DNA from: Oribacterium sp. oral taxon 078 str. F0262
GTDB lineage: Bacteria; Bacillota; Clostridia; Lachnospirales; Lachnospiraceae
Length of the DNA: 64,000 bases
Direction: 5' to 3'
Assembly: GCF_000160135.1 (NCBI RefSeq)
Contig: NZ_GG729933.1
Coordinates: 440,816-504,815, forward strand
Shown piece by piece: positions 1 through 64,000 of this stretch; position 1 is the first letter of the stretch, and every line of letters starts with the position of its first letter. The position numbers and the translations under genes were made by a program. The notes below the pieces were generated by a model. It made no database searches and was not told the origin of the DNA. It was given only the letters and a program-made list of their open reading frames with translations.

Positions 1-1
1 G

Positions 2-619
2 ATGGGACAGCATGCGGCCGGATGCAGGGAAGAGAGGGAGAGGATGGAGCGCTTTTTGAGAAAGCCGCCGAAGAAAAGAAAGAAGGACGGACGCATACAG
101 ACAGAGGGCGGAGAGCTCCTTTCCTCCTACCAGAGGAAGCTCAGGGAACGTCTCTCCTCGGAAGCGGAGAGCGAGGAGAGCGCCAAGTCAGCGCATGGGC
201 AGGATCGATCGGACGGTGAAGGCGGGAGAGGGGAGAGGGGGCGGGAGCCCGACTATCGCTTTGAGCCCTGCCGGGAGAGCTTTTGCTGCATCCATTGCGG
301 GCGGGAAATCCGGGCCGAAGGGGCAGGCTCTGCGCACAGGAATCACTGCCCCCACTGTCTTCACAGTCTCCATGTGGATCGGGAGCCGGGGGACCGCGCG
401 TCGGACTGCCGCGGGGAGATGGAGGCGATCGCTGTCTGGGTGAAGGAGGACGGAGAGTGGGCCCTCATTCACCGCTGCAAAAAGTGCGGAAAGCTGAGCG
501 CAAACCGCGTCCTCTCGGATGACAATCCGCTTGCCCTCATGCAGCTTGCCGTAAAGGCTCTCGCGAATCCTCCCTTTCCTCTCCGCTTCCTGGAGGACTA
601 CCTCCGGGGAGTCCGCTGA
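2..619 (+). CDS. RNHCP-domain zinc-ribbon protein (5' end uncertain)
   Basis: The C-terminal half carries the RNHCP-family pattern: a CxxC pair (CIHC), then RNHCPHC, a GDR stretch, and a second CKKC pair followed by an NR and a DD motif. These would form two zinc ribbons. The N-terminal ~75 residues are very basic and then acidic, low complexity, and probably disordered. The reading frame is open to the window edge, so a start further upstream is possible. ATG at 2 and ATG at 44 are both candidates; neither has an ideally spaced ribosome site. The molecular role of RNHCP proteins is not established; nucleic-acid binding is an inference from the ribbons and basic N-terminus. Confidence 0.75.
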   Translation: MGQHAAGCREERERMERFLRKPPKKRKKDGRIQTEGGELLSSYQRKLRERLSSEAESEESAKSAHGQDRSDGEGGRGERGREPDYRFEPCRESFCCIHCGREIRAEGAGSAHRNHCPHCLHSLHVDREPGDRASDCRGEMEAIAVWVKEDGEWALIHRCKKCGKLSANRVLSDDNPLALMQLAVKALANPPFPLRFLEDYLRGVR

Positions 620-719
620 GCCTTGGGAAGCTTGGATTCTTCGCTTGATTTTGCCGGCGGCAGGGACATGCGCTCCTCCGGGCTCAAGAGGAGTGCGGGA
701 TGGGAGGCTGTCATCCGGC

Positions 720-748
720 TTCACAGAAGGTAAAAAGGATGCTATACT
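720..748 (+). promoter_or_regulatory. Sigma-A promoter for the PAP2-LDH operon
   Basis: TTCACA at 720-725 and TATACT at 743-748 are separated by exactly 17 bases. The PAP2 start codon lies 41 bases downstream. The following two genes are tightly spaced, so this is the likely operon promoter. Confidence 0.6.
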
Positions 749-788
749 TTAGCCATTTAGGAGAAGGATATCTCGGAAAAGGAGCCGG

Positions 789-1523
789 ATGGAGAGAATC
801 AGAAAGCTTATCAAAAAATATCGCTGCGCCTGGGTGCTGTACTATGGGATCCTCTATCTTCTTTGGTTTTGGGTCCTGGAGAAATCCGTCACGAAAGCGA
901 CAGGCTTTCATGTCATGCATACTCGCTTTGATGATATGATTCCCTTTTGCGAATATTTCATCGTACCTTACTTTCTGTGGTTTATCTATATCTTCGGGGG
1001 GGTACTGTATTTCCTTTTTGTGAATCGTTCGGATTTTTATCATGTCACGGCCTTCCTCTACAGCGGGATGATACTCAGCCTCGTGATCTGCACCATCTAT
1101 CCGAACGGGACGGATCTCCGCCCGGCGCTTATGCCGCATAAGAATATCTTTACGGACTGGGTGGCCTGGCTTTACCGGACGGATACCTGTACCAATGTTT
1201 TTCCGAGCGTTCACGTCTACAATTCCATTGCGATGCATATTGCGATTATGAAGAGTAAGGACATCGCGGGGCTTAAGCATGGAGCGCTGATCCGGAGAGG
1301 CTCCTTTCTGCTGGCGCTCCTCATCTGTCTCGCGACGCTCTTTTTAAAGCAGCATTCGCTTTTGGATGTGAGCGCATCCTGTATTCTCGCGAGTATTGTC
1401 TATGGATTTGTCTATGGCTATCCTGTCTTTGAAGAGGATGGGGTCCCCGATGGGGAGCTCGCAGCGGAGCGGGAGCTTTCCAAGCGCCGTCTCCGGCTGA
1501 TCTCAAAGAGAAGGGAGAGCTAG
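789..1523 (+). CDS. PAP2-superfamily membrane phosphatase
   Basis: A 244-residue protein with about six hydrophobic segments. It has a weak first phosphatase motif ending in DLRP (residues 109-112), a clear second motif FPSVH (138-142) and a third motif KQHSLLD (187-193), in which the histidine and aspartate complete the catalytic site of type 2 phosphatidic acid phosphatases. The likely substrate is a lipid phosphate or polyprenyl pyrophosphate in the membrane; which one cannot be told. The start follows AAAAGGAG at a good spacing. It is the first gene of a short operon with the dehydrogenase 13 bases downstream. Confidence 0.8.
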   Translation: MERIRKLIKKYRCAWVLYYGILYLLWFWVLEKSVTKATGFHVMHTRFDDMIPFCEYFIVPYFLWFIYIFGGVLYFLFVNRSDFYHVTAFLYSGMILSLVICTIYPNGTDLRPALMPHKNIFTDWVAWLYRTDTCTNVFPSVHVYNSIAMHIAIMKSKDIAGLKHGALIRRGSFLLALLICLATLFLKQHSLLDVSASCILASIVYGFVYGYPVFEEDGVPDGELAAERELSKRRLRLISKRRES

Positions 1524-1536
1524 GAAGGACTGCATT

Positions 1537-2487
1537 ATGGGGGAGAGAAAGAGCAGGGTAGTGATCGCCGGTGTGGGAAATGTGGGTGCCACCACGGCCT
1601 ACAGCATCATAAACCAGGGGCTCTGCGAGGAGATTGTGCTGATCGATGTGAATCGGGAGAAGGCGCTGGCAGAGGCGATGGATATGGAGCATTCCACCTA
1701 CTTCATGAACCGGAATATCAAGGTGAGGGAGGGGGGATATGAGGACTGCCGGGAGGCGGATATCGTCGTGATCACCGCGTCGGCCCCGATGCCGAAGAAC
1801 TCGAACAACCGCCTGGAGATGCTTGCGCCCAGCATGGGAATCATAAGGAGCATCGTCACGGAGGTCATGAAGAGCGGCTTTTCCGGGATCTTCGTCGTCG
1901 TGTCGAATCCGGTCGATATCATGACTTATTATTGCTGGAAGATCTCCGGCCTTCCAAAGGAGCGGGTGATCGGGAGCGGTACCACGCTGGACACGGCGCG
2001 CCTTTGCATCAGCCTCTCGAAGCTCTATGAGCTTGACGCAAAAAGCGTGCAGGCCTATGTCATAGGGGAGCACGGTGACAGTGAGCTCGTCTCCTGGGAT
2101 TCTGCGAATATCGGGGGGAAGAATATATCGGATGTCATGCGGGACAATGCGGAGCGAACCGCCGGAAAGACGAAGGAGGAGCTTCTGAGGGAAACCGTTC
2201 AGGCGGGATGGGATATTTTCCAGCGGAAGGGCAATACCTGCTACGGCATCGCGGCTTCCACCACGGCGATCATCAAGTCCATACTCTTTGATGAAAACAG
2301 GATATACCCGGTCTCTGTGATGCTGGACGGGGCCTACGGCCTGAAAAACGTGTTTCTGAGCGCGCCGACGATCCTGAACCGGCAGGGGGCGAAGGAGGTC
2401 GTGGAGATTCACCTGAATCCGGAGGAGCTCGCCGCCTACCGCCGTTCCGCGAAGCTCCTCTCCGACTTCTATGAGGAGCTGTGCTGA
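1537..2487 (+). CDS. L-lactate/2-hydroxyacid dehydrogenase family, atypical substrate loop
   Basis: The whole length (316 residues) aligns by eye with NAD-dependent L-LDH/MDH enzymes. There is a GxGNVG nucleotide site (residues 12-17), an SNPVD strand (123-127), the catalytic Asp-Arg pair in TLDTAR (150-155) and the catalytic histidine in GEHGDSE (H179). The mobile substrate loop is not standard. Where LDH has Gln and MDH has Arg, this protein reads ASAPMPKNSNNR (81-92), with Met at the specificity position and one extra residue. It may therefore reduce a bulkier 2-oxoacid than pyruvate. Substrate is an inference; fold and cofactor are secure. Confidence 0.85.
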   Translation: MGERKSRVVIAGVGNVGATTAYSIINQGLCEEIVLIDVNREKALAEAMDMEHSTYFMNRNIKVREGGYEDCREADIVVITASAPMPKNSNNRLEMLAPSMGIIRSIVTEVMKSGFSGIFVVVSNPVDIMTYYCWKISGLPKERVIGSGTTLDTARLCISLSKLYELDAKSVQAYVIGEHGDSELVSWDSANIGGKNISDVMRDNAERTAGKTKEELLRETVQAGWDIFQRKGNTCYGIAASTTAIIKSILFDENRIYPVSVMLDGAYGLKNVFLSAPTILNRQGAKEVVEIHLNPEELAAYRRSAKLLSDFYEELC

Positions 2488-3050
2488 TGCCGCTCCTTCG
2501 AAATGCATGGGGGCATTTCCGGACGATCAACCACCATAAGTGGGAGGTCCTGAAGAACTGCTTCCGGATCGGACTCTACCGGCAGGGGCTTTTGCATGAT
2601 CTTTCAAAGTACAGCCCGACGGAGTTTCGGACCGGCATCCGCTACTACAAGGGAACCCAGAGCCCGAACGGGGTGGAGAGACTGGCGACGGGCGTCTCTC
2701 CCGCCTGGCTGCATCACAAGGGGCGGAACAAGCATCACTTCGAGTACTGGGTGGATTATGATCTCAAGGATCCGAATCGTATGATCGGCTGCCGCATGCC
2801 CTACCGCTATGTGGCGGAGATGTTCTGTGATCGGGTCGCGGCCTGCAAGGTCTACAGGGGAAAGGATTACCGTGACAGCTGTCCCTGGGAGTATTTTCGA
2901 AAGATGGAGCACACGCCGCTCCTCCACGAGAAGACGAGGGAGGAGCTTATCTTTTTATTGAAGCTTCTCCGGGATGAGGGGGAGAAGGCCGCCTTTGACT
3001 ATCTAAGGGGAGAGGTCAGAAGGAGGCGGCGCGAACGGGACTATTTTTGA
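2487..3050 (+). CDS. DUF5662-type conserved protein
   Basis: A 187-residue soluble protein rich in His and Asp, with HDLSKYSPTEF near the N-terminus and HHKGRNKHHFEYW in the middle. These are the hallmarks of the DUF5662 family and suggest a metal-binding, HD-like helical fold. No function is established. The stop codon of the dehydrogenase overlaps the ATG (TGATG), and GAGGAG at 2473-2478 is correctly spaced for ATG 2487, so I prefer it over GTG 2481. Translational coupling to the dehydrogenase is likely. The C-terminus is strongly basic. Confidence 0.75.
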   Translation: MPLLRNAWGHFRTINHHKWEVLKNCFRIGLYRQGLLHDLSKYSPTEFRTGIRYYKGTQSPNGVERLATGVSPAWLHHKGRNKHHFEYWVDYDLKDPNRMIGCRMPYRYVAEMFCDRVAACKVYRGKDYRDSCPWEYFRKMEHTPLLHEKTREELIFLLKLLRDEGEKAAFDYLRGEVRRRRRERDYF

Positions 3051-3058
3051 AGGAAGCC

Positions 3059-3087
3059 TTGACAGCGGATAGAAAGCTTGCTAGAAT
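3059..3087 (+). promoter_or_regulatory. Sigma-A promoter for tRNA-Arg
   Basis: TTGACA (3059-3064) and TAGAAT (3082-3087) are separated by 17 bases, ending 29 bases before the mature tRNA 5' end. Confidence 0.75.
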
Positions 3088-3116
3088 TGCTTCTGCAGCT
3101 TGAAAGAGGCAGCTGT

Positions 3117-3190
3117 GCGTGCGTAGCTCAGCTGGATAGAGCGTCTGGCTACGGACCAGAAGGTCGCGTGTTCGAATCATGTCGCACGCA
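3117..3190 (+). tRNA. tRNA-Arg (anticodon ACG)
   Basis: A 74-base cloverleaf. The acceptor stem GCGTGCG pairs with CGCACGC, followed by discriminator A. The D-stem is GCTC/GAGC. The anticodon stem is TCTGG/CCAGA around loop CTACGGA, giving anticodon ACG. The T-arm contains TTCGAAT. CCA is not encoded. Confidence 0.95.
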
Positions 3191-3195
3191 GAAAA

Positions 3196-3240
3196 GAAGG
3201 AGACACTGTGGATTTGCAGTGCCTCCTTTATTATTTTTTC
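3196..3240. terminator. Hairpin terminator between tRNA-Arg and the Rrf2 gene
   Basis: AAGGAGACACTG pairs with CAGTGCCTCCTT across an eight-base loop, with one mismatch, and is followed by a T-rich run. It sits between convergent transcription units and also overlaps the 3' end of the minus-strand regulator gene, so it may work in both directions. Confidence 0.75.
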
Positions 3241-3635
3241 AGAAGATCGGAGAGGTGGTAGCGGTTTACTACGCTGTAGATCGCCTCGTCAATCTCCCGG
3301 TAGAGGGGAAAGGTCGGGCAGGTCGCGGATTTCTCACAGCTCTTTCCGTCCATCAGGCATTCCACCGGGGCGAGCGTGCCCTCGGCTGCATTCAGGATAT
3401 CCCCGACAGCGATCTCCGAGGCGGGGCGGGTAAAGAGATAACCGCCCCTTGCACCCCGGACACTTCTGAGAAAGCCTCCCTTCACCATAAGGGCGATGAT
3501 CTGCTCCAGATATTTCAGGGAGATTCCCCGCCGCTCTGAGATCTCTTTGATGGAGACAGGAGTCCGTCCGTCGCTGTTTTCCGCGATATCGATCAGCGTG
3601 GTGAGCGCATAGCGCCCCTTCGTGGAAATCATCAT
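3231..3635 (-). CDS. Rrf2-family (IscR-like) transcriptional regulator
   Basis: A 134-residue Rrf2 protein. The N-terminal winged helix begins MISTKGRYAL, the recognition region contains ISLKYLEQI, and the wing is VRGARGGY. Three cysteines (residues 93, 100, 106) lie in the position and spacing used by IscR-type members to bind an Fe-S cluster. This suggests redox or iron-sulfur sensing; it could equally be a CymR-type repressor of sulfur metabolism, but those usually lack the cysteine triad. It is convergent with tRNA-Arg and divergent from pflB, so control of the pfl region or of its own gene is plausible but not shown. Confidence 0.85.
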   Translation of the reverse strand: MMISTKGRYALTTLIDIAENSDGRTPVSIKEISERRGISLKYLEQIIALMVKGGFLRSVRGARGGYLFTRPASEIAVGDILNAAEGTLAPVECLMDGKSCEKSATCPTFPLYREIDEAIYSVVNRYHLSDLLKK

Positions 3636-4082
3636 TTTCTTCTCCCTCCTTTTCGGCCGTCCCGCTGATTCTGAAAGTCCTTGACTTTTTCAATAGAGTT
3701 AGGTAAAACTTACTTTGCGTTGCATCTGCAACGAAGTTCCCTCTGTCCCGTGCTGCGCTTTTGGCCGGGGAGGAGAGCGGAGCAGCGCGGACTGGATCCG
3801 CTGCATCCGGCGAAAAACGCAGGTCTATCTTTTTAATCCTAGCATATTACTAGACTTTACTCAAGCATGTATCAGGGAAAAAACAAATCTGAGAAGTATT
3901 ATTGTTTTCCTCCGATACATGGAAAATTCAAGGGATCAGGAGATTGACCCGTAAAAATGTATATTGTATACTGTGCACGGAAAGAGGGTAGTTAAGTTTT
4001 TTCAAGCTTTTATTTCATCCCTCCCGGAAACGGGAAGGCGGTAATCGGACCGGCATAGAACCGGAGAATAGAGAGGCGAGCG
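3636..4082. other. Divergent regulatory region between rrf2 and pflB
   Basis: This 447-base stretch has no convincing gene. It holds an AT-rich segment with the short inverted repeat GTAA-AAC-TTAC near 3705 on the rrf2 side, and the strong pfl promoter near 3944-3972. The pflB leader is about 100 bases long. I see no riboswitch-like fold. Confidence 0.5.
3944..3972 (+). promoter_or_regulatory. Sigma-A promoter for pflB
   Basis: TTGACC (3944-3949) and TATACT (3967-3972) are separated by 17 bases. It is a near-consensus promoter, as expected for a highly expressed fermentation enzyme. Confidence 0.75.
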
Positions 4083-6329
4083 ATGAGAGAAGAATGGAGA
4101 GGCTTTAAGGGTGGTCACTGGCTCAGGGATGTCAACGTGAGAGACTTCATTCAGGAGAACTACACGGCCTACGATGGAGATGCGTCCTTCCTTTCGGGCC
4201 CCACAGAGGCGACGAATGAGCTCTGGGCTGAGGTACAGAAGCTTCAGAAGGAGGAGAGGGCAAAGGGCGGCGTCCTGGATATGGAGACGAAGCGGGTCTC
4301 CGGGATCACAGCCTACGGCCCGGCTTACATCGCGGAGGGGACGAAGGAGAAGGAAAAAGTCGTAGGGCTTCAGACGGACAAGCCCCTGAAGAGAGCTTTC
4401 ATGCCCTACGGCGGGATCAAGATGGCGGAGCAGGCGCTGACGACCTACGGCTATACGCCGGACCCGGAGCTTCACAAGATCTTCACGGAGTACCACAAGA
4501 CGCACAACCAGGGCGTCTTTGATGCCTATACACCGGAGATGATCAAGGCGAGGCACAATAAGATCGTGACGGGTCTTCCGGATACCTATGGAAGGGGACG
4601 GATCGTGGGCGACTACCGGAGGGTAGCGCTCTACGGCATTGACTTCCTGATCGAAAAGAAGCAGGAGGATCTCGCGAACTGCGGCTGCGGCATTATGACG
4701 GATGATGTCGTGCGGCAGAGGGAGGAGATCTCCGATCAGATCCGCGCGCTGAAGCAGATGAAGGAAATGGCCTCCTCCTACGGCTATGACATTTCGGTCC
4801 CGGCTAAGAATGCGGCGGAGGCGGTGCAGTGGCTCTATTTCGGCTATCTTGCGGCGATCCGGACGCAGAACGGCGCCGCGATGTCTGTGGGGCGTATCTC
4901 GACCTTCCTGGATATCTATATTGAGAGGGACCTGAAGGACGGTGCCATCACGGAAAAGGAGGCACAGGAGCTCATCGACCACTTCGTGATGAAACTTCGG
5001 ATGGTGAAGTTTGCGAGAATCCCGTCCTATAACCAGCTCTTCTCCGGAGATCCGGTCTGGGCGACGCTGGAAGTCGCGGGGATGGGGCAGGACGGAAGAT
5101 CCATGGTGACAAAGAACGATTTCCGTTTCCTCCACACCCTGGAGAATATGGGCCCTGCGCCGGAGCCGAATCTGACCGTGCTCTATACGAAGCGCCTGCC
5201 GGAGAGCTTTAAGGAGTATGCGGCCCGGATTTCTGTGAAGACTTCGTCCGTGCAGTATGAGAACGACGATGTCATGCGCCCGGTCTGGGGGGATGACTAC
5301 AGCATCTGCTGCTGTGTCTCCGCGACGCAGACCGGAAAGGAGATGCAGTTCTTCGGGGCGAGAGCGAATCTTGCGAAGTGCCTCCTCTACGCGATCAACG
5401 GCGGGAGAGATATGAAGACCAAGGAGCAGGTATCCCCGCCCTTTGCGCCGATCAGCTCCGAGTACCTGGACTACGATGAGGTGATGAAGAAGTATGATCT
5501 GATGATGGACTGGCTCGCGGGGCTCTACGTCAACACCCTGAATCTGATCCAGTACATGCATGATAAGTACTTCTACGAGGCGGCGGAGATGGCCCTCATT
5601 GATACCGATGTCAGAAGGACCTTCGCGACCGGCATCGCGGGCTTCTCCCATGTGGTCGATTCGCTTTCTGCGATCAAGTACGCGAAGGTACGGACGATCC
5701 GGGATGAGAGCGGCCTGGTCATGGATTTTGAGACGGAGGGAGACTTCCCGCGCTATGGAAATGACGATGACCGGGCGGATGATATCGCGGTGGAGCTCCT
5801 CCATACCTTCCTCACGAAGATCAAGAAGTATCATACCTATCGGAATTCGGAGCCCACGACCTCGATCCTGACAATCACCTCCAACGTGGTCTACGGGAAG
5901 GCCACCGGGAATATGCCGGATGGGAGAAGGGCCGGAGAGCCCCTGTCTCCGGGAGCGAACCCCTGCTATGGGGCGGAGAAGAACGGGCTTTTGGCTTCTC
6001 TGAATTCGGTCGCGAAGCTCCCCTATGAGTATGCGCTGGACGGGATCTCGAACACGCAGACCATCAATCCCTCGGCACTCGGACATACGGAGGATGAGGA
6101 GACGAAGACGCTTGTGCGGGTCATGGATGGTTATTTCGCAAAGGGCGCGCATCATCTGAATGTCAACATCTTCGGCGTCGAGAAGCTCAGGGATGCGATG
6201 GAGCACCCGGAGAAGCCGGAGTACGCGAACTTCACGATCCGGGTTTCCGGCTATGCGGTGAAGTTCATCGACCTCACGAGGGAGCAGCAGCTCGATGTGA
6301 TCGCGAGGACCGAGCACAAGAAGCTTTAA
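4083..6329 (+). CDS. pflB: Pyruvate formate-lyase (formate C-acetyltransferase)
   Basis: A 748-residue glycyl-radical enzyme that splits pyruvate and CoA into acetyl-CoA and formate in the cytoplasm. The active-site cysteines lie in a run C409-C410-C411, followed by VS and then [12 protein letters not shown], as in E. coli PflB. The radical glycine is in RVSGYAVKF (about G723). Length is normal for the family and the protein appears intact. The RVSGYA tail together with the adjacent activase gene supports PFL rather than another glycyl-radical enzyme. It has its own promoter and a hairpin behind it, so pflA may be partly uncoupled from it. Confidence 0.97.
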
Positions 6330-6483
6330 AAAGACGGAAGCTGAGAGGCGAGAGGAGCTGGGACGCTGCGGGAGAAACGCAGCGCCCTGACTTCTGGGAC
6401 AGGGACCGGAATCGATCCGTGTCTCCATGGAGATAGACTGGGAATGAGCCGAGGGCCATTCAGGACAGAGAAGCGACTGTGCC

Positions 6484-6523
6484 AAAGGGCCCGGGAGCAT
6501 GGGATGTTCTGGACGGCCCTTTT
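6484..6523 (+). terminator. Hairpin terminator after pflB
   Basis: AAAGGGCC pairs with GGCCCTTTT across a 23-base loop and runs into four Ts. It lies between pflB and pflA and would attenuate readthrough. A further stable hairpin (CGCTGC/GCAGCG near 6363) lies upstream. Confidence 0.5.
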
Positions 6524-6612
6524 CCGTGCATGTTTCTGGAACGATCGGAGGCTGTCGTTCCTTATCGAAAAAATAACGGTTGGGGATAGAATTTGGGAGA
6601 TCAGGAGGTTTT

Positions 6613-7422
6613 ATGGAGGGCATGGAGGAGAGGCTTATCAATATGGAAAAGGATGCGGCGGATGCGCCTTCCGGTGAAAAGAAGCTTCTTGGGGCGGTGC
6701 ATTCCGTGGAGAGCTTTGGCTCTGTGGACGGACCGGGAACGCGCTTTTTGATCTTTTTGAAGGGCTGCGCGATGCGCTGCCGCTACTGCCATAATCCGGA
6801 TACCTGGGATTATCACTCCGAGGACATGAGAAGCGCGGACTCTCTCCTGGACCAGGCGGAGCGCTATCGGGAGTACTGGGGAGAGGATGGCGGCATTACC
6901 GTGAGCGGGGGCGATCCTCTGATACAGATCGACTTTGTGCTGCAGCTTTTTGAAGAGGCGAAGAGGAGGGGGATCAATACCTGTCTCGATACCTCCGCGC
7001 AGCCCTTTACGAGGAAGAAGCCGTTTTTCGGAAAATTTACGAAACTTATGAAGCTGACGGATACGGTGCTTTTGGACATAAAGGAGATTGACAGCAGGAA
7101 GCATCGCTGGCTCACGGGCTGGGGCAATGAGAATATCCTGGACTGTGCGCGTTACCTCTCTGAAACCGGGGTTCCCGTCTGGATCCGGCACGTGCTTGTA
7201 CCCGGTGTCACAGACCGGGATGAGGAGCTCCGAAGTCTGAAATCCTTTATCGATAGCCTGCATAATGTGAAAAAAGTCGAGATCCTGCCTTATCATACGC
7301 TGGGGGTCTATAAATACGAAAAGCTGGGGATCCCCTACCGCCTCCCGACGGTCAACCCGCCGACAGAACAGGAGATCTCACACGCAAAGGAAATCCTCGG
7401 AATCCAGGAAACCAAAAACTAA
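6613..7422 (+). CDS. pflA: Pyruvate formate-lyase activating enzyme
   Basis: A 269-residue radical-SAM enzyme that installs the glycyl radical on PFL. The CxxxCxxC cluster motif (C52, C56, C59; GCAMRCRYC) and the downstream VSGGDP SAM-binding motif are present. A leader of about 22 residues precedes the family core. ATG 6613 follows AGGAGG (6603-6608) with a short four-base gap, the best start I can find. The gene lies 283 bases behind pflB, on the same strand. Confidence 0.95.
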   Translation: MEGMEERLINMEKDAADAPSGEKKLLGAVHSVESFGSVDGPGTRFLIFLKGCAMRCRYCHNPDTWDYHSEDMRSADSLLDQAERYREYWGEDGGITVSGGDPLIQIDFVLQLFEEAKRRGINTCLDTSAQPFTRKKPFFGKFTKLMKLTDTVLLDIKEIDSRKHRWLTGWGNENILDCARYLSETGVPVWIRHVLVPGVTDRDEELRSLKSFIDSLHNVKKVEILPYHTLGVYKYEKLGIPYRLPTVNPPTEQEISHAKEILGIQETKN

Positions 7423-7472
7423 GCTCCGAAAGACCCGATCAGAATCAAGCAGGAAATTTTCGCAAGGGATGG

Positions 7473-7478
7473 TATAAT
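7473..7478 (+). promoter_or_regulatory. -10 box for the structured RNA array
   Basis: A perfect TATAAT with a GG immediately upstream. The expected start falls at 7485-7488, the first base of the long hairpin. No good -35 hexamer is visible here, unlike the second locus at 60.53 kb. The shared TTCCAG between -10 and hairpin suggests both are the same promoter module. Confidence 0.55.
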
Positions 7479-7485
7479 GATTCCA

Positions 7486-7640
7486 GTGTCTAAAGTCTCT
7501 CCGACGCGACGTGCTCGCACGGCGGAGTCGGAGAGACTTTAAGACACGCCCCGGCATGAGCAGGGAGGGATGCGGAGCAGACCGGGAGTGCGAATGTCGG
7601 GGAGCATGCTGAGAGCGACGAAGCCGCGAAAGCATGCGTG
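7486..7640 (+). ncRNA. Candidate structured RNA, locus A, complete copy
   Basis: The element begins with a ~20-bp hairpin (7486-7547; GTGTCT...AGACAC outside, capped by CGTG-CTCG-CACG). A second helix, CCCCGGCAT (7549-7557) with ATGTCGGGG (7594-7602), encloses the loop motif GAGCAGGGAG, a small TGC/GCA hairpin and GGGAGTGCGAA. A third hairpin, GCATGC (7604-7609) with GCATGC (7632-7637), follows. The same layout with different stem sequences recurs at 60569-60720, so the fold is supported by compensatory changes. It is not a tRNA, tmRNA, 6S or SRP RNA that I recognise. It sits upstream of the HerA-like ATPase gene; whether it acts in cis or as an independent RNA is open. Confidence 0.7.
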
Positions 7641-8330
7641 GAATCAGGAAAAGTAGAGCGGCGCACGGCGGAGTCGGAGAGACTTTAAGACACGCCCCGG
7701 CATGAGCAGGGAGGGCTGCGAAGCAGACCGGGAGTGCGAATGTCGGGGAGCATGCTGAGAGCGACGCAGACGCGAAAGCATGCGTGGAATCAGGAAAAAG
7801 TGGAGCGGCACGGGAGGGTCGGAGAGACTTTAGGATGCGCCCTTTATGAGCAGAGAGGGCTGCGAAGCAGAGCGAGAGTGCGAATGTCGGGGAGCATGCT
7901 GAGAGCGACGCAGACGCGAAAGCATGCGAGGAATCATTGTAAGAGCCGGGAAAAGGGCGAAGCCGGAGAGACTTTAGGATGCGCCCTTTATGAGCACGGA
8001 GGGCTGCGAAGTAGAGCGAGAGTGCGAATGTCGGGGAGCATGCTGAGAGCGACGCAGACGCGAAAGCATGCGTGGAATCATTGTAAGAGCAGGGAAAAGG
8101 GCGAAGTCGGAGAGACTTTAGGATGCGCCCTTTATGAGCAGGGAGGGATGCGGAGCAGACCGGGAGTGCGAATGCCCGGGAGCATGCTGAGAGCGACGCA
8201 GCCGCGAAAGCATGCGTGGAATCAGGAAAAAGTGGAGCGGCACGGCGGATTAGGATGCGCCCTTTATGAGCACGGAGGGCTGCGGAGCAGAGCGGGAGAG
8301 CCCTGCTTTATGGAGAAGAGGCAGAGAAGG
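7641..8330 (+). repeat. Tandem diverging copies of the structured RNA element
   Basis: Four further copies and one partial copy follow the complete element at a period of ~145 bases, anchored by TCGGAGAGACTTTA at about 7674, 7819, 7964 and 8107 and a remnant near 8250. They keep GAGCA, GCGAAT and the GCATGC hairpin but lose the 5' arm of the long hairpin. From the third copy on, the left arm of the second helix changes from CCCCGGCAT to GCGCCCTTTAT, which no longer pairs with ATGTCGGGG. In two copies it can instead pair with a newly present AAAGGGCG upstream (7945 and 8096). An open frame across the array is an artefact of the repeat period. Confidence 0.75.
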
Positions 8331-8340
8331 AGAGGGAAGG

Positions 8341-10068
8341 ATGCGATTTGAGGATAAGCTTTGGGTGCTGAAGGATGCTGATGACGGGAGCAGGGTTTCT
8401 ATCCTGCCGAAGATGGCGAACCGCCACGGCCTGATCGCGGGCGCGACCGGGACCGGGAAGACGGTGAGCTTAAAGGTGCTCGCGGAGTCCTTCAGCGAGA
8501 TGGGGGTGCCGGTCTTTCTCTCAGATGTGAAAGGGGATCTTGCGGGCTGCTGTGAGGCCGGTGCGGACTCCGAGGACATGAGGAAGCGGATCGAATATTT
8601 CGGCCTGGAGGGGACAGGATTTCAGTTTCGGAGCTTTCCGGTGCAGTTTTTCGATCTCAGCGGGGAGAGAGGCCTTCCGCTTCGGACTACAGTCTCTGAA
8701 ATGGGGCCGGTGCTTTTGTCAAGGCTTCTCCAGCTCTCGGATCTTCAGGCGGATATCCTTTCTATCGTATTCCGGATCGCGGATGAGGAGAAGCTTCTTC
8801 TCCTCGACTCCAAGGATCTCCGCTCCATGCTCCAGTATATCGGGGAGAATGCCGCACAGTATTCCGGAGAATACGGCAACATGTCGAAGCCGAGCCTGAA
8901 TGCGATTCTCCGTGCCGTGGTGGCACTGGAAAATGCGGGAGGAGATCGTTTCTTTGGAGAACCGGCCATTGATATCCGGGATTTTTTTCGGACGGACAGC
9001 GATGGGAGAGGATTCATCACTATCCTGGACGCGGCGCGGATCGTGCAGGACCCGAGGCTCTACTCGACCTTCATGCTCTACCTGCTTTCTGAGCTCTTCG
9101 AAGCACTGCCGGAGGCGGGGGACCCGGAAAAGCCAAAGCTTGTCTTCTTCTTCGACGAGGCGCACCTTCTCTTTGATAATGCGCCGAAGGCTCTTTTGGA
9201 AAAAATAGAGCAGGTCGTCCGGCTGATCCGAAGCAAGGGGATCGGGATTTATTTCATCAGCCAGAGTCCCTCCGATCTCCCGGATTCCGTATTATCCCAG
9301 CTTGGAAATAAAATCCAGCATGCGCTCCGCGCCTATACGCCGGCGGAGGAGAAAAAGCTGAAGAGCGCGGCGCAGTCCTTCCGGAAGAATCCCGCATTCG
9401 ATACGGAAAAGCTGCTCTCGGAGCTCGGGACCGGAGAGGCGCTGGTATCCTTTTTGGATCAGGAGGGACGGCCCGAGCCGGTGCGAAGAGGGAAGATCCT
9501 TCCGCCGGAGAGCAGGATGGGGCCGATCGAGGACAGCGTCCGCGAGACGAAAATCAAGGCATCCTCGCTCTATTCGAAATACGATGCAAGCATAGACCGG
9601 GATTCCGCCTATGAATTTCTGAAGAGAAAGACGGAGCTTTCGGAGGAGGAGCTTCGGAAGGCTCTGGAGAGATCAGCGGCGGAGAAGGAGGAGGCAGAGC
9701 GCCGGACGGCGGAGGAAAAGGCAGCGGCAAAGGAAAGAGCGGAGGCGGAGAAGCTTTCAAAAAGGCAGCAGGCAGAGGCGGAGAGGCTTGCCCTGAGAGA
9801 AGAAAAGGAGAGGGAAAGAGCAGAGGCGAAAGCCGCGAAGGAGAAGGAAAAGGCGGAGGCAAAGGCCGAAAGGGAGAAGGCAAAGGCGGAGAAGGAGAAG
9901 AGTGCGATCATTAAGAGGGTCGGGAAATCCACCGCGGGAGCGATCGGACGGGAGCTCGGAAATTCAGTCGGAAAGTCCCTCCTCGGAAACAGTGTCGGAC
10001 GCAGGATCGGAGGAAATGTCGGCTCCGCGCTCGGCCGGGGCATCCTGGAAACCTTATTCGGAAAGTAG
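8341..10068 (+). CDS. HerA-like ATPase, DUF853 family
   Basis: A 575-residue P-loop ATPase of the HerA/DUF853 (YjgR-like) family. Walker A is GATGTGKT near residue 37, Walker B is VFFFDEAH near residue 266, and a sensor-like FISQSP follows. A charged Ala/Glu/Lys coiled coil spans about residues 440-530. The glycine-rich tail, with repeated GNSVG/GRRIGG patterns, is typical of the family. The cellular role is unproven; DNA translocation is an inference from HerA. ATG 8341 follows GGAGAGGGAAGG. An upstream in-frame start would extend into the RNA repeat and is rejected. Confidence 0.85.
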   Translation: MRFEDKLWVLKDADDGSRVSILPKMANRHGLIAGATGTGKTVSLKVLAESFSEMGVPVFLSDVKGDLAGCCEAGADSEDMRKRIEYFGLEGTGFQFRSFPVQFFDLSGERGLPLRTTVSEMGPVLLSRLLQLSDLQADILSIVFRIADEEKLLLLDSKDLRSMLQYIGENAAQYSGEYGNMSKPSLNAILRAVVALENAGGDRFFGEPAIDIRDFFRTDSDGRGFITILDAARIVQDPRLYSTFMLYLLSELFEALPEAGDPEKPKLVFFFDEAHLLFDNAPKALLEKIEQVVRLIRSKGIGIYFISQSPSDLPDSVLSQLGNKIQHALRAYTPAEEKKLKSAAQSFRKNPAFDTEKLLSELGTGEALVSFLDQEGRPEPVRRGKILPPESRMGPIEDSVRETKIKASSLYSKYDASIDRDSAYEFLKRKTELSEEELRKALERSAAEKEEAERRTAEEKAAAKERAEAEKLSKRQQAEAERLALREEKERERAEAKAAKEKEKAEAKAEREKAKAEKEKSAIIKRVGKSTAGAIGRELGNSVGKSLLGNSVGRRIGGNVGSALGRGILETLFGK

Positions 10069-10124
10069 AGGCCTTGGATAGCGATTTGGAATAATCCCTT
10101 TCCCTTATCGTAAATCATAATTGG

Positions 10125-10205
10125 ACAGGAGGAATTCTTTCCGCCAGAATGGATTTGGATTTACGGCGGAAAGCTCTCCGCACCGCGGAGGGCCTCCTGT
10201 TTTTG
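10125..10205 (+). terminator. Terminator after the HerA-like gene
   Basis: ACAGGAGG (10125-10132) pairs with CCTCCTGT (10193-10200) and is followed by TTTT. An inner stem CTTTCCGCC/GGCGGAAAG gives a long two-tier hairpin. Confidence 0.65.
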
Positions 10206-10228
10206 TATTGTGATTTTGGGAGGATCGA

Positions 10229-10386
10229 ATGAGAAAAGGCTATATCCGGGCGGCATCTGCGCTGACAGCGGTGCTCATGCTTCTTACCGCCTGTTCGGCT
10301 CCGGGGACAGAGGGTAAGACGGAAACCTATGAAATACGTTTATCGAAAAGCCCTGCTTCGGGATTTAACGGAGCAGGGCTCTTTTA
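10229..10386 (+). pseudogene. Truncated lipoprotein gene, N-terminal remnant
   Basis: The frame encodes a clear lipoprotein signal peptide (basic start, hydrophobic core, lipobox LLTAC at residues 18-22), then about 20 residues. It then runs straight into a perfect terminator hairpin at 10349. The remaining open frame, to 10582, is translated terminator and spacer with no protein character. This suggests that an internal deletion removed the body of a lipoprotein gene and joined its start to its terminator. A genuine very short lipoprotein cannot be excluded. Confidence 0.5.
10349..10386 (+). terminator. Rho-independent terminator
   Basis: AGCCCTGCT pairs perfectly with AGCAGGGCT and runs into CTTTTATT. 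It lies inside the nominal frame of the truncated lipoprotein. Confidence 0.8.
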
Positions 10387-10578
10387 TTCTGTCTGGGCGC
10401 GGCTCTCATACCTTGCCCGATCTGAACGCATGGAAGAGCCGTCCAATCAAAGGGATGGCTTTGGCTATAAAGGCAGCGATAGTCTTTCTAAAAGCAGGAA
10501 AGAGCGGAAGGAGGCAGAGGCCAAGTATGGAAGCGAAGCGGTTTATCTCTTATCCGGGCAGCAGGACGAAATCCGGGC

Positions 10579-10637
10579 TTGACAGAATGACAAATTGTCA
10601 CTATACTGATGGAGACTGAATGATGACAACTTGTCAT
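10579..10637 (+). promoter_or_regulatory. Promoter and two operators of the tetR-RND operon
   Basis: TTGACA (10579-10584) and TATACT (10602-10607) are 17 bases apart. The perfect palindrome TGACAA-A-TTGTCA (10588-10600) fills the spacer. A second copy, ATGACAA-C-TTGTCAT (10623-10637), lies in the leader just before the ribosome site. Repression by the adjacent TetR protein is the natural reading: one site blocks polymerase and the second can add cooperativity. Confidence 0.8.
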
Positions 10638-10658
10638 TCGAAGAAGAAGGAGGAGAGG

Positions 10659-11288
10659 ATGCCAAGTGATCGTTTTTTAAAGCTGGAAAAGGAAAAGCAG
10701 GAGCGGATCATAAGGGCAGCGCGGAGAGAGTTTTCCCATGTTCCCTATGAGCAGGCTTCAATCAACAAGATTATCCGATATGCGGGGATCTCCCGCGGAA
10801 GCTTCTATACCTACTTCGAGGACAAGGAGGATCTTCTCGCCTATATTTTTCAGGAGGAGGAGAGGTTGGCAGCGGCCTATCTCCAGGAGAGGATGGAGGA
10901 GTACGAGGGGGATATCTGGCTTGCCGTGCACAGCTGGCTCAGGAGGCTTGTCGAAGCGAAGGAGAATTTTCTCGTGAAAGAGAGTCTTCGCATTCTGAGC
11001 TATGCGGGGATTCCCAGAAGGCTGGACCTTATCAATCGAAAGGATGCGAAGCGAGAATATGAGCGCGTCCTTCTCGACTGGCTTCTTAGGCGCACGAGCC
11101 CGGCATCTCTCGGAAATGCACCGGAGGAGGAGCGGATTGTCCTGTTTAAAGCGATGTTCAGCTCCGCTCTCATCACGCTGCTTCGCATCTATACCTATCC
11201 CGAGTCGATGAAGGCGGAGCTCAGGGAATTTGATATCCTCATGGGAATCCTGAAGCGCGGCTGCATGTCCGCCGATGCTCAGCCATAA
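10659..11288 (+). CDS. TetR/AcrR-family repressor of the RND operon
   Basis: A 209-residue protein with an N-terminal TetR helix-turn-helix containing SINKIIRYAGISRGSFYTYF, the family's most conserved stretch. The C-terminal ligand domain is not recognisable. ATG 10659 follows AAGGAGGAG and is preferred over ATG 10620, which would place translation over the second operator. Two matching palindromes in its own promoter suggest autoregulation and control of the downstream membrane-fusion protein and RND pump. A hairpin after the gene may reduce but not abolish cotranscription. Confidence 0.9.
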   Translation: MPSDRFLKLEKEKQERIIRAARREFSHVPYEQASINKIIRYAGISRGSFYTYFEDKEDLLAYIFQEEERLAAAYLQERMEEYEGDIWLAVHSWLRRLVEAKENFLVKESLRILSYAGIPRRLDLINRKDAKREYERVLLDWLLRRTSPASLGNAPEEERIVLFKAMFSSALITLLRIYTYPESMKAELREFDILMGILKRGCMSADAQP

Positions 11289-11353
11289 GGAGGATCCTGT
11301 CGTATTAAGAGGCAGGGCCGGGATGTGAATGTCGGAGGCGATTGCGTGAGGGA

Positions 11354-11384
11354 AAGGGGCTGAAACGATCAGCCCTTCTGTTTT
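11354..11384 (+). terminator. Hairpin after tetR
   Basis: AAGGGGCTGA pairs with TCAGCCCTT around AACGA, with a short imperfect T-run (CTGTTTT). It is probably a partial terminator between repressor and pump genes. Confidence 0.5.
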
Positions 11385-11446
11385 GAGAACTGGTGATGCT
11401 TTGCCATGGGACGAATCCTATTTGTTTGAAAGAGGAGCAAAATGGT

Positions 11447-12541
11447 ATGAAAAAGATCATGAAGGTTTTGATTGGAACAGCAATTGTCGCCTGCCTGGCG
11501 GCGCTGATCGCGGCCAGAATGCTTGCGCCGAAGGAGGAGCTTGAGACGAGGGAGCTCCCGATCGTCAGCACGGGGAAGCCGGAGAGGGGGAGTATCGAGA
11601 CTACAGTCTCCCTGATGGGGAAGGTCGCGCCCTCTGATACCTACTGCGTCCTTCCGAAGGCCGCGGGAGAGCTCCGGGAGGTCTATGTGAAAAACGGGGA
11701 CATCGTCAAGACAGGGGACAAGATCGCGGCGATCGATAATCAAAAGCAGATTGATGCGGCAGCTTTCTCACTGGAGCAGGCGTCAGCGCAGGAGAGAAAC
11801 GCCCGGGATACGGCAAACCGCATGGCCTCTCTCCGCCAGTCAGGGGATATCTCCGAGCAGGACTATGAGAGCGCGAGAACGGCGGCAGAGGCCGCTTCGG
11901 CGGCGGTGAAATCCGCCCGCCTGAACTATGATACGCAGGTGGAATTCTCGACGGTCACTGCTCCCGCCTCGGGGACCGTGCAGAACAGCACGATGAGCAG
12001 GAATGCGCTGGTATCTCAGAGCACGCAGCTTTGCTCGATCGCGGCCTCCGGTGGAAAGATCGCGAAATTCAATGTGACAGAGGATCTTTTGGGGAAGCTG
12101 AGCCTGGGGCAGAGCATCAGCCTGGAAAAGGAGGGTCAGAGCTACAGCGGGAAGATCACGGAGATCGGGAGCGCTGCAAGTCCTGAGACCGGACTTTTCC
12201 CGGTGAAGGCAACACTGGAGAATGCGGAGCTTCTCCCCGACGGCGCCTCCTGCAAGATCAGTCTGGTCTCAGAGAGGGCGGAGGACGCGGAGCGGATTCC
12301 CCTGGACGCAGTCTATTATTCCGCGGGGGAGCCCTATGTCTATCTCTATCAGGACGGGAAGGTCGTTCGAAACCCCATAGAGCTCGGAATACAGAATAAA
12401 GATCATGCGGAGGTGCTGTCCGGACTGGATGAGAACGCTCTTGTAGTGCTGAGCTGGAATAATGAGATCTATGACGGCGCCCCCGTGAGGTTGTCCGGGG
12501 ATACGGGGGAGAGCGGAAGCTCTGCCTCTCAGAGCGAATAG
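11447..12541 (+). CDS. HlyD/AcrA-type membrane fusion protein of RND pump
   Basis: A 364-residue periplasmic-adaptor-type protein. It has an N-terminal membrane anchor (about residues 5-25), a biotinyl-lipoyl half with AAGELREVYVKNGDIVKTGD, and an Ala/Glu/Arg-rich hairpin coiled coil with SGDISEQDYESARTAAEAA. The second lipoyl half begins STVTAPASGTV. Beta-barrel and C-terminal domains follow, and the tail is Ser/Gly-rich. Start ATG 11447 follows AGAGGAG. In a Gram-positive cell it would link the RND pump to the wall side rather than to an outer-membrane channel. It is followed by the pump gene 126 bases later. Confidence 0.9.
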   Translation: MKKIMKVLIGTAIVACLAALIAARMLAPKEELETRELPIVSTGKPERGSIETTVSLMGKVAPSDTYCVLPKAAGELREVYVKNGDIVKTGDKIAAIDNQKQIDAAAFSLEQASAQERNARDTANRMASLRQSGDISEQDYESARTAAEAASAAVKSARLNYDTQVEFSTVTAPASGTVQNSTMSRNALVSQSTQLCSIAASGGKIAKFNVTEDLLGKLSLGQSISLEKEGQSYSGKITEIGSAASPETGLFPVKATLENAELLPDGASCKISLVSERAEDAERIPLDAVYYSAGEPYVYLYQDGKVVRNPIELGIQNKDHAEVLSGLDENALVVLSWNNEIYDGAPVRLSGDTGESGSSASQSE

Positions 12542-12667
12542 AAGGGGCCTTCGGATTTTGAACCGCGGGGCCACCTGATATAGAAAGAAAGCACCGGGGG
12601 AACGAGTCTTGCCAAAAGACAGTGCGGGACATGTTTCCCCGGATTGGAAGGCAGATAGGAGATAAGT

Positions 12668-15600
12668 ATGAGTTCTATCACAAAGCTTGTTCTGAGACGT
12701 CCGGTCACGACCTTTCTCGCCGTTCTCTGTCTCATTTTCTTCGGCTTTATGTCGATCCTGAATTCAAAGCTCGAGCTGATGCCCGATATGAATCTCCCGT
12801 TGATTCTCATCACAACCAGCTATCCCGGGGCTTCCCCGACGGATGTGGACAAGCTGCTGAGCAAGCCGATCGAGGAGAAGGTCGCCGCTCTTTCCGATGT
12901 CAAGAGATATACTTCAACCTCTGCGGAAAACCTCTCTATGGTTGCCGTTCGCTATAATTACGGAACCAATATGGACAAGGCCTACGATCAGCTGAAGAAA
13001 AAGATCGATGAATTAAAGCCTTCGCTTCCGAAGGACGCGAAGGAGCCAAGCTACGTCGAGATGAACATCACAGACAGCTCATCCATGGATCTTGCGGTTG
13101 AGAACAATGCGCAGGAAAACATGTACAACTACGTGAAGAATACGATCTCGCCGCAGTTTGAGAAGCTCTCCTCCGTGGCTTCTGTCGATCTATCCGGGGG
13201 GAGGAAGCAGTATGTGCAGATCCGGCTGAGCCCGGAGAAGCTCGAGCAGTATCATCTCGATCTCTCAAAGCTCTCCGATATCATAAAGAATGCGGACTTC
13301 AGCTATCCCGCGGGGGAGACCGGCGTGGGATCGCAGGATCTTTCTGTCACGACGGCAGCGGATTTTGATACGGTTGCGAGCTTAAAGGAGCTTCCGATCA
13401 TCACCGGAAACGGGGACACGATCTATCTGAAGGATCTCGCCACCGTGAGGACGGCGCTTGAGAAGCAGAGCTCGATCGGGAGATACAACGGTTCCGATAC
13501 TGTGATGCTCGGCCTGAAAAAGACGCAGAGCGAGTCCGCGGTCACGCTCTCAAGAAGGGCAAAGAAGCTGATCGCGGAGATGGAGAAGGAGGATCCGAAT
13601 CTGAAGATCTCGGTGATCAACGATGCCGCAGACAGCATCCGGGACTCTCTCTCGAGTGTGTTTCAGACGATGCTCATGGCGGTCGCGATCTCCATGGCGA
13701 TCATCCTTCTCTTTTTCGGGGACTGGAAGGCCTCTCTGATCGTAGGGACCTCGATTCCGATCGCGATTCTCGGAGCGCTCATCTTCATGTGGGCGATGGG
13801 CTACAGTATGAATATGATTACGCTTTCCGCCCTGGTCCTCGGTGTGGGGATGATGGTGGATAATTCCATTGTCGTGCTGGAGGCCTGCTTCCGCTCCATC
13901 GACAAGATCGGAGACAGCGGGGATGGGGAGAGAAGGCAGGCGGCGATCCGCTCCGTGGAGACGGTGGGGGGCTCCGTATTCGGCTCTACTCTGACGACCT
14001 GCGTGGTCTTTCTGCCTCTTGGCTTTATGAAGGGGATCAGCGGACAGTTTTTCAAGCCCCTCGGCTTTACGATCGTATTTTGTATGCTTTCCTCCCTGAT
14101 CTCCGCGCTCACGATCGTGCCGCTTTGCTACAGCATCTACCGTCCGAAGGAGAATGAGAAGGCACCCGCCTATCGGGGGATCCGGGCCTTGCAGGAGGGC
14201 TACCGCAATGTGATCGGGAGGCTTCTGAAGCATAAGCTTTTGGTCGTCATTACGACGATCCTGCTCCTCGTGCTCTCGATCTTCCTCGCGACCAAGGTAA
14301 AGACAGAGCTCATGCCGCAGACGGATGAGGGGATTGTGAGTATCTCCATCACGACAAAGCCGGGGCTTAGGATCGAGGAGCTGGATAAGATCCTGAAAAA
14401 GGCGGAGGCGCTCGCAGCCTCGGATTCGGATACGGAGCGATATATGGTGCGGAGCAGTTCGGATGCGAGGAGCCTTCTCTTCGGTGAGAGCGGATCGAGC
14501 GTGACGGCCTATCTGAAGAAGAAACGCTCCGTGAGCACGAAGAAAAAGGCGGAGCTTTGGCAGAAGAAGCTTTCGGATATGACGGATGCCTCAATCCGCG
14601 TGAAGTCCTCGAGCAGCATGTCCTATATGTCAAGTGAGCAGCCGAATTATGAGGCGATCCTGAGCGGGACGGATTATGATAAGCTGAAGGAGATCTCGGA
14701 CCGGCTGGTTTCGGAGCTTCGGCAGAGGGAGGATCTGACTGCTGTTCACTCCAGCATGGAGAACGCGGCCCCCATTCTGAAGGTCCGTCTGGATCCGATC
14801 CGCTCCGCCGCGGAGGGGCTTTCGCCGATCCTTGCGGCGCAGAACCTGAATCTTCTCCTCTCCGGCACGGAGGTGATGACGATGAAGGTGGACAGGGAGG
14901 ATGCCTCCGTCATGCTGGAGTATCCGAAGGAGGACTATGACAGCCTGGAGAAGCTTAAAAATATCATGCTGAAGACAGCGCGGGGCTCTTCCGTAAAGCT
15001 TCAGAATATCGCGGATATCAGCTTCTCGGATTCCCCGGCCTCTATCTACCGCGTCGATCGGAAGTATCAGCTCACGATTACGGCGGATTATACGGATAAG
15101 GCGACGAAAAATACGAAGAAGCAGCTGGATGAGGATGTTCTTTCAAAGTATCTGGATCATGATGTGAGTAAGACGAGCAGCGTCTCCACACAGAGTATGA
15201 ACGAGGAGTTCGGAGCACTGGGGCTTGCGATCTCCATCGCGGTCTTCCTGGTCTTTGTCGTGATGGCGGCGCAGTTTGAATCCATGCGCTACAGCATCAT
15301 GGTCATGACGACGATCCCCTTCTCTCTGATCGGCTCCTTCGGCTTCCTCTGGCTCTTTAATGCCACTCTGTCCATGAACTCCCTGCTCGGCTTTCTCATG
15401 CTGGTTGGAACCGTCGTAAACAACGGCATCCTCTACGTGGATACGGTCAACCAGTACCGGGGAGAAATGCCATTTAAGGATTCCCTGGTCGAGGCGGGGG
15501 CGACGAGGCTTCGCCCGATCCTCATGACCACGCTGACCACGGTTCTGTCCATGCTTCCTATGGCCGCGGCCTTCGGACGAAACGGAGAGGTCATGCAGGG

Positions 15601-15712
15601 CCTCGCCCTCGTGGATGTCGGCGGTCTGAGTGCCTCCACGATCCTGGCTCTCCTGCTGCTTCCGGTCTACTATCATCTTCTGAGCAGGAAGAAGGAGCGT
15701 CAGCCCTCGTAG
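12668..15712 (+). CDS. RND-family efflux permease (AcrB/SwrC-like)
   Basis: A 1014-residue inner-membrane proton-driven exporter with the twofold RND architecture: TM1, large loop, TM2-6, TM7, second loop, TM8-12. The TM4 proton-relay segment reads [15 protein letters not shown], keeping one of the two AcrB aspartates and replacing the other with Asn. TM10 carries [12 protein letters not shown]. The class resembles the single-gene RND pumps of Firmicutes such as SwrC; exported lipids, peptides or drugs are possible. It follows the adaptor gene and overlaps the convergent glyA 3' end by 13 bases. Confidence 0.92.
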
Positions 15713-16953
15713 ATGGGATGGGCAGCGCTGAGGGAGAGAATGGTCTGAAGGACCTCTTCTTTGCTCTTCTCAAAATCCGCCGCGGTTTTCCAGAGACATT
15801 CCGCGATCGGCTCCATTTCCGCCTCCGTGAAGCCTCTGGAGGAGATCGCGGCGGTGCCGATCCGGACGCCGGAGGTGATGAAGTGGGGGCGGGGGTCATT
15901 TGGAATCGCGTTTCGGTTCAGAGTGATGTGCACCTCGTCGCAGCGGTTCTGGAAGTCCTTCCCGGAGAGCCCCGGGAGATTTGTGAGATCAAGGAGCATC
16001 AGATGATTCTCCGTCCCGCCGGAGACGAGCCGGAAGCCCTGAAGCATAAGAGCCTCCGCGAGAGCCCTGGTGTTTTTCAGGATCTGCCTCTGATAGTCCG
16101 AAAACTCCGGCTTCATGGCCTCTCCGAAGCAGATCGCCTTTGCGGCGATGACATGCTCGAGAGGTCCTCCCTGAGAGCCGGGGAAGAGATTTTTGTCGAG
16201 CTGGAACCTCTCCGCGGTCTCCTTGTCGGAGAGGATGAGTCCCCCCCTCGGGCCCCGGAGCGTCTTATGCGTCGTAGTGGTCGTCACATGGGCATAGGGG
16301 ATGGGGGAGGGGTGAAGCCCCGCCGCGACAAGCCCGGCGATATGGGCCATGTCGACCCAGAGGATCGCGCCGCAGCGGTCTGCGATCTCCCGGAAGCGAC
16401 GGAAGTCGATGATTCTCGGATAGGCGGAGGCGCCGGCGATGATCAGCTTCGGTCTCAGACGGAGCGCGGTCTCTTCGATTTCATCATAATCCAGGAAGCC
16501 GGCCTCATTGATCCCGTAGGAGCTGACGGAGAAATAGCGTCCGGAGAAATTCACGGAAGAGCCGTGCGTCAGATGTCCGCCCGCATCAAGGGACATACCG
16601 AGGACCTTGTCCCCGGGGCTGCACAGCGCCATCATCACCGCCATATTGGCCTGAGCGCCGGAGTGCGGCTGCACGTTTGCGTATTCGCAGTGAAAGAGCT
16701 TCTTCGCCCGCTCGATCGCGATGCTCTCGATCCTGTCCACCACAGAACAGCCGCCGTAGTAGCGCTTTCCGGGATAGCCCTCTGCATATTTATTCGTGAG
16801 GACGCTCCCCATCGCCAGCATCGAGGCGGCGGAGATGATATTTTCAGAGGCGATCAGCTCGATGTTCTGCTGTTGTCTTTCATACTCTTTCCAGATCTCT
16901 CTCCCGACCTCCGGATCCGCTTTTTCGATATAGTCCATCACTTCCTTAATCAT
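15700..16953 (-). CDS. glyA: Serine hydroxymethyltransferase
   Basis: A 417-residue PLP enzyme that interconverts serine and glycine with tetrahydrofolate, supplying one-carbon units. Visible motifs are NIELIASEN near the N-terminus, [22 protein letters not shown] and the PLP-lysine motif [15 protein letters not shown]. Length is normal. The ATG at 16953 is preceded by GGGAGGAGGGAG. It overlaps the 3' end of recJ by eight bases, so the two are translationally coupled. Confidence 0.97.
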
Positions 16954-18706
16954 GTCTCCCTCCTCCCGACCTGCTCTCCTCCCTGAAGCGGTAATCACTG
17001 ATGATAAGCTGCAGGGATTTCCTGCCATTATACTCATGGATCTCCGGATAGTAAACGATATCCATGAGCCTTTTTTCTCCGAGCTCCCGGAGAAAGCGGT
17101 CTCCGTCGGAAAATAGAATCGCCTCCGCTCTCCTTCCCTCCCCGGAGAGAAGGAGAAATTTCACGGCGTTTCGCTTCTGGCCGAGGACCCTGACAGAGAG
17201 AATCCGGAGCGCCCGCTCCGCGAAGCGGGGCTTCTCGTTGCCCTTTCCGAAGGGCTCCAGGCGGGAGAGCTCCGAGATGAGCTTCTCCGTCACATAGGAA
17301 AAGGGCATCGCGGCGTCGATCCAGAGCTTCTCTTTGAGCTTTTCCGGAGGAATCTCCGCATCCTTATTCAGAGCGGAGCGGAGAGCGTCGATCTTATCCT
17401 CGCGGAGGGAGAAGCCCGCTGCCATCGGGTGTCCGCCGAAGCGCTCGAGGAGCTCCTTTTGCTCCGCGAGCTTATCTGCCATGGGGTAGCCCTCAATGGA
17501 CCTTCCGGAGCCCTTGGCCATGCCCTCCTCCTGTGCTCTTGTGACGATGAAGCTCGGCCGGTAGTAGCGCTCCCGGACTCTCCCCGCGACGATTCCCGCG
17601 AGACTTTCGTGGAGCTTTGGGAGATAAAGGAGCAGGACGCTTCTGCTCTCGTCCTCCTCCTCCGCCTGCCGGAAGGCCTCCTCGCAGGCCTGCTTCGTCA
17701 TGGCCTTCCTCTGTTCGTTCAGCTCCTTCAGCTTTTGGGCGAGCGGCTCTGCCTCCTCCGGGCTCTCCGAGAGAAAGAGGCGGAGGGCGGTCTTTGCGCT
17801 CTCAAGCCTCCCCCCTGCATTGATGCAGGGACCGAGCACAAAGCCGAGGTGATAGGCGCGAAGGGGGGAGAATCCGGAGAGACCGCTTTGTGAGAGGAGA
17901 GCCCGGAGGCCGGGATTTTCCGGATCTGAAAGAGCCTGGAGACCGTATTTTACGAGGATGCGGTTTTCCTCCCGGAGAGGCATCACATCACATACTGTGG
18001 CAATGGCGGCAAAGGGGAGGAGCCTCATCCCCTCTTCCTCCGCGATATTTTTCATCTGGTATAGGAGGAGCAAAAGCTTCCAGGCCACTACCGCGCCGCA
18101 GATCTCCGGGAAGGGATAGCGGCTCCCCTCTCTTTTGGGATCTACGACGGCGAGAGCCTCCGGAAGAAGCTCCCTCCCCTCCGAATCCCTCGGGATATCG
18201 TGGTGGTCCGTCACGAGCACCGGGATGCCGAGCTCCTTCGCATAGGAAAGCTCCTCTCTCGCGGAGATCCCGTTATCACAGGTCAGGATCAGCCCGACTC
18301 CGTCCTCCTTTGCCCGGCGGATGATTTCCCGGTTGATCCCGTAGCCGTCCCGGATCCGGTCGGGGATTTCATAGTCCAGATTTTCACTCAGGGCGGAGAG
18401 ACCGCGGTAGAGGATATAGGCCGCGCATACGCCGTCTACATCATAATCCCCCACGATGCGGATCCGCTTTTTCTCCGCCAGTGCCCGATTTAGTATATTC
18501 GCAAAGCGGATGGCGTCCGGGAGGAGGAGGGGAGAGGGGAGCTCCGAGAGGGAAGCGGAGAGAAAGCTTCGGATCTCCTCTTCCGTATGGAGCTCCCGGT
18601 TTCGAAGGATGCGGACGGTCACAGGATCAATCCCGAGCTTTTCGGAGAGCTCGGAAAAATCCGCCCGCTTTTGATAGAGGTACCAGTCGCGCTTTGCCTC
18701 CTTCAT
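16946..18706 (-). CDS. recJ: Single-strand DNA-specific exonuclease RecJ
   Basis: A 586-residue DHH-family nuclease that degrades single-stranded DNA 5' to 3' in repair and recombination. The metal-binding motifs are DYDVDG, TCDNG and TDHHD in the first domain. The DHHA1 part has [10 protein letters not shown], followed by an OB-fold region. Start ATG 18706 ([10 protein letters not shown]) is chosen by family alignment; its ribosome site is weak and an upstream start cannot be excluded. It is the first gene of a recJ-glyA operon. Confidence 0.95.
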
Positions 18707-18786
18707 CCTGTATAAGCCCCCTTCCTTTATCTCTTTATAAGCTGCCTCTGCCGTCCTCTCTGCCCTTCGCTTAGGCGGCAGAGAAT

Positions 18787-18817
18787 ATTTTAGCACAGGC
18801 CGGGGGATTTCTGTCAA
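18787..18817 (-). promoter_or_regulatory. Probable recJ-glyA promoter
   Basis: On the minus strand, TTGACA (18812-18817) is followed after 19 bases by TAAAAT (18787-18792). The spacer is longer than ideal. Confidence 0.45.
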
Positions 18818-18962
18818 TATCTCTGCTTTTCGCCGCCAAAATACGCCGCGAAAATGCTGCTAAAGCAGCGGAAAATGGATGGGAACGATGCGGCAGAGCG
18901 AAAAAGATGCGGAATAGGACAGAACATGCTACTATAAGGAAAGCGAAAGCAGGAGGGATGTC

Positions 18963-19848
18963 ATGGAAAGGAATTCTGTCAGTTTTTCGGAACACGCGAT
19001 GAGGCCGTACTTTACAAAGCTTATGATCGCGCTTTTTGTCTATGAGCTCACATTTCAGTTCGGCGCGGGCTTTGTCTCTCTTTTGGGGACGGATCTCTTT
19101 CGGAATATGTATTTTGCGATGATACTCTCCGGCGTAACGGCTCTGCTCTTTGCCTTTTTGATCCTGGGCTTTCAGCCGCATCCCGTCCCCCTGGAGCGCT
19201 TCCGCATCCGGACCATCGTCTACTACAGCTTTCTCTTCTATGGAGTGCAGCTTCTGACTATGATTCTGGATTTTCCGATAGAGGGGATTCTCAAGGCGAT
19301 GGGCTTCAGTCTGGAGGCTGCGAGGGAGGCCGCGTCCGGGGGGGGATGTCGGGGACATCTGGCAATGGGTCTACTCCATCCTTATGGCCCCTCTCTTTGA
19401 GGAGCTTCTTTTCCGGGGACTTTTCTTCGGATATCTGAGGCGCTATGGGAGGCTGTTTGCGATCCTGATGAGCGCGCTCTTCTTCGCGCTCATGCATGCC
19501 AATGTCTTTCAATTTTTTCTGGCGCTTTTTCTCGGCATCGTTCTCGCCGATATCAGAGACCGCTATGGGATTCACTGCTCGATTCTTCTCCACCTCATCA
19601 ATAACCTCTTCGCGATTTTAGCGAACCATTTTTCGGAGGAGGGATTTCTCAGTATCCTCTATCCCCTCGTCCTGCTCATCGGTGCGGTGGTGCTCATCGT
19701 CAGTCTGGTCCGAAGCTTTGCCCCCTTTCTCCGGGAGCTGAAAGCCGAGCAGAGCTTCCACTGCTGCATCAGCCGTTTTTTTACCACAATCCCGGTCGAT
19801 CTCATGATTTTGGTCTTTCTGGGACTCGCCGCTCTGAATCTAAACTGA
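18963..19848 (+). pseudogene. CPBP-family intramembrane protease, frameshifted at a G8 tract
   Basis: Two overlapping frames together give one ~295-residue CPBP (CAAX protease/bacteriocin-processing) membrane protein. The first frame ends in nonsense after residue ~127. The second begins upstream of the catalytic motif FEELLFRG and continues through FFALMH and the HLINN segment, which form the remaining active-site positions. The break is a run of eight Gs at 19338-19345; seven Gs would restore a continuous reading through SGGDVGDIWQWVYSIL. This is either a sequencing or assembly error, a fresh mutation, or a slippage-prone phase-variable switch. Confidence 0.8.
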
Positions 19849-19971
19849 CAGATCCTAAACTGACAGGCCCTTATTATTTCAGGGGCCGAAATCCAAAGGT
19901 CCAAGGAGAAGCCCGGCGCGGGATGTACCTTTTCCCGCCGGGAAGGAACAGAAGAGAAAGGAGGCCGCCAC

Positions 19972-21465
19972 TTGCTGGAAAAAGTAAATCTTGAGGAAAA
20001 GCTCTCCAAGGAAGTTTACCGCGCGGAGATCGAGAGGCTTAAGAGGGCGCTCACCGCGCTGGATGCGCCGCTTCGTGCGGCCGGGCTCCCCGTCATTATC
20101 CTCTTTGAGGGATGGAGCAGCGCGGGAAAGGGACTCATGATTCAGAAGCTCATCCAGAATTTCGATCCCCGCTGGTTCACGGTTGTGAATACGCAGCCTC
20201 CCACGGAGACAGAGCTCCGCTATCCCATGCTCTGGCGCCACTGGCAGACGATTCCGGAGGAGGGACAGCTCTCGATTATGGACCGCTCCTGGTATCAGGA
20301 GGTATCGACGCTCCGGCTGAAAAACGGGATCCCGGAGGAGAAAAACCGCGCGCACATGGACGACATTCTCCGCTTTGAACGGACGCTTACGGACAATGGC
20401 TATCTCATCCTGAAGTTTTTCCTCCACCTCCCAAAAGAGGAGATGGAAAAGCGTCTTACCAAGCTCGCCGAAAATCCGGATACCTCCTGGAGGGTGTCGA
20501 AAGCGGACTGGAAGCGGGTGCATCATTACCGCAGGTACCAAAAATGCTATGATCTCATGCTGGAGTACACAAACTCCGCTTCCGCCCCCTGGCATATCTT
20601 TTCCGGAGTGGACAGGAGGGCGGCGACTGTCGGGATTTTCCGCGCACTGCTCTCCTCCGTACAGGAAAAGCTCGCGAGGCTTCCCGGGGAGAGGGCGGCG
20701 CGGAAGATCTCGGCGGAGCATATCGATGCGGGAGATTATCGCTTTATCCCGATGCCCGCCCTTTCTGAAACCGATCTCTCCGTAAAGCTGGACGAAGCGG
20801 AGTACAGAGCATCCCTGAAAAGGGAGCAAAAGCGTCTCTCGGAAAATCACAACCGCCTCTATCTGCACAGGATTCCGCTCCTCATCGCCTATGAGGGCTG
20901 GGATGCCGCGGGGAAGGGAGGGAATATCAAGCGCCTTTCCGCCGCGCTGGATCCGAGGGGCTATATCGTCCATCCGATCGCGAGCCCCTCTCCCGAGGAA
21001 AAAAAGCGCCACTTTCTCTGGCGCTTCTGGAAGAGGCTTCCGAAGGACGGACACATCGCGATCTTTGACCGGAGCTGGTACGGAAGAGTCCTCGTGGAGC
21101 GGATCGAGGGCTTCTGCGAGACAGCGGACTGGCAGAGGGCTTACCGGGAGATCAATGATTTCGAGTGCGGGCTCTGGCAGTGGGGAGCGGTGATCGTGAA
21201 ATTCTGGATCCATATCTCCAATGAGGAGCAGCTTCGGAGATTTGAGGCCCGGGAGAGGGTACCGGAAAAGCAGTGGAAGATCACGGATGAGGACTGGAGG
21301 AACCGGGAGAAGTGGCCGGGATATGAGAGCGCAGTGGATGAGATGCTCCGCTATACCTCCACGGACTTTGCCCCCTGGCATATCCTATCCGGAAATGATA
21401 AGTACTATGCGAGAGTGCAGGCCCTTCGGGCCGTCAATGAGGCGATCGAGAAGAGGCTTGGCTGA
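19972..21465 (+). CDS. Two-domain polyphosphate kinase 2 (polyphosphate:AMP phosphotransferase type)
   Basis: A 497-residue protein made of two PPK2 domains, the layout of class II PPK2 enzymes that phosphorylate AMP to ADP with polyphosphate. The C-terminal domain has an intact Walker A, YEGWDAAGKGGNIKR (about residues 305-319), and Walker B FDRSWYGR. The N-terminal domain reads EGWSSAGKG, with Ser in place of the catalytic Asp, so it is probably structural, as in known two-domain members. The start is TTG 19972, supported by AAAGGAGG seven bases upstream and by the lack of a nearby ATG. Confidence 0.9.
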   Translation: MLEKVNLEEKLSKEVYRAEIERLKRALTALDAPLRAAGLPVIILFEGWSSAGKGLMIQKLIQNFDPRWFTVVNTQPPTETELRYPMLWRHWQTIPEEGQLSIMDRSWYQEVSTLRLKNGIPEEKNRAHMDDILRFERTLTDNGYLILKFFLHLPKEEMEKRLTKLAENPDTSWRVSKADWKRVHHYRRYQKCYDLMLEYTNSASAPWHIFSGVDRRAATVGIFRALLSSVQEKLARLPGERAARKISAEHIDAGDYRFIPMPALSETDLSVKLDEAEYRASLKREQKRLSENHNRLYLHRIPLLIAYEGWDAAGKGGNIKRLSAALDPRGYIVHPIASPSPEEKKRHFLWRFWKRLPKDGHIAIFDRSWYGRVLVERIEGFCETADWQRAYREINDFECGLWQWGAVIVKFWIHISNEEQLRRFEARERVPEKQWKITDEDWRNREKWPGYESAVDEMLRYTSTDFAPWHILSGNDKYYARVQALRAVNEAIEKRLG

Positions 21466-21573
21466 AGCGGGGAAACGCTGAGACTGCTTCCCTCTTTATG
21501 AAGCAGGTCCGGTTCCGTCCGGAAACGGAGGGAAAGCGGACCGGATCCGTATCCGTGTTTTCAGGCGAAGAAG

Positions 21574-21623
21574 AAATGTCGGAAATTCCTTGGCGGAAGC
21601 TCCGGCATTTTTCTTTTTTTTCA
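21574..21623 (+). terminator. Rho-independent terminator after ppk2
   Basis: AAATGTCGGA pairs with TCCGGCATTT (one G-T pair) and is followed by TTCTTTTTTTT. Confidence 0.75.
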
Positions 21624-21819
21624 ATAGATTAAGAGGAAGCGGCTGCCTTGTTTAGGAAAAAATTTTCGCAAAACAGCGGATTTCACCGGAGGAATTCCTC
21701 CTTGTCTCAAATTGACACATTCCATGCGGATTATTTATTGCAGATCCACCAGCTTTGTGCAAATAAAACTATTATTGTATATTTAAAACGCGAGAAATGC
21801 ATTATTTTAACAAAAATTA

Positions 21820-21848
21820 TTGAAAGAGTATGCCCGGAATCCTATAAT
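21820..21848 (+). promoter_or_regulatory. Sigma-A promoter of the 21.9-31.9 kb block
   Basis: TTGAAA (21820-21825) and TATAAT (21843-21848) are 17 bases apart, leaving a leader of about 33 bases before the GTG start. It is the only strong promoter I find before the long co-directional block. Confidence 0.75.
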
Positions 21849-21887
21849 GATGACATCAAAACAGAGGGGATTGAGGAGGAAAAAGGA

Positions 21888-23180
21888 GTGTCCGAAAGAG
21901 AAGAGAAAGCATTTTGCGATATTTTGGCCTTCGAACTGAAGAAGGCGCTCGGCTGCACAGAGCCGATTGCCATCGCATATACCGCTTCCGTCGCGAGAAG
22001 AGCTCTCGGAAGGCTTCCGGATCAGGCCCTGGTGAGATGCAGCGGGAATGTGATAAAGAACGCCAAAAGCGTATATGTCCCCATGGGGGGAAGGCTGAAG
22101 GGGATTGAGGCAGCGTGTCTGCTCGGGGCGGTCGGAGGAAATCCGGACGATAAGCTCGAGGTGCTCCGGGGGATCCAGCAGGAAGACATCGATCTTGCAA
22201 AGGAGCTGATCCGAAGAAAAATCTGTCTTGTGGAACAGCTGGATAGCTCAGAAAAGCTTCACATTATCGTCAGTCTCAAGAGCGGGGACGATACCGCGGA
22301 AGCCTGCGTGCGCCACACGCATACCGGACTGTATCGGCTCAGTAAAAATGGAGAAGTCATCTTCGATCGGGAAACGGGAGCCGAGGGGGAGGAGAAGGAG
22401 CCGGAGTATCGGGAGCTGGATCTGGAGTCGATTCTCCGCTTTTCGGAGGAGATCGATTTTGAGAAGTCCATGTATGGGAAAAGGATCAGGGAGCTCATCG
22501 AGGAGCAGATCCGCTGCAATACGGCGATTTCGGAGGAAGGGCTGAGACGAAGCTATGGCGCTGGAATCGGCAGGGCGCTCTTCAGGAACAATGCAGAGGA
22601 TGTCAAGCTCCGGGCAAGGGCAATGGCGGCCGCGGGATCGGATGCCAGGATGAATGGCTGCGATCTTCCGGTGGTAATCAATTCGGGGAGCGGAAATCAG
22701 GGAATCACCGTCTCTCTTCCGCTCATAGAATACAGCAGATATTTAAAGCTTTCCCACGAAAAGCTGCTGCGGGCTTTACTGCTCAGTAATCTCACGGCGA
22801 TTTATCAAAAGCATGAGATCGGGCGTCTCTCCGCATACTGCGGTGTCGTGAATGCGGCAGCCGGAGCGGGTGCGGGAATCAGCTATCTTCGAGGCGGCGG
22901 GCTGCGGGAGATCGAAAATACCATCATCAATACTCTGGAAAATATCTCGGGAATCGTATGCGACGGCGCGGGGGAATCCTGTGCGGCGAAGATTGCAAGC
23001 AGCATCGATGCGGCCATTATGGGAAGCGATATGGCTATGGAAGGAATCCGCTTCTCCCGCGATGACGGAATGGTCAAGGATAACTTCCGGAAGACACTGG
23101 ACGGAGTGGTAAAGCTTGCAAAGGAAGGAATGAGGGAAACGGATCAGGTAATTCTGGATATCATGATCCATGAAACATGA
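21888..23180 (+). CDS. L-cysteine desulfidase-like enzyme (serine dehydratase alpha-chain fold, UPF0597)
   Basis: A 430-residue protein of the CyuA/YhaM (UPF0597) family, which splits L-cysteine to pyruvate, sulfide and ammonia using an Fe-S cluster. It shows LGCTEPIAIAY at residues 21-31, SGNVIKNAKSV, NSGSGNQG and a cysteine motif CDGAGESCAAK close to the family's CDGAKxxC. Start GTG 21888 is set by AGGAGG at 21874-21879; the long N-terminal extension of the open frame covers the promoter and is not coding. It heads a block with an amino-acid-type ABC importer, so its substrate is probably imported. The actual substrate may be a cysteine analogue. Confidence 0.85.
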   Translation: MSEREEKAFCDILAFELKKALGCTEPIAIAYTASVARRALGRLPDQALVRCSGNVIKNAKSVYVPMGGRLKGIEAACLLGAVGGNPDDKLEVLRGIQQEDIDLAKELIRRKICLVEQLDSSEKLHIIVSLKSGDDTAEACVRHTHTGLYRLSKNGEVIFDRETGAEGEEKEPEYRELDLESILRFSEEIDFEKSMYGKRIRELIEEQIRCNTAISEEGLRRSYGAGIGRALFRNNAEDVKLRARAMAAAGSDARMNGCDLPVVINSGSGNQGITVSLPLIEYSRYLKLSHEKLLRALLLSNLTAIYQKHEIGRLSAYCGVVNAAAGAGAGISYLRGGGLREIENTIINTLENISGIVCDGAGESCAAKIASSIDAAIMGSDMAMEGIRFSRDDGMVKDNFRKTLDGVVKLAKEGMRETDQVILDIMIHET

Positions 23181-23194
23181 TTAAGGAGGTGTGT

Positions 23195-24397
23195 ATGAAA
23201 AGAAATGCTATGGCAGTGTCGATGCTGCTGCTTGCGGCGATGCTCTTTAATGCGGCGTGCAGTGCCGGAAGCGGGGCAGGGACGACGGCGGCAAAAAATG
23301 AGAGCGGCTCCCAGAGTGCAGCGGAAAACAGCGGCATGGACAGCGCTCATCCGATTAAAGTCGCCGTGGCAGCGCCGATGACAGGCGATAATTCGGAATA
23401 CGGCATCGGCTTTGCCAATGCCGCCAAGCTCATGGCGAAGAAGTGGAATGAGAATGGCGGCTGCCTGGGGAGAGAGGTTCAGATCGTCGAGTATGATGAT
23501 AAGAACAGCTCCGAGGAGGCGACGACGATCGCACAGAAGATCGTCTCGGAAAAGGATGAGATTGCGGGGGTGATCGGACATTTTTCATCGGGCGTATGTA
23601 TGACGGCGGCGCCGATCTATGAGGAAAACCATGTGATTGAGATTTCCCCGTCCGCCTCGCATCCGGATTATTCCTCGATCGGAGATTATATCTTCCGAAA
23701 CAATACCGTCATCTCGAAGGAGGGCGGTGCCAGTGTGGATATCGCGGTCAATGACCTCGGAAAGAAGAAAATCGGCATAATTTCCATTATGACGGACTGG
23801 GGGACCAATACCTCCGGCATCATCAAGGGAATCCTCGAGGGGATGAAGGATAAGGGAGTAGAGCTTGTTGCGCACGAGGAGGTCATGGAGGGCTCCGACG
23901 ACTATTCCGCGGCGATTGCAAAGCTCAATGACGCGGGAGCGGAAGCTGTGATCTGCTGCGGCATGTACAATCTGGTGGCACCGGTGGCAAAGCAGTACAA
24001 AAGGGTGAATCCGGACATCGCCATCATCGCCTTTTCCAATGCATACAGCACGCAGCTTCTGGAGCTGGGAGGGGATGCCGTCAATGGGGTCTGCTTCCCG
24101 GTCATCTTCTTCGCGGATTCGGAGGAGCAGAGCATAAAGGACTATGTCGACGCGTATACAAAAGCCTACGGCGCGGCGCCGTCGGCCCTTAGCTCCCAGG
24201 CCTATGATTCCGTGGGGATGCTGCTCACAGCCATTCAAAACGTCGGTGATACGGATTCCGAAAAGGTAAAGGATGAGCTCTATAAGCTGGATTACCACGG
24301 CGTCACGGGGGATACCAGGTTTGACAAGACCGGTGATGTCGACAAGGCCTTTGTGAAGGTGACGATCAAGGACGGAAAGTTTGTCAAGATGGACTGA
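23195..24397 (+). CDS. Liv-type ABC substrate-binding lipoprotein
   Basis: A 400-residue extracellular lipoprotein with signal peptide and lipobox FNAAC (Cys22), a Ser/Gly-rich linker, then a type I periplasmic-binding fold. The core starts IKVAVAAPMTGDNSEYG, the hallmark of branched-chain amino-acid binding proteins. It also has GVIGHFSSGVC and ISPSASHPDYS. Ligands of this class include branched-chain amino acids, amides, urea and aromatic acids; this one cannot be assigned. The start follows AAGGAGG. It lies 14 bases behind the desulfidase-like gene. Confidence 0.9.
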   Translation: MKRNAMAVSMLLLAAMLFNAACSAGSGAGTTAAKNESGSQSAAENSGMDSAHPIKVAVAAPMTGDNSEYGIGFANAAKLMAKKWNENGGCLGREVQIVEYDDKNSSEEATTIAQKIVSEKDEIAGVIGHFSSGVCMTAAPIYEENHVIEISPSASHPDYSSIGDYIFRNNTVISKEGGASVDIAVNDLGKKKIGIISIMTDWGTNTSGIIKGILEGMKDKGVELVAHEEVMEGSDDYSAAIAKLNDAGAEAVICCGMYNLVAPVAKQYKRVNPDIAIIAFSNAYSTQLLELGGDAVNGVCFPVIFFADSEEQSIKDYVDAYTKAYGAAPSALSSQAYDSVGMLLTAIQNVGDTDSEKVKDELYKLDYHGVTGDTRFDKTGDVDKAFVKVTIKDGKFVKMD

Positions 24398-24475
24398 TGT
24401 CGGAAAGAGAAGGAAGCTTGAGGGAGGCGGCTGGCAGGAAATCTGTCTTAATTCAATACAGGAGAGGGGGTAATT

Positions 24476-25354
24476 ATGCTGCTTCAGCAGATTTTCAACG
24501 GCCTGGCGCTCGGCATGGGCTACGCATTGATTGCGGTCGGCTACTCGCTGGTATTCGGGATCCTGAGGCTGGTTAATTTTTCACATGGCTCGGTATATGC
24601 CTTCGGGGCGGAGATCGCGATGGTTTTTATCGTGAGTATGCGGCTTGGAATCATCCCGGGAATTCTTCTTAGCATGCTCTTTACCGGGATACTGGGGATT
24701 TTGATCGATAAGGCGGCGCTGGAGCCGCTCCGGAAGAAGGGCTCGCCTCCGATTGCCTCCCTCATCACGACCATCGGGATCTCCAATATCGTGACGAATC
24801 TGCTGATTATCTTTCTGGGCTCCGAAAAGAGAAATTTCCCGAATTTTTTCGGGCACAGCGGGATTCACCTTTTGGGAGGGACGGTCTCTATGACGCAGAT
24901 TATGATGTGCGTCATCTCCGTGATCCTGATGCTGATTCTGGTTTTTATCGTATTTCGGACGAAGATCGGGCTTGCCATGAGAGCCAGTCAGCAGAATGCC
25001 AAGGCAGCGCGGATGATGGGGATCGACGTAAACTTTGTCATCCGCTTTACCTTCTTTCTCGCGGGTGTCTCCGCGGCGCTGGCGGGCGTCCTGATCGCAG
25101 GCTACTACGAGATTGTCTACCCGAATATGGGCTTCATGGCGGGGCTCAAGGCATTTTCCGCCGCTGTGCTGGGAGGGATCGGAAGTCTCCCGGGAGCCAT
25201 CCTGGGAGGACTGATCATCGGAAATGCGGAGAGCATGGCAGTCATGTTTCTGGGTTCGACCTACCGGGATTCTGTGGCATTCATTATTTTGATCCTGGTG
25301 CTGATTCTTCGGCCGAATGGTTTATTCGGAAGAAAGGGAATCACCAAGGTATAG
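24476..25354 (+). CDS. livH: Liv-type ABC permease, LivH class
   Basis: A 292-residue membrane protein with about eight hydrophobic segments. It shows the LivH N-terminus (QQIFNGLALGMGYALIAVGY), the LVNFSHG turn and the cytoplasmic EAA-like loop MRASQQNAKAARMMGIDV. LGGIGSLPGAILGGL near the C-terminus is diagnostic. It forms the translocation pore together with the LivM-class protein. The substrate is set by the binding protein and is unknown. Confidence 0.93.
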   Translation: MLLQQIFNGLALGMGYALIAVGYSLVFGILRLVNFSHGSVYAFGAEIAMVFIVSMRLGIIPGILLSMLFTGILGILIDKAALEPLRKKGSPPIASLITTIGISNIVTNLLIIFLGSEKRNFPNFFGHSGIHLLGGTVSMTQIMMCVISVILMLILVFIVFRTKIGLAMRASQQNAKAARMMGIDVNFVIRFTFFLAGVSAALAGVLIAGYYEIVYPNMGFMAGLKAFSAAVLGGIGSLPGAILGGLIIGNAESMAVMFLGSTYRDSVAFIILILVLILRPNGLFGRKGITKV

Positions 25355-25363
25355 GACAGGAGA

Positions 25364-26395
25364 ATGCAGATGGATAAAACAGGGAAAAAATGGAAATTGT
25401 CTTCGTTTGAGAGCTTTGCGTGGAGGAATGCGAAGCTGCTCTGGATCATCTTGACCGTCTTCCTTCTTATGCTGCCGTTTGTATTCCGGAATCCGTATTT
25501 TCTTACGGTAGTCGCGAAGATCGGCTGCTACATTATACTGGGCCTTGGGCTGAATCTGCTGACGGGATATACGGGCCTGGTCTCCCTGGGACACGCGGGC
25601 TTTGTGGCTATCGGCGCGTATACCGCATCGCTTCTTTCCGTGAAGGCGGGATGCCCGTTTTTCCCGTCGATGCTTGCGGGGATGCTCGCGGCGGCATTGA
25701 TCGGCGCGCTGATGGGCCTTCCGACCCTGCGCGTGACGGGCACCTACTTATCTATCATCACTCTGGGCTTTGGTGAGATCGTGAAGATGGTGCTGATGAA
25801 CTGGCAGAGCGTGACGAATGGAACGCTGGGGGTCAAGAATATCCCAAAGCCGCAGATTTTCGGATGGAAGCTCACGACAGCGAATCACGGGATGTATTTC
25901 CTGATACTGTTTATGATTGTTCTGATATCGCTGTTTTGCCGCTCCCTCATGCGGTCAAAAACAGGAAGGGCGCTTCGGGCGATCCGGGAGGATGAGATGG
26001 CGAGCACAATGATGGGGATTCCCGTCACAGCATATAAGATCCTGGCATTCGTCCTCTCCGCTGTGATCTGTGCGCTCGGCGGCGCCCTCTATGCCTCCTT
26101 GATCGGATATATCGATCCCAATACCTTTAATTTCGATGTATCCACGCTGATACTCAGCATCGTGATTCTCGGAGGTATGGGGACATTGCGGGGGATCTAT
26201 GTCGGAGCGATCGTCCTGATCGCGTTTCCGGAGCTGTCCCGAAGTCTGATGAAATACCGATTTGTGCTCTACGGCGCCATCCTTGTCCTGATGATGCGCT
26301 TTCGCCCGTCCGGGATCCTGGGCTGGAGGTCTTCCCTGCCGTATCGATTGTCTGGAAATGTGAAAAAGAAGCTTAGGAAGGAAGCAGACGCATAG
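25364..26395 (+). CDS. livM: Liv-type ABC permease, LivM class
   Basis: A 343-residue membrane protein with the LivM signature LGLNLLTGYTGLVSLGHAGF, the loop GRALRAIREDEMASTMMGI and GGMGTLRGIYVGA near the end. The N-terminus carries a short basic cytoplasmic tail. It follows livH by nine bases and is clearly cotranscribed. Confidence 0.93.
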   Translation: MQMDKTGKKWKLSSFESFAWRNAKLLWIILTVFLLMLPFVFRNPYFLTVVAKIGCYIILGLGLNLLTGYTGLVSLGHAGFVAIGAYTASLLSVKAGCPFFPSMLAGMLAAALIGALMGLPTLRVTGTYLSIITLGFGEIVKMVLMNWQSVTNGTLGVKNIPKPQIFGWKLTTANHGMYFLILFMIVLISLFCRSLMRSKTGRALRAIREDEMASTMMGIPVTAYKILAFVLSAVICALGGALYASLIGYIDPNTFNFDVSTLILSIVILGGMGTLRGIYVGAIVLIAFPELSRSLMKYRFVLYGAILVLMMRFRPSGILGWRSSLPYRLSGNVKKKLRKEADA

Positions 26396-26436
26396 GAAGC
26401 TGCAGCAGGAAATCCGGCTGCGCGGATGGGGGCAAA

Positions 26437-27225
26437 ATGGATAGAGAGGATCTGTTGCTGGAGGTAGAGGAAATTACGAAGCGCTTCGGCGGCATCGTTG
26501 CAGTAGAGAATGTCAGCTTCCGGGTCAAAAGAGGGGAAGTCGTCAGCATTATCGGGCCAAACGGCGCGGGGAAAACCACGGTATTCAATATGCTCACGGG
26601 AGTGTATAAGACGGATCACGGGAGGATTCTCTTTGAGGGGAAGGAAATCCAGCGCCGCGAGCCGGGAGAGATCGTAAAGCGGGGGATTTCCAGGACCTTC
26701 CAGAATATCCGCCTCTTTCCGGATATGAGGGTGATCGAAAATGTGCTTGTGGGAGCGCATATCAAAACGGGCTACAGCTTTCTCTCCTCGATCTTTCGGA
26801 GCAGGGCATTCCGGGAAGAAGAGGATGCCATTACGCTCCGGGCGCTGAAAATCCTGAAGGAGGTCGGACTCTATGAGAGGCGGGACGACTATGCCTCAAA
26901 CCTGCCGTATGGGGACCAGCGTAAGCTGGAGATTGCGAGAGCGATCGCGACGGGGGCGAAGCTGATCCTTTTGGATGAGCCGGCCGCCGGCATGAATCCG
27001 CAGGAGTCCTCCGAGCTGATGGAGTTCATCCGGCTCCTGAAGGGGCGGGGATATACGGTTCTTATGATAGAACACGATATGAGCGTCGTGATGAAGATCT
27101 CCGACAGAATCTATGTCATTGATCACGGGAAGCCGATCGCGGAGGGGCTGCCGGAGGAGATCGCCCGAAATCAGAGAGTCATCAATGTCTATCTCGGAGG
27201 ATCACAGAATGCTGTTGAAAATTGA
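26437..27225 (+). CDS. livG: Liv-type ABC ATPase, LivG class
   Basis: A 262-residue ATPase. Walker A is GPNGAGKTT, the LivG-specific GISRTFQNIRLFPDM segment is present, and the signature region reads LPYGDQRKLEIARA instead of LSGGQ, as is usual for LivG. Walker B is LILLDEPAAGMNP, and IEHDMSVVM supplies the switch histidine. It overlaps the next gene by 17 bases. Confidence 0.95.
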   Translation: MDREDLLLEVEEITKRFGGIVAVENVSFRVKRGEVVSIIGPNGAGKTTVFNMLTGVYKTDHGRILFEGKEIQRREPGEIVKRGISRTFQNIRLFPDMRVIENVLVGAHIKTGYSFLSSIFRSRAFREEEDAITLRALKILKEVGLYERRDDYASNLPYGDQRKLEIARAIATGAKLILLDEPAAGMNPQESSELMEFIRLLKGRGYTVLMIEHDMSVVMKISDRIYVIDHGKPIAEGLPEEIARNQRVINVYLGGSQNAVEN

Positions 27226-27919
27226 GGACCTGCATACGAACTACGGAGCGATTCATGCCCTGAAAGGAGTCGCTTTGGAAGTGAATGAGGGAGAGATTGT
27301 CTGTCTGATCGGAAGCAACGGCGCGGGGAAAACCACGCTTGTGAACTCGATCATGGGGATCGTGAAGCCTGCGGCCGGAAAGATTATTTTCGACGGAAGG
27401 GATATCAGCCGCGTGCCGACCTATTCCATGACAAAGGCGGGTATCGGGATCTCTCCGGAGGGGAGAGAGGTTTTCCCGGAGCTCTCCGTGGAGGAAAATC
27501 TGAGGATCGGTGCGTTTGTCGTAAGGGAGCAAAGGCAGATTAAGGAGTCGAGAGAGCGGGTCTATGAACTGTTCCCCCGCTTAAGGGAAAGGAGGCAGCA
27601 GCAGGCCGGAACCCTTTCCGGAGGAGAGCAGCAGATGCTCGCGGTGGGGAGGGCGCTGATGTCCAATCCGAGACTGATCCTCCTGGATGAACCTTCGCTC
27701 GGACTTGCGCCGAATTTTGTGGAAATGATCTTTGCCATGATTCGAAAAATCAATGCGCAGGGGGTGACGGTGCTTCTGATCGAGCAGAACGCAAATATGG
27801 CTTTACAGGTATCGAGCCGGGCGTATGTGCTGGAGAACGGCATCGTCAGTATGTCGGGAAAGGCCTCGGAGATCGCCGGAAACCCGCTGGTCAAGAAAGC
27901 CTACCTCGGTATGGCGTGA
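27209..27919 (+). CDS. livF: Liv-type ABC ATPase, LivF class
   Basis: A 236-residue ATPase. Walker A is GSNGAGKTT, the signature is LSGGEQQMLAVGRAL, Walker B is LILLDEPSLGLAP, and the switch region is IEQNANMAL, where LivF has Gln-Asn instead of His-Asp. ATG 27209 has TCGGAGG upstream and is preferred over upstream in-frame starts lying inside livG. It completes the five-part importer. The 162 bases after it hold no clear gene or terminator. Confidence 0.95.
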   Translation: MLLKIEDLHTNYGAIHALKGVALEVNEGEIVCLIGSNGAGKTTLVNSIMGIVKPAAGKIIFDGRDISRVPTYSMTKAGIGISPEGREVFPELSVEENLRIGAFVVREQRQIKESRERVYELFPRLRERRQQQAGTLSGGEQQMLAVGRALMSNPRLILLDEPSLGLAPNFVEMIFAMIRKINAQGVTVLLIEQNANMALQVSSRAYVLENGIVSMSGKASEIAGNPLVKKAYLGMA

Positions 27920-28081
27920 TTTTGAGAAATCCTGCCGAGAGAATGAAGTGTCATATGGAAAAGGATGAAACAGAGCTGTTGGCGTTGAGAGAATCGGCAC
28001 TTTCCAAGCTCACGAGATGACAGACGGGGAATTTATAGAAGAGAATAGGGAATAGGGAATAAAACAGAGAAAGGATCGTTT

Positions 28082-29071
28082 ATGAAGAAGATCATGAACA
28101 AGCCGACAGAGGTGGTAGGGGATGCGCTGATGGGGCTTCAGATGGCATATCCGGATGCCCTGAGCTATATACCGAAGCTGGAGGTGATCTGCCGAAAGGA
28201 GAAAAAGATCGATAAGGTGGCGCTCATATCCGGAGGAGGCGCGGGGCATGAGCCGCTGCACGCGGGCTATGTGGGAAAGGGAATGCTGGATGCGGCGGTC
28301 TCGGGAAATGTGTTTTCCTCCCCGAGCCCGGATCGGATCGGCACTGCCCTGAGAGAGGTATCCTGCGGGAAGGGTGTGCTGATGGTGATCAAGAACTATT
28401 CCGGCGATATCATGAACTTCGGGATGGCCGCGGATCTCGCAAAGCTGGATGGGATCGAGACGAGTCAGGTCATCGTGAAGGATGACGCAGCGGTTCCGGA
28501 CCGGGAGGAGGGAACCGGAAGGAGGGGGATCGCGGGAACCGTCTTTGTGCATAAAATCGCAGGGGCCAGGGCAGAGCAGGGAGCAAGCCTTGAGGAGGTC
28601 AGGGCTTCGGCAGAGAAGGCGGTTCGGAACATCAGAACCATGGGCGTCGCCATGACACCCTGTATTCTTCCGGCGGTCGGAAAGCCGGGCTTTCAGATTG
28701 CGGAGGACGAGATCGAGATCGGGATGGGAATCCACGGTGAGCAGGGAGTAGAGAGCAGCAAGATCAAGACGGCGAAGGAGATCGCAGAGATTTTGCTGGA
28801 TAAAATCATGGCGGACTACGACTACTCCGGCGCGGAGGCGGCGGTCCTCATTAACGGACTGGGCGGCACTCCGCTGATGGAGCTCTATATCTTAAATATG
28901 GAAGTACAGAAGCTTTTAAAGGAGAGAGAGATAAAGGCATACCGCACTCTCGTCGGGAATTACTGCACATCCATCGATATGACGGGCGCATCGATTACGC
29001 TGATGAAGCTGGATGAAGAGCTGAAGGCTCTTTTGGACGCGCCGTGTGATACGCCGGCATGGAAGATTTAA
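28082..29071 (+). CDS. dhaK: DhaK-family dihydroxyacetone kinase subunit
   Basis: A 329-residue protein with the DhaK signatures GGGAGHEP (substrate pocket), SGNVFSSPSPD, KNYSGD and GMGIHGE, whose histidine covalently holds the substrate ketone as a hemiaminal. It lacks the fused ATP domain of ATP-type kinases, so it needs a DhaL partner, present immediately downstream. PTS-type systems also use a DhaM phosphodonor; none is in this window. DhaK-like kinases can act on other short ketoses, so the substrate in this block is open. Confidence 0.92.
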   Translation: MKKIMNKPTEVVGDALMGLQMAYPDALSYIPKLEVICRKEKKIDKVALISGGGAGHEPLHAGYVGKGMLDAAVSGNVFSSPSPDRIGTALREVSCGKGVLMVIKNYSGDIMNFGMAADLAKLDGIETSQVIVKDDAAVPDREEGTGRRGIAGTVFVHKIAGARAEQGASLEEVRASAEKAVRNIRTMGVAMTPCILPAVGKPGFQIAEDEIEIGMGIHGEQGVESSKIKTAKEIAEILLDKIMADYDYSGAEAAVLINGLGGTPLMELYILNMEVQKLLKEREIKAYRTLVGNYCTSIDMTGASITLMKLDEELKALLDAPCDTPAWKI

Positions 29072-29084
29072 GGAGGAGGAAGCT

Positions 29085-29738
29085 ATGGACTTTTCACTTA
29101 GGTCCCGGGATTACGTGGAATATATCAAAAGAGCGTATGAGCTGATCCATTCCAGGGGAGACTATATCACAGAGCTTGACAGCGCGACCGGGGACGGGGA
29201 TCATTGGACGAACCTCAACATGGGCTTTGAGAGTCTGGTGCAGCAGGCAGAGAGGCTGGAGGAGATGGAGCTTTCAGAGCAGTTCCGGGAGATCGGGCGG
29301 ATTATGATGTCGGTGATCGGAGGCTCCTCCGGGATACTCTATGGGAGTGCTTATATCGCGGCGTCCAAGACACTGGAGGGAAAGGAGAAGATCGGGGAGG
29401 AGACGCTGTATGAGGTTCTGCTTTCGATGCGGGATGCGATTATTTCGCGGGGGCAGGCGAAGGAGGGAGATAAAACGATGATCGACAGCCTGGCCCCGGC
29501 GGTAAAGAAATATAAGGAATGCCTGGATCGGCAGGAAGATGCGGAGCTCCTCTGTGAGAAGGTGAAGAAGGCAGCGGAGGAGGGCGCCGAAAATACGAAA
29601 AAGATGGAGGCAGTCAGGGGGAGAGCGAGCTATCAGGCGGACAGAGGGCTTGGACATCTGGACCCGGGGGCAGTGACGATGTCCTATCAGCTTGTGACTT
29701 TAATGGATTTTGCCGCGGAGAAATCGAGAGAGAAATAG
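29085..29738 (+). CDS. dhaL: DhaL-family dihydroxyacetone kinase ADP/ATP-binding subunit
   Basis: A 217-residue all-helical subunit. Motifs: DSATGDGDHWTN (metal-binding Asp cluster; Trp where most members have Gly), GGSSGILYG, GDKTMIDSLAPA, and GRASYQADRGLGHLDPGA. It phosphorylates the DhaK-bound ketone. ATG 29085 follows AGGAGGAAG and lies 13 bases after dhaK. The Trp substitution beside the catalytic aspartates may alter nucleotide or partner handling. Confidence 0.92.
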   Translation: MDFSLRSRDYVEYIKRAYELIHSRGDYITELDSATGDGDHWTNLNMGFESLVQQAERLEEMELSEQFREIGRIMMSVIGGSSGILYGSAYIAASKTLEGKEKIGEETLYEVLLSMRDAIISRGQAKEGDKTMIDSLAPAVKKYKECLDRQEDAELLCEKVKKAAEEGAENTKKMEAVRGRASYQADRGLGHLDPGAVTMSYQLVTLMDFAAEKSREK

Positions 29739-29771
29739 GAGCTTTGCGGCCAGCAGGATGGGAGAAAAGCT

Positions 29772-30923
29772 GTGGGAGAGAGGGAGGACAAGAGGAAACT
29801 TCTTAGGGATGCCATGGACAATAAGGAGACTTATCGGGTGCCCATGGGATTCTGGCATCACTTCGTACTGGGGAAGGATCAATTCCGCGGGCTGGAGGAT
29901 CCGGCGATCATAGAGAGGATCATAGAAGGACATAAGAGATATTTTGAGGAAGTTGAGCCGGACATGATGAAGTTTATGAGCGAGGGCTTCATGGGCTATC
30001 CCCCGGTCATGGACAATGCTCTAAGGACGGGTGAGGATCTCCTCAGGATCAGAAGCATCGGGCCGGATCATCCCTGGATCACGGAGCAAATAAAGTATGT
30101 GAAGCGCCTGCAGGAGCTCTTCGGGGATAAGGTGATGACCTTTTATAATATCTTCGCGCCGCTTCAGGTCATCCGCATCCGCCTGGATTTTTACGATAAG
30201 GACTATGAGCGTTTCGCAGCTCTCGCGGAGAGCTTCCCGGAGGAGCTGCATGCGGCGGGGATGGAGATTCAGAAGGATATCAAGCTTCTTGTCTCCCGGC
30301 TCCTCACGGAGACCGGACTGGACGGGATATACTACTGCGTACAGAATATACAGAGTAAGCGCTATACGAGGGAGATGTATGAGCGCATCGTCCGTCCGAC
30401 GGAGATAGAGGTCCTGGAGTCTGCGAATCAATTCAGCGACTACAACATTCTCCATATCTGCGGCTATTCGCATCATACGAATCAGCTTTGCTTTTATCAG
30501 GACTATGAGGCGAAGGCATATAACTGGGCGACCTTTACCGAAGGAATTTCCATCGAGGAGGGGCGGAAGCTGTTCCCGGGGAAATGTGTCTTGGGGGGCT
30601 TTGACAATAATCCCGAGACGCTGATCGATTCGGGAAGCCGGGAAGAGATCTGTGCCTTTGTGAATCGGCTGATCCGCGAGAACGGGCACAGAGGCTATAT
30701 CATGGGGGCGGACTGTTCCATCCCGAATGAGATTAAGGACGGGAGAATTCACTGGATCGCGAGGCAGCTCCAGGAAAAGGAGAATCGAATCGGAAAAGGG
30801 GCCACAGAATCAAAGAAGGAGAAGAGAAGCAAAAGGGAGAACGGAATCAAAGAGGGGAACAGAATCAATGAGGAGAACAGAACCAATGAGGAGAACAGAA
30901 CCAATGAGGAGAAGAGAATATGA
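29772..30923 (+). CDS. UroD/MtaA-superfamily protein, zinc-motif type, copy 1
   Basis: A 383-residue uroporphyrinogen-decarboxylase-fold protein. It carries HICG near residue 222 and GADC near residue 316, matching the His-x-Cys...Cys zinc site of MtaA/CmuA methyltransferases rather than heme-pathway UroD. A methyl-transfer role is therefore more likely than decarboxylation, but no corrinoid protein is nearby. GTG 29772 is chosen because it aligns with the start of the neighbouring paralogue. The last ~45 residues are a charged low-complexity tail ending in NEENRT repeats, absent from the paralogue. It overlaps the next gene by ATGA. Confidence 0.75.
   Translation: MGEREDKRKLLRDAMDNKETYRVPMGFWHHFVLGKDQFRGLEDPAIIERIIEGHKRYFEEVEPDMMKFMSEGFMGYPPVMDNALRTGEDLLRIRSIGPDHPWITEQIKYVKRLQELFGDKVMTFYNIFAPLQVIRIRLDFYDKDYERFAALAESFPEELHAAGMEIQKDIKLLVSRLLTETGLDGIYYCVQNIQSKRYTREMYERIVRPTEIEVLESANQFSDYNILHICGYSHHTNQLCFYQDYEAKAYNWATFTEGISIEEGRKLFPGKCVLGGFDNNPETLIDSGSREEICAFVNRLIRENGHRGYIMGADCSIPNEIKDGRIHWIARQLQEKENRIGKGATESKKEKRSKRENGIKEGNRINEENRTNEENRTNEEKRI
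30858..30915 (+). repeat. 18-base coding minisatellite
   Basis: About three tandem copies of AATGAGGAGAACAGAACC encode the hexapeptide NEENRT at the C-terminus of the first UroD-like protein. Slippage here would change tail length in steps of six residues. Confidence 0.75.
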
Positions 30924-31930
30924 CGGATGATCGCAGAAAGGTAATTGACGCATTTTTGAATAATGAGGAGGAGAGCAGAGTCCCGGTCGCCTTTTGGCAT
31001 CATTTCGTTTCGTTTCACGATCATTACAGCGGCGCGGACGAGGAGATATACCGGACTGTGCTGAGAGAGCAGAAGAAATTCGCGGATGAGGTAAAGCCGG
31101 ATCTCCTTAAGATCATGTCGGACGGCTTCTTCGGGCATCCCTCCGTCTGCCGTAAAACGATCCGCACTACAGAGGATCTCGCTGAGCTTGGCCCGGTGGG
31201 GGCGGAGCATCCTTGGATCACGAAGCAGGTGGAATATGTAAAGGAAATCTGCGATTACTGCGGAAACGATGTCTATAAATACTACAACATTTTTTCACCG
31301 CTTCAGTATATCCGCCTCCGCTTTGAGGAATACGATGAGGATTTCCGGAAGTTTGTCCGGCTCTTCCACGAGAGCCCGGAAACGATGGTGAAGGCCGCAA
31401 AATGCATCGCTTCGGACACGAAATGCCTTGTGAAGCGCCTTTTTGAGGAGACCTCCGTCGATGGAATTTATTACAGTGTGCAGTGCGTGCAAGATAAGCT
31501 GATGACACACGAGGGGCATCGGAAGCTGGTGGAGCCCCTGGATCTGGATGTGCTTCAGTATATCAACCGCTTTTCGGACAGGACGATCCTGCATATCTGC
31601 GGTTATGGAAAGTATACGAATCATCTGAGCTGGTACAAGGATTACCCGGTAAAAGCATATAATTGGGCGGTGTATTCCGAGGGAATCGGACTCGCGGAGG
31701 GAAAGAAGCTCCTGAATGAGAAGCCGGTGCTGGGAGGCTTCGACAACGCGGAGGGAAGCATACTGTATACGGGAAGTGAGGAGGAGCTTCGCGTGGAGAT
31801 CCGGCGCATCTTGGATGAGGCGGGAACGAAAGGAGTGGCGATCGGCGCCGACTGCACGATTTCGTCCGAGGTGACAGCGGAGAGGCTGGAGCTGATCCGA
31901 AGACTGGTGTCGGAATATCATAAATCATAA
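30920..31930 (+). CDS. UroD/MtaA-superfamily protein, zinc-motif type, copy 2
   Basis: A 336-residue paralogue of the preceding protein over the full core, sharing RVPxxFWHHF near the N-terminus, HPWIT, ICGY after the zinc-site His-x-Cys, KAYNWA and IGADC. It lacks the low-complexity tail. The tandem pair may be a heteromer or act on different methyl donors. The start overlaps the previous stop (ATGA), so the two are coupled. Function is inferred only from fold and metal ligands. Confidence 0.75.
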   Translation: MTDDRRKVIDAFLNNEEESRVPVAFWHHFVSFHDHYSGADEEIYRTVLREQKKFADEVKPDLLKIMSDGFFGHPSVCRKTIRTTEDLAELGPVGAEHPWITKQVEYVKEICDYCGNDVYKYYNIFSPLQYIRLRFEEYDEDFRKFVRLFHESPETMVKAAKCIASDTKCLVKRLFEETSVDGIYYSVQCVQDKLMTHEGHRKLVEPLDLDVLQYINRFSDRTILHICGYGKYTNHLSWYKDYPVKAYNWAVYSEGIGLAEGKKLLNEKPVLGGFDNAEGSILYTGSEEELRVEIRRILDEAGTKGVAIGADCTISSEVTAERLELIRRLVSEYHKS

Positions 31931-32046
31931 GTGTGAAGGACCGGGCCGCTTGGAAGAGCGGCCTTTTGGGAAGGCTTGCCGCCCCGGCGCTCTACGGAGC
32001 CTGCCGGAGCGGCAGGCTGTTTGCGTTATCGCGGCGGGAGGGTAGG

Positions 32047-33684
32047 ATGGGATATGCAGGAGAGCTCAGGACGGAATTCGATGATTTTGCGAGGGCAATC
32101 TCAGACGTGGTTTCCACCGATGTCATCATTACGGACAAGAGTATGAGAATTATCGGGAGCGCCTTTCAGTACTTCTCGCTCTATCAGGACATCAAGGTCG
32201 GCTCCCTGATCGGGGAGGTGCTGTACAATGGAAAGGACCTTCTGGTAGAGCATAAAAGGGAGAAGAAGAGCTGCCGTCTCTGCGCGGAGTACGCAAAATG
32301 CAAGATGGAGGCGTTCATCGGCGTGCCGATCCGGGACCGGATCCGCACGATCGGCGTCATCGCCCTGATTCTGCCCAAGGACAAGGGGAGGGAGCTCTTT
32401 AGGAAGCGGGATTCCACCGTGACATTCATGCACAGTATGGCGGAGCTGATCGCCTCCAAGATACACAGCAGTCAAAGATCGAAAATCATGGAAGAGAAAA
32501 ATGCGGAGCTCAGGGGCATACTGGATGCCAACCCGATCGCCAATGTCTATACCGATTGCTTCGGGACGATTCTCTTCGTCAATGAAGCCTTCAAGAGGCT
32601 GTTCTTTGTCACGGAGGAGCTGCTGGGCTCTCATATACAGGAGCTTTTTCCCTATGATTACATAAGGAGGATCTTTCAAAAACGAGAGCTGAAGCCGGAA
32701 ATGCTCAAGGCGGCGGCAGAGCGCAATCAGTTTTACGGAATCATCAATGTGGAACCGATTCATGATGAGCTGGGAATGACGACGGTTCTATTCTCCTTTC
32801 GGAGATACGGTGAAATTCAGTCGGAATCCGCACAGTTTGACTTTGCAAACGGAAGCTGTGTGACCTTTGACTTCCTGGAGGAGATCTGCACAGCGGAGCT
32901 CCTGGAGGAGGCCGCACGCTTTGCGAGGAGCGAGGAAAGGCTTTTATATATCAATACGGACGACAATGAAATCAATGAGATGCTCGCGAAGGCGATGCAC
33001 AATGAATCCGCGCAGAAGCTGAAGGATTTTTTCATCATGCACAGCTCCAGCCTTTACCGGGACTATCTTTCGGAGTATCTCTTCGGGGAGAATGGACTCT
33101 TGAAAAATATGGAGGATGGGACACTGGTGATCCATCACCCGGAGAGGATGCAGCTGTATTATCAGAAAAAACTGGCGAGATACATAGCTTCTCTCCAAAA
33201 GCAGAAGGACGCGGCAGGGAGCCTGAGAATCATACTGTGTACCGAGCGGGACCTTGGCGAGTATCTTGAGGACGGGCGCTTTGAGCGGGAGCTCTATGAG
33301 ATGATGCAGAAGAACCGGATTTCACCGGGGAAAACACTGCATTCCGATTCTGAGCTTTTTAAAAGATATACCCGCAGCATGACAGAGTATTATCAGAAGC
33401 TCTATAAGATAGAGCAGAGGGGAGAGAACTATTTCGAGCCGGTACAGATGGAATATATGAGGATGGGGGTGAACGAGTTAAATCTGCAGATTGAGAGGGC
33501 GGTGACGGAGGGAGGGCTGCGGGAGGAGAAGAAAAGCGGGGAAATTTCCCTGAAAGAGTATGAGCAGAACCGAATCCGGGAAATGCTCAATATCGGGAAG
33601 ACACAAAAGGAAATATGCAGGGCGCTCGCCATATCCCGGAGCACACTGAACCGACGGCTGGGAAGGATGAGGGAGCTGCGCTGA
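32047..33684 (+). CDS. GAF-PAS-Fis regulator with decayed sigma-54 activator AAA+ domain
   Basis: A 545-residue protein laid out like sigma-54 enhancer-binding activators. A GAF-like sensor domain (about 15-160) includes CRLCAEYAKC. A PAS domain (about 170-255, LDANPIANVYTD) follows, then a shortened AAA+ region, then a Fis-type helix-turn-helix (NRIREMLNIGKTQKEICRAL). The AAA+ part lacks Walker A and the GAFTGA loop but still shows remnants, such as RIILCTERDL and FERELYEMM. It therefore cannot activate sigma-54 by ATP hydrolysis and probably works as a ligand-sensing DNA binder. Start ATG 32047 has GGGAGGG upstream. Its position suggests control of the upstream block. Confidence 0.8.
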   Translation: MGYAGELRTEFDDFARAISDVVSTDVIITDKSMRIIGSAFQYFSLYQDIKVGSLIGEVLYNGKDLLVEHKREKKSCRLCAEYAKCKMEAFIGVPIRDRIRTIGVIALILPKDKGRELFRKRDSTVTFMHSMAELIASKIHSSQRSKIMEEKNAELRGILDANPIANVYTDCFGTILFVNEAFKRLFFVTEELLGSHIQELFPYDYIRRIFQKRELKPEMLKAAAERNQFYGIINVEPIHDELGMTTVLFSFRRYGEIQSESAQFDFANGSCVTFDFLEEICTAELLEEAARFARSEERLLYINTDDNEINEMLAKAMHNESAQKLKDFFIMHSSSLYRDYLSEYLFGENGLLKNMEDGTLVIHHPERMQLYYQKKLARYIASLQKQKDAAGSLRIILCTERDLGEYLEDGRFERELYEMMQKNRISPGKTLHSDSELFKRYTRSMTEYYQKLYKIEQRGENYFEPVQMEYMRMGVNELNLQIERAVTEGGLREEKKSGEISLKEYEQNRIREMLNIGKTQKEICRALAISRSTLNRRLGRMRELR

Positions 33685-34109
33685 GGAGCCGGAAGCCCAC
33701 TTCCATGAGAATCCGAATATCAAGTGTCCCGTTGGCAGGAACATTCATCCGGCTATGGACGAAAAGCTGCGGCGGGTACAGGATGCGATGGAAGATGAAC
33801 TGCGTCATATCACGATCGCCGATGTCGCTTCGGATATCAAAAGGGAAGTCGGCTCCGCCGATTGATGGAAGATCGGGCGCAGGACAAAACGGATGACGAC
33901 AGCCCGCTTTTGCAATAAAAGAACTGCCGCAGATGGGTGCGAAGTATGTCATCCACGTTTTTAAGGACGAGGATAAAAAATACTATGAAGAGCTTGTACA
34001 ATGAAATGCCGAACGGCTATCTGGAGAGCATTCAGAAGGGACTCGCCGCAGTAAGATGCTTCAGCAGACATAAGTCGATCGGGACGGGAACAAAGGAAGA
34101 AAATATCGC

Positions 34110-34355
34110 AAGGCTGAAACTCTGTACGATGCCGCAGCGGGCAAGTGCGGCACGGCAGACTGCACTGGTGTATTGGCTTTCGCGTTCACTGTGAAGGATT
34201 GCTTTTTCGATACCGGGGAATGCCTTATGTGCGTTCTCTGCAGAGCGAATCCACGTTGATTCCGAGCTCCTTGGCGCTTTGCTGAAGCCGATCACCCGAC
34301 CGAGCTTTACGGCCTGGACTTTAAACTCTTTGTCGTAAACTTTTTTCTGTGCCAA
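34110..34355 (-). mobile_element. IS3-family transposase remnant
   Basis: Minus-strand translation gives an OrfA start (AQKKVYDKEFKVQAVKLGR) and, soon after it, an OrfB piece (HSERESQYTSAVCRAALARC) that matches the end of the IS3 catalytic domain. The intervening part of both orfs is missing, so this is an internally deleted, inactive copy. No terminal inverted repeats could be assigned. Confidence 0.7.
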
Positions 34356-34574
34356 ATTGACCGGGATCTGATCATCACCGCCCAGCGAGAAGCGCTGCAA
34401 ACCCTTCGCTGTATCCTCTCCAATATCGAGTATCGCTTCTACAGGGCTTACGGTATGGAGGTTTAGGACAAACGCACAGTCCATGGAGAATACCCGTATC
34501 GCCTGATCCCCAGTGATTGCAAACCCAGTGCGTGCCTGATGAATGACTGGATCTGCTTGTCGAGCGCGTAAAAT

Positions 34575-34602
34575 GTCCCGAATAATATGCAATATTTGGG
34601 GC
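34575..34602 (+). repeat. Duplicate, degenerate copy of the abiE operator-promoter
   Basis: GTCCCGAATAATATGC followed by AATATTTGGGGC closely resembles the palindrome over the abiE promoter 149 bases downstream, with several changes. It is either a second operator for the antitoxin or a relic of a lost TA copy. Confidence 0.55.
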
Positions 34603-34714
34603 AAATAATATGCTGCCTTTGATGTGGACTCACCCTTTGATGCGGTCTCAGTTTTGAGAATTTGATTAAAACTCTGCTTCCAGGAAATACTACAAGTAAG
34701 GATTGTAAACCCTA

Positions 34715-34751
34715 TTGAAAAGTGTCCCGAATAATATATAATATTCGGGAC
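34715..34751 (+). promoter_or_regulatory. abiE promoter with overlapping operator palindrome
   Basis: TTGAAA (34715-34720) and TATAAT (34737-34742) are 16 bases apart. The -10 lies inside a 28-base near-perfect inverted repeat (34724-34751) with arms GTCCCGAATA and TATTCGGGAC. AbiEi-type antitoxins repress their own operons through inverted repeats, so this is the likely operator. Confidence 0.75.
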
Positions 34752-34768
34752 AAAAGGAGGCGAGCATA

Positions 34769-35383
34769 GTGGCAAACGGATTCTCAGAACAGATACAAAA
34801 TAGAATTGGAAATGCAGTCGATGGCACAATTTTTGTGAACTCCGATTTTGCGGATATTGCTGACCAGGAAACGGTCAGACGAACGCTGAACAGATTAACA
34901 CAGGCTGGTATGCTTCGCAGGATACTAAAAGGAGTCTATGAAAAACCGAAGTACAGCGAGTTGCTCGATGAATACGTAGCGGCTGACCCGGACGCAGTCG
35001 CAAAAGCATTGGCGCGAAGCTACCATTGGACCATCGTTCCGTGTGGGAATACGGCCCTGAACCTTTTGGGGCTCTCCACACAGGTAACGGCGGTCTGGTT
35101 CTATATCAGCGACGGCCCGTATAAGATCTATGAGTGGAGCTTCACAAAGTTGGAATTTAAGCATAGGACCAACAAGGAAATCACCGGTCTGTCTTACATG
35201 ACGAGTTTGGTGATCCAAGCGCTGAAAACTTTGGGAAGGACCAATGTGACGCCGGAGATCATACAGACGCTTTCTGAAAAGTTGTCCGATGACGAAAAGC
35301 GAGCCTGTCTGAAAGAGGCGACGGAATCTACGAATTGGGTTTACGATACGATACGGAAGATGTGTGGAGGTGACCCACAATGA
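34769..35383 (+). CDS. AbiEi-type antitoxin / DUF6088 transcriptional regulator
   Basis: A 204-residue protein with an N-terminal winged helix (VNSDFADIADQETVRRTLNRLTQAGMLRRILKG) and the YxxP-type AbiEi core (ALARSYHWTIVPCGNTALNLLGLSTQ). It is the DNA-binding antitoxin of type IV AbiE systems. GTG 34769 follows AAGGAGG. It is intact and overlaps the toxin gene by four bases. Because the toxin is truncated, it is probably now an orphan autoregulator. Confidence 0.85.
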   Translation: MANGFSEQIQNRIGNAVDGTIFVNSDFADIADQETVRRTLNRLTQAGMLRRILKGVYEKPKYSELLDEYVAADPDAVAKALARSYHWTIVPCGNTALNLLGLSTQVTAVWFYISDGPYKIYEWSFTKLEFKHRTNKEITGLSYMTSLVIQALKTLGRTNVTPEIIQTLSEKLSDDEKRACLKEATESTNWVYDTIRKMCGGDPQ

Positions 35384-35964
35384 GAAATGTGGCACGATTG
35401 CCGGAAAGTGACCGGCGCGAACTCTTCCGAAATACAGCAGATAAGATGGGCTTGAATGATGCCATCGTAGAAAAAGATTTTTGGGTATGCTTTACGCTGG
35501 ATTATCTGTTCCAACGCTGCCCCTGGAAAGACGCTATTACCTTCAAAGGCGGCACCAGCATTTCCAAGGCATTCAACTTGATCAGCCGTTTTTCCGAAGA
35601 TATTGACCTGATTTTGGATTGGCGGGTGTTGGGATACGGTAAGGATGAGCCATGGGAAAAGCGTTCCAACACAAAGCAGGATGCGTTCAACAAAGACGCC
35701 AATGTGCGGGCAGAAGTTTTTCTTGCAGAGCAGTTTTGCCCCACCATTCAGGCAGAACTTTCTCAGGAGCTTGGCTGTGAAGCAAATATCTACATAGACG
35801 AAAAGGACAAACAGACCGTTATCTTTGCCTATCCGCACCTGTTCACTAATCCTGCTACCTTGCAGGTCATTCGTTTGGAGATCGGTGTGCTGGCCGCCGC
35901 GGTAGAAGATGCGGCAGCCCCCAATTGCTTTTCCTCACAGCTTTATTGTTCTGATATGCTCTAA
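35380..35964 (+). pseudogene. AbiEii-type nucleotidyltransferase toxin, 3' truncated
   Basis: The first ~180 residues carry the AbiEii/AbiGii toxin signature: FKGGTSISKAF followed by RFSEDIDLILD, the nucleotidyltransferase catalytic aspartates. Family members usually run to about 300 residues; this one ends at 194. Its last residues (from about NCFSSQ) are simply antisense of the neighbouring PPOX gene. A deletion or insertion junction near 35925 removed the C-terminal half, so the toxin is probably inactive. Confidence 0.85.
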
Positions 35965-36351
35965 ATCCAGTGTGACAACGGCTGTGTCAAATTTGATTTC
36001 ATAGAGAACAAGAGATTTTCCCGCGGCATCTATCGTGTTTTGATAGTCCGGGATCTTTTCGACGAATTTTTCCGCAAGGTCGAAAATCGTCCTCCTGCTT
36101 TTCGCCGCAATGCCCTTTGCTTTAACGTGTTCATTCCCGCCATGCGGGATCGTGGAAAACGCGATTCTCTCGTTCGCGGCGATCTCTTTCACCTTGTCAT
36201 TCCCCTTGTAAGTTGCGAAATAGAGGATATTGCTGTCCGGGGAGAAATAGAAATTGACAATTCTCACGTTTGGGACATTGTCAACAGAAGTGGCCAATGC
36301 CATCTCTGCTTGTACCGCCATAATCCTTAAAAACTCCGCCTTTGTTTTCAT
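35935..36351 (-). CDS. Pyridoxamine 5'-phosphate oxidase-like flavoprotein
   Basis: A 138-residue split-barrel protein of the PPOX/FMN-binding superfamily, with MALATSVDNVPNVRIVNF and ILYFATYKGNDKVKEIA in the usual places. Members of this small class are FMN- or F420-type oxidoreductases or heme-handling proteins; true pyridoxal synthesis is unlikely. Start ATG 36351 has AAAGGAG upstream. It is divergently paired with a WYL regulator over a 90-base intergenic region, a common arrangement for a regulator and its target. It is AT-richer than the core genes. Confidence 0.8.
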   Translation of the reverse strand: MKTKAEFLRIMAVQAEMALATSVDNVPNVRIVNFYFSPDSNILYFATYKGNDKVKEIAANERIAFSTIPHGGNEHVKAKGIAAKSRRTIFDLAEKFVEKIPDYQNTIDAAGKSLVLYEIKFDTAVVTLDLEHIRTIKL

Positions 36352-36441
36352 ATACGGATCTCCTTTCCTTTTTTGAATTATCTGCATTATAATGGATAAA
36401 GGTGTCAATTTGTGATACCTTTTATGCAAGGAGGCGATTTT

Positions 36442-37401
36442 GTGAGAAAGTCAGAACGCTTGAATGATCTGCTGCTCTACCTCAGTGGAAAAAATACATT
36501 CCATTTGAAAGACATTATGGAACGGTATGGCGTTTCCAGAAGTTCGGCAATTCGCGATATACGATCTTTGGAGCAGATCGGTATGCCAATCTATTCGCAG
36601 GCGGGAAGAAACGGTGCGTATAAAATACTTCCGAATCGCTTGCTTTCCCCTATTATTTTTACCGTTGACGAAGTGTATTCGCTCTATTTTTCCATGCTGA
36701 CATTAAAGGCATACCAGTCGACCCCTTTCCATTTGAGCCTGGAAAGACTGAAATCAAAATTTGAAAGCTGCCTATCTCAAACACAGATAACGGCCTTGCA
36801 AAGAATGGAGCAGGTTTTTCGCTTAGGCGCGGTTTATCATTCAAACGAAAGCCGCTATCTCAAAGAAATTCTGCAATATGTCATTGAAGAACGTCCTTGC
36901 CGGATCGAATATGGGAAGCAGGCTTTGAAAAAATATAGTGTTCAATTCTTTGATATTTCCTCCGCTTATGGGCAATGGTATGGAACGGCATATAACTTTG
37001 AAACACAGAAAATTCAAGTGTTTCGCTGTGATAAAATACAAGCTGTCGGGCCTTCCATACAGTTCAGGGGAAAGAAATTATCAGAATTTCAGAAGCCAGC
37101 GGATGAATTGTACAAGGGAAAAGATGCTGTCGAGTTTGAAGTACGTATATCGGAAAAAGGGCTTGATCTGTTTTATAAAGAGCACTATCCATCCATGCGG
37201 CTTTGCACAGAGGAAAATCAATATTTCATTCGCGGCTTTTATAATCGCGGAGAGGAAAAATTCATCGCGGACTATTTTATTCACTTTTCTCTTTCGGTTC
37301 TGTCGGTGAAGCCGGAAGCCTTGCGGGAGAATATTTCAAAGAGATTAAACGAATTATCAAGATATTATCTGTCTGAGCTCCCCACAGCGAAAGGAGGCTG
37401 A
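36442..37401 (+). CDS. HTH-WYL domain transcriptional regulator (YafY/DeoR-like)
   Basis: A 319-residue protein with an N-terminal helix-turn-helix (SERLNDLLLYLSGKNTFHLKDIMERYGVSRSSAIRDI, written here in pieces: SERLNDLLLYLSG, then DIMERYGVSRSSAIRDI). A WYL-type ligand domain lies in the middle (SAYGQWYGTAYN) and a WCX-like C-terminus follows. Start GTG 36442 is supported by AAGGAGG seven bases upstream. It probably regulates the divergent PPOX gene. Confidence 0.85.
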   Translation: MRKSERLNDLLLYLSGKNTFHLKDIMERYGVSRSSAIRDIRSLEQIGMPIYSQAGRNGAYKILPNRLLSPIIFTVDEVYSLYFSMLTLKAYQSTPFHLSLERLKSKFESCLSQTQITALQRMEQVFRLGAVYHSNESRYLKEILQYVIEERPCRIEYGKQALKKYSVQFFDISSAYGQWYGTAYNFETQKIQVFRCDKIQAVGPSIQFRGKKLSEFQKPADELYKGKDAVEFEVRISEKGLDLFYKEHYPSMRLCTEENQYFIRGFYNRGEEKFIADYFIHFSLSVLSVKPEALRENISKRLNELSRYYLSELPTAKGG

Positions 37402-37655
37402 AGCCTTTCCAAGTATCTTCTCGATGGTTTAAGAAGCGGAAGAATCGTTGATGAGAGACATGGAGCCTGGATTCCCACAATACATAACTATGTGGATTGA
37501 GAGTTGCTTCATCTCCTGTGCTGCCAGCAGCGGCTCCACGCCGAGATCGCGATATATTTGTTCCTGCTTAGGTGCTGCTTCCGTTTCTTTATTTGCTCGA
37601 AAATGTTGTAATTCCTTTTGCTTTGCGATAATATAAAAACGAAAGGAGGTTTTGC
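37402..37655. other. Intergenic stretch, nothing identified
   Basis: No convincing gene. A minus-strand frame reads KQKELQHFRANKETEAAPKQ and might be a protein remnant, but it has no start, stop context or recognisable domain. Confidence 0.4.
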
Positions 37656-38430
37656 GATGGATCTATATTAGGAATTAGCTGCCCTTCGCTGTTTTTCGCA
37701 TAGTGACATGGTAAAGCTTACCGGTTCGGAGAGCGCAGCTATATGGCATATAAAGGCTTATTAAAAAACTTATATCGAACGGGTACGGCGCGATCTTTAT
37801 GTTGTCATCAGTATGGAAACGGAGCGGTCGATCCCGAACCGTTTTCAGGTCGCTTCGCATATAACTGAAGATTCCTTCGTGTCGCATTACAGTGCATTTG
37901 AGTTTTATGGATATGCCAATCAGGCGTTCTATGATGTATATTTTTCTACAGAGAAGGAAGTGCGGTCATTCGATTACGATGGCCCGAACTACCAGCCTGT
38001 ATTGTGGCGTGGGAATAATAGTATCAGAATAATAGTATCATGGAGATGAATAACGGAGTGCGTGTTACATCACTTGAAAGAACAGTAATAGAGACAGCAT
38101 AGCGGACTTTACAAGAATTGGCGGTTTAGAGGAATTGCTGCGATGCATTGCGCTTATACCTTCCCTTGATGAAGCAAAGCTGCTCGAAGCATTGGGGACA
38201 TATGGACGGGGGCAGCTTTATTAGAAAGTCGGGTATATCCTTGAGACATACAAGGATGTATTGTCTTTATCGGAGATGTTTTTCTCAGAATGCATGGAAC
38301 ACTCGTCTGCCAGCAAAACCTATCTGTTCGATAAGCAGGATGATTTTGTGTTTCACCGAAAATGGCTTTTGTATGCGCCGAACGATCTGAAGAAACTTGT
38401 TGATAAGGGGATGAATGACTATGATGCAAT
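37656..38430 (+). pseudogene. Second AbiEi-like antitoxin gene, multiply disrupted
   Basis: Read across several frames, the region gives one ~255-residue protein. It starts MDLY (GAAAGGAGG upstream), continues ELAALRCFSHSDMVKLTG, SMETERSIPNRFQVAS, then SHYSAFEFYGYANQAFYDV, NNGVRVTSLERTVIETA and EELLRCIALIPSLDEAK, and ends YAPNDLKKLVDKGMNDYDAI. This is the pattern of a longer AbiEi-family antitoxin. Breaks include an in-frame stop after MDLY, a direct duplication of AATAATAGTATCA at about 38016-38041, and further indels near 38098 and 38220. No partner toxin follows. Confidence 0.7.
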
Positions 38431-38516
38431 TTGACCGTACGAATGAGAATGGATGGGCAAGGCCTTTATCAAAGAAAGGATGCTCTCCTGATAACACAGC
38501 CTGTGAAGGGCTTGTA

Positions 38517-38885
38517 ATGAAAGAATATACGAATGAGCGAAATGATATTGTTAGGAAAAGATATGAAGAGGCTTTTAGCTATCTTAATGGAAGAGATATA
38601 TTGCTTTTGAATCCTCAAAAAGCATTTTTGATATTTGAAGAACTTGCTGACGAGGGATTTGTATGGGCTAGTTTTTGTTGTGGACTTATGTTATGTATGG
38701 GAATTGGAACAAAAAAGAATACTGAAAAGGGTAAAGATATTTTGAAGTCCCAAGAGAAATTGCTTGGATATACAACAGAAATTGTGATGGAAAAACACGG
38801 ACTGTTTAAGGAATTAACCCTGGAAGAAAAATTAAAGTGTATAAATTACTGGAAAAATAACAGTGAAATAAGGCATGTATTTTGA
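38517..38885 (+). CDS. Small Sel1-like repeat protein
   Basis: A 122-residue AT-rich gene product. It contains one Sel1/TPR-like unit, KAFLIFEELADEGFVWASF, followed by CGLMLCMGIGTKKNTEKGKDIL. Such repeats mediate protein contacts. ATG 38517 (MKEYTNERND) follows GAAGGG. An upstream in-frame ATG at 38415 would read through the end of the AbiEi pseudogene and is less likely. The function is unknown. Confidence 0.6.
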   Translation: MKEYTNERNDIVRKRYEEAFSYLNGRDILLLNPQKAFLIFEELADEGFVWASFCCGLMLCMGIGTKKNTEKGKDILKSQEKLLGYTTEIVMEKHGLFKELTLEEKLKCINYWKNNSEIRHVF

Positions 38886-38906
38886 TAGGGGAGTGCGGAC
38901 ATCTTT

Positions 38907-39323
38907 TTAGTTATTTTCGTTTAGGATATCAAGCAGTTCACGAGGTGTTACAACAAATGGTTCCCTCGGGAAATGCTTAATATTGCCTGTGACGAGATAT
39001 GTGTTATCTTCACGCTTTTCGAGTACTACTTCGTAAAAAGGCAGATCTTTCATATCCGGCAGTATGATACCTGATGGTGATGGGTCGACCAATATACCGT
39101 ATTTCTCTACGGCGGAGAGTAAGTATTCGATTGTGTTTCCAGAGAATCCAAATTTCTTACGGGATAGGACTTCCCTGTATTCTTTTGTGATTACATTGCT
39201 GTAAACAGGAATAATTTCACCGCCGATTACTTTACGTACAAGCTGAACGGTGGCTGTATTATCCTTGCTTGAGAGCAATGCAGAAACGAGTACATTTGTA
39301 TCAATGACTGCGCAGCAGATCAT
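38907..39323 (-). CDS. PIN-domain toxin (putative toxin, PIN family)
   Basis: A 138-residue PIN nuclease domain. The first acidic residue lies in AVIDTNVLVSALL, the second region in VITKEYREVLSRKKFG, and the last in the REDNTYLVTGNIKHF segment near the C-terminus. PIN toxins cleave RNA. It lies three bases behind the antitoxin gene on the same strand. The pattern fits the COG1569-like PIN group rather than VapC proper. Confidence 0.88.
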   Translation of the reverse strand: MICCAVIDTNVLVSALLSSKDNTATVQLVRKVIGGEIIPVYSNVITKEYREVLSRKKFGFSGNTIEYLLSAVEKYGILVDPSPSGIILPDMKDLPFYEVVLEKREDNTYLVTGNIKHFPREPFVVTPRELLDILNENN

Positions 39324-39326
39324 CCC

Positions 39327-39620
39327 TTATACCTCGGCACGCGCACGATCAATTTCCTTGTTGATATCATCAAGACTCATATCAGAAACGCCGTTTTCTT
39401 TAGCCTGTGCCCGCAGGGTATTGAATGCTTGCATTGCGCCTTCTCTGGTGATATCAGTTTCAGGAGATGATATTTCAAAAGGTATTCTGCGCTGTCTGAC
39501 AACAGCTCTGGCGAATACATTAATTGCTGTGCTGGCATTCATGCCAAAGTCCTGACATAAGCCATCAAATTGTTTTTTTAATGTTTCGTCCATGCGGACG
39601 CTGAAGGTTGCTTGCGCCAT
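39327..39620 (-). CDS. RelB/DinJ-family antitoxin
   Basis: A 97-residue ribbon-helix-helix antitoxin. It starts MAQATFSVRMDETLKKQFD and has the DinJ hallmark FGMNASTAINVFARAVVRQRRIPFEI. The C-terminal charged tail would wrap the toxin. ATG 39620 has AAAGGAGG at the right distance; ATG 39626 would be too close. DinJ/RelB proteins classically pair with RelE/YafQ toxins, but here the partner is a PIN protein. Confidence 0.9.
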   Translation of the reverse strand: MAQATFSVRMDETLKKQFDGLCQDFGMNASTAINVFARAVVRQRRIPFEISSPETDITREGAMQAFNTLRAQAKENGVSDMSLDDINKEIDRARAEV

Positions 39621-39647
39621 AATCATGCCTCCTTTGCATTTTTCTAT

Positions 39648-39676
39648 AATATAGGATAAAAGGTGCAAAAAGTCAA
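39648..39676 (-). promoter_or_regulatory. Promoter of the DinJ-PIN operon
   Basis: On the minus strand, TTGACT (39671-39676) is followed after 17 bases by TATATT (39648-39653). It ends 28 bases before the antitoxin start. Confidence 0.75.
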
Positions 39677-39922
39677 TGAATAGAACCTGATGGGTGCTAA
39701 TTGTCTTGAATTTACAAAATAAAATTTCTCTCTTGTCATAGGAGGAATCTGGATCCCGGAGCCTGTAGTTTCAAAGATTCTGTCCACATTAGGTGTCGTT
39801 GGGACTCTTTATCCTGGCGGAATTGCCTTTGATTATAACTATGTGGCAGCAGGGATTGGAACATTGGCACCTGGAATGAGTATCTTTTTTCCGGCGGTTA
39901 GAAATATTAGGTGGCAATAAGG

Positions 39923-40075
39923 ATGAAAAGAAGCACACTAGCAAGGCTCATTGCCAGTGCAGCAGTTGTCGTGCTGTTAGGGTTGTACTTTTTGAAAATT
40001 CTTCCCGTAATAATATTTCTGCTGTGTATCGCAGGCGTATTCTTGATCTTTTGGCTGTGCGGTTCCAAGGATTAG
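39923..40075 (+). CDS. Small hydrophobic protein, unidentified
   Basis: A 50-residue ORF with two predicted membrane segments (about 8-27 and 28-46), starting MKRSTLARLIAS and ending WLCGSKD. The ribosome site is weak (AATAAGG directly before ATG). It lies in a decayed region and could be either a small membrane protein or a leftover. I do not recognise the family. Confidence 0.35.
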   Translation: MKRSTLARLIASAAVVVLLGLYFLKILPVIIFLLCIAGVFLIFWLCGSKD

Positions 40076-40190
40076 AAGCTCCTGTCTTTTATCGCTGGTT
40101 CGGATTCGAACCAGCATTTCCGCCTTCAGCCCTTCCCGGAAGGACTGTATTTCCCACAGGCTAAAAAGTAAACGGAAAGCGAAGACTGAT

Positions 40191-40247
40191 AGCTTCGCCT
40201 CGCCAGGTACGTCCCGAATTTCCCTGATGGGAAATTACGGGACCTTT
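40191..40247 (+). repeat. Isolated copy of the palindromic repeat
   Basis: It shares CTTCGCCTCGCCA and the hairpin GTCCCGAATTTCCC-TGAT-GGGAAATTACGGGAC (in two arms), followed by CTTTT, with the array at 42.66-43.36 kb. The rest of the array unit is missing here. Confidence 0.8.
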
Positions 40248-40585
40248 TTATTGCTTTTTCCCGTGCCGCCTTTTTACTTTCCTGCACGTGAATTGCTTCC
40301 AACATCTTTGCCGCAAGTTTTCCTTTGGATTTCGGAACGACTGAGAAAATGCTTCGATAAAAATAATCGGTACAACGCTGATTCCCAGCGTCAGGAAATA
40401 CTTCGCCCATGGCTTCGGGAAGTCCAAGGCGCTGATTTTCGACAATGGGATTTACTCCGTTTCATCCTCTTTCGCAAAACTATTAAAAGAAGCTGACCCA
40501 GCTGACCGACTGCTGTCAGCTGCAGGAACGGTAAGACGGAATTCGCACCTGAAAATATTATAGCTTAGTTTGCTCATTCGAGATA

Positions 40586-40643
40586 TTGACAAGTCGGGTT
40601 AGCTTATGCTAATATTTCACTACCGACATATGTGTCGGTAGTG
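40586..40643 (+). promoter_or_regulatory. tetR-MATE promoter and operator
   Basis: TTGACA (40586-40591) and TAATAT (40610-40615) are 18 bases apart. Immediately downstream lies an inverted repeat with perfect 11-base arms, CACTACCGACA and TGTCGGTAGTG, around TATG (40618-40643). It overlaps the expected transcription start and ends just before the ribosome site, the ideal place for a TetR operator. Confidence 0.8.
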
Positions 40644-40654
40644 AAAGGAGGGAA

Positions 40655-41248
40655 ATGAATAGAGAAAGGCTGACACCAAGAGAAAGAAAATTAGAAATAC
40701 AGAATATTGCAATGGAAGTCTTTGCGATCAAGGGATACAAAAACACAAATATGCATGATTTAGTGCAAGCTACCGGACTATCCGCGGGGGGATTGTATCA
40801 TCATTATAAAAGTACATCTGAAATCCTCTGCGACCTGATGATACGAGGCTGCAAATACAGAGAAGACATTATTAAGAAAAAAATATCCGAGATTCCTAAA
40901 CCTTTAGGGATAAAGGTATTAGCCGAACTGATTGTTGATAAGGCGCTTTCCGACAATGAATTCATTCCGATATATGTTATGTTCCTGCAATCAATGCAGG
41001 GGGATGAGACTTTACAGCAACTTTATAAAGAGATACAGGATAGCAGTATCAGGAACTTCGAGCAAATGTTAGAGGAACATGGCTATGCGAAAATTTCCAA
41101 AGAATCCTGGGGTCTGCTCAATGATTTAATTAATACTTTCATATTAGGCTGTGAGACATTGGGAATCAGAGCGCTCTTAATTTCACAGCGCCACATTATC
41201 GAAAAAATGATAATTGACGTTCTGATGGAAAACGGAAAAGAGGTGTAA
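40655..41248 (+). CDS. TetR-family regulator of the adjacent MATE pump
   Basis: A 197-residue TetR protein with the N-terminal helix-turn-helix KNTNMHDLVQATGLSAGGLYHHY. The ligand domain is unassigned. The ribosome site AAAGGAGGG directly follows the palindromic operator. The MATE gene begins four bases after its stop, so the pair forms one autoregulated efflux unit. Codon use and AT content match the island rather than the core. Confidence 0.9.
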   Translation: MNRERLTPRERKLEIQNIAMEVFAIKGYKNTNMHDLVQATGLSAGGLYHHYKSTSEILCDLMIRGCKYREDIIKKKISEIPKPLGIKVLAELIVDKALSDNEFIPIYVMFLQSMQGDETLQQLYKEIQDSSIRNFEQMLEEHGYAKISKESWGLLNDLINTFILGCETLGIRALLISQRHIIEKMIIDVLMENGKEV

Positions 41249-41252
41249 TCGT

Positions 41253-42583
41253 ATGAATAAAAACAGTAAAGAGCTGTTAACGGCTCAGCCATTACAGATA
41301 TTAATTAAGCTTTCATTGCCCGCAATATTAGGGATGATTGTCATTGGATTATATCCGCTGATGGATGGAATTTTTGCGGGTCAAATACTTAGTGAAAGAG
41401 CCATGACCGCGGTGGGCATTGCCACCCCGTTTACATACATCAATACAGGGATTGCTACCTTGATTGGTGTAGGATCAGCATCTCTGCTGTCAAGAGCAAT
41501 TGGAGAAGGGAATCAAAGAACCATTGACAAAGTTATGGGGAATCTTTGTTTTTGGATTTTATTGTTATCGGCGATTGTTACCGTATTGGGGATTTTATTT
41601 TGTCAACAACTGCTTGCTGTCTTTGGCGCAAAGGGGGAACTTTTAAATCTTTCCACTCGTTATTTACGAATCATTTTTTTGGGATCTGTATTTGTAAATT
41701 TCGCGCAGGCGGCCAATATGGTCATGCGTGGCGAAGGTTTGATGAAACGTGCCATGCTGATTATGGCGATGGGAGCAGGCATCAATATATCATTGGATCC
41801 GATCCTTATGATACTGTTGAAAGAACATGGTGTTGAAGGGGCTGCCATTGCTACCGTAACAGCACAATTTGTTCAAGCAATAGTTACACTCTGGTATTTT
41901 AAGAAAAAAAGCGAAGTTGTAAAAATCGGCTTAATCAGGAGAGAAAATGAAATAACGGGAGAGATGTTTTCTGTAGGGGTTTCTGCTATGCTTATGCAGG
42001 TGCTTACTATTATTCAACAGAGCTTTCTCTATGGTCAGGCGTTTCGATATGGGGGTGAAACCTCAGCGACCATTATGGCTGCAACCTTAAGAATACAAGC
42101 TTTTTCCTTCATCCCGCTATGGGGAATGAGTCAGGGGCTGCAGCCTGCTATTGGTGCCAATTTCGGAGCGAAGCAGTACGATAGGGTGAAAAAATATTTA
42201 ATGTATTCACCATTAGTTCCATCGCATTGGCAGCTTGTTTTTGGCTGCCGGCAGAAGCTTTTGCCAAGCCGGTTCTCAAATTATTCGGATTGTCCGATGA
42301 AACACTCCTTCTGGCTGTTCCAAGCTTTCGGACAATGTACAGCATTTTCATTGTCTATGGTGTAATGATTATGACTATGACTTTCTTTCAGGCAATCGGA
42401 GATGGTAAAACGGCTGGTATTTTGGTAATGCTAAGACAGATAATCCTATTTATCCCCTCTGTCATTTTATTACCGCTTATAGTCGGAACACAGAGCCTTT
42501 GGTATGTCTTGCCGCTGGTAGATGGCATTGTCGTATTGTTGGGAATACAGAGATATTTCGCAACGGTCGGAAAAATGAAATAG
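41253..42583 (+). pseudogene. MATE-family multidrug exporter, single frameshift
   Basis: The first frame gives about 317 residues of a MATE transporter: LPAILGMIVIGLYPLMDGIFAG, GVGSASLLSRAIGEGN, then a second half with RIQAFSFIPLWGMSQGLQPAIGANFGA. The end (from AACFWLPAEAFAKP to the stop at 42583) lies in another frame. One missing base near 42200, after KKYLM, would restore VFTISSIALAACFW and a normal ~443-residue protein with 12 membrane helices. As written, the last third is out of frame and the pump is probably non-functional, unless the base is an assembly error. Confidence 0.85.
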
Positions 42584-42597
42584 CTGATAAATCAGGA

Positions 42598-42632
42598 AAC
42601 GGCGGCTTGGATCCAAGCCGCCGTTTTTTTCG
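42598..42632 (+). terminator. Rho-independent terminator after the MATE gene
   Basis: ACGGCGGCTTGG pairs perfectly with CCAAGCCGCCGT around AT and is followed by seven Ts. Confidence 0.9.
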
Positions 42633-42665
42633 GCACTTTTCCAGGGTCTGCATTTTCCGCGGCTT

Positions 42666-43360
42666 AATTTCCCCGATGGGAAATTACGGGACCTTTTGTC
42701 CCTTCAGACGGAGAAAAGGCCCTGGCGTGTGGGAGGAGCGAAAGATTCCCGGGCGGGGGGGCTGCTCTCGGCCGGGAGCCATCGAGCAGTCCTGCTTCGC
42801 AGGACGAGGCTTCGCCTCGCCAGATACATCCCGAATTTCCCTGATGGGAAATTACGGGACCTTTTGTCCCATAAGATAGAGGGGAGGCCTTGGTGTGTGG
42901 GAGGAGTGATAGGTTCCCGGGCGGGGGGGCTGCTCTCGGCCGGGAGCCGTCGAGCAGTCCTGCTTCACAGGACGAGGCTTCGCCTCGCCAAGTACGTCCC
43001 GAATTTCCCCGATGGGAAATTACGGGACCTTTTGTCCCATAAGACAGAGGGGAGGCATTGGTGTGTGGGAGGAGCGAAAGGTTCCCGGGCGGGGGGCTGC
43101 TCTCGGCCGGGAGCCGTCGAGCAGTCCTGCTTCGCAGGACGAGGCTTCGCCTCGCCAAGTACGTCCCGAATTTCCCCGATGGGAAATTACGGGACCTTTT
43201 GTCCCTTCAGACGGAGAAAAGGCCCTGGCGTGCGGGAGGAGCGCTAGATTCTCGGCGGGGGCTGCTCTCGGCCGGGAGCCATCGAGCAGTCCTGCTTCGC
43301 AGGACGAGGCTTCGCCTCGCCAAGTACGTCCCGAATTTCCCCGATGGGAAATTACGGGAC
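42666..43360. repeat. Array of ~166-base hairpin-rich repeats
   Basis: Five copies of a palindrome (AATTTCCC-GAT-GGGAAATT flanked by GTCCCG and CGGGAC) start at about 42666, 42834, 43002, 43169 and 43334. They bound four units of 165-168 bases. Each unit also encodes GGGAC-CTTTT-GTCCC, GCTGCTC/GAGCAG, TCCTGC-TTC-GCAGGA and GAGGC-TTC-GCCTC hairpins. Units differ by a few substitutions only. The last palindrome ends exactly at the 3' end of the activase gene. Open frames through the array are periodic artefacts. No transposase is adjacent. Confidence 0.85.
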
Positions 43361-46300
43361 TAAGCGCCCTCGCGGATTTTGTTTTGGGCGACGGTGAGCA
43401 TGAGCTTGATGCGGTTTAACTGGTTGACCTCGGAGGCACCGGCGTCGTAGTCCACGGCGATGATGTTCGCGCCGGGATTATGGCGCTTTAATTCTTTGAT
43501 GACGCCCTTTCCGACGATGTGATTCGGGAGGCAGCCGAAGGGCTGAGTGCAGACGATATTGTCGACTCCCTCCGCGAGGAGCTCCAGCATTTCTCCGGTC
43601 AGGAACCAGCCCTCTCCGGTCTGGTTTCCGAGGGAGACGTATTCCCTCGCCTTATCTGCGAGCTCCCGGATCTCACCGGGAGGGGTGAAGCGGCGGGAAG
43701 CCCGGAATTCCTTTCTCGCGGTCTTTCGGAAGAATTCTAGGAGCGCGATCGCGGCATTGCAAAGCGCCCTTCCCTTCCAGCCGGCGCCAAGGTTTTCGTA
43801 TTTGAAGTTCTGGTTATAGAAGCAGTAGAGCAGGAAGTCCAGAAGATCCGGCATGACAGCCTCCGCGCCTTCCCTCTCCAGGAGCTCTACGATATGGTTA
43901 TTCGCAAGAGGGGAGAACTTCACGAGGATTTCTCCGACGATACCGACTCTCGGCTTTCTGAGCTCCTCCCGGAGGGGGAGAGCGTCGAAGTCCCGGATGA
44001 TGCCTCTCACATTTCGGGAAAATTCCTGCATATCGGGCCTTTTCTTCGAGACGGAGCGGATACAGATCTCCTTCCATTTTTGGTGGAGAGCCTCCGCCGA
44101 GCCCGGCTTTAATTCATAGGGTCTGCAGCGGTAGAGCACCCGCATGAAGATATCCCCGTAGACGACTCCCTGCATGGCCTTTGTGAGGAGCGGGATCGTC
44201 AGGCGGAAGCCCGGCGTGGACTCCATGCCGTTTGCGTTCAGGGAGATGACGGGGATCTGCTCCATGCCGGCCTTTGCGAGAGCTCTCCGGATGAAGCCGA
44301 TGTAGTTTGAGGCGCGGCAGCCCCCGCCGGTCTGGGACATGATGACCGCCGTGCGGTTTAAGTCGTATTTCCCGGAATTCAATGCCTCCATCACCTGCCC
44401 GACGACGATGATGGAGGGGTAGCAGGCGTCGTTATTGACGTATTTCAGGCCCTCGTCGATGGCGCTTCGGTTGTCATTATCGAGAAGCACGAGATGGTAG
44501 CCCGCGGAGCGGATCGCCGGTTCGATGAGCTCGAAGTGAATCGGGGACATCTGCGGGCAGAGGATGGTATAGCCCTCCCTTTTCATGTCCTTTGTGAAAA
44601 GCTTTCGCCTGTAGGAGGCGGGGCGCAGTGTCCTCCGGTAGTTTTTCTCCGAGCGAACGCGGATCGCGGCGAGGAGCGAGCGGATCCGGATCCTCGCGGC
44701 GCCCAGGTTATTCACCTCGTCGATCTTCAATACGGTATAGATCTTGTCGGAGCCGGTCAGGATATCCCTCGCCTGATCCACCGTGACGGCGTCCAGTCCG
44801 CAGCCGAAGGAATTCAGCTGGATGAAATCCAGATTTTCCTGGGTCTTTACGAAGGATGCGGCGCGGTAGAGCCGGGAGTGGTACATCCATTGGTCCGTGA
44901 CGATCAGGGGCCTCTCGGCCTTTGCGAGGTGAGAGACGGAGTCCTCTGTGAGGACGGCGAAGCCGTAGGAGGCGATGAGCTCCGGGATACCGTGGTGGAT
45001 CTCCGGGTCGACGTGGTAGGGACGGCCTGCGAGCACGATGCCGCGGTGCCCGCTCTTCTCCATCCAAAGAAGAGTCTCCTCTCCCTTTCTCTCCGTGTCC
45101 TCGCGTGATTTCAGGAGCTCTTCCCAGGCCTCGTGTGCGGCATGCCGGATCTCCTCCTCCGTAAAGCTCCACTTCCGGAACTGCTCTTTGATTTTTTCGA
45201 GTGTGAGGGAGCCTACCGGCTTGATGCTGTCCTCGATCCGCTTCGGATGGACGAAGACCTTCACGAGCTGCTCCGTCAGGATCTTTTCGTTTGTGAAGGC
45301 GACGAAGGGCTTCATGAAGAGGATGGAATTCTCCTCGAGGGATTCTACATTGTTCTTGATATTTTCCGCATAAGATGTGACCATGGGGCAGTTGTAGTGA
45401 TTGCCCGCCTCCGGTGTCTCATTTCTCTCATAGGGGACACAGGGGTAGAAGATAAACTTCTGGCCCTTCCGGATCAGCCATTCGATGTGGCCGTGGACGA
45501 TCTTTGCCGGGTAGCATTCGGATTCGGAGGGGATCGACTCGATGCCGAGCTCGTAGATCTTTCTCGTAGAGGCGGGGGAGAGGACAGTCCGGAAGCGGAG
45601 CGCGCGGAAAAAGACCGCCCAGAAGGGGTAGTCCTCGTACATGCCGAGCACCCGCGGGATTCCGACCTCTCCCCGGTCTGCTTTCTCCGGAGAGAGCGGC
45701 TCGTAGCCGAAGATCCGCTTCATCTTCCAGGCGTAGAGGTTCGGGACATCGCTCTTTACCCTCGCCTTTCCGAGTCCCCGCTCGCAGCGGTTTCCGGAGA
45801 TGAAGCTCCTCCCCGCGCCGAACTGGTTTACGGTCAGGACACAGTGATTGTTGCAGATCTGGCAGCGGGTCATGCTGGTGGAATATTTCAGGGAGGCGAT
45901 CCTGTCCAGAGAGAGCATGCGGCTCTTCGGCAGGCCCTCGTCTGTATCCTCCGGGGAGATCTCCCCTGCGATGAGCTGATCCCGGAGCTTCTCCCCCGCG
46001 ATCAGATAGCGCTCCCTGGCGATCAGGGCAGCGCCGAAGGCCCCCATGATACCGGCGATATCGGGGCGGACGACATTTCTCCCCAGGATGCTCTCTAAAG
46101 CGCGGAGGACGGCGTCATTATAGAAGGTGCCGCCCTGCACCACGATATGCTCGCCCAGATCCTTTGCGTCCGTGACCTTGATTACCTTAAAGAGGGCATT
46201 TTTAATGACGGAGTAGGCGAGACCCGCGGAGATGTCCGCGACGCTTGCCCCCTCCTTCTGGGCCTGCTTCACATTGGAGTTCATGAAGACCGTGCAGCGG

Positions 46301-47745
46301 GAGCCGAGGTCCGTGGGATTTTCGGCGTAGAGCGCCTCCTTTGCGAAGTCGATGACGGAGAAGCTCAGCGATTTCGCGAAGGTCTCCAAAAAGGAGCCGC
46401 AGCCGGAGGAGCAGGCCTCGTTCAGCTGGACGGAGTCGACGGTCCCGTCCTTGATCTGAATGCATTTCATGTCCTGTCCGCCGATGTCCAGGATGCAGTC
46501 CACATCCGGTTCGAAGAAGGATGCCGCGTAGTAGTGCGCGATGGTCTCGACCTCTCCCTCGTCGAGCTGGAAGGCGGACTGCAGCAGAGCCTCCCCGTAG
46601 CCCGTAGAGCAGGACCAGGCGATCCGCGCGCCCTTCGGGAGCCTTTCCCGGATCTCGTTCACAGCCCGTATCGCGGTCGCGATGGGGGAGCCGTCGTTGT
46701 TGGAATAAAATTTATAGAGGAGCTCTCCCCTTTCGGAGATGAGCGCGAGCTTTGTCGTCGTGGAGCCCGCGTCGATGCCCAGGAAGACATTGCCCCTTGC
46801 CTGGGAGAGCTCCGCGGTTTTTACCTTCGCCTTTTCGTGCCGCTCCCGGAAGAGGCGGTACTCCTCTTCACTTCGGAAGAGAGAGGGCATCCTCTTGATC
46901 TCGGAGTCCATCCGGATGCCGGCGCGGAGGCGGGAGATGAGCTCGGAGATCGGGATCTCCTTCGCATCTTCCGCACAGTTCAGGGCGGAGCCGATCGCGG
47001 CAAAGAGGTGGGAGTTCTCCGGCGCGATGATCTCCTCGTCCCGGAGATTGAGGCTTCGGATAAAGGCATTTCGAAGCTCCGGCATGAAGTGGAGCGGACC
47101 GCCGAGGAAGGCGACATGGCCCCGGATCGGCTTTCCCTGTGCAAGGCCCGAGATCGTCTGATTCACCACGGCCTGAAAGATAGAGGCGGCGAGATCCTCC
47201 CTCGCCGCTCCCTCATTGATCAGGGGCTGAATGTCTGTCTTTGCGAAGACGCCGCAGCGGGCCGCTATCGGATAGATCATCCGATAGCTCCCCGCGAGCG
47301 CATTCAGACCCGCCGCATCGGTATCGAGAAGGGATGCCATCTGGTCGATGAAGGAGCCGGTTCCGCCCGCGCAGATCCCGTTCATTCTCTGATCTATGCC
47401 GCCCCGGAAGTAGATGATCTTTGCGTCCTCCCCGCCGAGCTCGATGGCGACATCGGTGTCCGGCCGCTCCTTTTTCAGAGCGGACGCGACGGCGACGACC
47501 TCCTGACAGAAGGGAGTGTCCATATGCTTAGCAAGCGTGAGCCCTCCGGAGCCGGTGATGACCGCGGAGAGGGAAATCTCTCCGAGCTTCTCCCTGGCCT
47601 CCGAGAGGAGATCTGCGAGAGTTTCCTGAATATTTGCGAAATGTCTTCGGTAGTCGGAGAAGAGAAGCTTCCCCGCGGGGTCCAGCACCGCGGCCTTTAC
47701 CGTGGTGGAGCCGATATCGATCCCCAGTCTGTAATTTTTCCTCAT
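43360..47745 (-). CDS. Giant 2-hydroxyacyl-CoA dehydratase activase-related protein
   Basis: A 1461-residue protein with two BadF/BcrA-type ASKHA ATPase domains: RLGIDIGSTTVKAAV at about residue 5 and FLGIDAGSTTTKLAL at about residue 320. A cysteine-rich CQICNNHC region near residue 627 (DUF2229-like) follows, and then an HgdB-like C-terminal half. Activases couple ATP hydrolysis to low-potential electron transfer into dehydratases; this long form is widespread in Clostridia with no confirmed substrate. No dehydratase subunits lie nearby. The start follows GGGAGGG. The gene is intact despite its size. Confidence 0.9.
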   Translation of the reverse strand: MRKNYRLGIDIGSTTVKAAVLDPAGKLLFSDYRRHFANIQETLADLLSEAREKLGEISLSAVITGSGGLTLAKHMDTPFCQEVVAVASALKKERPDTDVAIELGGEDAKIIYFRGGIDQRMNGICAGGTGSFIDQMASLLDTDAAGLNALAGSYRMIYPIAARCGVFAKTDIQPLINEGAAREDLAASIFQAVVNQTISGLAQGKPIRGHVAFLGGPLHFMPELRNAFIRSLNLRDEEIIAPENSHLFAAIGSALNCAEDAKEIPISELISRLRAGIRMDSEIKRMPSLFRSEEEYRLFRERHEKAKVKTAELSQARGNVFLGIDAGSTTTKLALISERGELLYKFYSNNDGSPIATAIRAVNEIRERLPKGARIAWSCSTGYGEALLQSAFQLDEGEVETIAHYYAASFFEPDVDCILDIGGQDMKCIQIKDGTVDSVQLNEACSSGCGSFLETFAKSLSFSVIDFAKEALYAENPTDLGSRCTVFMNSNVKQAQKEGASVADISAGLAYSVIKNALFKVIKVTDAKDLGEHIVVQGGTFYNDAVLRALESILGRNVVRPDIAGIMGAFGAALIARERYLIAGEKLRDQLIAGEISPEDTDEGLPKSRMLSLDRIASLKYSTSMTRCQICNNHCVLTVNQFGAGRSFISGNRCERGLGKARVKSDVPNLYAWKMKRIFGYEPLSPEKADRGEVGIPRVLGMYEDYPFWAVFFRALRFRTVLSPASTRKIYELGIESIPSESECYPAKIVHGHIEWLIRKGQKFIFYPCVPYERNETPEAGNHYNCPMVTSYAENIKNNVESLEENSILFMKPFVAFTNEKILTEQLVKVFVHPKRIEDSIKPVGSLTLEKIKEQFRKWSFTEEEIRHAAHEAWEELLKSREDTERKGEETLLWMEKSGHRGIVLAGRPYHVDPEIHHGIPELIASYGFAVLTEDSVSHLAKAERPLIVTDQWMYHSRLYRAASFVKTQENLDFIQLNSFGCGLDAVTVDQARDILTGSDKIYTVLKIDEVNNLGAARIRIRSLLAAIRVRSEKNYRRTLRPASYRRKLFTKDMKREGYTILCPQMSPIHFELIEPAIRSAGYHLVLLDNDNRSAIDEGLKYVNNDACYPSIIVVGQVMEALNSGKYDLNRTAVIMSQTGGGCRASNYIGFIRRALAKAGMEQIPVISLNANGMESTPGFRLTIPLLTKAMQGVVYGDIFMRVLYRCRPYELKPGSAEALHQKWKEICIRSVSKKRPDMQEFSRNVRGIIRDFDALPLREELRKPRVGIVGEILVKFSPLANNHIVELLEREGAEAVMPDLLDFLLYCFYNQNFKYENLGAGWKGRALCNAAIALLEFFRKTARKEFRASRRFTPPGEIRELADKAREYVSLGNQTGEGWFLTGEMLELLAEGVDNIVCTQPFGCLPNHIVGKGVIKELKRHNPGANIIAVDYDAGASEVNQLNRIKLMLTVAQNKIREGA

Positions 47746-47972
47746 AGATAAACCCTCCCCGGAGCGCTGCTCCGGATCTCTTACATTAGCATAGGAAGGG
47801 GAGTCCAGCAAGCTTTCCCTTTCTAAAAAAAGCATAAAGGCGGAAATCCCTTGAAAAATCAATGCCCGACAAGTATACTCTTTACGTTCAGGCGGTGAAG
47901 AGACGGAGCCCGTCCGCGGGCGGGAGAAATGCTCCCGGAGAAGCGGGCGGGGATGCCCGGAGGGAAATCAGG

Positions 47973-48632
47973 ATGAGTTTTGAGAAGAGGCTGGAGAGGA
48001 AGCTTGGGAGATATGCGGTACCGAATCTGATGCGCTATATCTGCGCGATCTATGCACTGGGTTTCCTGATTCAGCTTTTCAATCCGGATCTTTATTTCCA
48101 GTATCTGGATCTCAATCCGAAGGCGATTGTACATGGTCAGCTTTGGAGGCTCATCACCTTCCTTTTTTACTATCCGAGCAGGAGCCCGATCTGGGCGCTG
48201 ATCGGGATCTTTGTCTATTACAGTCTCGGGCAGACGCTGGAGCAGGTATGGGGGACCTTCCGCTACAATCTTTTTTTCTGGACGGGGGCGCTCCTCCTCC
48301 TTATCGCAGCTCTTCTTTGCTATTTCATAAGCGGGATCAGTCTGCGGCTCTACCCGGCCTTTATGGGCTTCAGTATCTTCCTCGCCTACGCCCTGAGCTT
48401 TCCGGACAGCGTCTTTTTGCTCTACTTCATCATACCGGTGAAGGCGAAATACATGGCGCTCATAGAGCTTGTGCTCTATCTCTATTTCCTTGTTTCGAGC
48501 CGGTATTTCGGGGAGAAGGTGGAGATCGTCCTATCCATCCTCAATGTGCTGCTCTTCTATCTCATGATCAATGAGAGGGGGAGGAAGGGAGGATCCGGGC
48601 GGAAGATCATAGATCTTAGGGATTTTCGCTGA
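47973..48632 (+). CDS. Rhomboid-like membrane protein without catalytic serine motif
   Basis: A 219-residue protein with about six membrane segments and the rhomboid-type opening HGQLWRLITFLFYYPS, then GQTLEQVWGTFRYNLFF. The GxSG motif of active rhomboids is not visible, so it is probably a derlin-like pseudoprotease. The C-terminus is basic. ATG 47973 has GGAGGG eight bases upstream; the open frame upstream of it is not conserved-looking. It is divergent from the giant activase gene. Confidence 0.7.
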   Translation: MSFEKRLERKLGRYAVPNLMRYICAIYALGFLIQLFNPDLYFQYLDLNPKAIVHGQLWRLITFLFYYPSRSPIWALIGIFVYYSLGQTLEQVWGTFRYNLFFWTGALLLLIAALLCYFISGISLRLYPAFMGFSIFLAYALSFPDSVFLLYFIIPVKAKYMALIELVLYLYFLVSSRYFGEKVEIVLSILNVLLFYLMINERGRKGGSGRKIIDLRDFR

Positions 48633-48661
48633 GCTTCCTTTTATAATAGGGTGATAGAACC

Positions 48662-48670
48662 TGCTATAAT
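48662..48670 (+). promoter_or_regulatory. Extended -10 promoter for pyk
   Basis: TGC directly precedes a perfect TATAAT (48665-48670), an extended -10 element; no good -35 is visible. A CAGT-CCCC/GGGG-ACTG hairpin (48704-48722) lies in the leader. Confidence 0.5.
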
Positions 48671-48745
48671 ATTTGTCTTCTACCGAATGTGAGAGTCTGT
48701 TTTCAGTACCCCCCGGGGACTGAGCGATAAAGTAAGGAGAGAAAG

Positions 48746-50176
48746 ATGAGAAGAACGAAAATTGTGTGCACGATGGGGCCGAATGAGAATGACTATGAGC
48801 TCATGAAGCGGCTTGGCATGACGATGGATGTGGCGAGATTCAATTTCTCCCATGGGGATCATGCGGAGCACCTCGAGCGCTATGAGCTCTTGAAGAAGGT
48901 CCGGCAGGAGACAGGGCGGCCGATCGCCGCGCTTCTCGACACGAAGGGACCGGAGATCCGGACGGGACTTCTCGAGGATCATCAGAAGATCATGCTGAAA
49001 AGCGGAGACAGGATCGTGCTCAGCACAGAGGAATGCGTCGGCAACAAGGAAAGGGTCTACATCAATTACAGCGGTCTCTGCGAGGATGTGAAGGAAGGAA
49101 ATGTGATCCTGATCGACGACGGTCTCATCGGCCTGAAGGTTTTGGAGGTCGCGGGAAAGGAGATCCGCTGTGAGATCACAAATGGAGGGGAGCTCGGAGA
49201 GAGAAAGGGCGTCAATGTGCCGAATGTCCCGATCCGCCTTCCCTCCCTCACGGAGCAGGATATCGATGATATCCGCTTCGGCCTCGATGAGGGCTTCGAT
49301 TTTGTCGCGGCTTCCTTTATCCGGAATGCCCAGGCGATCGAGGATATCCGAAAGCTCATCGATGAGGCCGGATCCAATATGAAGATCATCGCGAAGATCG
49401 AGTCTCAGGAAGGACTTGACAACCTGCAGGAGATCATCAACGCGGCGGACGGGATCATGGTCGCGCGGGGAGATCTCGGGGTCGAGATCGAGGCGCGGAG
49501 GCTTCCGCAGCTTCAGAAGGAGATCATCGAAAAATGCAATTATGAGGGGAAGCTTGTCATCACCGCGACACAGATGCTCGACTCCATGATCCGGAACCCG
49601 CGTCCCACGAGGGCGGAAGTCACGGATGTCGCGACCGCGGTCTACGATGGAACGGACGCGGTCATGCTCTCCGGGGAGAGCGCAAACGGAAAGTACCCGG
49701 TGGAGGCCGCGCAGATGATGGCGTCCATCGTCGAGTATACGGAGCAGTTCTTAAACTATAAGCAATTCAAGACCAGAGTGCTCGAGAAGAGCCTCTATGA
49801 GAGCATCGGAAACGCGGTATGCGCGGCGACCGTCACAACGGCACATGAGATTCAGGCGAAGGCCATCATCGTTCCGACGCTTTCCGGCGCCACCGCGTCC
49901 ATGATCGCAAAATACCGCCCGCGGACCTCTATCGTTGCGCTCTCTCCGAGTCAGCAGACCACGAGGCAGATGATGCTCTTTTGGGGGGTCAGCCCGATCT
50001 GGGCGAGGAGAGCGGATACCACGGATGAGCTTTTCGACAGCTCTCTCGAGGAGCTTCGGAGCAGGAATCTCGTCGAGACCGGGGATCTCTGCGTCATCAC
50101 GGCGGGGGTTCTCTCCCGCCTCACAAGGCGGCAGCCTGTCACAAGCACAAATATCATGAGAGTCATACAGGCCTAG
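48746..50176 (+). CDS. pyk: Pyruvate kinase
   Basis: A 476-residue glycolytic enzyme that converts PEP and ADP to pyruvate and ATP. It starts RRTKIVCTMGPN, and has FNFSHG, LDTKGPEIRTG, the active-site block ARGDLGVE and the ADP-binding region ATQMLDSMIRNPRPTRAE followed by DGTDAVMLSGE. The C-terminal domain is standard; the extra PEP-utilising domain of some Bacillus enzymes is absent. The start follows AAGGAG. It appears monocistronic. Confidence 0.97.
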   Translation: MRRTKIVCTMGPNENDYELMKRLGMTMDVARFNFSHGDHAEHLERYELLKKVRQETGRPIAALLDTKGPEIRTGLLEDHQKIMLKSGDRIVLSTEECVGNKERVYINYSGLCEDVKEGNVILIDDGLIGLKVLEVAGKEIRCEITNGGELGERKGVNVPNVPIRLPSLTEQDIDDIRFGLDEGFDFVAASFIRNAQAIEDIRKLIDEAGSNMKIIAKIESQEGLDNLQEIINAADGIMVARGDLGVEIEARRLPQLQKEIIEKCNYEGKLVITATQMLDSMIRNPRPTRAEVTDVATAVYDGTDAVMLSGESANGKYPVEAAQMMASIVEYTEQFLNYKQFKTRVLEKSLYESIGNAVCAATVTTAHEIQAKAIIVPTLSGATASMIAKYRPRTSIVALSPSQQTTRQMMLFWGVSPIWARRADTTDELFDSSLEELRSRNLVETGDLCVITAGVLSRLTRRQPVTSTNIMRVIQA

Positions 50177-50479
50177 CAGATTCCATATCGTTCCGCCGCG
50201 GGATGCTGGGACGCTCCGCCGTTCCATGCAAGCTCTTGTGATGCTCCGAGGCGTCTCCATTATCCCCATGCGGGGGCTTCCGCAGCTTAGATTTTTCCAT
50301 AGGGCGAGATCTTGCCGCTCCCGTGGGGGGCTGGGCTTCCGCTCCGACTGCCCGGTCAGCGCTGCGGGAGCCTTGCGGAAGGGGAGAGCACAGGCGGACG
50401 GAGTCTCGGCGCGGGGGAGAAAGCGGCGGAAAGGCCGGAAGAGGGAAAGGGCTTAGGACAGAACAGAGGATGGAAGAGG
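50177..50479 (+). other. Intergenic region before lysA, no gene seen
   Basis: GC-rich with short purine-rich runs close to lysA. No T-box, lysine riboswitch core or U-tract terminator could be made out. Open frames extending lysA upstream through it are not protein-like. Confidence 0.4.
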
Positions 50480-51766
50480 ATGGACATGAAAGAGACTTAT
50501 ATCACAAAGGAAGAGGCGGAGAGGATCACAGAGAGCTATCCCACCCCCTTCTACCTCTATGACGAAGAGGGAATCCGGGAGAATGCGAGGAGGCTTAAGC
50601 AGGCCTTTTCCTGGAACCCGGGCTTTCGGGAGTATTTTGCGGTGAAGGCCACGCCGAATCCCGAGATCCTCCGCATCCTCCGAGAGGAGGGCTGCGGCAC
50701 GGACTGCTCCTCCCTGGCGGAGCTTGAAATGTCCGAAGCCTGCGGCTTCCGGGGACAGGAGATCATGTTTTCCTCCAACGATACGCCGCTCTCCGAGTAC
50801 CGCTTCGCCGAGAAGCTCGGGGCGATCATCAATCTCGATGATTTTTCGAACATCGAAGAGCTCCGGGAGACGCTCGGGGGATTTCCGGAGACGCTCTGTC
50901 TTCGCTATAACCCCGGCGGATATTTCAAAATCGCGAATACGATCATGGACAATCCCCAGGACGCGAAATTCGGCATGACGGAGGAGCAGATTCTTGAGGG
51001 CTTCCGTATCCTGAAGGCGGGCGGCGTAAAGCATTTCGGCATCCACGCCTTCCTCGCCTCCAATACCGTGAGCAATGAGTACTATCCGACTCTTGCGAGG
51101 CAGCTTTTCACACTGGCGGTCCGGGTGAAGGAGGACTGCGGCATCCGGCTCTCCTTCATCAATCTCTCGGGAGGAGTGGGAATCGCCTACCGCCCGGAGG
51201 AGAAGCCGAATGATATCCTCGCGATCGGAGAAGGCGTTCACCGGGTCTATGACGAGATTCTCGGGAAGAACGGACTCTCCGATGTCAGGATTTTCACGGA
51301 GCTTGGACGATTCATGCTCGCCCCCTACGGGGCGCTCATCACGAGGGTCATCCATTTCAAGGAGACCTATAAGCACTATGCCGGTGTCGATGCCTGTGCG
51401 GCGAATCTCATGAGGCCCGCGGTCTACGGGGCCTATCATCACATCACGGTCCTCGGGAAGGAGAAAGAGGAGGGGACGGAGAGCTATGACGTCGTCGGCT
51501 CCCTCTGCGAGAACAACGATAAGTTTGCGGTGGACCGCAGACTCCCAAGGCTCGAAAAGGGGGACCTCCTCTTTATCCATGACGCCGGGGCGCACGGCTT
51601 CGCCATGGGCTATAATTACAACGGAAAGCTCTGGTGCGCGGAGCTTCTGAAGAAAAGAGACGGCAGCGTGAAGCTGATCCGCCGGGCGGAGACGCCGAGG
51701 GATTACTTCGCTACCCTGGATATCGATCCGGACATGAAGCGCTACATGGACAGCCACAGCCTTTGA
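50480..51766 (+). CDS. lysA: Diaminopimelate decarboxylase-family enzyme
   Basis: A 428-residue fold-type III PLP decarboxylase. It begins with TPFYLYDEEGIREN; the PLP lysine is in EYFAVKATPNPEIL. GCGTDCSSLAELE, INLSGGVGIAY and the C-terminal SLCENNDKFAVDRRLP with HDAGAHGFAMGYNYN are also present. These features fit lysine biosynthesis by meso-DAP decarboxylation; the sequence around CENNDKF differs somewhat from CxSxD/E in classical LysA, so a related decarboxylase cannot be fully excluded. Starts at 50480 and 50486 are equally possible. Confidence 0.88.
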   Translation: MDMKETYITKEEAERITESYPTPFYLYDEEGIRENARRLKQAFSWNPGFREYFAVKATPNPEILRILREEGCGTDCSSLAELEMSEACGFRGQEIMFSSNDTPLSEYRFAEKLGAIINLDDFSNIEELRETLGGFPETLCLRYNPGGYFKIANTIMDNPQDAKFGMTEEQILEGFRILKAGGVKHFGIHAFLASNTVSNEYYPTLARQLFTLAVRVKEDCGIRLSFINLSGGVGIAYRPEEKPNDILAIGEGVHRVYDEILGKNGLSDVRIFTELGRFMLAPYGALITRVIHFKETYKHYAGVDACAANLMRPAVYGAYHHITVLGKEKEEGTESYDVVGSLCENNDKFAVDRRLPRLEKGDLLFIHDAGAHGFAMGYNYNGKLWCAELLKKRDGSVKLIRRAETPRDYFATLDIDPDMKRYMDSHSL

Positions 51767-51862
51767 GAGAGGGCGGGATTTCGCCGCCTTTTCCATGGAA
51801 GAGCCCGGAGCCTTGAAAAGGGCGGATACTTGGATATTTCTTTGAAAGCGGAAGGAAAGTTT

Positions 51863-53122
51863 ATGGGATTAAAGAAAAAGCCGGTCACTGGCATGAAGGA
51901 CATTCTCCCGGACGAGATGGCCGTCCGCCAGTATCTCCTCTCGGAGATCCGAAAATGCTACCGGGAATTCGGCTTCACGGAGATAGAGACCCCCGCGGTC
52001 GAGCACATCGAGAACCTCTTAAGCCGGCAGGGAGGGGACAATGAGAAGCTGATTTTCAAGCTCCTGAAGCGAGGAGAGAAGCTGGAGCATGCCCTTTCGT
52101 CGGGGGAGGCCTCCGCCCTTTCCGACTCCGGACTCCGCTATGACCTCACCCTGCCTCTCACGAGATTCTACGCGGAAAATCAGGCGAAGCTCCCGAATCC
52201 CTTTAAGGCCCTGCAGATCGGCCCGGTCTTCCGGGCGGACCGCCCGCAGAAGGGGAGATTCCGGGAGTTCGTCCAGTGTGACATCGATATCCTCGGAGAT
52301 GAGTCGAATCTTTCGGAGATCGAGCTCATCCTCGCGATCGGGAGCTTCCTTCGGCGGATCGGCTTTTCGGAGAGGCATCCCTTCCGGATCGTCCTGAATG
52401 ACAGGGAGATTCTCCGGGGCATGCAGCGCTTTGCGGGCTTTCCCGAGGAGGATTTCGAGGAGATCTGCGTGATCCTCGATAAGGCGGACAAGATCGGGAC
52501 GGAGGGGGTCCGGGAGGAACTCCTCTCCCTGGGACTCTCTGCGGAGGGGATCGACCGCTATCTAAGCCTTGTCCTCAATGCGGGAGAGGAGGCAGAGGAT
52601 ATCCGGAGGCTCGGGGAGATCCTCGGAGAGAAGCTTTCCCCGGAGATCTCCGAAAATCTTTCGGAGATCATGGAGATGGTGCGAGAGATCGCGGGGCCGG
52701 AGCTTCGCCTCTCTTTTGACCCCACACTGGTCCGCGGCATGGGCTACTATACCGGGCCGATCTTCGAGATCCGGGCGGAGGGCTTTCCCGGCTCCATCGG
52801 AGGGGGCGGGAGATACGATCGGATGGTCGGGCTCTTTACGGGGAAGGATACCGCGGCGGTCGGCTTCTCCATCGGCTTTGAACGGCTTGTGACCATCCTT
52901 TTGGAGAGCAATGAGGAGACAGAGAGGGAGGAGGGAAGTCTTGCCATCCTCCTGGAAAAGGGAATCTCCCGGGAGAAGCTTTCGGCGGCGCTCAGAGAGG
53001 CAGACCGCCGGAGGAAAAGAGGAGAGAGAGTCCTCATCGTCCGCATGAATAAGAATAAGAAATTTCAAAAGGAGCAGCTCCGGAAGGAGGGCTACCAAGA
53101 GTGCATGGAGATCTACGCTTAG
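51863..53122 (+). CDS. hisS: Histidyl-tRNA synthetase (class II)
   Basis: A 419-residue class II synthetase. Motif 1 lies near GFTEIETPAVE, motif 2 is FRADRPQKGRFREFVQCDIDI, shown here as FRADRPQKGRFREF, and the histidine-specific LVRGMGYYTGPIFEI and motif 3 region GGGGRYDRM follow. It is slightly diverged from housekeeping HisS, so a HisZ-like role is a minor alternative; the intact anticodon-binding tail and adjacency to aspS favour HisS. ATG 51863 follows AAGGAAAG. Twenty bases separate it from aspS. Confidence 0.9.
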   Translation: MGLKKKPVTGMKDILPDEMAVRQYLLSEIRKCYREFGFTEIETPAVEHIENLLSRQGGDNEKLIFKLLKRGEKLEHALSSGEASALSDSGLRYDLTLPLTRFYAENQAKLPNPFKALQIGPVFRADRPQKGRFREFVQCDIDILGDESNLSEIELILAIGSFLRRIGFSERHPFRIVLNDREILRGMQRFAGFPEEDFEEICVILDKADKIGTEGVREELLSLGLSAEGIDRYLSLVLNAGEEAEDIRRLGEILGEKLSPEISENLSEIMEMVREIAGPELRLSFDPTLVRGMGYYTGPIFEIRAEGFPGSIGGGGRYDRMVGLFTGKDTAAVGFSIGFERLVTILLESNEETEREEGSLAILLEKGISREKLSAALREADRRRKRGERVLIVRMNKNKKFQKEQLRKEGYQECMEIYA

Positions 53123-53141
53123 GAAGGGGCGGAATAAGAAT

Positions 53142-54950
53142 ATGGCTGAGTCAATGAGGGGATTGCACAGAACGTGCCGCTGCGCGCATCTTACGGAGTC
53201 TATGATCGGGCAGGAGGTCACGATGATGGGCTGGGTCCAGAAGTCCCGGAATAAGGGAGGACTGATCTTTACTGATCTTCGCGACCGCTCCGGTATCCTT
53301 CAGATTCTGTTTGAGGAGAAGGACTGCGGGCAGGAGGTCTTTGAGAAGGCCGCCCGGCTTCGCTCTGAATTTGTCATCGCGGTGAGCGGCATCGTGCAGA
53401 GCCGGGGGAAGGACATAAACGCAGAGCTTTCGACCGGCTCGATCGAGCTCTCTGCGAGAGAGCTCCGCATCCTCTCGGAGTCCGAGGTGCCCCCCTTCCC
53501 CATCGAGGACGGCATACGGACGAAGGAGGAGCTCCGCCTGAAGTACCGCTACCTGGATCTCCGCCGCCCGGAGCTTCAGAAACGCATTATGACGAGGGCC
53601 CGCATCTCCTTTTTGATCCGCCGCTTCCTGACGGAGAACGGATTTTTGGAGATCGAGACGCCGACTCTCATCAAGTCGACGCCGGAGGGGGCGAGGGACT
53701 TCCTCGTGCCGAGCCGCCTCCATCACGGCTCCTTCTATGCGCTTCCCCAGTCCCCGCAGCTTTTAAAGCAGCTTCTGATGGTCTCCGGCATGGACCGCTA
53801 CTTTCAGCTCGCCCGCTGCTACCGGGATGAGGACCTCCGGGCGGACCGGCAGCCCGAGTTTACCCAGGTCGATATGGAGCTTTCCTTCGCAGATGTCGAG
53901 GATGTCCTGGAGCTCAATGAGCGCCTCCTGCAGTTTATCTTCCGGGAGGTCTGCGGCGTCGAGCTGACGCTCCCGCTCCGGAGGATGCGCTGGATCGATG
54001 CGATGAACGATTACGGGAGCGATAAGCCGGATCTTCGCTTTGGAATGAAGCTTATGGATCTGACGGAGCTTCTTCGGGACTGCGGCTTCTCCGTCTTCTC
54101 CGACTGCGTGAGAGAAGGGGGCATCATCAAGGGACTGAAGCTTCCGGGAGGGGCGGGGATGCCCCGGAAGAAAATCGATGCCTACACCGATTTCGTGAAG
54201 GAATGCGGGGCGAAGGGCCTGGCCTACCTCTCTCTCATGGAGGATGGAAGCTGTAAATCGAGCTTTGCGAAGTTCTTAAGGGAGGGGGAGAAGGAGCGGA
54301 TCTGCGAGGCGATGCGGGCAAAAGCAGGGGATCTTCTCTTCCTTGTCTCGGATCGGGACAGGAGGGTGGTCTGGAACAGTCTCGGAGCGCTCAGGCTTTC
54401 TCTTGGGAGGGACTTCTCCCTCATCGACGAAAAGGCGTGGAGCTTCCTCTGGGTCACGGAATTTCCGATGTTTGAGTATTCGGAGGAGCTCGGCCGCTTC
54501 CAGGCGATGCATCACCCCTTTACCATGCCCATGGAGGAGGATCTTCCCCTGCTCGACACAGATCCCGGGGCGGTGAGGGCAAAGGCCTACGACATCGTCC
54601 TAAACGGCACAGAGCTTGGCGGAGGCTCCGTCCGTATCCACCAGGCAGAGGTACAGGAAAGGATGCTGGAGAAGCTTGGCTTTACGAGAGAGAGGGCGAT
54701 GGAGCAGTTCGGCTTCCTGATGCAGGCCTTCCGCTACGGCGTGCCTCCCCATGCGGGACTCGCCTATGGTCTGGACCGGCTTGCGATGTGGATGGTCGGC
54801 TCCGATACGATACGGGATGTCATCGCATTTCCGAAGGGAAAGGACGGCTCCGATGCCATGATGGAGGCTCCGGCTCCGGTCTTTGAGGAGCAGCAGCTTC
54901 TGGACCTCGGCATCGTCGTCTCGGATCGGGAGGAGGCGGAGAAGGACTGA
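53142..54950 (+). CDS. aspS: Aspartyl-tRNA synthetase
   Basis: A 602-residue class IIb bacterial-type enzyme. It has the N-terminal OB-fold anticodon domain (MMGWVQKSRNKGGLIFTDLRD, in part), catalytic core with PQSPQLLKQLLMVSGMDRYFQ (in part), RCYRDEDLRADRQPEFTQ as motif 2 and the insertion GAD domain, then GLAYGLDRL as motif 3. Length and layout are those of a full bacterial AspRS. It is the second gene of a hisS-aspS operon. Confidence 0.97.
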   Translation: MAESMRGLHRTCRCAHLTESMIGQEVTMMGWVQKSRNKGGLIFTDLRDRSGILQILFEEKDCGQEVFEKAARLRSEFVIAVSGIVQSRGKDINAELSTGSIELSARELRILSESEVPPFPIEDGIRTKEELRLKYRYLDLRRPELQKRIMTRARISFLIRRFLTENGFLEIETPTLIKSTPEGARDFLVPSRLHHGSFYALPQSPQLLKQLLMVSGMDRYFQLARCYRDEDLRADRQPEFTQVDMELSFADVEDVLELNERLLQFIFREVCGVELTLPLRRMRWIDAMNDYGSDKPDLRFGMKLMDLTELLRDCGFSVFSDCVREGGIIKGLKLPGGAGMPRKKIDAYTDFVKECGAKGLAYLSLMEDGSCKSSFAKFLREGEKERICEAMRAKAGDLLFLVSDRDRRVVWNSLGALRLSLGRDFSLIDEKAWSFLWVTEFPMFEYSEELGRFQAMHHPFTMPMEEDLPLLDTDPGAVRAKAYDIVLNGTELGGGSVRIHQAEVQERMLEKLGFTRERAMEQFGFLMQAFRYGVPPHAGLAYGLDRLAMWMVGSDTIRDVIAFPKGKDGSDAMMEAPAPVFEEQQLLDLGIVVSDREEAEKD

Positions 54951-55041
54951 TCCCGATCGCCCGGTCTTTAAGACGGGAAAAGAGCGGGAAACAGACAGAC
55001 AATGCACCGGGACTTCAAAGTCCCGGATAAAAGGAGATCTT

Positions 55042-55599
55042 GTGACAAGAGAGGAATTTCTTCGGGCGCTCCGCGCGGAGCTCAGCAATTCGGTCTCGGA
55101 GGAGCGGATCCGGGAGCAGCTAAGCTATTATCAGGACTATATCGCCTCCGAGTGTAAAAAGGGGAGGAGCGAGGAGGAGGTCGTATCGGAGCTCGGAGAG
55201 CCGAGGCTCCTCGCAAAGACCATCGCGGACGCCGCGGAGGCGGGAGGGGATCGGATCGCCCGGGAGACGCCGTTTCGCCATGAGGAGAGTGAGATCAACT
55301 ATAACTCGGACGAGGAGGACAGACAGTACCAAGGCATAGACTCTGATCCCGGTCCCTCGGCGGAGAGGGAAAGAAGGGAAGAGTGGAGAGAGGAGAATAC
55401 AGAGGAGCGGGGACCGAGGATTCAGTCCTTCCAGCTCAATAATTTCGGCTGCTTCTTCCTCTTCCTCTTCGTCCTTTTACTGCTCTTTCTGCTCGCCCAG
55501 CTGATCGGAGGGATCTTCTCGCTGCTTTCGCCGATCCTCCTGCCTCTTTGCGCGGTATTTTTGCTTCTTTGGCTTTTAAAGGGGCTGATGGACCGCTAG
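55042..55599 (+). CDS. DUF1700-type membrane protein
   Basis: A 185-residue protein. The N-terminal ~70 residues match the DUF1700/HAAS-like helical module (TREEFLRALRAEL, YYQDYIASECKKG, VVSELGEPRLLAKTI). A charged disordered linker follows, then two closely packed membrane segments at about 133-185. Such proteins often pair with PadR regulators, but none is here. GTG 55042 follows AAAAGGAG. A perfect CCGGGAC/GTCCCGG hairpin (55007-55026) lies directly before the ribosome site and might affect translation. Confidence 0.75.
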   Translation: MTREEFLRALRAELSNSVSEERIREQLSYYQDYIASECKKGRSEEEVVSELGEPRLLAKTIADAAEAGGDRIARETPFRHEESEINYNSDEEDRQYQGIDSDPGPSAERERREEWREENTEERGPRIQSFQLNNFGCFFLFLFVLLLLFLLAQLIGGIFSLLSPILLPLCAVFLLLWLLKGLMDR

Positions 55600-55675
55600 A
55601 GGTCCGGCTCTATATGGCGGCAGTGCTTTCATGGCTTTATGGGAATACGGCTGCTCCCGTCAAAAAGGAGAGAGG

Positions 55676-56839
55676 ATGAAGACATATGAGCTGATGGCCC
55701 CCTGCCATTTCGGGCTGGAGTCCGTCACGAAGAAGGAGATTTACGAACTGGGCTATGAGATCAGCGATGTTCGGGACGGAAGAGTCAGCTTCATCGGGGA
55801 TGCCGAAGCGATCGCCAGGGCCAACATTTTCATAAGGAGCGCGGAGAGAATCCTCCTTAAGGTCGGAGAGTTCCGGGCAGAGAGCTATGAAGAGCTCTTT
55901 CAGGGGACGAGAGCGCTGCCCTTAGAGGAGTTCATACCGGAGGATGGAAGCTTCTGGGTGACGAAGGCGAGCTCGATCAACTCAAAGCTCTATTCGCCGC
56001 GGGATATCCAGTCGGTCATGAAGAAGGCGATGGTGGATCGCCTCGGAAGGATCTACCACAGGAGCTGGTTCGAGGAGCACGGCGCGAAATATCCCTTCCG
56101 CGTAAGCCTCTATAAGGATCAGTTGACAGTCGCGCTGGACACAAGCGGGGAGTCCCTCCACAAAAGGGGCTATCGGCTGAAGGCGGGAAAGGCGCCGATT
56201 ACGGAGACCCTTGCCGCATCCCTTCTCCTCTTAAGCGGCTGGAGAGCGGAGCTGCCGCTGATCGATCCGATGTGCGGCTCGGGCACCTTTTTGATCGAGG
56301 CCGCCATGCTCGCCGCGGGGATTTCGCCCGGGGCGGACCGCGCCTTCACGGCGGAGGGCTGGAGCAACCTCGTCCCAAGGAAGCACTGGAATGAGGCGGT
56401 GACGGAGGCCAATGAGCAGATAGACCGCGGTATCCTCGCAGGAGGAGCCGGAAGAGCCCTGGATATCCAGGGCTATGACATTGACCCTGCGATGCTTCCG
56501 GTCTGCCGGGAAAACGCGGAGAGAGCCGGGGTCGGGAAGCTGATCCATTTTCAGCTCCGGGAGCTCGCAAAGCTCTCTCACAGCGGAAGGGGAGGATATC
56601 TCATCACGAATCCCCCCTATGGGGAGCGGATCGAGGATAGGAGAAATCTTCCGCTTCTCTATACAGAGCTCCGGGAGGCCTGGGAAGGGCTCGATCACTG
56701 GAAGCTCTATCTGATCACGGCCTACGAGGATGCGCAGCGCTACCTCGGGAGAGCGGATAAAAACAGAAAGATCTACAATGGGATGATGAAGACCTACTTT
56801 TACTCATACGGTATCCGTCCGCGCCAGGAGAAAAAATAA
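55676..56839 (+). CDS. THUMP-domain 23S rRNA/tRNA guanine-N2 methyltransferase (RlmL/YpsC-like)
   Basis: A 387-residue SAM-dependent RNA methyltransferase. It has an N-terminal THUMP region (about 50-155), then the Rossmann core with IDPMCGSGTFLIEAAMLA (SAM site) and the catalytic NPPYGER. It matches the short RlmL/YpsC form of Firmicutes, which modifies a guanine in 23S rRNA. It starts at ATG 55676 behind AAAGGAG. Confidence 0.9.
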   Translation: MKTYELMAPCHFGLESVTKKEIYELGYEISDVRDGRVSFIGDAEAIARANIFIRSAERILLKVGEFRAESYEELFQGTRALPLEEFIPEDGSFWVTKASSINSKLYSPRDIQSVMKKAMVDRLGRIYHRSWFEEHGAKYPFRVSLYKDQLTVALDTSGESLHKRGYRLKAGKAPITETLAASLLLLSGWRAELPLIDPMCGSGTFLIEAAMLAAGISPGADRAFTAEGWSNLVPRKHWNEAVTEANEQIDRGILAGGAGRALDIQGYDIDPAMLPVCRENAERAGVGKLIHFQLRELAKLSHSGRGGYLITNPPYGERIEDRRNLPLLYTELREAWEGLDHWKLYLITAYEDAQRYLGRADKNRKIYNGMMKTYFYSYGIRPRQEKK

Positions 56840-56878
56840 GCTCTGCGGAATGCCGATTCTAATGAGAGGAGGGAAGAC

Positions 56879-58087
56879 GTGAGGATCATATTTGCGACGC
56901 ATAATCGGGACAAAATGAGGGAGATCCGGAGAATCCTGAGGGACGCGGCTTCGGAAATCCTCGCGAAGTCAGATCTCGGCATCGACTTTGATCCGGAGGA
57001 GAATGGAAAGAGCTTCGCGGAGAATGCAGAGGCAAAGGCGGTCGGCATCCGGGAATATATGAGGGAGCACGGACTTCTCCGAGAGGGGGACGTGATCCTC
57101 GCGGATGATTCCGGGCTCTGCATCGATTATCTCAGGGGGGCGCCGGGGATCTATTCCGCCCGATTCCTGGGCGAAAACAGCAGCTACGAGGAGAAGAACC
57201 GGCGGATTCTGGAGAAGCTCAAGGATGTAAAGGGAGAGGACAGAAGCGCACATTTCAGCTGTGATATCTGCGCTGCCTTTTCGGACGGACGGATCTTCCA
57301 CACGGAGGGGAGCTTCCCGGGCCTGATCGCCGAGAAGCCGGCGGGACGGAATGGCTTTGGCTATGATCCGATCCTCTACCTTCCGGAGTACCGGAAGACA
57401 TCGGCGGAGCTGAGTCCCGAGGAGAAGGACGGGATCTCTCACAGGGGGAAGGCGCTTCGCGAGATGCGAAGGCTGCTCCGCTCCGTGGAGGAGAGCGACC
57501 GGAAGCTTTCTGAGCGGGGGAGACGCTACCAGGAGGAGCTTGAGAAGGAAGCGCCCGGCGAAAAAAGAGAGGGAGAGACAGAAAAGAAGAGAATCCTCGT
57601 CGTCAGCGATACCCACAGAAAGGATGAGAACCTGCTCCGCGTCCTCCGGGAGGAGGGGCCCTTCTCCGATCTGATTCATCTTGGTGATATCGAGGAGCCG
57701 GAGGATAAGCTCCGGGAGGCCGCGGGGAGGGACTGCCACTGTTGCTTCCTCCAGGGAAACTGTGACTTTTTCGCGGAGCTTCCGAGGGAGCTGGAGCTTC
57801 AGCTTGGGAAGGAACGCTGCTTCCTGACCCACGGACACCTCTATGGCGTCAGCATGGACCCGAGGATACTCGCGGAGGAGGCGAGGTCGAGGAACTGCGG
57901 GGTCGCGATGTTCGGCCACAGCCATAAGCCCTTTCTCCGGGTGGTGGGCGGAGTCATCTGCTTAAACCCCGGCTCTATCAGCTTCCCCCGTCAGGCGGAC
58001 CGCCGCCCCTCCTATATGATTATTGAGGTGGATGAGAGGGGAAATCTCGACTTTATTCAAAAATACATTGAGGACAGGAACCGCTAG
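56879..58087 (+). CDS. Fusion of RdgB-type XTP/dITP pyrophosphatase and YfcE-type phosphodiesterase
   Basis: A 402-residue two-enzyme protein. Residues 1-203 are a complete Ham1/RdgB nucleotide sanitiser (FATHNRDKMREI, ADDSGLCIDYLRGAPGIYSAR, PAGRNGFGYDPI, SHRGKALREM) that removes ITP and XTP from the pool. A charged linker (about 204-236) leads to an MJ0936/YfcE metallophosphoesterase (LVVSDTHRKDENL, HLGDIE, GNCD, THGHLYGV, GHSHKPF). The two are usually separate neighbouring genes in Firmicutes. GTG 56879 follows GAGGAGGG. No stop or frameshift separates the halves, so the fusion is real in this sequence. Confidence 0.92.
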   Translation: MRIIFATHNRDKMREIRRILRDAASEILAKSDLGIDFDPEENGKSFAENAEAKAVGIREYMREHGLLREGDVILADDSGLCIDYLRGAPGIYSARFLGENSSYEEKNRRILEKLKDVKGEDRSAHFSCDICAAFSDGRIFHTEGSFPGLIAEKPAGRNGFGYDPILYLPEYRKTSAELSPEEKDGISHRGKALREMRRLLRSVEESDRKLSERGRRYQEELEKEAPGEKREGETEKKRILVVSDTHRKDENLLRVLREEGPFSDLIHLGDIEEPEDKLREAAGRDCHCCFLQGNCDFFAELPRELELQLGKERCFLTHGHLYGVSMDPRILAEEARSRNCGVAMFGHSHKPFLRVVGGVICLNPGSISFPRQADRRPSYMIIEVDERGNLDFIQKYIEDRNR

Positions 58088-58215
58088 TTTCATCTGCTTC
58101 CGTGCCGATGTATTTCCCGCGCCTTCGGCGGGAAAAGGGAACAATAGGATCCCCGCTTCTTCTCCGGAGAAGGGCCGGAGAGGAAGCCGCGGGATGAGAA
58201 AACAGGGGGAGAGCT

Positions 58216-59148
58216 TTGAACAGGAGAAGTCGGAGAAAAGTGCTGGGCTTTTGCATGCTCTTTTTGACAGCCGCCATATGGGGACTTGCCTTTATTGCGC
58301 AGAGGGATGGAGCGGATTATCTCGGGCCCTTCTCCTTTATGGCTGCGAGAAACTGGATCTCTCTCGCGGCGATGTCCCCCCTTTCGTTCCTTTTGTATCG
58401 GAAGAACCTAAGGCAGAGGGATGGCGCCGGGCGGGGAAGAGAAGGGCTTCTCGCCCTTTTTGCGGGGGGAGCCGCCTGCGGCTTTTTTTTATGCATGGGC
58501 GGCGCAGCGCAGCAGTATGCCCTTCCCATGAGTACGGCCGCGAAGGCCGGATTTATCTCCGCTCTCTATGTCGTCTGGGTTCCCCTTCTGGGGCTTTTTC
58601 TCTTTCGGAAGAAAGAGGGGATGAGAACCTGGATCGGGACGGGGCTCAGCATTGTCGGGCTCTACCTCCTCTGCATGAAGGAGGGGCTTCGACTCGGGAT
58701 GGGGGATCTCATGCTGCTGCTCTGCGCCTTCCTCTACGCCATGCAGATCATCTGTGTGGAACATTTCATAAGGAAAGCGGAGGGGATCTATCTCGCCCTT
58801 CTTCAGATCCTTGCGTCGGCGTTTTTATCCACGATCCTGATGTTCCTTCTGGAGAGACCCACAGCCTCCGATTTCTGGGCGGCCCTTCCCTCGCTCCTAT
58901 ACGTGGGAATCTTCAGCGGGGCGGCGGGCTATACGATGCAGATCATGGCGCAGGCCTATGTGGATTCCACGATTGCGAGCCTGATCCTGAGCTTAGAGAG
59001 CGTCTTCAGCGCTGTCTTCGGCTTTCTCCTCCTTGGGCAGAGTCTGAGCGGACGGGAAATCCTCGGCTGCGCCTTCATGCTCGCGGCGATCCTCTTCTCC
59101 CAGCTTCCGGGAATCGGAACGAAGGAGGAGCTCTCTTCGGCAGGATGA
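58216..59148 (+). CDS. EamA/DMT-family transporter
   Basis: A 310-residue membrane protein with ten predicted helices in two EamA repeats: LTAAIWGLAFIAQRDGADYLGP in the first (shown in part) and LLLCAFLYAMQIICVEHFI in the second. Such proteins export metabolites or amino acids; the substrate is unknown. The start is TTG 58216, with GGGGGAGAG upstream and the basic NRRSRRK N-terminus expected before helix 1. A hairpin (TTTCCCGC/GCGGGAAA at 58113-58135) separates it from the previous gene. Confidence 0.85.
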   Translation: MNRRSRRKVLGFCMLFLTAAIWGLAFIAQRDGADYLGPFSFMAARNWISLAAMSPLSFLLYRKNLRQRDGAGRGREGLLALFAGGAACGFFLCMGGAAQQYALPMSTAAKAGFISALYVVWVPLLGLFLFRKKEGMRTWIGTGLSIVGLYLLCMKEGLRLGMGDLMLLLCAFLYAMQIICVEHFIRKAEGIYLALLQILASAFLSTILMFLLERPTASDFWAALPSLLYVGIFSGAAGYTMQIMAQAYVDSTIASLILSLESVFSAVFGFLLLGQSLSGREILGCAFMLAAILFSQLPGIGTKEELSSAG

Positions 59149-59302
59149 GCTTTCGCTTTGCGCTCCCTTAGGTTTTACGGACTTTTTCAGAGGCTTCCGC
59201 TCTGAAGGACTGCCGTTTTCTATCCGGCTGAAGCCTCGGGAAACCCGGCATTTTTACGGCTTCGAGAGGCGCGGGACCGCCCGGGAATGCGCGATTTCTC
59301 TC

Positions 59303-59331
59303 TTGACAATCCGGCCGCTATCCGCTACTAT
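59303..59331 (+). promoter_or_regulatory. Promoter of the four-tRNA operon
   Basis: TTGACA (59303-59308) and TACTAT (59326-59331) are separated by 17 bases. Confidence 0.8.
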
Positions 59332-59364
59332 AGGGAAGTCGCTTCGGGGGAAGCGGGATTTTGA

Positions 59365-59438
<74 letters not shown>

Positions 59439-59463
59439 TTCACAGTGAAATAGACTGTGATAT

Positions 59464-59538
59464 GGTGGGCATAGCGTAGTTGGTTATCGCGCCAGATTGT
59501 GGTTCTGGAGATCCCGGGTTCGACCCCCGGTGCCCACC
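59464..59538 (+). tRNA. tRNA-His (anticodon GTG)
   Basis: Acceptor GTGGGCA pairs with TGCCCAC. The extra G(-1) at 59464 faces discriminator C at 59538, the identity mark of tRNA-His. Anticodon stem CCAGA/TCTGG with loop TTGTGGT. Confidence 0.95.
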
Positions 59539-59557
59539 CTTTGCTGCAGGATTACGC

Positions 59558-59630
59558 GGGGCTATCGCCAAGCGGTAAGGCACAGGCCTTTGACGCCTGC
59601 ATTTCGTTGGTTCGAATCCAACTGGCCCTG
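59558..59630 (+). tRNA. tRNA-Gln (anticodon TTG)
   Basis: Acceptor GGGGCTA pairs with TGGCCCT, with a weak G-T first pair as typical for tRNA-Gln, and discriminator G. Anticodon stem CAGGC/GCCTG with loop CTTTGAC. T-stem GTTGG/CCAAC. Confidence 0.93.
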
Positions 59631-59633
59631 TTC

Positions 59634-59706
59634 GAGACACTAGCTCAGTCGGTAGAGCACTTGACTTTTAATCAAGTTGTCGCGGGTTCGATTCCCGCGT
59701 GTCTCA
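59634..59706 (+). tRNA. tRNA-Lys (anticodon TTT)
   Basis: Acceptor GAGACAC pairs with GTGTCTC and is followed by discriminator A. The anticodon loop is CTTTTAA on stem CTTGA/TCAAG. It lies three bases after tRNA-Gln. Confidence 0.95.
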
Positions 59707-59722
59707 TGAATGAAATTAAGTT

Positions 59723-59752
59723 AAAAGCAGCCCGGAAGGGGCTGCTTTTTTA
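59723..59752 (+). terminator. Terminator of the tRNA operon
   Basis: AAAGCAGCC pairs with GGCTGCTTT around CGGAAG and is followed by TTT. Confidence 0.85.
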
Positions 59753-59781
59753 CGAGGAGGAGAGCTTTCGGAAGAGCGGGA

Positions 59782-60408
59782 TCAGTGCGTCAGCTCACAG
59801 GCCTCGCGGCAGAGCCTCGTGATCTCAGTCCAGTTTTTCTCCCTTACCAGCTTCTTTCCGCAGACCCAGGTCCCGCCCACACAGATAACCTTGTCAAAGG
59901 CGAGATAGTCTCTCACATTTTCGGCATTCACGCCGCCTGTCGGCATAAAGAAGAGTCCCGGGAAGACAGCGGAGAGCGCCTTGATCGTCGAAAGCCCTCC
60001 GTAAGCCGCCGCCGGGAAGAACTTCACCATGGGAAGATTATAGCGGAGCGCATTTGTGATATCCGTCGGCGTGCATGTTCCGGGACAATAGGGGATGCCG
60101 TGTCCGATCGCGCACTGCGCGACTTCGTCGGAGAAAGCCGGGCTCACGATAAAGCCTGCGCCGGCCTCGATCGCCCTCATACATTGCTCTCTGTCCAGCA
60201 CGGTTCCGGCGCCGACCGTGACCTCCGGGCACTCCGCCTTGATTCTCCGGATCGACTCCGCGGCCGCGTCGGTGCGGAAGGTCACTTCCGCCATGGGGAG
60301 ACCGCCTGAAGCGAGCGCCCTTGCGAGCGGCACGGCATCCCCGGCATCGTCCAGCACGACGACGGGACAAACTCTCAGCTCCGAGAGCTTCTGCATGAAT
60401 TCTGTCAT
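59782..60408 (-). CDS. eda: KDPG/KHG aldolase
   Basis: A 208-residue class I aldolase that cleaves 2-keto-3-deoxy-6-phosphogluconate (or 4-hydroxy-2-oxoglutarate) to pyruvate and an aldehyde. The catalytic glutamate is in EVTFRT, the Schiff-base lysine in MVKFFPA, and GAGTVL and PTGGVN line the site. KDPG kinase is not in the window, so whether it serves sugar-acid breakdown or another keto-acid is open. A CcpA-type site over its transcription start suggests catabolite repression. Confidence 0.95.
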   Translation of the reverse strand: MTEFMQKLSELRVCPVVVLDDAGDAVPLARALASGGLPMAEVTFRTDAAAESIRRIKAECPEVTVGAGTVLDREQCMRAIEAGAGFIVSPAFSDEVAQCAIGHGIPYCPGTCTPTDITNALRYNLPMVKFFPAAAYGGLSTIKALSAVFPGLFFMPTGGVNAENVRDYLAFDKVICVGGTWVCGKKLVREKNWTEITRLCREACELTH

Positions 60409-60442
60409 GGTTCACACTCCTTTTCACTGCCTTGACACAGTT

Positions 60443-60494
60443 TGTAAACGCTTACATCGCCTTGCATTATAGACGATATCTCCCGCAAGTTCAA
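60443..60494 (-). promoter_or_regulatory. eda promoter with cre (CcpA-type) site
   Basis: On the minus strand TTGAAC (60489-60494) is followed after 17 bases by TATAAT (60466-60471). Nine bases further lies TGTAAGCGTTTACA (60443-60456), a full match to the catabolite-responsive element consensus, placed over the initial transcribed bases where CcpA binding represses. Confidence 0.8.
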
Positions 60495-60529
60495 GCATTC
60501 CATGCAAGAGAAACAAAGCGCCGCCCCAT

Positions 60530-60558
60530 TTGACACCCCCCTCCGGAAATGGCATAAT
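60530..60558 (+). promoter_or_regulatory. Promoter of structured RNA locus B
   Basis: TTGACA (60530-60535) and CATAAT (60553-60558) are 17 bases apart. The predicted start (about 60565-60569) coincides with the first base of the long hairpin. Confidence 0.8.
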
Positions 60559-60568
60559 TATACTTCCA

Positions 60569-60720
60569 GTATCGGAAAGTCTCTCCTCCTCGACGTGCTT
60601 GCACGGGAGAGGAGGAGAGACCTTCCGACACGCCCCCCAATGAGCAGGGAGCGGCGGGAGCGTCGCGGGAGTGCGAATTGGGGGAGCATGTCGAGAGGCG
60701 CGAAGCGGCGAAGACATGCG
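60569..60720 (+). ncRNA. Candidate structured RNA, locus B
   Basis: It has the same architecture as locus A. A long hairpin at 60569-60631 (23 positions, two A-C mismatches) has the tip CGTG-CTTG-CACG. A second helix, CCCCCAAT (60634-60641) with ATTGGGGG (60677-60684), encloses GAGCAGGGAG, a hairpin GCGGCG/CGTCGC and GGGAGTGCGAA. A last hairpin CATGT/ACATG (60687-60691 with 60714-60718) follows. Loops match locus A exactly while most stem bases differ in compensated pairs. It lies in the leader of the CBS-pyrophosphatase gene, whose ATG is about 225 bases from the predicted start. Confidence 0.75.
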
Positions 60721-60793
60721 GAAGTATAAAAAAGAGCTGCAGAGCGCACTGCAATATAGAGTGTACGGCTATATATAGAAAGAGGGGAGAGCA

Positions 60794-62503
60794 ATGGCTG
60801 AGAGAAAGAGCGGAACGGAGATTCCGCACAACACGGAGAGACCGATTCTCGTCACCGGGCATCGGAATCCGGACACAGATTCCATCTGCGCTGCGATCGC
60901 CTATGCCAGACTGAAAAACAAGCTGAGCGGGAGCAGGCGCTACATTCCGTGCAGGGCGGGGAGCCCCAACGCGGAGACAAGCTTTGTCCTCAGTTATTTT
61001 AAGGCAGAGAGCCCGCGCCTCATAAAATCCGTCCGAACACAGGTCAGCGATATCGAATACCGGAAGACGCCGGGGGTCTCAAAGAATATGTCCTTAAAGA
61101 GGGCCTGGAACACGATGAGCGAGGGCGGCGTCGTGACGCTTCCCGCGGTGACGGAGAAGGATGTCCTGGAGGGACTCATCACGGTCGGGGACATCGCGAA
61201 GTCCTATATGAATGTCTATGACTCGAGCATCATATCGAAGGCGCACACGCAGTACCGGAATATTCGGGAGACGCTGGAGGCGACGCTCATCACCGGGGAT
61301 GAGGAGAGATACTGCCGGGAGGGAAAGGTCCTCATCGCCGCCGCGAATCCGGAGATGATGAAGCATTACATCGAAAAGCACGATATCGTCATCCTCGGAA
61401 ACCGGGCGGAGAATCAGCTCTCCGCTTTGGACAACGGCGCGGACTGCATCATCATCTGCGAGGGCGCGAATGTCTCCCCGACGATCAAGAGCCTCGCGGA
61501 GCAAAACGGGATGATCATCATGGTGACGAGCTTTGACGCCTATACGGCATCCCGCCTCATAAACCAGTCCATCCCCATCAGCTATTTTATGAAGACGGAG
61601 GGGCTGATCACCTTTGAGGAGGAGGACTACATCGATGATATCCGGGAGGTCATGGCGAGCAAGCGCCACCGCGATTTCCCGATTCTCGGGAAGAACGGGC
61701 GTTACCTCGGCATGATTTCCCGGAGGAACCTTCTCGGAAACCACGGGAAGCAGATCATCATGGTGGACCACAACGAGGCAGGGCAGGCCGTAGAGGGGAT
61801 CGAGAGTGCCGACATTCTGGAGATCATCGATCACCACCGGCTGGGAACGATCCAGACACTGGCCCCGGTCTACTTCCGGAATCAGCCGCTCGGCTGCACA
61901 AGCACCATCATCTATCAGATGTATCAGGAGAACCGGGTCGAGGTGGATCCGCAGACGGCAGGACTTCTTATGTCCGCGATCATCTCCGACACCCTCCTTT
62001 TCCGCTCACCGACCTGTACGCCATTGGACGAAAAGGTGGGGAGAGAGCTCGCAAAGATCGCCGGAGTCGAGATCGAAAAATACGCGCTGGAGATGTTTTC
62101 CGCGGGATCCGATCTGAAGGGGAAGACGGATAAGGAGATTTTCTATCAGGATTTCAAGCATTTCAGCGCGGGAAAGCTCAGCTTCGGTGTGAGCCAGGTC
62201 ACTTCCCTGAATGAGCAGGAGCTGAAGGAGCTTGAGCCGAGACTTCTTCGCTTCATGCGGGAGGCGATGCAGCAGGAGGGGCTTGATATGAGCTTTGTCA
62301 TGCTGACCAATATCCTGGACCAGGATACGAGGCTTCTCGCGGTTGGAAACGGCGCGGAGCAGCTTGTGGAGAATGCCTTCGGACTGAGCCCGGAAAAGGC
62401 GGACAGCGGGACAGACGGCGCAAGCTCCGTCCTTCTCCGGGGCGTGGTCTCCCGGAAGAAGCAGCTGATTCCTCCTCTCACGCTCTTTGCGGAGCAGCTG
62501 TAA
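60794..62503 (+). CDS. Family II Mn-dependent inorganic pyrophosphatase with CBS and DRTGG domains
   Basis: A 569-residue CBS-PPase. The DHH-type catalytic part begins TGHRNPDTDSIC (metal ligands) and resumes after the regulatory insert with IIDHHR. The insert holds a first CBS motif (MSLKRAWNTM), a DRTGG-like region and a second CBS (RHRDFPILG). CBS-PPases hydrolyse pyrophosphate under control of adenine nucleotides and diadenosine polyphosphates. The DHHA2 tail with SRKKQLIPPL is complete. ATG 60794 has GAGGGGAG upstream. Its mRNA leader contains the structured element, which may regulate it. Confidence 0.95.
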   Translation: MAERKSGTEIPHNTERPILVTGHRNPDTDSICAAIAYARLKNKLSGSRRYIPCRAGSPNAETSFVLSYFKAESPRLIKSVRTQVSDIEYRKTPGVSKNMSLKRAWNTMSEGGVVTLPAVTEKDVLEGLITVGDIAKSYMNVYDSSIISKAHTQYRNIRETLEATLITGDEERYCREGKVLIAAANPEMMKHYIEKHDIVILGNRAENQLSALDNGADCIIICEGANVSPTIKSLAEQNGMIIMVTSFDAYTASRLINQSIPISYFMKTEGLITFEEEDYIDDIREVMASKRHRDFPILGKNGRYLGMISRRNLLGNHGKQIIMVDHNEAGQAVEGIESADILEIIDHHRLGTIQTLAPVYFRNQPLGCTSTIIYQMYQENRVEVDPQTAGLLMSAIISDTLLFRSPTCTPLDEKVGRELAKIAGVEIEKYALEMFSAGSDLKGKTDKEIFYQDFKHFSAGKLSFGVSQVTSLNEQELKELEPRLLRFMREAMQQEGLDMSFVMLTNILDQDTRLLAVGNGAEQLVENAFGLSPEKADSGTDGASSVLLRGVVSRKKQLIPPLTLFAEQL

Positions 62504-62916
62504 AAGCTGCCGCTTTTTTCCTGTTTTCCGGCTGTGAACGGGAGCATCCCAAATCCCCTTTCTCTGAGCCGGAGGTGAGATCCCCTTGGCGGAGAAGCTT
62601 GGCGGACGGGAGCATCCCGAGTCCTCTCTATCTGCGCTGGAAGTTGATTTTCCATCAGCGGGGAAGTTTGTGGGACAGGAGCAGCTCGAGTCCCCTTTCG
62701 CCGAGCCGGAGGTGAGCTCCCTTCGGCGGAGAAGCTTGGCGGACGGGAGCATCCCAAGTCCTCCCTATCTGCACTGGAAGTTAATTTTCCATCAGCGGGG
62801 GAGTTCGGCGGACGAAAGCGTCCCGAGTACCCCTTTTGCTGAGGGCGGGAGTCCAGGCCCTCCGCCTGTGATTTTCCGGACGGCGGACAGCGCCGCAAAC
62901 GGTCTGTGAGGTAAAG
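62504..62916. repeat. Short repeat array between ppaC-like gene and aroK
   Basis: Two alternating modules form a ~145-base compound unit repeated about two and a half times. One module runs from GGGAGCATCCC through GGAAGTTGATTTTCC (two small hairpins) to CATCAGCGGGG. The other contains GAGCCGGAGGTGAG and GGCGGAGAAGCTTGG. Copies differ by scattered changes. No ORF in it is protein-like. Confidence 0.7.
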
Positions 62917-63420
62917 ATGAGAAATTTGACGATGATCGGGATGCCGTCCAGCGGGAAGAGCGTGATCGGAGTGCTCCTCGCCAAGCGGCTTGGGATGAGC
63001 TTCCTGGACCTGGACCTTTTGATCCAGGAGCGGAGCGGGAAGCTGCTCAGACAGCTCATAGAGGAACATGGAAGGGAGGGCTTTCTTCGGATTGAGGAGG
63101 GCTATGCCTCTGCGCTCTCCGTCCAAAACACCGTGATCTCCCCGGGGGGCTCGATCTGCTATGAGAGAGAGGCGATGCGGCATCTTCGGGAGATCTCCAC
63201 GATCATTTATCTGGATATCAGCTATCCGGAGATGGAGAGGCGGATCGGGGATGTCACGGCGCGCGGCGTTGCGATCCCCGAGGGATATACGCTTTTGGAT
63301 CTCTATCGGGAGAGAGCGGCGCTCTATGAGAAGGACGCGGATATCCGGATCGATGAGGAGGGGCTTAGTCCCGAGGAGACGGCGGAGAGGATCATAGAGC
63401 TCCTCGGTAAGAGAGGATAG
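62917..63420 (+). CDS. aroK: Shikimate kinase
   Basis: A 167-residue P-loop kinase that phosphorylates shikimate in aromatic amino-acid synthesis. Walker A is GMPSSGKSVIG (8-18), the DLDLLIQ segment supplies the Mg/substrate aspartates, SPGGS binds shikimate, and ERRIGDVTARG gives the lid region. The family motif near the lid is somewhat diverged, so another small-molecule kinase of the family is a lesser possibility. It lies 12 bases before the GTPase gene. Confidence 0.85.
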   Translation: MRNLTMIGMPSSGKSVIGVLLAKRLGMSFLDLDLLIQERSGKLLRQLIEEHGREGFLRIEEGYASALSVQNTVISPGGSICYEREAMRHLREISTIIYLDISYPEMERRIGDVTARGVAIPEGYTLLDLYRERAALYEKDADIRIDEEGLSPEETAERIIELLGKRG

Positions 63421-63432
63421 GGAGGAGAAGAG

Positions 63433-64000
63433 ATGGAGCGCCTTGTGATCGGAATTCTGGCCCCGGTGGACGCCGGAAAGACCAGCCTCTCGGAGGCGTT
63501 TCTCTACCGGGGCGGCCTGCTGCGCTCTCCCGGAAGAGTGGATCACCGGGACAGTTACCTCGACACGGAGAGGCTTGAGAGGGAGCGGGGCATCACAATT
63601 TTTTCAAAGCAGGCGGTGTTTTCCATCGGGGAGAAGACAATCACGCTTCTCGATACGCCGGGGCACGCGGATTTCTCCGCGGAGATGGAGCGGGCGCTCT
63701 CCGTCCTGGACTATGCGATTCTCCTTATAAGCGGGACGGATGGTGTACAGGGCTACACAAAGACGCTCTTTCGACTTCTGGAGAGCCGGGGCATCCCCTG
63801 CTTTTTTTTCGTAAATAAAATGGACCGTCCCGGGACGGATAGGGCGAAGCTCCTCGCGGAGCTCCGGGAGAGCTTTGGCTCTGAGATTCTGGACTTCTCC
63901 TCCGCCCTTTCGGAAGGGGAAGGGGAGCTCATGCCGGAGCCTGCGGATTTTCCCTCCCTCCCGCCGGAGCTCCTCGAAAGCCTCTCTCTCACAGAGGAGA
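63433..64000 (+). CDS. TetM/EF-G-like translational GTPase (3' end outside window)
   Basis: The first 189 residues of a translation GTPase. G1 is ILAPVDAGKTSL (an Ala where most have His), G2 region GITIFSKQA, G3 DTPGHADF, G4 NKMD. The opening matches TetM/TetO-type ribosome protection factors and their intrinsic relatives rather than EF-G. Resistance cannot be inferred: the domain IV loops that release tetracycline lie beyond the window. ATG follows GGAGGAGAAG. Confidence 0.85.
   Translation, partial: MERLVIGILAPVDAGKTSLSEAFLYRGGLLRSPGRVDHRDSYLDTERLERERGITIFSKQAVFSIGEKTITLLDTPGHADFSAEMERALSVLDYAILLISGTDGVQGYTKTLFRLLESRGIPCFFFVNKMDRPGTDRAKLLAELRESFGSEILDFSSALSEGEGELMPEPADFPSLPPELLESLSLTEE

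What the first reader, a model, noticed from the sequence alone, without database searches (positions are those of the whole stretch)
7486..7640. New candidate structured RNA class: complete copy at locus A
Directly after a perfect TATAAT lies a compact, highly paired segment with four helices and conserved single-stranded motifs (GAGCAGGGAG, GGGAGTGCGAA, GGAGCATG). Compared with the element at 60569-60720, three helices change sequence on both arms but stay paired: CCCCGGCAT/ATGTCGGGG versus CCCCCAAT/ATTGGGGG, GCATGC/GCATGC versus CATGT/ACATG, and the lower part of the long hairpin. That is the signature of selection for RNA structure. I do not recognise it as a named family. Tandem RNAs such as the drum motif are known in Clostridia, so a match to an existing model is possible.
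Basis: partly seen in the sequence, partly recalled or inferred. Interest (0 to 1): 0.88.

Follow-up and report, generated by a model that had tools for sequence, protein, structure and literature searches.

The report
Known RNA family is mobile DNA
The segment is not a new RNA class: it is a copy of a catalogued RNA (Clostridiales-1) of unknown role, and comparison of many copies indicates that this RNA is the body of a small jumping DNA element that has spread, sometimes dozens of times per genome, through many related bacteria.

Summary
The new point is what the family is: a MITE-like mobile element. The host genome holds 66 matches in 39 places; only 2 of 39 share both flanking genes with 30 fetched loci of the closest sampled relative. 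At locus A, pflA and herA stay neighbours in 9 relatives, 78-451 bp apart without an RF01699 match, against about 920 bp here. In other genomes of the genus and family, copies carry terminal inverted repeats (TGATNNNRGKGTCAAAAG) and 5-6 bp target duplications: 15 of 32 in a first set, 17 of 24 in a second set from other genera (expected 1.7 and 1.5). The "perfect TATAAT" straddles the insertion junction. Covariation is strong (24 of 24 pairs), but G-U pairs are barely commoner than A-C mismatches, unlike RNase P and T-box RNAs, so DNA-level upkeep of the hairpins is a live rival to RNA selection. No transposase was found, and most host copies, both window loci included, lack the outer terminal repeat.

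The parts
7470..7478 (+). extended -10-like promoter box TGGTATAAT; TATAAT (7473-7478) straddles the junction: TATAA lies outside, the final T is the first base of the element
   Evidence: sequence; TATAAT-like hexamers at junction offsets -2 and -5 are the two top peaks in the host copies and in the mixed set of other genomes, -2 alone in G005; 5-bp T...A target duplications in other genomes. No right-end duplicate is visible at this locus
7478..7646 (+). complete RF01699 Clostridiales-1 unit, lead copy
   Evidence: cmscan 116.1 bits, E 9.8e-26, gathering 48, model 1-166 of 166
7478..7484 (+). 5' arm of closing stem P1 (TGATTCC), equivalent to the left element terminus TGAT...
   Evidence: cmscan structure line; terminus
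7487..7546 (+). long hairpin P2; its 5' arm corresponds to the left terminal inverted repeat of complete elements elsewhere
   Evidence: terminal repeats
7550..7601 (+). hairpin P3 with purine-rich internal loops GA/GA and GGA/GGA
7604..7637 (+). hairpin P4 with purine-rich internal loop
7640..7646 (+). 3' arm of closing stem P1 (GGAATCA)
7680..7792 (+). partial tandem copy 2 (lacks the 5' arm of P2 and the promoter)
   Evidence: RF01699 62.5 bits
7825..7936 (+). partial tandem copy 3
   Evidence: RF01699 45.2 bits, just below gathering
7969..8080 (+). partial tandem copy 4
   Evidence: RF01699 48.8 bits
8113..8224 (+). partial tandem copy 5; followed by a truncated sixth unit to about 8300
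   Evidence: RF01699 41.1 bits, below gathering; period-144 array 7517-8245; sequence
60530..60558 (+). promoter-like TTGACA - 17 bp - CATAAT before the second locus
   Evidence: sequence; scan
60561..60726 (+). complete RF01699 unit at the second locus; single copy, no outer right terminal repeat seen
   Evidence: cmscan 101.2 bits

Best explanation
The segment is a copy of RF01699 (Clostridiales-1), and RF01699 is the body of a small non-autonomous transposable element (MITE-like). The host family is probably Lachnospiraceae, an inference from the labels of the nearest herA relatives. A complete element, as seen in other genomes, runs from TGAT... through the RNA-like core (long hairpin P2, P3, P4, closing P1 arm) to a second inverted copy of the left end...ATCA. 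It is inserted into A/T-rich sites with a 5-6 bp duplication, mostly of the form T...A. Shown: the termini and target duplications in part of the family, the differing sites between relatives, and the spread in copy number. Inferred: a transposase supplied in trans moves it (no gene found); insertion assembles a -10 box from the flank plus the element's first bases (TA|TGAT or TNNNA|T), so that insertions near a -35-like sequence are transcribed from just before hairpin P2; and partial tandem units arise afterwards by local duplication or nested insertion. In the window's genome most copies, including both window loci, do not have the outer right terminus, so locus A reads as an old insertion that has become a promoter-led tandem array. 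The most likely role is self-propagation in cis: the folded strand (RNA or single-stranded DNA) is conserved because it helps the element move or persist. No host function has been shown.
For: Rfam match. 66 matches in 39 clusters in a 2.68 Mb genome. 0 to 36 matches in the 16 other genomes of the genus under stricter filters. 135 of 250 genomes of the family, 134 of 249 genera, have a match; 0 of 14 control genomes do. Near-identical copies at unrelated sites in G018 (7 of the 8 fetched) and G009 (6 fetched) define the ends. End-pattern sites are abundant in some genomes: G016 has 163, with 0 for the reversed-pattern control. Target duplications: exact 5-mer in 15 of 32 against 1.7 expected, and in a second set from seven other genera exact 5-6-mer in 17 of 24 against 1.48 expected. 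Only 2 of 39 own loci share both flanking genes with 30 fetched loci of the closest sampled relative. Missing at the same place: locus A 0 of 12 relatives with pflA, 9 of them with herA still next to it; locus B 0 of 15 relatives. Promoter-like scores of at least 9 of 12 in 17 of 39 own lead copies against 1 of 39 at a control offset.
Against: No transposase with these ends was found, from lone-end neighbourhoods or at 20 fetched loci with IS1634-family matches. In the second set the right end was recognised in only 24 of 40 copies, and in none of 7 from G261 or 4 from G268. End-pattern sites were 0 in G006 and G008 and 1 in G005, and the host genome was not scanned with that pattern. In 39 host arrays a downstream inverted copy of the left arm aligned with score 36 or more in 11 and reached the left terminus in 5; the two window loci are not among them. 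In G000 and G005, direct repeats at the RF01699 boundaries are not enriched (0 of 32 and 1 of 22), and G005 instead shows locus-specific inverted flank extensions. The MITE reading is thus carried over to the window from relatives. At locus B the neighbouring gene (eda) was not found in the relatives' stretches, so that is no clean empty site. Two sites shared with G005, a decayed element shared by G010 and G015, and elements beside T-boxes in several genomes show that some copies persist.
Confidence: 0.82

Rival explanations
1. RF01699 is an ordinary family of host trans-acting small RNAs, as the 2010 table implies (RNA likely, not cis-regulatory). The many copies are gene duplicates retained for dosage or target diversity.
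For: Covarying internal helices and invariant loop bases. Promoter-like sequences upstream in the host genome: 17 of 39 against 1 of 39, and TTGACA-like hexamers at the right distance in 9 of 39 against 1 and 0 in control windows. Rfam types it as Gene; sRNA.
Against: Target duplications and terminal repeats, differing sites, absence at the same place in relatives, copy number from 0 to dozens within a genus. No G005 copy (0 of 23) has a TTGACA-like hexamer in the right window.
Confidence: 0.1
2. The covariation is kept at DNA level rather than by RNA function: the hairpins are needed as single-stranded DNA or cruciform for mobilisation, or template switching between inverted arms keeps rewriting one arm from the other. 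This is compatible with the best explanation and concerns what the fold is for.
For: G-U to A-C ratio of paired columns: elements 0.7 to 2.6 in five alignments, RNase P 7.1 (23 sequences), T-box 7.7 (24 sequences), same pipeline. Double-sided to single-sided cells 243 to 10 in A1. Locus-specific inverted extension of the closing stem into the flank: G005 10 of 22 copies with 4 or more bases against 1.7 expected, G000 (32 copies) mean 1.78 against 0.57. Template switching as a source of perfect stems and compensatory changes is in print (PMC8794818; abstract and passages seen).
Against: Purine-purine mismatches lie on one strand (84 AG/GA/GG against 5 pyrimidine-pyrimidine, 4 of them TT), and the RNA strand folds more stably in 87 of 94 copies, so the top strand is special. 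The strand bias does not tell RNA from single-stranded DNA, and RNase P (20 of 22) and T-box (23 of 24) show the same stability bias. A stricter 1x1-mismatch count did not separate elements from controls. The double- to single-sided ratio of the five element alignments runs from 24 down to 4.7, close to RNase P at 4.2. Alignments of repeats are phylogenetically dependent.
Confidence: 0.4
3. A cis-regulatory leader RNA (riboswitch-like, tandem as in some riboswitches) controlling herA and the DHH phosphatase gene downstream.
For: Both window copies lie upstream of a co-directional gene: HerA-like ATPase and a DHH/DRTGG/CBS/DHHA2 protein. Six copies in relatives lie 22-37 nt downstream of T-box leaders on the same strand.
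Against: Across 39 host places the neighbouring open frames face either way by a simple ORF listing. The same genes lack the element in relatives. Neighbours in G000 and G005 mostly differ.
Confidence: 0.03

Closest known systems
Rfam RF01699 Clostridiales-1 RNA (Weinberg et al. 2010, PMC2864571; table passage seen)
   Same: sequence and four-helix structure over the full 166 positions
   Different: listed there as a likely RNA, not cis-regulatory; terminal repeats, target duplications and mobility are not in the passages I saw (its Additional File 1 was not readable here)
QMITE1 and QMITE2 of Coxiella burnetii (PMC5896051; abstract seen)
   Same: about 50 copies per genome; elements that give rise to small RNAs (CbsR3, CbsR13, CbsR16); direct repeats; QMITE1 with sigma-70 promoters
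   Different: different organisms and sequence; direct repeats 2-3 or 7-11 nt; multi-helix covariation across genera is not described in the abstract
Correia/NEMIS, ERIC, RUP, CIR bacterial MITEs (PMC2229807; passages seen)
   Same: 100-200 bp repeats, terminal inverted repeats and target duplications in several, transcripts with long stem-loops
   Different: mostly one stem-loop formed by the two ends; here three hairpins with conserved purine-rich internal loops plus a duplicated hairpin arm as right terminus
IS1634 family insertion sequences
   Same: 5-6 bp target duplications (recalled, not from a call)
   Different: 20 fetched loci with IS1634-family matches from relatives do not show these ends; apparent inverted repeats at some of them differ

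Membership tests
Rfam RF01699 Clostridiales-1 | covariance-model score at or above the gathering score of 48 bits | tested here: met
   116.1 and 101.2 bits, full model length
Rfam RF01699 Clostridiales-1 | conserved helices with covariation | tested here: met
   24 of 24 pairs with double changes, 0 of 500 shuffles reach the score
Rfam RF01699 Clostridiales-1 | expression as an independent RNA | not testable with these tools
   only promoter-like sequence was scored; no RNA-seq held
MITE (miniature inverted-repeat transposable element) | short, multi-copy, dispersed, no transposase inside | tested here: met
   mostly 182-212 bp between the ends, some longer; 66 matches in 39 places in the own genome
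MITE (miniature inverted-repeat transposable element) | terminal inverted repeats in family members elsewhere | tested here: met
   TGATNNNRGKGTCAAAAG type in other genomes of the genus and family; recognised in 24 of 40 copies of the second set
MITE (miniature inverted-repeat transposable element) | target-site duplication in family members elsewhere | tested here: met
   15 of 32 and 17 of 24, expected 1.7 and 1.5
MITE (miniature inverted-repeat transposable element) | outer terminal repeat and target duplication at the two window copies | tested here: not met
   right terminus not found at either window locus; direct repeats not enriched in G000, 0 of 32. The window copies are therefore assigned through homology with complete elements, as remnants, not as intact MITEs
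MITE (miniature inverted-repeat transposable element) | ends shared with an autonomous element that encodes the transposase | tested here: inconclusive
   none found among the neighbourhoods fetched; one transposase family tested
MITE derived from an IS1634-family element | ends matching those of a resident IS1634-family transposon | tested here: not met
   20 fetched loci, not every match
mRNA leader / riboswitch | conserved association with the downstream gene | tested here: not met
   0 of 12 and 0 of 15 relatives at the gathering score

The most novel reading that the evidence does not exclude
The conserved fold is itself a cofactor of mobilisation: RF01699 elements are RNA-dependent (or folded single-strand-DNA-dependent) non-autonomous transposons, in which the transcript started at the insertion junction is recognised by a still unidentified recombinase. 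Its fold would thus be selected in cis, which would explain why the internal helices and purine-rich loops stay intact in freshly spread copies across the family.
Probability: 0.13. Interest if true: 0.87.

Novelty: new member of a known kind. Interest (0 to 1): 0.53.

Why it matters
RF01699 is typed as a small-RNA gene in Rfam. If it is a transposable element, dozens of "sRNA genes" in some genomes of a large bacterial family are really insertions, and copy counts or phylogenetic profiles read as sRNA biology are misleading. The case also warns that base-pair covariation in multi-copy palindromic repeats can arise at DNA level, and it suggests a cheap check (G-U against A-C). It makes two questions testable: which transposase moves it, and whether its conserved fold works as RNA or as single-stranded DNA.

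Tried and rejected
New RNA class: rejected by the Rfam match. Leader RNA for herA or the DHH gene: rejected by relatives without the element. IS1634-driven MITE: 20 fetched loci with IS1634-family matches lack the ends. Autonomous element between two distant ends: apparent pairs in L262 (613 bp), L267 (1271 bp) and G016:C29 (2774 bp) showed no transposase-like frame by eye (no family search was run on them) and looked like decayed or separate short elements; L243/L244 hold a shared decayed end. Viral contigs: 11 stretches with one match each, judged chance-like and not pursued. Intrinsic terminators upstream: not enriched (3 of 39, 2 of 23, 1 of 28 same strand). A 1x1-mismatch test under a no-G-U fold was not informative because controls did not separate; the aligned-column ratio was used instead. 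A tRNA control failed to parse and gave 0 tRNAs. One orientation error of mine was corrected; one wrong regular expression was replaced; one strand list was off by one and corrected. Bridge-RNA (IS110/IS1111 seekRNA, PMC11187229, search listing only) was considered by recall and set aside because RF01699 elements make 5-6 bp duplications and their internal loops are short and conserved, not guide-like; no test was run.

Full report
Observation. The segment and its partner at the second locus are real, highly structured and covarying. Folding energies lie 7.9 and 9.3 standard deviations below dinucleotide shuffles, with 0 of 200 shuffles as good in either case. The unit as conserved is 7478-7646, and at locus A it leads a tandem array: four further partial copies score in the model, two of them above the gathering score, and a repeat finder reports period 144, five copies, 7517-8245. 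The partial units start in the tip of hairpin P2, so they lack its 5' arm and the promoter.

Identity. A scan against Rfam 15 matches 7478-7646 to RF01699 Clostridiales-1 with 116.1 bits, and 60561-60726 with 101.2 bits, both over the whole 166-position model. The gathering score is 48. The family is in the table of Weinberg et al. 2010, marked as a likely RNA, not cis-regulatory, from Clostridiales and human gut (PMC2864571, passages). Full-text searches for "Clostridiales-1 RNA" and "RF01699" returned 2 and 3 papers; judged from the listings, only PMC2864571 (in the second) concerned the family as such. Searches aimed at MITEs with structured RNA, Lachnospiraceae, Butyrivibrio, Roseburia or Rfam (listings) and passages of a 2024 MITE review (PMC10969869) gave no link between RF01699 and mobile DNA. 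The library holds open-licence papers only, so this is no proof of absence from print.

Copy number and place. The window's own genome has 66 matches, 54 of them above the cutoff, in 39 clusters. In the 16 other genomes of the genus the number runs from 0 to 36 (stricter filters). Over 250 genomes drawn from the family, 135 have a match, 114 of them above the cutoff, with at most 10 candidates scored per genome; 0 of 14 control genomes match. Of the 39 host places, proteins on both sides point to the same place in the closest sampled relative (G005; closest by the DHH protein, 82%) for only two: L005 with L167, and L039 with L179. A few further one-sided hits occur, the strongest L035 against L169/L196 at 44-49% identity, which I read as paralogues. 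G005 was represented by 30 fetched loci, its best of 37 matches, so shared weak copies could be missed.

Boundaries. Nearly identical copies at unrelated sites in G018 and G009 show where identity starts and stops. The left end is the first base of the Rfam model (TGAT...). The right end lies about 20-35 nt beyond the model end, at ...ATCA, and is an inverted copy of the left end. Pattern counts show how common such ends are in some genomes: 56 in G014, 50 in G009, 121 in G016, 30 in G015 and 22 in G010, against 0-1 for the reversed pattern, but 4, 3, 1, 0 and 0 in G004, G013, G005, G006 and G008; a looser pattern gives 163 in G016 against 0. The host genome was not scanned this way. Among 32 elements bounded by both ends, an exact 5-mer directly repeats outside the ends in 15, with 1.7 expected when left and right flanks are combined at random. 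These 32 come from the genus and family, were selected for having such ends, and count one right end twice (L236). I then took 40 well-scoring copies from seven other genera. The repeat rule was carried over, but the end pattern was written after a first printout of these flanks. The right end was recognised in 24 of 40, and 17 of these 24 have an exact 5- or 6-bp direct repeat, expected 1.48; allowing one mismatch in the 5-mer register gives 16 against 6.3. None of 7 copies from G261 and none of 4 from G268 showed the right end, so part of the family lacks it or differs. Of the left 5-mers 20 of 24 start with T and end with A.

Host genome. Here the picture is poorer. A downstream inverted copy of the left arm aligns with score 36 or more in 11 of 39 arrays and reaches the left terminus in 5; loci A and B are not among them. 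Direct 5-mers at the RF01699 boundaries are not enriched (0 of 32). So the host copies are mostly remnants or a variant.

Sites without the element. At locus A, 12 relatives have a pflA homologue. In 9 of them herA follows within the fetched stretch, 78-451 bp away by alignment coordinates, while in the window the distance is about 920 bp; none of the 12 stretches has an RF01699 match at the gathering score. At locus B none of 15 relatives has one beside the orthologous DHH gene, two of them with less than 500 bp of upstream sequence held; the neighbouring gene differs there, so this is weaker.

Promoter. In the host genome 17 of 39 lead copies have a -35/-10 combination scoring at least 9 of 12, against 1 of 39 at a control offset. 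In the mixed set of other genomes the figures are 11 of 28 against 0, and in G005 3 of 23 against 1. TATAAT-like hexamers peak at offsets -2 (TA|TGAT) and -5 (TNNNA|T) in the host and mixed sets, that is, across the insertion junction; in G005 the -2 peak is the main one. The -2 register is partly trivial, since four of its six bases are the element's own end. TTGACA-like hexamers at the right distance occur in 9 of 39 host copies (1 and 0 in control windows), 4 of 28 others (2 and 2) and 0 of 23 in G005. Transcription itself was not testable.

Structure. In a 42-row alignment the consensus has 24 pairs in three hairpins. Every pair has double-sided changes, 92.9% of cells pair, and sliding the partners by one to three columns drops this to 20-44%. 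P3 and P4 lie outside the terminal repeats, so their covariation is not a by-product of symmetric ends. But double-sided cells outnumber single-sided ones 243 to 10. Under one pipeline the ratio of G-U to A-C in paired columns is 0.7 to 2.6 in five element alignments against 7.1 for RNase P (23 sequences) and 7.7 for T-box RNAs (24 sequences) from related genomes. The double- to single-sided ratio is less clear: 4.7 to 24 against 4.2 and 3.5. A no-G-U folding test did not separate the classes. In G005 the closing stem extends into the flank with locus-specific pairing: 10 of 22 copies by four or more bases, 1.7 expected. Template switching during replication can make and mend such stems (PMC8794818, abstract and passages). 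I therefore treat "RNA selection" as unproven, and "a folded strand is conserved" as shown.

Partner. No transposase was found. Lone ends and other sites were followed in 20, 20 and 6 stretches, and 20 fetched loci with IS1634-family matches, chosen because that family is recalled to make 5-6 bp duplications, do not show these ends.

Verdict. A known RNA family, not a new class; a new reading of that family as a mobile element with precedent in other bacteria (PMC5896051 abstract; PMC2229807 passages). For the window itself the assignment rests on homology plus the missing element in relatives, because both window copies have lost, or never had, the outer right end.

Noticed in passing
L247:222-559, L248:190-531, L249:275-533 (G009, G010, G015): RF01699 elements enlarged to 259-342 bp by extra hairpin modules (TGGCAG...GTTCCCA type) inserted inside the core, in L247 and L248 at two places (P3 and P4); looks like a second small structured element nested in the first. 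Rfam gave no name for the insert.
   Followed up: partly
G008:C1:575469-575875, G010:C11:38746-39174, G014:C44:8239-8684, G015:C12:34290-34703, G015:C22:183165-183593, G016:C12:5496-5949: Six RF01699 copies lie 22-37 nt downstream of a T-box leader on the same strand (positions). They may be one or two ancestral insertions or a site preference.
   Followed up: no
G005 loci L169, L174, L176, L179, L181, L182, L185, L186: Flanks of TAAGTCC/TAAGCTC-type elements are locus-specific inverted repeats (for example AATGT before, ACATT after), as if inserted in the centre of palindromes or extended by template switching.
   Followed up: partly
window 7734-8351: A 205-codon open frame runs through the tandem array because 144 is a multiple of three; no Pfam match, probably not a gene.
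   Followed up: partly
L231, L232, L240 and G016 sites: A second subtype with ends TGATGTAAGGGTCAAAAGT / ACTTTTGACACTCACATCA; of three copies scanned two scored 63-69 bits against RF01699 and one, with masked bases, was not matched.
   Followed up: partly
window 59365-59706: Cluster of four tRNA genes just upstream of the second locus.
   Followed up: no
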